The position numbers and the translations under genes are program-made. DNA of 20,123 nucleotides from a virus, in IMG/VR virus record IMGVR_UViG_3300020439_000110, positions 1-20,123 of that record. One strand, 5' to 3'. Under the pieces are notes generated by a model. The model worked only from the letters and a program-made list of their open reading frames with translations, was not told the origin of the DNA and ran no database searches. Positions 1 to 20,123 of this stretch are shown here, one piece after another (position 1 is the stretch's first letter; each line of letters begins with the position of its first letter).

Positions 1-595
1 CATCTGCTTTTAAGAATTGAGATGAAGTTCCACCAGATTTTACTAATGATGTTGCAGTTACAACACCCGTAATATCAATATTACCAGTCCCAGTAATATC
101 ATTAGAGTTGAGATTTAAATCTCCACCAAGTTGTGGTGAGGTATCGTCAGAAACTTGAGCAAGTCCACCACCAGATCCAGAAGTAGTGACAGTTGTAATA
201 CCAGTAATTCTTCCGTTAGCATCAACTGTTATGACAGGTGTCAGTCCAGTGCTTCCGTAAGTTGCTGCAGAAGCACCAGTAAGTCCCGTTAAACTAGCAC
301 CTGAACCGGCAAATGAAGTAGCAGTTACTGTTCCATCAACATCCAGTTTTGTGGTTGGTATTTCTGAACCGATACCAACATTACCGGCAGTAAAATATGC
401 ATTATATGTATTTGTTCCAGTACCAACTCTGAAAGGGTTGATAGCAATAACTGTGGTTCCAACACCTACATTTTTGGATGCGTAGAGATATCCATCATAG
501 GTATTAAGAGCTATCTCACCTAAAGGAACCTGGTCTGGTGTAGGAATCTTGCCCTCTACAGAAGACCTTTTCAGTCTAATTTTTGGATCTGCCAT
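1..595 (-). CDS. Tail-fibre-like virion structural protein, N-terminal 198 codons (runs off the left edge)
   Basis: The frame opens at ATG 595 and stays open to base 1, so the C-terminus is missing. The start has a GAGGG Shine-Dalgarno (600-604) a few bases upstream. The protein begins MADPKIRLKRSSVEGKIPTP, then LGEIALNTYDGYLYASK. This short LKR..VEGKIP..LGEIALN layout resembles the anchoring N-termini of cyanophage fibres, related in style to the Mtd N-terminal domain. It is followed by VGIGSEIPTTKLDVDGTV (about residues 95-112), a VDANGRITGI segment, PQLGGDLNLNSNDITG, and finally GGTSSQFLKAD at the edge. These Gly/Thr/Asn-rich units are typical of trimeric beta-helical phage fibres. GTSSQFLKAD recurs in the fibre at the other end of the window. 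The likely role is a baseplate-attached fibre or fibre segment; receptor and partner are unknown. It stands alone behind its own late-promoter-like element and a palindromic leader. Confidence 0.85.
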   Translation of the reverse strand, partial: MADPKIRLKRSSVEGKIPTPDQVPLGEIALNTYDGYLYASKNVGVGTTVIAINPFRVGTGTNTYNAYFTAGNVGIGSEIPTTKLDVDGTVTATSFAGSGASLTGLTGASAATYGSTGLTPVITVDANGRITGITTVTTSGSGGGLAQVSDDTSPQLGGDLNLNSNDITGTGNIDITGVVTATSLVKSGGTSSQFLKAD

Positions 596-607
596 CTATC
601 CCTCAGT

Positions 608-640
608 TGGTATATACCATTTTCCTAGTATATACTAGGA
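608..640. repeat. Two adjacent perfect palindromes in the leader of the left fibre gene
   Basis: Bases 623-640 read TCCTAGTATATACTAGGA, an 18-base perfect palindrome. Bases 608-619 read TGGTATATACCA, a 12-base perfect palindrome sharing the GTATATAC core. Both lie between the late-promoter-like element (651-658) and the ATG at 595, so they would be in or near the 5' leader of the fibre mRNA. As RNA the larger one can fold into a stem with a four-base AUAU loop. On the minus strand no U-run follows, so a classical intrinsic terminator is not supported. It could be a protein-binding operator, an mRNA-stability hairpin or a processing site. The palindromes are observed; the role is inferred. Confidence 0.6.
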
Positions 641-650
641 GTGTTAAAGA

Positions 651-658
651 TATTTATT
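651..658 (-). promoter_or_regulatory. Putative T4-type late promoter (AATAAATA) for the left fibre gene
   Basis: The minus strand reads AATAAATA, seven of eight matches to the T4 late consensus TATAAATA used by the gp55 sigma factor with sliding-clamp activation. It overlaps the stop codon of the upstream 62-codon gene and lies about 55 bases before the ATG at 595, the longest leader in the window. The leader contains two palindromes. Confidence 0.5.
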
Positions 659-845
659 AATATTCTTCAGTAGATTTTGCAGATCTCTTTGGTTTTTTTT
701 CTAACTCTGATATCTTTTGATTCAAAGATTCTATAGTCTGTCTATACTTCAACTCTCTTGCTTCTAGAGCAATATTTTGATTCATAAAATCAAAAAGTTT
801 ACTTTGATAGACAGAAATCAGATTCGTATAATCTTGTTCATCCAT
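657..845 (-). CDS. Small coiled-coil protein, 62 residues, function unknown
   Basis: ATG at 845 lies four bases after the TGA of the upstream fibre gene, so it is probably translated from the same mRNA. The protein is highly charged and predicted helical. Residues about 10-52 carry a heptad-like pattern (LISVYQSKLFDFMNQNIALE, then LKYRQTIESLNQKISELEKK), followed by a basic tail KKPKRSAKS and an acidic end EEY. There is no signal peptide or membrane segment. I do not recognise a named family. Its position directly behind a fibre gene suggests a fibre-associated or assembly (chaperone-like) factor, which is inference only. The start is firm because no other in-frame ATG fits the spacing. Confidence 0.75.
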   Translation of the reverse strand: MDEQDYTNLISVYQSKLFDFMNQNIALEARELKYRQTIESLNQKISELEKKPKRSAKSTEEY

Positions 846-849
846 AATA

Positions 850-2331
850 TCAGAATGATCCGCCGTCTATCGTTGCATTAGTAATAACTACTTCTCCACC
901 ACTACAACCGATAACTTCAACTGTAGAACCAGTGCATCCACTTACATACAGAGAAGCAACTTCTAATGCACCACCAGTATTATTAGTAAGAACTCCAGTA
1001 TTTTCTGAAACATCAGCAGAAACAACAACTCTTGAAGTGCTATCATCCCAGAATACTGCTGCCTTCTTAGGAGCAGTTGTATAGTAGTTAAACAGAACAC
1101 CAATATCTTTATTCAGATCTGATGATGGTGGGACAAGATTTCCTGCATCATTAACCAATCCAAAATCAACTAGAGCATCCTCAACATTCAGAGTTGTGGT
1201 ATTTACCTGAGTAGTAGAACCATTAACATACAGGTTGCCAGAAACAGTCAGGTTGTTAGAAACAGTAACATTATTAGGAAGTCCAATAGTAACGCTTTGG
1301 TTTGCTACGACAGTCTCAATCTCATTAGTAGTGCCAGAGAACGTAAGTGATTGTGAATCTAAATCAACAGAACCAGTATGGGTGCCATCAGAAATGTCAA
1401 GATCTTGTGCTGTTACATTATTATCTACATAGTCTTTAACTGCTGCCGATGTTGGAATAGAGGTATCATTATCATTTGAACCAATACCCTCAGACTCTAA
1501 AACTATTGCAGCAGCTGCAAAGTCAGCAACTTCTACATTAGAGAGTGCGTTACCTGTGCCATTAGCATCAAATGTCTTATTAGTTAAAGTATCAGATGAT
1601 GCTGCCGTAATAAATGCGGAAGTACTATTGTCATAATTTGAAAGATCATTATCAACTGTCAGATCAATTGCACCATCTCCTGCATCATCATATGCAGCAG
1701 TAATGCGAGTATGTGACCCATTAGTTACTAACTGAGCACCAGTAATGTCTTGAATCCTCTCTGCATTCAGAGTAACATCGCCAGAGGTTACAGTAAAATC
1801 TGTACCATCAAAAGTTGCAACACCCGGATTGGTTTCTGTTGCTAATTCAGCAGCAATAAGAATCTGGTTATTAGATACAGTGGTGTCAATACCTTCACCA
1901 GCAGCAAAAGTTAGTGTTTCTCCAGTATTGAATGTATCAGAAGTGCCGTTTTCTGCAGCAATAGTAAATGATGATGCTGCTGGAGTGGAGAATGATAAAT
2001 TTCCTGCACCATCAGTAATTAAAACGTTGCCATTAGACCCATCAGTTCCTGGCATCGTATAAGTTACAATGCCAGAAAGACTATCTGGTGACTTAATTGT
2101 AACAAAACTCGTTCCGTTATTTGTACCTTCTACAAGGTTAACTCCACTACCTTTTGTTGCAGAGTTTACTGACCAATATCTACCAGAACCAATAAGTTTA
2201 TTATTAGCAGTAGTTTCATCAAGACCGACATAAAGATCATAACTATCGGTGGTAAAACCTGGCTCCCCTCCCTTCAGTCCTGGAAGATTTGCTAATAAAC
2301 CACGCTTTAACTGAATTACGGGTGCAGCCAT
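850..2331 (-). CDS. Tail fibre-like virion protein, 493 residues, with an Mtd-like N-terminal domain
   Basis: The N-terminus (residues 1-45; IQLKRGLLANLPGLKGGEPG, then FTTDSYDLYVGLD) fits the Mtd N-terminal type of domain that anchors receptor-binding proteins to phage baseplates. The middle is Thr/Asn/Ser-rich with cyanophage fibre modules: DTLTNKTFDANGTGNALSNV, a SIPTSAAVKDYVDNNV segment, then VSGNLYVNGSTTQVNTTTLN followed by VEDALVDFG. The C-terminus has two Cys (SGCTGS and VIGCSGG) and ends IDGGSF. It is probably a trimeric beta-helical adhesin or fibre subunit acting outside the virion at the baseplate; this is inferred from repeats and anchor. A perfect TATAAATA element lies about 31 bases upstream of the ATG at 2331. 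The Shine-Dalgarno is weak (ACGAGA). The 62-codon gene follows with a four-base gap. Confidence 0.85.
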   Translation of the reverse strand: MAAPVIQLKRGLLANLPGLKGGEPGFTTDSYDLYVGLDETTANNKLIGSGRYWSVNSATKGSGVNLVEGTNNGTSFVTIKSPDSLSGIVTYTMPGTDGSNGNVLITDGAGNLSFSTPAASSFTIAAENGTSDTFNTGETLTFAAGEGIDTTVSNNQILIAAELATETNPGVATFDGTDFTVTSGDVTLNAERIQDITGAQLVTNGSHTRITAAYDDAGDGAIDLTVDNDLSNYDNSTSAFITAASSDTLTNKTFDANGTGNALSNVEVADFAAAAIVLESEGIGSNDNDTSIPTSAAVKDYVDNNVTAQDLDISDGTHTGSVDLDSQSLTFSGTTNEIETVVANQSVTIGLPNNVTVSNNLTVSGNLYVNGSTTQVNTTTLNVEDALVDFGLVNDAGNLVPPSSDLNKDIGVLFNYYTTAPKKAAVFWDDSTSRVVVSADVSENTGVLTNNTGGALEVASLYVSGCTGSTVEVIGCSGGEVVITNATIDGGSF

Positions 2332-2361
2332 TCTCGTATGAATCTATACTACCTAGTGTAT

Positions 2362-2369
2362 TATTTATA
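2362..2369 (-). promoter_or_regulatory. Putative late promoter, perfect TATAAATA, for the 493-residue fibre gene
   Basis: The minus strand reads TATAAATA, identical to the T4 late promoter consensus. It lies in the 55-base gap between the stop of the upstream 78-codon gene (2387) and the ATG at 2331. It is the best-matching late element in the window. Confidence 0.65.
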
Positions 2370-2386
2370 AATTCAAAATGTATAAT

Positions 2387-2623
2387 TTAAAATGTTCCAC
2401 CTTGAAAAGTTCTTTGAACATCTTCCAATTGTGATTCAAGGGTTGTAACAAAATCTCTTGGAGATGGTGTAGTTAAAGAACTAATCAATACGTCATCTGT
2501 AGAAACAACCTCAAATTCATCTGTTGTTGCATTATACCGCAACACAAACTTGTTTCTACTAGCACCATTAGTATCTAAAATTTGCAGTTCGTTATCTGAT
2601 AAATCTCTTACTCTTCTTGGCAT
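2387..2623 (-). CDS. Small virion-type protein, 78 residues, paralogue of its upstream neighbour
   Basis: The product is acidic and soluble, with no membrane segment. Residues about 24-78 align with the end of the upstream 104-residue protein: a Y-x-x-TT-x-x-F-x-x-VS-x-DD-x-L core (FVLRYNATTDEFEVVSTDDV), then DFVTTLESQLEDV and a C-terminal QGGTF. The start ATG overlaps the upstream TAA (TAATG). A strong Shine-Dalgarno, AGGAGGA, is built into the last codons of the upstream gene at 2629-2635, so translation is probably coupled. I do not recognise a named family. The pattern suggests a beta-hairpin followed by a short helix, perhaps a trimerising fibre-tip or connector piece; this is inference. 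An aromatic GGxF-type end is shared with neighbouring virion proteins. Confidence 0.8.
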   Translation of the reverse strand: MPRRVRDLSDNELQILDTNGASRNKFVLRYNATTDEFEVVSTDDVLISSLTTPSPRDFVTTLESQLEDVQRTFQGGTF

Positions 2624-2937
2624 TAGAATCCTCCTGCGTCCAATTCTGTTACTGGAAGTACAAGTTCTTCTTCTAATCTATCAACAAAATCATCAGGCAA
2701 ATCAACATCATCTACCGATGTTGATAAAATATCGTCTGATGATACTAAAACAAATTTATTAGTCGTATCATCATATGACACTAATAATCCATCTTTAGAT
2801 TCATCTAAAGTTCCAAATGAAGTGTCATTCATTTCACGAATTACTGATATATTTCTAACTGATTTTATGTTGGGTTTTGCTTCCCCTTTTTGTATACTTG
2901 CTCTTGGTGCAGATGATGCTTTTCTAATAATAGGCAT
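2623..2937 (-). CDS. Small virion-type protein, 104 residues, paralogue of its downstream neighbour
   Basis: The N-terminal half is basic and Ala/Ser-rich (MPIIRKASSAPRASIQKGEA). The C-terminal half is acidic and repeats the downstream 78-residue protein: LLVSYDDTTNKFVLVSSDDI, then DFVDRLEEELVLPV and the end DAGGF. ATG 2937 follows the TAA of the 112-codon gene after four bases, with only weak Shine-Dalgarno similarity, so it probably depends on readthrough of ribosomes from the upstream gene. The two paralogues differ mainly in their N-termini, which suggests the shared C-terminal part is a common docking or oligomerisation unit while the N-terminus contacts different partners. That reading is inferred; no named family is recognised. 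Confidence 0.8.
   Translation of the reverse strand: MPIIRKASSAPRASIQKGEAKPNIKSVRNISVIREMNDTSFGTLDESKDGLLVSYDDTTNKFVLVSSDDILSTSVDDVDLPDDFVDRLEEELVLPVTELDAGGF
2629..2635 (-). promoter_or_regulatory. Strong ribosome binding site AGGAGGA for the 78-codon gene
   Basis: AGGAGGA lies five bases before the ATG at 2623 and inside the codons for the final Ala-Gly-Gly of the upstream protein. It is the strongest Shine-Dalgarno in the window and fixes the start at the TAATG overlap. Confidence 0.75.
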
Positions 2938-2941
2938 GATT

Positions 2942-3280
2942 TTACGTTGTAGTAATACCTGCTGTTACAAATGCCATACCCTCTACCATCCTAGATACAG
3001 ATCCACTTGGAGATTGTAATCTAACATCATAAACATATCTTCCGGGTTCTAAAGAAACTGTTTTTCCTGATGTCATTGCAATAGAAACTTCTGCAGTAGC
3101 AGATGTAATAGAAACACTAAATGATGTAGACGTAGTTGCACCAGCATGTTTCTTTATGCTAGCAGATCCTGTATAACCAGCTAGATTTGAAGTCGATCCA
3201 TCAGTTTCTGTAGATACAAAAGTTTCGGAAAAATCTGCACCTTGAGGAATTGTTATATTAAAAACTGGATTGACTGCCAT
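2942..3280 (-). CDS. Virion structural protein, 112 residues, Ig-like/BppU-N-like beta-sandwich
   Basis: The sequence has a recognisable single-domain layout: FNITIPQGADFSETF, then LAGYTGSASIKKHAG, a paired SVSITSATAEVSIAM stretch, LEPGRYVYDVRLQSPSGSV and finally VEGMAFVTAGITTT. The order 'polar start, DLTGYT-type strand, SITxxxGEVxI, LEPGRYxYDVxL, VxEGxxxVxxxIT' is widespread in phages and resembles the N-terminal domain of baseplate upper protein BppU, which docks fibres on baseplates. There is no catalytic motif. It probably serves as a small structural adaptor. It sits at the head of a unit with the paralogous pair, behind an AATAAATA late element, directly after the gp16 gene. There is little Shine-Dalgarno similarity before ATG 3280. 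Confidence 0.75.
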   Translation of the reverse strand: MAVNPVFNITIPQGADFSETFVSTETDGSTSNLAGYTGSASIKKHAGATTSTSFSVSITSATAEVSIAMTSGKTVSLEPGRYVYDVRLQSPSGSVSRMVEGMAFVTAGITTT

Positions 3281-3299
3281 CGTTCAAATATAATTTTAA

Positions 3300-3734
3300 C
3301 TATTTATTATCTTCCTTAAGTCCGTCCTTTAGCATCTTTGCAAGGTCTGCAGTTGATCCGACAAACAATGCATTATTAACAGTAGATGGTCCTTTAACTT
3401 GCTTTTCTTCCTCTACATCTTTTAGTTTCTTTTGTAAGTCTAAAAGTTTGTCGGTTGCATCTGCGACATTCTTAATGAGTTGTCCAGCAACTTCATATGC
3501 TCTTGGCATCTCACTTTCTTGTGCAAGTTCAAGAACACCATTCAAAGCTTCTTGTCCTTTCTCAATGATTGAATAGAGATTACCTCTGGTATACTCATAA
3601 TCTTTTTTAATATCATCAACCGAATCTTTTAACTTCTCAACCTTCTTTTCTACTACTTCTGGATTAACAATGTCTCCAGAAGTATTAAAAGTTTCGTTCA
3701 GTTCGTCAAAATTTTTACTCATTTGCATAGTCAT
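3300..3734 (-). CDS. 16: Small terminase subunit, gp16-like
   Basis: The gp16 ring recognises phage DNA and modulates the gp17 motor during headful packaging. Similarity to T4 gp16 as I remember it is seen in the helical core: KKDYEYTRGNLYSIIEKGQE, then EMPRAYEVAGQLIKNV and LLDLQKKLKDVEEE (residues about 44-110). The C-terminal VNNALFVGSTADLAKML (about 119-135) corresponds to the NNATVFMGSPTEL segment of T4. Length (144) is close to T4 gp16 (164). The first ATG, 3734, overlaps the gp15 TGA by one base (TGATG), which favours coupled translation. In-frame ATGs at 3728 and 3722 are alternatives, the last giving MSKNFDEL. The gene follows gp15 exactly as in T4, but gene 17 does not follow it here. 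Confidence 0.88.
   Translation of the reverse strand: MTMQMSKNFDELNETFNTSGDIVNPEVVEKKVEKLKDSVDDIKKDYEYTRGNLYSIIEKGQEALNGVLELAQESEMPRAYEVAGQLIKNVADATDKLLDLQKKLKDVEEEKQVKGPSTVNNALFVGSTADLAKMLKDGLKEDNK
3301..3308 (-). promoter_or_regulatory. Putative late promoter (AATAAATA) for the 112/104/78-residue gene cluster
   Basis: AATAAATA on the minus strand overlaps the end of the gp16 gene and lies about 20 bases before ATG 3280. It matches the T4 late consensus at seven of eight positions. The short leader has no clear Shine-Dalgarno. Confidence 0.5.
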
Positions 3735-4735
3735 CAGAACGTATTACCACTAAATCCAAAATCATCACCTTCTTCAATTAGTGCATTGTCCGCAGCATCA
3801 ATTACATAAATTGGTTCGCCTGCCACATGATCCGTGATGGTTGTTCCATCTTGACCTCTATTAACAGTCAACTTATTGCCGTTAATTGTTTTGATAAAGA
3901 TCTGCTCCCCATTGAGATCAACATACGACTTAGCAGTCAATCCACTGACATCAGCAACTTCAAATGTCTTAGTTGTTGTTGTAATATCTGCAGATATTGT
4001 AGTTGCTGGATCTCCAGTATAATTTTTGATTGCTCTTGGAACAACAGAATAAGAAACTTCTCTTGTTGTATTTGAAAGATCTGTTCCAGTGAGATAACTG
4101 ACAGTTGCCTTCTTGATGATATCCTTGGTTGCAGAGGAAGAAGGACCAAACAGGTAAGTCTTGGCAGTAAATCTCAAAGTATAAAGAAGAACTCTTCTTT
4201 GAGAAAAATCTCCCTCATAATCATCCTGCATCGTAATATTTTCGAGCACTACAGGAATATCTCTCTTTTCCTGAATTGCTTCAACCAACTCTACCGATAA
4301 GTTATATGCTGGTTGGAAATATGGAAGAATTTGTTCAACAATTTGAAGAGCATCATCATTCAGTTTAGTCATGATGCTCAGTTCAAATTGCATATTGTAT
4401 GGAACTGGCATATAAGTCTTTTTTGACTCAGATCCATCATTAGGATCTTTTACGGTAAATGCCGTTGTAGTGGTTACTTTTCTTGAAGGATCATATGTAA
4501 GTCCAGTAAATTCAAACGACATCCTTGGAAGAGTAATTGCGGATGGTTTGTTTAAATCTGGAGATTGTTCAATCCTTGCTAAAAATTTCTGAGTAGGTCC
4601 ATATGCCAGAGGAACTTTTACAACGCTAGCAACACTATCAGAAGAATCTTTGTGCTGAATTGATATATTATTAAAAAGAGTACCAAAAGATATAATGGTT
4701 CTCCTTAAAATTTCGTTGTAAAAATACTCAAACAT
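3734..4735 (-). CDS. 15: Tail completion / sheath stabiliser protein, gp15-like
   Basis: gp15 caps the tail tube and sheath as a hexamer and forms the interface to the neck. The start MFEYFYNEILRRTIISFGTL with FNNISI parallels T4 gp15 MFGYFYNSSFRRYATLMGDL. The hallmark QIVEQILPYFQPAYN (131-145) is nearly identical to the T4 segment. RMSFEFTGLTYDP and FSQRRVLLYTLRFTAKTYLF also fit. The conserved part covers about residues 1-240. A C-terminal addition (about 248-312) holds a YVDLNGEQIFIKTI, then LTVNRGQDGT module also seen in the DUF4815 protein, before an acidic tail ending FSGNTF. Length is 333 against 272 in T4. AGGA (4743-4746) lies seven bases before ATG 4735, behind a CCTAAATA late element. 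Confidence 0.92.
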   Translation of the reverse strand: MFEYFYNEILRRTIISFGTLFNNISIQHKDSSDSVASVVKVPLAYGPTQKFLARIEQSPDLNKPSAITLPRMSFEFTGLTYDPSRKVTTTTAFTVKDPNDGSESKKTYMPVPYNMQFELSIMTKLNDDALQIVEQILPYFQPAYNLSVELVEAIQEKRDIPVVLENITMQDDYEGDFSQRRVLLYTLRFTAKTYLFGPSSSATKDIIKKATVSYLTGTDLSNTTREVSYSVVPRAIKNYTGDPATTISADITTTTKTFEVADVSGLTAKSYVDLNGEQIFIKTINGNKLTVNRGQDGTTITDHVAGEPIYVIDAADNALIEEGDDFGFSGNTF

Positions 4736-4772
4736 TTTTAATTCCTACAATATCATTCTTATGAGATAGTTT

Positions 4773-4780
4773 TATTTAGG
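4773..4780 (-). promoter_or_regulatory. Putative late promoter (CCTAAATA) for gp15-gp16
   Basis: CCTAAATA on the minus strand overlaps the TAA of gp14 and is about 37 bases upstream of the gp15 ATG. It keeps the TAAATA core of the T4 late consensus but has C in place of A at the third position from the core-proximal side. The same variant precedes gp13 and, nearly, gp8. Confidence 0.45.
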
Positions 4781-6197
4781 GAATACCGAATGGGTTCTGC
4801 TCTGAGAAGTCTAAAATAGAATCTGCTTCTGTTTCAATCTCAAAGTTATCTGCATAACCATCATCCATTGGTTCCTTATCAGATACTCTTAGAATGTAAG
4901 ATGCTCCAGATGTTCCACCTACAATAGATTCTCCTACAAGGAAAGTTCCAGATACTGTTGCTACTTCTAATTCGTTAGTAATAGAACTCCAAGTTCTAAC
5001 CCTTGCAGTAGTTCCACTAATAGATCCAGTTACAGTTTCGTTAAACTGGAATGTACCAGATCCAGAACTATTTGCGGCAGCAATAGAAATAGTTGGTGCC
5101 TCAGTATATCCAAGACCAGCATTTGTCATATAAATTGCAGAAATAGTTCCTGCAGCACTAACAACAGCTGTTGCAGCAGCAGATACTGAAGAAGTGCCTG
5201 TAAATGTAATTTGTGGATTCTCAGTATATCCACCCCCACCCGAAGTGATAGTTACTATACCAACAACACCATCTCCAATAGTTGCTGTTACTGCAGCACC
5301 TACACCATCACCAATGATTCTTACACTTGGTGCTACTGTATATCCTGCACCAGAGTTTGCAACATTTACACCTTGTACTGATTGTAATCTTGGGTTTGCA
5401 TTTAAATTGCATACATTGATTCCACCAATCATAGTGGCAATACCAACTGCAGTTGTTCCTCCAGACGGTGCTGAAGAAATTGCTACGGTAGGAACTTCTC
5501 CGTACCCACCACCTCTATCAGAAATAGTAAAGAATCTTACACCACCATCAAATATTGCTGCAGTTGCAGTTGCTGTTGATGCTGCTCCAATAAGTCTAAG
5601 TGTCTGAGTAATTCCTTGAACTGTATTGATGCCATCATCCGTGACACCATCAGTTTCATTTCCAACAAGGTTATCATCAATTTCATCTACACCAGTTGCA
5701 ATGACCTCATCTTCCATTCTGAAGAGTTCGCAGGTGAGTTCATATACATAAAGTTTTTGAAGTTGATAGTATGGTTTTGCATACTCAACATCTTTTATTT
5801 CATAAATTCTATCGTCTAGTGGAAACCAGATAAGATCTCCACTCTTTGGTCTGGTTGATAATTTAATATTGTCCTCATTTTCTATCAGGGGAGTGATATA
5901 ACTTTCAAATCTTTCCCTTGAAATTACAAGTCTTATCTCATCTTTTGACTCTATTCCAAATTTTGATAATATGTTTCCGGCACCAGAATATTGATCATAG
6001 TTATCAACATATGCCTCAAGTGGAAGAGCCATATCAAAAGTTGATTGAACAACTTCTCTTATAATACTATTTTCAGAGACAAATTTTCTGGGTAGATAAA
6101 AAGTTTCTACCCCATACATTCTCAACTGTTCATTAATTAAGTCTTGAACAAGACTTTGTTCACCCTGAGTACCCTGAGTAAAAAATGGATTTAACAT
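4776..6197 (-). CDS. 14: Neck protein gp14-like, with a large inserted repeat domain
   Basis: gp14 with gp13 forms the neck that joins the filled head to the tail. Residues about 20-160 match T4 gp14 in order: LINEQLRMYGVETFYLPRKF, then LEAYVDNYDQYSG, FGIESKDEIRLVISRERFES, GDLIWFPLDDRIYEI and PYYQLQKLYVYEL. The C-terminus ILDFSEQNPFGIP matches the acidic gp14 tail. At 473 residues it is almost twice the 256 of T4. The extra segment is about 200-440 and contains four GxGY repeats (Tyr 232, 286, 324, 364), then two FxxGExxxGxxSG units (about 384-400 and 419-435). ATG 6197 is four bases after the gp13 TAG, and AGGA at 6205-6208 overlaps the gp13 stop, so the two neck genes are probably co-translated. 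Confidence 0.92.
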   Translation of the reverse strand: MLNPFFTQGTQGEQSLVQDLINEQLRMYGVETFYLPRKFVSENSIIREVVQSTFDMALPLEAYVDNYDQYSGAGNILSKFGIESKDEIRLVISRERFESYITPLIENEDNIKLSTRPKSGDLIWFPLDDRIYEIKDVEYAKPYYQLQKLYVYELTCELFRMEDEVIATGVDEIDDNLVGNETDGVTDDGINTVQGITQTLRLIGAASTATATAAIFDGGVRFFTISDRGGGYGEVPTVAISSAPSGGTTAVGIATMIGGINVCNLNANPRLQSVQGVNVANSGAGYTVAPSVRIIGDGVGAAVTATIGDGVVGIVTITSGGGGYTENPQITFTGTSSVSAAATAVVSAAGTISAIYMTNAGLGYTEAPTISIAAANSSGSGTFQFNETVTGSISGTTARVRTWSSITNELEVATVSGTFLVGESIVGGTSGASYILRVSDKEPMDDGYADNFEIETEADSILDFSEQNPFGIP

Positions 6198-6201
6198 ATT
6201 A

Positions 6202-7047
6202 CTATCCTATCATGTCGAATGGTGGAAGTTCATATGTATTAGACATTTGTTCACGAATTATTTCTAGTTCTTTTTCTGCATCATCATATATTTGACGACC
6301 ATTAAGTTCAATACCACCAGGAAGTTTTACTCCTTGGAATTTAATTAAGTTTTGACCCCATTGCTTCTTAATCAGTGCTGTCAGATATTTCTTTAAGAAA
6401 GCATCATTCCAAACTTTTGTGTGATCGTTTGGATCTAAAAGACGATAACAATCAATAATTAGATAATCGTCTGCAGATGCTGCACCCCAATCAAAATCTA
6501 AGTAAAGTCTATCTTGTCTTTGATTAAATCTTATATACTTCTCTGTTCCTAATGCAAAATCCAGATCTTCAAGATAAGTCTTAGTCATTGCATAACTAAG
6601 AATTTCGGTAGATCCCCAATAATATACATCATTCAAAAACAATTGATATTTTACACTGAACATATTATTTGTTACAGTGTTTGACCCATCAAATCTGAAT
6701 ATCTTATTTACACCAATAACTGATGATGGAACTTGAAGATAATTACTATTTTCTTCAAAAGAAAATTGTACTGAAGAACCATCAATGGTTGATGTTCCAG
6801 TTGTAGTTACGATACCAACTGGATTATCACCACCTCTTCCTCTCCCTCTATCAACATCTCCTTGAGTAATTTTATATTTCAGAAAAGTCTGAATTACTCC
6901 ATTGAAATGTCTTTCATGGAAATATTGCAGGGCATCATCAACAAGGTCATCAATTTGCTCATCGGCAACATTGATCTCAAGGACCGGTGCTCCCAGTTGC
7001 CTTTTGCAATAGTTTATTAACTCTGTTCTACTTGCTGGTTGTGCCAT
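6202..7047 (-). CDS. 13: Neck protein gp13-like
   Basis: gp13 is the head-completion/neck partner of gp14. Residues 1-60 (ELINYCKRQLGAPVLEINVA, then DDLVDDALQYFHERHFNGV) parallel the T4 gp13 segment with LGAPIINVELTPDQI and the YHFDG site. Further conserved pieces are VPSSVIGVNKIF (106-117), SVKYQLFLNDVYYWG (131-145), RFNQRQDRLYLDFDWG (173-188), SADDYLIIDCYRLLDP (191-206), KKQWGQNLIKFQGVKLPGGI (227-246) and a YELPPFDMIG end. Length 281 is close to the 309 of T4. An Arg/Gly loop (GRGRGGDNPVG, about 68-78) is notable. AGGAAA lies about 12 bases before ATG 7047, rather far. A CCTAAATA element about 22 bases upstream makes this the first gene of a late unit with gp14. Confidence 0.9.
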   Translation of the reverse strand: MAQPASRTELINYCKRQLGAPVLEINVADEQIDDLVDDALQYFHERHFNGVIQTFLKYKITQGDVDRGRGRGGDNPVGIVTTTGTSTIDGSSVQFSFEENSNYLQVPSSVIGVNKIFRFDGSNTVTNNMFSVKYQLFLNDVYYWGSTEILSYAMTKTYLEDLDFALGTEKYIRFNQRQDRLYLDFDWGAASADDYLIIDCYRLLDPNDHTKVWNDAFLKKYLTALIKKQWGQNLIKFQGVKLPGGIELNGRQIYDDAEKELEIIREQMSNTYELPPFDMIG

Positions 7048-7069
7048 TTAATCACAAGTTTCCTAACTG

Positions 7070-7077
7070 TATTTAGG
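7070..7077 (-). promoter_or_regulatory. Putative late promoter (CCTAAATA) for gp13-gp14
   Basis: CCTAAATA on the minus strand lies in the 33-base gap between the 59-codon gene (stop 7081-7083) and the gp13 ATG at 7047. It keeps the TAAATA core of T4 late promoters and sits about 22 bases before the start codon, like the other elements here. Confidence 0.45.
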
Positions 7078-7080
7078 TTA

Positions 7081-7260
7081 TTATTCTGCAGGTAACCCAA
7101 TAGCGGCAATAGTTTCTTGCTGCTTATAATATAATTTGCAAAATGCCTTTGCAATGTTCTTTAATTCATTCTTGTCTTCGCATTCATCAATTTGAGATGC
7201 TAACTTTGTGTAAGCAAAATTTTTCGCAAGATTTTTCAATTCAATATTACTTGGATCCAT
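7081..7260 (-). CDS. Small conserved-looking protein, 59 residues, function unknown
   Basis: This frame is short but well supported: ATG 7260 has AGGAG (7268-7272) seven bases upstream and ends at TAA 7081. Its start overlaps the end of the upstream 75-codon gene by 14 bases in another frame, a normal phage arrangement. The protein starts MDPSNIELKNLAKNFAYTKL, continues ASQIDECEDKNELKNIAKAF, then CKLYYKQQETIAAIGLPAE. It is predicted to be all-helical, with Cys 27 and Cys 41 and no membrane segment. The charge pattern and Shine-Dalgarno support expression. I do not recognise a named family. Placement between the DUF4815 baseplate protein and gp13 suggests a minor virion or assembly factor, which is inferred from context only. 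Confidence 0.8.
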   Translation of the reverse strand: MDPSNIELKNLAKNFAYTKLASQIDECEDKNELKNIAKAFCKLYYKQQETIAAIGLPAE

Positions 7261-7474
7261 TTAAAAACTCCTTTAGTAAAGACTTAATTTCATCTATATC
7301 ACTCTTCATATTAGCAACTTCTTGCTCAATGGTTTGTACCTTTTGATTCTTTTTATGCTTTGATTCACGTCTAGAAATATAGTGATTATATTCCAATTCA
7401 TTTACATTAATTACAGCATTGGTCTGAGGATCTCTTGCGAGATCCTTATGACCTTCCAATTCATAAAATTCCAT
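7247..7474 (-). CDS. Small coiled-coil protein, 75 residues, function unknown
   Basis: I take ATG 7474, one base after the TAA of the 2509-codon gene (TAATATG). An in-frame TTG at 7489 lies inside that gene and is a poorer choice. The protein has two parts. The first is MEFYELEGHKDLARDPQTNA with VINVNELEY, a GHKDLxRDxxTxAxxN pattern that I associate with small proteins in T4-like phages. The second is a basic linker (SRRESKHKKNQK) followed by a heptad-like coiled coil (TIEQEVANMKSDIDEIKSLL). There is no membrane segment. Its close linkage to the large baseplate-type protein suggests a structural or chaperone role, which is inferred. Its last 14 bases overlap the start of the 59-codon gene. 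Confidence 0.82.
   Translation of the reverse strand: MEFYELEGHKDLARDPQTNAVINVNELEYNHYISRRESKHKKNQKVQTIEQEVANMKSDIDEIKSLLKEFLNGSK
7268..7272 (-). promoter_or_regulatory. Ribosome binding site AGGAG for the 59-codon gene
   Basis: AGGAG lies seven bases before ATG 7260, inside the coding end of the 75-codon gene. It decides the start of the overlapping small gene. Confidence 0.7.
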
Positions 7475-7475
7475 A

Positions 7476-10400
7476 TTATGCCAGTGCAAGTACTCTCAAA
7501 TCTCTAACTTTTGGAACAAAGACTTGATCAGTTGATGTAAGTACCAACTTGATTCTATATATCTTAAACGATGGTAAATTGTCAATCGTAAAGGTATAGT
7601 CTTTGTATTCGGTATTAGATTCCAAGAATGAACTTGTATTAGACCTTGCTACAAGAGTATCTGGTCTACCATCACTGTTCTCTTCATTAATCACTTCACC
7701 AAATCTATCAAGGTTTTTATAACCAGGGAATGGTGTAAAGATTGGTTCATCACCTGGATTGTCAGATACTGAATAGAATGCTCTAATATCAGAAGTTTCA
7801 TCAATATGTCCAGAAAGTAGAATCTTAATTGAAGATGCTGGATTTTCTAACACAATCTCGTTAGAAATATATTGACATGCTGTAGGATCATCAAATACTG
7901 TTCTCACCCTGACATCAGAAGCATAATTAGAAACTACATCATTGACCCTATTAGAAGTTAGAATTGCACTCATTCTTTGAGTATCAATAATAGGACTAAT
8001 ACGAGAATCAACAGTATTCAAATTCAATCTCATATTCAGAGATTTATTTCCTGCAATATTTGTCAGATTAAGATCTTCATTTACCTTAGATGCAATCAAT
8101 CTAGGAGTATCTAAGTAGTTTGCAGAATTGACATTAATCGTTTCAAATCCAACCTCAGCATAAGGAACTTCAGATCCACTAATACTCTTACCAGTAACTG
8201 TTCTGACAGAACCTGTCAATGAGGTTCCAGACAGTAACATTGATTGAATGTTGGGAGTAATAACTTCAAATGGAATATTCTGAGTAGCTCTTACCTTAAA
8301 TCCACCAGAAGTTTTGGTTTCATTAAAGTAGAGTTTGGGATATGATGTATCAACACTACGATCTTCGTTATCATCATTAAACTTCTCAGAAGTATCAATC
8401 TTAATTTTATAAGAATCAAATGTGAATGGATCTGTATCTGTTACATCACTCAATGAGTGAGTTTTATTGATTCTCTTGAGGTTGACTCCTGCCAATTCAT
8501 ACTTTCTAATAGGTGTTCCTATTGGATATGTTCTAGCATTTGTTCCTCTGACAATATTACCACCAACTGTATTTCCAGTTACATTTGTATATTCAATAAC
8601 TTCATCACCAATTAATACATATCCGGTATTAGTAGTTCCAATCCCAACACCTTCAAAAGTTCCAAAAGTAGAAGAATCTGCAACAACAATTCCATCGGTA
8701 GAATCTGAGTTATATTCTGCAGTAATTGTGGTTGGAACTGTGTCTGGTGTGACATTTGAAAGAATAACGGAATTATTTGAGAAATACATTCCATGATTCT
8801 TATGGTTTACCTTGAAGTGTAATCCATCAGTATCAACATTAATAGAAGAAATTTGAGTATTTCCACCATTAGAATAGTTAAGTTCAGTTGTGATACCAGA
8901 ACTATTGGTATACATTATAGTATTTGCTGAACCAACAATAAATTCACCTTGAACATTGTTAAAGATCAATTCGTTAGCATCTCCAATATTAGTAATTGTT
9001 AATCTTGCATTAGCACCAACAGATGCATCTCCAATTGCATCAATACCAAGAACATCACCTACTTTATAACCAGAACCACCAGATACGATTGTTGGTGCAG
9101 AAGCAATGCTTCCATCCTGAATACTGATATTAGCTGTTGCACCTCTTCCGTTTCCGGTTAAGGTAATCAGATTTACTCCATTGAATGTAAATGAACCATT
9201 TCCTGGAGTATATCCAATACCAGCATTGCTGACTGTCAGTGTTCCTGTTGCCGATCCTGCGGTTCCTACTAAGTTGCCGGTTGCATTTGTTCCAAGTTGA
9301 GAGAATGTATTACCAATTACATAAGAATCTGCAACGGTTGTGCCCAACCCAACTCTAATAGTTCTAGATTCAATTTCTAATGGATCTGGCATTAGTTTTG
9401 GAATCTGAGAATTTCCTTCAGAAAGTTCGGGACTATAGAGTTCAACATTACCAGTGGTTTCAAATTCTGCTCTGTAAAGAGTGTATTTAAGATCTTCCCA
9501 CTGACTTGGTTCCCATGTAAATGAGTTTTGTGATTTGAACAGAGATCCTAATGTTGGTTGTGTTGCAACAAAGTCATCTGAAACTAAATCATTTTCTCCA
9601 ACCCTTGAAATGAAGACTTGATATTTTACTGAGTTTGATAAAAGAGTAACACAATACTCATTTCCAGCCTCAACATAAACAGGTGCCTTAAATGGAATAT
9701 TTGTTGCAACTGATCCATCAGTTGAAGTTGTTATTTCATCTGGATCCAAGACTACTTCAGAGAATGGAAGAATCTTTTGTGAAGGATGTCCATTTTCCAT
9801 TGTCCTAATCTGACAAGTGACAGGTACATCCATATCATCTTTAGCACTAAAGAATACATCACAACTAGTTATGAATGCTCCAGCATTTTCTCCAACATAG
9901 AAGGACTGTGCCAGGGGGTCTCCACGCCATCTTCTTGGACGTGGTCTTGGACGTGGTGGTGGTGGAGGTGGTGGTGGAGGTGGCACCCACCATTCCCAAC
10001 TATTGACTACTCTACTTTCAATAACAGCAGTATCAACAGATCTAATAGGTTCTGATTCAGATGCAATTTGTACATCAACTCTTGCATTTCTTACTGAAAG
10101 AACTGTTTCTTGTTTTGCTTCAATAGTACCCGAAGAATTGAATTCTTCTTCAGCAACCGTAGTTGATTCTCTCTGATTATTATTAGGATCATTAACCAGA
10201 GTTAGAGTCTTGGTTCCAGATTCAAATGATGGGAAACTAGAGTTGTTAGGATTTGGAATAAAGAAACTACCAATCAAAGTTGCGGACCTATCAGATATTA
10301 ATCTAATATTGCCAATAGTAGCAGTTGCTCCACTTGTTTCACCTCTGAATGCCATTCCAGATCCTACCCATCCAAAGAAATCTCCTCTTACTTGCTCTGC

Positions 10401-13400
10401 TAATGATGCAGTATCAATATTCAGAAGAGATGAGGTAGAAGAATAAGTTCCAGAAATTGGTTGATTTGTATATGGATTCTCTACATAGATTTTTGTTGGA
10501 GCATCAAATGCACCTTCCTTATGATTAAGTTGAGCAACTCTAAATCTAATATATGGATCAGATTCTTCAGTAGAGACTTGATTTCCACCTTGTCCCGTTC
10601 TAATTATTACACCTTCAACAGTTTCACCAACTTGGAAGGTTCCAGAAACCATTGAGATTTCAAGTAATTTTGGAACACAATACTTGGTTACATCTACACC
10701 ATCAAAGAAAGCATACATTGTAGAAAGTGGAAGAACCTGCTTTGCAGTAAATTCCACATTACGAGATCTCATGAAGGGGATAAGATCCCTACTTACGGTT
10801 CTATCTCCAATAGTAGATTGGTCAAAAGATTCAAAAACTGCTGTCTGTCGTCCATCTCTGGTTCTAGTTCCAGTTCTGGTTGTAGTTCTCAGGGTTTCTT
10901 CAATAACATCAGTTCTTCTTCTCCACCAGTTTCCATTGACGATACTGGTTTCTTGTCTTCTTCTATCTCTATCGACAAAACTTGATCCAGTCCAGTTTTG
11001 TTCCCAAGAATCCCAAATGATAGGACCAAATCCAGTCTGAGGATCAATATCACCAGACTCAACTAGATCATCAAATGTTCTTGCATAATCACCCTCAACA
11101 CCAATAATCTGAGGTTCTAATCTAACAGTATCTATCCAAACATCAGATGCAGGAACCATTTCTAAAGTTCCCTTCCAGAAACTCTTCAAGTAAGGAGTTA
11201 CACTTTCAGATCTTGTTCCGAATGATTGTCTTAAAAATTCTTTCTCAGCATAATCAAGAGTCAGAATACCATTTTGCTTTCTAACATTAGTTCCTTCAAT
11301 AGTATTGAAGTTTACATCTTCGTTAGAAGTATCTCCAATAACTGGACCGAAGGACAAATCAAGTGCAGTCGTATAGTGTCTTGGTCTCAAAACCTTTGCT
11401 TTTCTATCAATAGAGTTATTAATAGGTAGTAAAGTGTCTTGGACTTTAAAGTCTGTAAAGTTATCTACAAAAAATCCAGACTTAAATCTATTAAGACCTT
11501 CATCATCTTCAACAAATAAATTAGCAGTTTCTACTTCAAGAAGAGAAAGTGCAGTATAATATTCAAGATTTCTAATTCTATCTTCAAGTTTTTTGATATC
11601 ACGCATCTGATATCTCTTGTATTCTAAGAATTTGATATCAACTGTTTTTGGATCATAAAGATATGGTGGCAATGAAACTTGTGCAATTTCAATTGCATCT
11701 TCAATAGGATTTGGTCGTTGAGGACTATCAGAAGGAGTTCCATAAACTACCTGGAAAGTTCCCCTCTTTGTTAAGTAAATCCTATCAATTCTTCCTTGAT
11801 AGTAAGAATAATCTAATCTAATTGCTTCATCAGAAGCTAATACATTAGCAGCAGATTGTCCAGCACTATCAAAAGATCTTCCAAAAAATTCTAAAGGAGA
11901 TCTTACGTTTTCACTTACAGTATAATTAGAAACTCTTGGTCTTATATCAATAATATCAGTTGTCCTATTTCCATTAACTACCTTAATATCATTCTTATAA
12001 TCAAACTGCTTATAAGATTCTACTGTAGTAATATCACCGTCATCGGTTGAATCAAAATATGCATTAGAGAAGTAAACTCTAATTTGTTTTGAAGGTGCTA
12101 GAGAATTTGATTTTCTTTTAAGTCTTCCATAATCATAGAAAGTATTTTCTTGACCAGACTTAAATGTAAAGTTTGAAGATACATCTCTATCTGAAGACGT
12201 GTTTCTAGATATTACTGCAGTAACTCCAGATTCTTTAAATTCTACAGTTTCACCTTCAGTGAATCCAATTGCATTCTTGAGCACATACTTAATAGTATTA
12301 CTATCTGCAATTTCAACAGCAACTGCAACACTACCACTAGTTTGTCCAACCAACTGCTCACCAATCAGAATTTCTGCAGTAGTTGTTGACTGACTATTAA
12401 TAGTCTGAAGAGTTAATGAAGGGGCAGAAGGTGCATTAGTACCTGAAGATTCAAAAATTCCATGAATTTCTACAATATCCGGGACGTTCAGTGAAATTTC
12501 TTCATCTTCAACTCTAGTTCCATATGGATAACTTCCATAAATCAGTCCATTATTAAGAGTTGTTGCATCACTACCAGATCCCTCAAGTTTTGATTTATTA
12601 ATAACAATAGAATTAACTCTATTTTTAATTTTAACTTTTGATTTTGGTTTAATTTTTGTCAATGAAGCAACTAAAGTAGCTCCAGTATCATTGGATCCAA
12701 GATTTCTAATCTGAAGGGCAGAACCATCAGAGCTGATATCAAACATATCAGAAGACAGTGCTTCTGTAGTACCATCAGATCTTGTAAGCAAATATCTTTC
12801 TTCATCAAATGGAAGGAAAGTTTCATTAGTATCTGCTGTTACTCCACTTCCACTCAACTGATTTGAAGAAATATTGACAGTAAAAGTCTTTCTAATTGTC
12901 AGTGAGGCATCTGTTAATGATAAAGATGCGATATTATCTTTTGGAAGAGGTGTAAAAAGTGTATCATCAGACGATGATGATAATTTTGTTTTAAGAACTT
13001 TAAGATCAGTAACTGATAATGTACTAGATGGCAATCCTCCAGCAGCAATACCTCCTACAGACTCTACACCCTCAACAGTAATTGAGTTTAAAGTAACTCC
13101 GGTTACTCTTGCAAGAATAGGATCATCTACAGTAGTGTCGGTATATTCAACTAAATCATTTTCTTTAACAACAGTTCCAGGAAATTTTGGATTGTTACTA
13201 ATAATAGTACTGATTCCACTTGCTGCAGGACTGACAGTAGCAATTCCAACAACAAAAGAAGTTGATGGGATAATATCTGCACTAAAAGTGTTGATTCCAG
13301 TATTTCCTCCACCACCAAATACCGACCTAGCATCAGAAATACCATGTGCAGTAACTGCTAATGCAATTCTTCCGTCATCAATTCCATTAAAAATTAGTCT

Positions 13401-15005
13401 TTCGTTAGGAATAAAAGAACCATTGGTTTCATAAACAGTTACTGCAATTCCTGCAGAAACTTCATGTCTCAAGAAACCAGTAGCTCCACTACTAGCACCC
13501 TTCACATGAGTTGGAACACTAAGACTAATTTGTTGATTTAATGTAAGATCTGTAGTAGTTTGTACATCATATAGACATAGATCCCATTGATTTAAATTTG
13601 CGTTGGATGTATTATATGACCCAGTTTCAAGTCTGAAATCATATACTCTAGCAACTCCAACTTCTTTTCCTGGATGAGTAACAGGATCTTGTACAGAACC
13701 AACTCTCTGATCTCTGAGACTTACAAAATAAGTATTACCGAGTCCAACAGTTGGGGATCTAAAAACTCTATTCAGGGAAAGAGTGGGTCCAGTATTATAA
13801 ATTAAGTTTTGTCCTTCCAAGGTTCTTGTAGTCCTTGGTTTATCAAAATCAATAATTGTAGAACCAACTGTTTCTACACCAAATCCTTTAACGTATGCTT
13901 TTCCTGGAGATACTTTATATAATCCAAGATCATCAGAAACTACTCCACCAGTTGGAGTGGTTTGTCCGTCTTCATATAAACCTCTGTTACCAAGATGGTC
14001 ATTTAGAGATTCTAATGCCCTAATTGTAAATGGTTTTACATAGTAGTCACCCGATTCTTCAGAAGTTCTTCTTGCTAAAACTTCTTCAAGATCTTTGTAA
14101 GCTACACTTCCAGCTCCTATAGTAAGACCTTTTTTGGATCTATTCACCAATAAACCATTTTCAATGGTTGCTAAGTGAACAAAATTGTCGTCGTTAAAAT
14201 CTGTTAAAGGTTTTTTGAACAGAGATGCAGTTATTCTAAGTCTATCTGCACCTGGGGCAGAATAATTACTAAAGCCTTGAGAATTATCATTTAAAGATTC
14301 GTCAATATCCGAAGTTACAATCTCTTCTGTGATAAAAAGACCTACTCTATAACTTGGTCCATTGCTATATTGATCAAGAATCAAAGTCTCTGAAGAAACA
14401 TTAACAAAAGAACCTCTAATAAAATAGACACCTTCAGCAATGTTAAATGCTGATCCATTTACCGTAGCATCAGTATCTATGGTTGATGCAAATGGTGAAC
14501 CAGCAGGAATTACAGAGTTTCCAAGAAGACCTGAATCAATTTGCTCACTACAAACTAAAGTTTCTCCGTCTAAAAACTCTCTTGTGGTATTATCTACAGA
14601 ACCTGAGTTTAAATAATTGATATAGAGTGTCAGATTTCCATTATCAGAATCTTCTGGAAAAAGAATTTTATCGACGAAAGCAGAAACTCCCGATCTATCT
14701 CCAGTAATTTTTGTTCCTACTAACTGATCTACATATGCAGAAACTGGAACTCCTTGGTAATTATTCTGTAACTGAATTCCATAATATTGACCATTATAAC
14801 TAGTATTTCCTGGAATTACAGCAGCACCTTCTTTAAAAAAGTGCTGACCAAATTTTTCAATTTGATTTTGTAATATTGACTGCAGAGATGTTAATTCTCT
14901 TGCTTGAATTGGATACCCTGGCTTGAATAATACTTTATAATAATCATTTTGCGAGTCAAAGTCGTCAAAGTATGGGGATACATTGAGGTTCGTTTGTTGT
15001 GGCAT
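7476..15005 (-). CDS. Giant DUF4815-family virion structural (baseplate-associated) protein, 2509 residues
   Basis: The N-terminus (LNVSPYFDDFDSQNDYYKVL, then FKPGYPIQARELTSLQSILQ and FGQHFFKEGAAVIPGN, residues 7-67) is the signature start of the DUF4815 family found in large phage structural proteins. Other conserved stretches are LYKVSPGKAYVKGFGVE (about 360), DIIDIRPRV (about 1020), a helical YKRYQMRDIKKLEDRIRNLE (about 1130), an Arg-rich region (about 1340-1390), SRDLIPFMRSRNVEF (about 1405-1420) and FFDGVDVTKY. A run of ten prolines (1675-1684) followed by RP repeats precedes DPLAQSFYVGENAGAF. The last third holds GxGY repeats and a YVLIGDEVIEY, then VRGTN module. It follows gp8 by six bases, where T4 carries genes 9-12 and wac. 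A baseplate-to-fibre scaffold is the likely role; no enzyme motif was seen. The ATG at 15005 is the first in frame after the gp8 stop. Confidence 0.88.
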   Translation of the reverse strand: MPQQTNLNVSPYFDDFDSQNDYYKVLFKPGYPIQARELTSLQSILQNQIEKFGQHFFKEGAAVIPGNTSYNGQYYGIQLQNNYQGVPVSAYVDQLVGTKITGDRSGVSAFVDKILFPEDSDNGNLTLYINYLNSGSVDNTTREFLDGETLVCSEQIDSGLLGNSVIPAGSPFASTIDTDATVNGSAFNIAEGVYFIRGSFVNVSSETLILDQYSNGPSYRVGLFITEEIVTSDIDESLNDNSQGFSNYSAPGADRLRITASLFKKPLTDFNDDNFVHLATIENGLLVNRSKKGLTIGAGSVAYKDLEEVLARRTSEESGDYYVKPFTIRALESLNDHLGNRGLYEDGQTTPTGGVVSDDLGLYKVSPGKAYVKGFGVETVGSTIIDFDKPRTTRTLEGQNLIYNTGPTLSLNRVFRSPTVGLGNTYFVSLRDQRVGSVQDPVTHPGKEVGVARVYDFRLETGSYNTSNANLNQWDLCLYDVQTTTDLTLNQQISLSVPTHVKGASSGATGFLRHEVSAGIAVTVYETNGSFIPNERLIFNGIDDGRIALAVTAHGISDARSVFGGGGNTGINTFSADIIPSTSFVVGIATVSPAASGISTIISNNPKFPGTVVKENDLVEYTDTTVDDPILARVTGVTLNSITVEGVESVGGIAAGGLPSSTLSVTDLKVLKTKLSSSSDDTLFTPLPKDNIASLSLTDASLTIRKTFTVNISSNQLSGSGVTADTNETFLPFDEERYLLTRSDGTTEALSSDMFDISSDGSALQIRNLGSNDTGATLVASLTKIKPKSKVKIKNRVNSIVINKSKLEGSGSDATTLNNGLIYGSYPYGTRVEDEEISLNVPDIVEIHGIFESSGTNAPSAPSLTLQTINSQSTTTAEILIGEQLVGQTSGSVAVAVEIADSNTIKYVLKNAIGFTEGETVEFKESGVTAVISRNTSSDRDVSSNFTFKSGQENTFYDYGRLKRKSNSLAPSKQIRVYFSNAYFDSTDDGDITTVESYKQFDYKNDIKVVNGNRTTDIIDIRPRVSNYTVSENVRSPLEFFGRSFDSAGQSAANVLASDEAIRLDYSYYQGRIDRIYLTKRGTFQVVYGTPSDSPQRPNPIEDAIEIAQVSLPPYLYDPKTVDIKFLEYKRYQMRDIKKLEDRIRNLEYYTALSLLEVETANLFVEDDEGLNRFKSGFFVDNFTDFKVQDTLLPINNSIDRKAKVLRPRHYTTALDLSFGPVIGDTSNEDVNFNTIEGTNVRKQNGILTLDYAEKEFLRQSFGTRSESVTPYLKSFWKGTLEMVPASDVWIDTVRLEPQIIGVEGDYARTFDDLVESGDIDPQTGFGPIIWDSWEQNWTGSSFVDRDRRRQETSIVNGNWWRRRTDVIEETLRTTTRTGTRTRDGRQTAVFESFDQSTIGDRTVSRDLIPFMRSRNVEFTAKQVLPLSTMYAFFDGVDVTKYCVPKLLEISMVSGTFQVGETVEGVIIRTGQGGNQVSTEESDPYIRFRVAQLNHKEGAFDAPTKIYVENPYTNQPISGTYSSTSSLLNIDTASLAEQVRGDFFGWVGSGMAFRGETSGATATIGNIRLISDRSATLIGSFFIPNPNNSSFPSFESGTKTLTLVNDPNNNQRESTTVAEEEFNSSGTIEAKQETVLSVRNARVDVQIASESEPIRSVDTAVIESRVVNSWEWWVPPPPPPPPPPRPRPRPRRWRGDPLAQSFYVGENAGAFITSCDVFFSAKDDMDVPVTCQIRTMENGHPSQKILPFSEVVLDPDEITTSTDGSVATNIPFKAPVYVEAGNEYCVTLLSNSVKYQVFISRVGENDLVSDDFVATQPTLGSLFKSQNSFTWEPSQWEDLKYTLYRAEFETTGNVELYSPELSEGNSQIPKLMPDPLEIESRTIRVGLGTTVADSYVIGNTFSQLGTNATGNLVGTAGSATGTLTVSNAGIGYTPGNGSFTFNGVNLITLTGNGRGATANISIQDGSIASAPTIVSGGSGYKVGDVLGIDAIGDASVGANARLTITNIGDANELIFNNVQGEFIVGSANTIMYTNSSGITTELNYSNGGNTQISSINVDTDGLHFKVNHKNHGMYFSNNSVILSNVTPDTVPTTITAEYNSDSTDGIVVADSSTFGTFEGVGIGTTNTGYVLIGDEVIEYTNVTGNTVGGNIVRGTNARTYPIGTPIRKYELAGVNLKRINKTHSLSDVTDTDPFTFDSYKIKIDTSEKFNDDNEDRSVDTSYPKLYFNETKTSGGFKVRATQNIPFEVITPNIQSMLLSGTSLTGSVRTVTGKSISGSEVPYAEVGFETINVNSANYLDTPRLIASKVNEDLNLTNIAGNKSLNMRLNLNTVDSRISPIIDTQRMSAILTSNRVNDVVSNYASDVRVRTVFDDPTACQYISNEIVLENPASSIKILLSGHIDETSDIRAFYSVSDNPGDEPIFTPFPGYKNLDRFGEVINEENSDGRPDTLVARSNTSSFLESNTEYKDYTFTIDNLPSFKIYRIKLVLTSTDQVFVPKVRDLRVLALA

Positions 15006-15011
15006 AATTCT

Positions 15012-16565
15012 TTAGAACTGCAAAATAACTTTTATGTCTTCCTTTTGATTTGACGATCTTGTAATAGAAGGTCTATTATCAACGTAAACTATACTACCAG
15101 AGTGCTTCTTGACCTCAGGATTGGCAACACCATTTGCAAAAGTTTGACCAAGATAGTATGTCCTATTATTTATTACGGTAGATATACCTGTAAAGTTTGT
15201 ATCAATTGTCAAGTTTAATCCGGTAGATGGAGTAACAGTTAAAGAACCACCTGATCCTGGAGATGCAGTAAACTCTTGCAATTCATATCCATAAGTTGGA
15301 TTAGTTTGGGCAGTTCCTACAGTAGCAAATCCTGCCAGTGATCTATCTTGCCAGAATTTAAGAACTCCAGTTGTAGAATCATAATTTACAACTCTTCCAA
15401 CAGCAGTTGTTCCTGTAGAAATAGTTTGTGTAAAATAAGAGTCTGGATCAAATGTAGCCGTGCTATATCCAGTTCCGACTAATTTTAAAGCACCCAGAGC
15501 ACTTGCTTTGTCCGAAGTGAGAATATCAGTTGATCCAAATTGTTGAGGATTTTCTACGATACCAATCCTTGCAATTTGATTTCCTGTTATGAAATCTGGG
15601 TTGGTATTGTCGTTCTCAATTCTTGAATAAAGAAGTACATTATATGCACCGAGTTCTCTGTAAATATTTGCACCATGTCCACCTTGAGGTGGAATAATTA
15701 CATTAAACTCCGGTCTTGTAGTTCCTGTAGGAACTCCTCCTCCAACCAAGTCTACGTTACCATAAGTATATCCCGATCCTTGATCAGAAACTGTTATTGA
15801 ACTCACCTGCTGATTACCATCAATTGTAATCGTACATTCTGCTCCAGACCCATCACCTCTAATTGGAACATTGGTGTATGTTGTATTTGCAGGTCCTAAT
15901 CCAATACCTCTGTTCGTAATAGTGATAATTTTAATTGACCCATCAACAGCATTATCTCTGACTGCAGAGTTTTCTGTAGAAGTCAACCATTCAGAAGGAA
16001 CTGGAAGATATTCTGTTGATTCAAATTTAGCAACATCACTTGGTCTGATACTATAAAGATATTTCCAAATATAACCATCCCCACTTGTTCCAGCAGATCT
16101 TGGTTCTAAATCAGTAAATGTTGGTTCATCTAAAGATGGTTTAGCAGTTGGATTATCTGGGTCAATTCCGTTATGAAGACAAATATAAACTCTGAAATCA
16201 CTATTCATTACAATATAATTTGCAAGATATAGTGATGTAGAACCAGAAACTACTGCAGTATTTGTTCTACTGTAGTCATGACGATACATGTCATAGGTAG
16301 TTCCAGAAGACCAAACTCTTTTAGGAACAACTTGTCTAATGTCTGCCGCATTAATTTTTTTGAGAGCAACCATCGTGTCCCAATAATCACTCTCCTGATC
16401 AAAGTTATCTTTTGGAGATGGTGGATCTTGATTCCAATCCTCCTGATAATCTGCAGGATTTGGCAATCCAATAAAAGAATAGTAAGAATTACTAGAATTA
16501 GTAACTCCAGCTACAAAATTTCCTGCATTTAATATTCTAATCTGATCAGTTATAATGGCAGCCAT
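15012..16565 (-). CDS. 8: Baseplate wedge protein gp8-like, with expanded internal segments
   Basis: gp8 is a dimeric component of the T4 baseplate wedge between gp10/gp7 and gp6. Matches to T4 gp8 appear in order: DTMVALKKINAADIRQVVPK with RVW (63-85; T4 has AVIPRRDWG), GDGYIWKYLYSIRPSDV (162-178; T4 GDGYVWEYLFEIPPDV), EYLPVPSEW (185-193), QIARIGIVENP (330-340; T4 RQISIITNP) and the diagnostic end KKHSGSIVYVDNRPSI, then KEDIKVILQF (486-517). Length 517 exceeds the 334 of T4. Extra material lies at about 205-300, with a GSGYTYGNVDLVGGG repeat, and at about 345-480. The ATG at 16565 has no good Shine-Dalgarno but sits about 18 bases downstream of ACTAAATA. Confidence 0.92.
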   Translation of the reverse strand: MAAIITDQIRILNAGNFVAGVTNSSNSYYSFIGLPNPADYQEDWNQDPPSPKDNFDQESDYWDTMVALKKINAADIRQVVPKRVWSSGTTYDMYRHDYSRTNTAVVSGSTSLYLANYIVMNSDFRVYICLHNGIDPDNPTAKPSLDEPTFTDLEPRSAGTSGDGYIWKYLYSIRPSDVAKFESTEYLPVPSEWLTSTENSAVRDNAVDGSIKIITITNRGIGLGPANTTYTNVPIRGDGSGAECTITIDGNQQVSSITVSDQGSGYTYGNVDLVGGGVPTGTTRPEFNVIIPPQGGHGANIYRELGAYNVLLYSRIENDNTNPDFITGNQIARIGIVENPQQFGSTDILTSDKASALGALKLVGTGYSTATFDPDSYFTQTISTGTTAVGRVVNYDSTTGVLKFWQDRSLAGFATVGTAQTNPTYGYELQEFTASPGSGGSLTVTPSTGLNLTIDTNFTGISTVINNRTYYLGQTFANGVANPEVKKHSGSIVYVDNRPSITRSSNQKEDIKVILQF

Positions 16566-16583
16566 TTGACGGACTTTTTTCTT

Positions 16584-16591
16584 TATTTAGT
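16584..16591 (-). promoter_or_regulatory. Putative late promoter (ACTAAATA) for the gp8/DUF4815 unit
   Basis: ACTAAATA on the minus strand lies in the 31-base gap between the big fibre gene and gp8, about 18 bases before ATG 16565. It keeps the TAAATA core of the T4 late consensus. With so short a leader, the transcript would begin only a few bases before the start codon. Confidence 0.42.
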
Positions 16592-16596
16592 TAAGA

Positions 16597-19500
16597 TTAA
16601 CCAACAATTTCCTGGAGTGTAATGTATGAAATAAATCTTTCATTACCACTTCCATTGGTATCGCTGACTGTTCTATTACCAAACCAACTCATATTAGTAT
16701 ATGGGTAAATTGTTGGGTAATATGTCACAATACCTGTTGTATTTGGACTGTCCAGGAAATTAATAATTGATAATTTTTCTGCAGTGGTGGTACTATCGTC
16801 ACTATAACTTACGACTGGTGTTGTAATTCCCCGAATTCTATTATCGGGATTATTATAATATCCGGAATCGGCATTTCCTGGTGTTACAGTTACAATTCCA
16901 GTTGCATAATTACCACTAACTCTTGCAAAAGAAATACCAGTATTATAAGCAGCAGAACTGCTATTAAATTCTCCAGTAAGATCATAAGTAACAAGAACTT
17001 TATTTGAAGGACTGCTGAGATTGATCTCAACACCCATGTCAGTAACGGCATTATGTTGAACTGCCGTCAATGAAGTCGTAAAAGTAGCGTCAGTACTGTA
17101 ACCAACAACCTGACGAATAGATCCTTTTACACCTTCTGATATGGTTGCTGTTCCTCTAACGTGTAATTCTGTTGATGGATTTGAAATACCAATACCGACC
17201 TTTGAAGAAATAATATCATAATATTCTACTTTCCCCTTCGATGAATAGAGTTGGTCGGAGTTCGGAATAAATGCCCTGCTTCCATCCCTGGTTATTGCAA
17301 GTCCGTTTGCATAATAATAATATCCATATTCTTTTGATGCAAAAAATTCATATTTTTCATGCACATCTGAGTAGTGATACATTTCAGATGTTCCATTACC
17401 CAGATTCGTTCCCGTAACGAATACTCGGCCATCATAAGATGATTGAATTGTTTTTCGAGATTCTAGAACTGCATTGTAAGCACCTATAGGGTCATCTACT
17501 GGAATTGTTTCTAATAGATTTAAATCACCATCGAGAATATTAATTCTACTATCCTCAAAAGCATTACTCTCATAATTTGAGACAAATATTCGTGTCCCAT
17601 CACCAGAAATCTCAAGACCATACCCAGATGCATATCCATTAAGATCAGTTTTAAGTCCAACTTGAGTATATGTATTTCCAACTCTTGAAAATTTATAAAT
17701 GTATCCATTATTCATGTAGGGTTGAGCAACAATTATTGTATCTCCATCATCACTTATAACAGTATTAAAACCAAAGTAATCAAGTGATTCTTGATATAAT
17801 GGATCTGGTGTTAGAGTAGCAATCCCAGTAAAGGTTGATCCATTACGTTCAATGACATGAACACGACCAGATTTAATAGTAGTGCCTATACCTACATTAC
17901 TTAATCGATCACGTTCGGCACCAACTACAAATATCTCCCCATTAGCACTCATATCTAATGAGCAACCAAATTCAGCACTACTACTACCCATTCCTTCAGT
18001 TGCACCCCATCCTGTCAGAGTATCATACTCTATGAGTCCTAATTGTGACAAAGTATTTCCAGATCTTTGCCACACTACTATAGTATTTCCAGCACCAATA
18101 GCAGCACGGGCAGCACCAGATGAGAATGCAAATATATTCCCATCATCACTCATAACACAATCTGCTGGTAGATCACTACTATCATATCCAGCTATTACAG
18201 TAGTATCAGTTACAAGTCCGACAAAATCGTAATTATTTCCATTTTTATCAAATACAGATATAGTTCCTTCTTCTGTATCTGTATTAATGCCTACAATCAT
18301 TACTGAAGAACCATCACTATTACAAGCAACGTTGCAACCAAAATAATTTTGATCACCTGTTGTTGAAGTTGATGTTGTTATAGTTCCGACTAAAGTACTA
18401 GTATGTCCAGAAAGTCTTACATTTCCACTTGAAATATCAACACCGTTGACAAATTCCGAAACATCAACATTATGATTAAATGTTGATGTATTGCCACTAG
18501 AAACATTAGAAGAAACACTCAAAGTTCCATTAACGTTTACTTTTCCTGTAACAGATAGAGCATCAAGATTTTCCAAATCTGCGTTGATTGTTACAGAACT
18601 TGAACCATACTGGTGAAGTTTTGGACTAGTTCCAATACCAATTCTAGGACTTCTTATTACCGTATTATAACGAGGAGGACCATAGTCTGGGGGATTTAAG
18701 AAAGTATTGATACCAACACCAAGAGTTGGATTTAAACCAACTACACTGCTGTTAGATTCAGCATAATTATTACCATCATAATTTCCCACTATCTTCAATA
18801 TCATTTCACCATCTATATGATCATCAACATCTCCACGACCCGTTATGTCCCACATTCCATATCCATGAGGTCCCATTCCAAAAGTAACAGCAGCACCAGT
18901 TAATATCTCAGTATTAGTTGTAGCATTACTTATAGTAACCTCACCAGAACCAATAGCAGTTACCTTAGTATTTGCCGCAATAAATGTACTAGCTCCAACA
19001 GGATAATCATTTCCTACAATAACTTGAGAAGTTGTAACTCCAGTAAGAATTGTTGTGGTTATTCCAACATTAACGTTTTGGGTATATGGTGCCAGATACA
19101 TTAATTCTGCTCTGTCAAACAGTTCACTCCAATCAGAATTGGTATATGTTCCATTGCCCAGGATTAAATCCTGGGTATAACTTGAACCGTTCCATATACT
19201 CCTGGTGTTAGATTGTACTCTTTGAACCAACTTAGCATCAGCAGGAGATACAACTCCATCTTGATCCATGTCAAAAAATCCCAGATTGCTTCTAACATAC
19301 TGATAAATTTCATCATCAGTTTGGTAAATTGCCGAAGAAGGTACAGAACTTCCAGTTGTAATTGCAGTACCAACCTGAGTCGGTCTATATGAATCAAAAC
19401 CCGATGCATAATCATAATTAGAATCACCAGTTTGTTTTACTTGAAGAACTGGTTTATTATCATCACTACTCTTTGCAAGAAAAGAACCCTCGTCAGAAGT

Positions 19501-20123
19501 ACTATCAAAGATAACTGTATCTTGGAATGTAGAAACACCTGAAACATTCAGAGTACCATCAACGTCTAATTTTGATGTTGGGTCTGTAGTACCAATACCG
19601 ATATTGCCACCTGCAGTATCATAGTAGACATTATCTCCATCTAATGACCAAAGTCCATCAACAGTAGCGGAACTATTGATAGTAACTATGCCTGTAGGAC
19701 CACCAGTTAAAGTGATATTGGTTCCAGCACTAATTGATGTTATAATGCCAGACAAACTGGATCCATCACTTGAAGGTGCTAAGTAATCAGTTCCAGATGT
19801 TGCTGCTAAAATAGTTGAACCGTCAGACTTAACAATACCATTGATAGCAGCAACTACAGGATCAGTTTCTGTATAAGAAGTAAGATATGTATTACTATCA
19901 ACGGAACCATCTGCTTTTAAGAACTGTGATGAAGTTCCAGTAGTAGTTGAGAATCCAGCAGCAGTTATTGTATGTGACGTAGTAGAACCTAATCCAACTA
20001 CATTATCAAGAGTCTGAGTCTCAGTGTAAGAAGTTAAATATGTAGAACTATCAACGGAACCATCTGCTTTTAAGAACTGTGATGAAGTTCCAGTAGTAGT
20101 TGAGAATCCAGCAGCAGTTATTG
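16597..20123 (-). CDS. Giant tail-fibre/adhesin with Ca-loop-like motifs and a beta-propeller (5' end beyond the right edge)
   Basis: The frame is open from the right edge to TAA 16597, giving at least 1174 codons. Residue numbers below count from an internal TTG at 19755. Order: 51-residue fibre repeats (GTSSQFLKADGSVDS, then YLTSYTET); a SDGSSLSGIITSISAGTNIT segment; VGIG-type module GIGTTDPTSKLDVDGT; a dockerin/EF-hand-like loop DMDQDGVVSPAD (162-173); a second loop-like motif DITGRGDVDDHID (303-315); more fibre sequence; a probable seven-bladed FG-GAP-like propeller (467-851); a second module VGIGISNPSTELHVRGT; and a C-terminal fibre head (SPSNKVLVTYDLTGEF, then ISFARVSG, ending YITLQEIVG). 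The product is probably a surface-exposed, receptor-contacting fibre. T4 has gene 7 before gene 8; no gp7 similarity was recognised here. The domain calls rest on motif reading. Confidence 0.85.
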   Translation of the reverse strand, partial: ITAAGFSTTTGTSSQFLKADGSVDSSTYLTSYTETQTLDNVVGLGSTTSHTITAAGFSTTTGTSSQFLKADGSVDSNTYLTSYTETDPVVAAINGIVKSDGSTILAATSGTDYLAPSSDGSSLSGIITSISAGTNITLTGGPTGIVTINSSATVDGLWSLDGDNVYYDTAGGNIGIGTTDPTSKLDVDGTLNVSGVSTFQDTVIFDSTSDEGSFLAKSSDDNKPVLQVKQTGDSNYDYASGFDSYRPTQVGTAITTGSSVPSSAIYQTDDEIYQYVRSNLGFFDMDQDGVVSPADAKLVQRVQSNTRSIWNGSSYTQDLILGNGTYTNSDWSELFDRAELMYLAPYTQNVNVGITTTILTGVTTSQVIVGNDYPVGASTFIAANTKVTAIGSGEVTISNATTNTEILTGAAVTFGMGPHGYGMWDITGRGDVDDHIDGEMILKIVGNYDGNNYAESNSSVVGLNPTLGVGINTFLNPPDYGPPRYNTVIRSPRIGIGTSPKLHQYGSSSVTINADLENLDALSVTGKVNVNGTLSVSSNVSSGNTSTFNHNVDVSEFVNGVDISSGNVRLSGHTSTLVGTITTSTSTTGDQNYFGCNVACNSDGSSVMIVGINTDTEEGTISVFDKNGNNYDFVGLVTDTTVIAGYDSSDLPADCVMSDDGNIFAFSSGAARAAIGAGNTIVVWQRSGNTLSQLGLIEYDTLTGWGATEGMGSSSAEFGCSLDMSANGEIFVVGAERDRLSNVGIGTTIKSGRVHVIERNGSTFTGIATLTPDPLYQESLDYFGFNTVISDDGDTIIVAQPYMNNGYIYKFSRVGNTYTQVGLKTDLNGYASGYGLEISGDGTRIFVSNYESNAFEDSRINILDGDLNLLETIPVDDPIGAYNAVLESRKTIQSSYDGRVFVTGTNLGNGTSEMYHYSDVHEKYEFFASKEYGYYYYANGLAITRDGSRAFIPNSDQLYSSKGKVEYYDIISSKVGIGISNPSTELHVRGTATISEGVKGSIRQVVGYSTDATFTTSLTAVQHNAVTDMGVEINLSSPSNKVLVTYDLTGEFNSSSAAYNTGISFARVSGNYATGIVTVTPGNADSGYYNNPDNRIRGITTPVVSYSDDSTTTAEKLSIINFLDSPNTTGIVTYYPTIYPYTNMSWFGNRTVSDTNGSGNERFISYITLQEIVG
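19894..20123 (-). repeat. Tandem coding repeat, 153-base period, in the right-hand fibre gene
   Basis: Bases 19894-19970 and 20047-20123 are identical over 77 bases, offset by 153 bases (51 codons). The intervening bases (19971-20046) code for the rest of the unit, QTLDNVVGLGSTTSH. A degenerate third copy begins left of 19894, where the unit turns into DPVVAAINGIVKSDG. The second copy reaches the right edge, so more copies may follow. The repeat is in frame and keeps the reading frame on unequal crossover. Confidence 0.85.

Follow-up and report, generated by a model that had tools for sequence, protein, structure and literature searches.

Beta-propellers occur in several proven or putative receptor-binding proteins of phages, among them the phi11 RBP, PRD1 P2 and PhiKZ gp131C (PMC4901313). 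The phi11 RBP has a platform composed of three propellers, with a probable pocket for a sugar (PMC4901313).

Propellers of the Pfam FG-GAP_2 family (PF14312) are also present in the isolated phages S-TIM5, S-MbCM6, S-SCSM2R and Vibrio phage nt-1. Like the domain described here, S-TIM5 gp054, the 'TolB' protein of S-SCSM2R and the 'FG-GAP repeat protein' of nt-1 are FG-GAP_2 propellers with six to seven blades detected; unlike it, they stand alone or are borne on a different carrier protein. A literature search, largely without subscription journals, yielded no paper on FG-GAP propellers in phage fibres. What guides the choice of T4-like cyanophages between strains of Synechococcus and Prochlorococcus is poorly known, and a propeller on a cyanophage fibre would bear on this choice if it binds the host surface. 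Here, we describe such a domain, identified by family profiles and structure prediction, in a probable tail fibre of a marine cyanophage.

The contig and the carrier ORF

The window, i.e. the whole stretch of DNA analysed, is a single virus contig of 20,123 bases. Its gene content is that of a T4-like cyanophage structural cluster (gp8, a VrlC-like protein, gp13, gp14, gp15 and gp16), and the nearest relatives of its genes are found in Synechococcus phages Bellamy and S-SM2. The ORF that carries the propeller lies next to gp8 (Table 1). Because this ORF runs off the contig, it has no proven start codon, and its N-terminal anchor, hence its attachment to the tail, lies outside the sequence seen.

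The two ends of the contig share a 32-base match with two mismatches (window 1–32 against about 19908–20092). A fused circular contig was considered, as one and the same fibre repeat, read in one direction, lies at both ends, and was rejected: the ends have only 32-base repeats in common, and T4-like cyanophage genomes in this survey are about 170–240 kb in size. The same fibre repeat at both ends probably broke the assembly.

Table 1. Coordinates of the carrier ORF, its domain parts and the neighbouring gp8 gene in the window
Feature	Position	Strand	Basis or remark
Propeller-bearing fibre-like ORF, 1174 aa	16597..20121	-	Adjoins gp8 on upstream side; 5' end beyond contig edge
gp8 baseplate wedge subunit, marker of the slot	15012..16565	-	PHROG 438
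Stem: repeated GTSSQFLKADGSVDS and VGIG fibre modules with dockerin-like insert	18403..20121	-	Sequence
Complete predicted seven-bladed FG-GAP_2 beta-propeller, including N-terminal closing strand	17209..18402	-	Profiles and AlphaFold2 (AF2) model
N-terminal strand TSTLVGTI, predicted to complete blade 7 (velcro closure)	18379..18402	-	DSSP of model, residues 7–14; alignment
Blade 1 (YFGCNV..NSDG..VMIVG)	18205..18333	-	Blade HMM, AF2 model
Blade 2 (SDDG..FAFSSG)	18028..18159	-	Blade HMM, AF2 model
Blade 3 (EFGCSLDMSANGEIFVVGA), canonical FG-GAP_2 blade	17812..17961	-	Pfam match, blade HMM, AF2 model
Blade 4 (YFGFNTVISDDGDTIIVAQP)	17650..17766	-	Blade HMM, AF2 model
Blade 5 (GYGLEISGDGTRIFVSN)	17500..17619	-	Blade HMM, AF2 model
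Blade 6 (SYDGRVFVTGT), most degenerate	17341..17451	-	AF2 model; weak in blade HMM
Blade 7, three strands plus N-terminal strand	17209..17298	-	Blade HMM, AF2 model
VGIG-type connecting module, propeller to tip	17146..17205	-	Sequence
C-terminal tip domain	16600..17145	-	63–66% identity to fibres with unrelated shaft

Family assignment of the propeller domain

A preliminary description of this DNA had proposed a propeller at 17206–18357, recognized by seven [ST]-x-[DN]-G loops. This interval is an open stretch of 384 residues and reads as described, but the domain begins about 45 bases further upstream, with the closing strand. Six of the loops are strict (SDDG, SANG, SDDG, SGDG, SYDG and TRDG), at residues 538, 605, 670, 719, 775 and 824 of a numbering that is arbitrary, being counted from an internal TTG; NSDG departs from the pattern, with Asn in front, though it forms the same loop. 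Six loops that fit the motif are followed by the reported hydrophobic strand, where the expected number is 0.31; in 20,000 shuffles, a count of six was never reached.

The search for a propeller family gave a positive result, as FG-GAP_2 matched the window domain with 25.5 bits, above the curated (gathering) cut-off of 23; the originally proposed interval alone scored 23.8 bits. Direct searches of sequence collections with the window domain as the sole query found no close relatives, because propeller blades diverge fast. Relatives were gathered from IMG/VR using a degenerate DNA form of the window's best blade, and the strict blade motif was matched in at least 120 contig stretches, nearly all of which fall in multi-blade ORFs. 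A blade HMM built from other viral contigs, without any window sequence, scored 89.5 bits on the window domain (best of 2,000 shuffles, 9.6) and found blades 1–5 and 7 in register at the right spacing, and blade 6 as a trace. FG-GAP_2 matched all 25 of the 25 aligned domains (the window and 24 viral relatives). These results establish the family of the domain. As in Pfam FG-GAP_2 propellers generally, the blade motif is FGxxhxhSxDGxxhxVGA, the spacing is about 50–65 residues and the blades number seven; unlike typical members, the window domain has a single canonical blade, blade 3, while blades 2 and 5–7 are degenerate.

Predicted fold

The single-sequence AlphaFold2 model of the domain was of low confidence (pLDDT 46), and its leading PDB matches were already propellers. 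When 24 aligned viral relatives were included, the model reached a pLDDT of 78.5 and a pTM of 0.87; it is tied to the choice of relatives, since these were picked by the FG-GAP motif, whereas the single-sequence model is independent of that choice. In the second model, the strands assigned by DSSP make up six complete blades, and the seventh consists of the C-terminal strands and is closed by residues 7–14. The motif of the closing strand TSTLVGTI is that with which the inner blades end (NYDFVGLV, TYTQVGLK), and the N-terminal segment of the relatives in the alignment likewise repeats the final-strand motif of their own inner blades.

The PDB matches of the second model were mainly seven-bladed propellers of the WD40 type, and among its viral structure matches are FG-GAP proteins from both giant viruses and tailed phages. 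No beta-helix or unrelated fold was seen among the top PDB fold matches, which are propellers. The earlier reading of a full, closed propeller of seven blades thus agrees with a confident model closed by its N-terminal strand, and the prediction of a closed seven-bladed FG-GAP_2 beta-propeller is well supported.

The gene slot next to gp8

The gp8 gene of Bellamy and of S-SM2 is preceded by gp7, which encodes about 4,000 residues. Among the 75 relatives with readable upstream sequence, the conserved gp7 end directly precedes gp8 in 61, and another ORF does so in 14. In 6 of these 14 relatives, the extra gene is preceded by a recognizable gp7 end, indicating that accessory genes, including several for fibres, can be accommodated in the slot. 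The blade HMM gave no match at E<=10 on the ORFs of the gp8-neighbour loci L002–L083, suggesting that a propeller is rare in this slot. Six slot ORFs (L006, L041, L051, L060, L064 and L065) have a common N-terminal module, MARxGINTGSxxNDxTGxxLRxAGxxINxNF, and differing distal parts; this module is likely their common anchor.

The gp7 C-terminal domain (..YSWGKI..LKxKNY) is absent from the end of the window ORF. The ordinary fibre modules that had been noted around the propeller are present, namely the VGIG and GTSSQFLKADG modules. The window ORF is most likely an accessory fibre, because it lacks the gp7 end, contains ordinary fibre repeats and has a tip in common with fibres of another shaft; its identity as a tail fibre is accordingly likely.

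As the end of gp7 normally occupies the slot directly before gp8, the position of the ORF would also suit the C-terminal part of an unusual gp7 (the baseplate wedge initiator), whose propeller would then decorate the rim of the baseplate. In addition, gp7 of another T4-like cyanophage (L208) has two seven-bladed propellers and gp7 of Synechococcus phage S-MbCM6 has one, and the window propeller clusters, in a tree built from propeller domains, with those of L208 gp7 and of a further cyanophage fibre (L209), with a support of 0.99 and identities of 24–28%. We retain this alternative because of the propellers inside these two gp7 proteins, but regard it as improbable: the absence of the gp7 end, which is conserved in the 61 relatives and retained in L208 after the second propeller, lowers it, and the stem consists of ordinary fibre repeats while the tip is that of free fibres. 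The gp7 proteins of L208 and S-MbCM6 are like the window protein in bearing the same propeller family on a presumed virion protein of a T4-like cyanophage, with L208 in the same clade; they differ in that their propellers are inserted inside baseplate gp7 and not in a fibre. Relative to the Bellamy protein, one of the L208 propellers forms a clean insertion, at Bellamy position 3894.

Mosaic make-up of the probable fibre

A search for fibres with and without the insert identified the same layout in the fibre of the T4-like cyanophage L209 (IMG/VR). This fibre, of 750 residues, is ordered as in the window: stem, seven FG-GAP_2 blades, GIGT connector and C-terminal tip, with 28% identity between the two propellers. 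Unlike the window gene, it lies near psbA and glycosyltransferase genes and not beside gp8. Phage S-SRM01 matches both flanks of the L209 fibre gene with only about 200 bases between them, indicating that the fibre is an extra gene in L209.

The tip of the window fibre is 63–66% identical to the tips of fibres with a wholly different shaft. Since the tip is thus found on unrelated shafts, these proteins are mosaics. Phage proteins gain and lose propellers and tips and exchange them with one another. In the L204–L206 fibres, dozens of NNFxGxxAGxxNTTG repeats are followed by the same tip as in the window fibre.

The stem of the window fibre contains two dockerin-like calcium-loop motifs, DMDQDGVVSPADAKLV and DITGRGDVDDHIDGEMI, at window 19225–19272 and 18799–18849 (minus strand), about 125 residues apart. 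The match of the stem to Pfam Dockerin_1 was weak (E 0.09), and among ORFs longer than 250 aa in the scanned loci, this one alone has the dockerin-like motif.

Blades of this kind were also observed in larger arrays and proteins. In the L102 record (a 202 kb phage, G055), roughly ten FG-GAP propeller matches lie at about 27–50 kb, most of them in adjacent genes of about 530–580 aa. Giant virion ORFs of 2,500–4,300 aa with FG-GAP blades were seen in L098, L106, L109, L123, L137 and others, where the blades begin near residue 2,100–2,200, a position that recurs across many contigs; the giant ORF of L109 matches PHROG 10938. With similar propellers in many other marine phages, the window propeller is a member of an under-described class and is not wholly new. 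This class of phage FG-GAP_2 propeller proteins seems to be common in the sea and little described.

Proposed role

We favour, with some reserve, the view that the domain is a closed seven-bladed FG-GAP_2 propeller placed below the tip of a T4-like cyanophage accessory fibre, where it would bind a host-surface ligand and aid adsorption. In this model, the fibre gene would lie between the baseplate genes gp7 and gp8, and its product would read, in order, repeat stem, propeller, short VGIG connector and beta-rich tip. By analogy with the phage phi11 RBP, a fibre trimer on the virion could display three propellers around its axis. The loop face or the central cavity of each propeller might then bind a glycan or a protein on the cyanobacterial surface, and this binding would help adsorption and may take part in host choice.

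Contact with the receptor may instead be made by the tip domain, which lies beyond the propeller. The propeller is subterminal and the tip is the last domain, with its high identity to fibres of a different shaft, as would be expected if the propeller were a structural spacer or hub only and the C-terminal tip recognized the host. Conservation of the tip across shafts would, however, equally suit a generic module that closes the trimer, and a propeller is a costly and variable structure to use as a spacer, besides recurring in many phage proteins that are unrelated; we consider a pure spacer unlikely.

Among phage tail propellers are several enzymes, such as the endosialidases, and the window propeller could by that precedent trim surface glycans as a glycosidase or lyase. 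No sialidase-type Asp-box motif was found in the window domain by motif search, no Pfam enzyme family matched at E<=10, and the closest sequence relatives are FG-GAP_2 repeats, which in general are not enzymes. An enzymatic role is accordingly very hard to credit, and ligand binding by the propeller remains our preferred reading. The propeller is a discrete, soluble-looking domain that some phages have and their close relatives lack, which makes it readily amenable to a direct test of binding.

Comparison with known systems

The phi11 RBP (five blades), PRD1 P2 (five) and PhiKZ gp131C (seven) resemble the window protein in having a propeller in a receptor-binding or baseplate-rim protein (PMC4901313). 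The phi11 RBP and PRD1 P2 differ from it in blade number, and none of the three belongs to a common sequence family with it, as far as tested.

The profile of the viral relatives had integrin alpha chains as its best solved natural structures (integrin alpha-M, E=3e-12), which makes the comparison with integrins valid at the level of the fold family. The integrin-alpha-like layout suggested at the outset therefore holds for the fold family and not for the calcium loops: DxDxDG loops were absent from the window domain in a motif search, and PF01839, the integrin-type FG-GAP family, was not reported for it in the Pfam search. The window domain is also without an integrin partner and a MIDAS domain, unlike the integrin alpha head, with which it has the predicted seven-bladed FG-GAP propeller in common. 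Tentatively, FG-GAP_2 propellers could serve marine tailed phages as a widespread and exchangeable cassette for host recognition, moving between fibres, gp7 and other giant virion proteins; if so, they would correspond in phages to the integrin head, a parallel so far not described as such.
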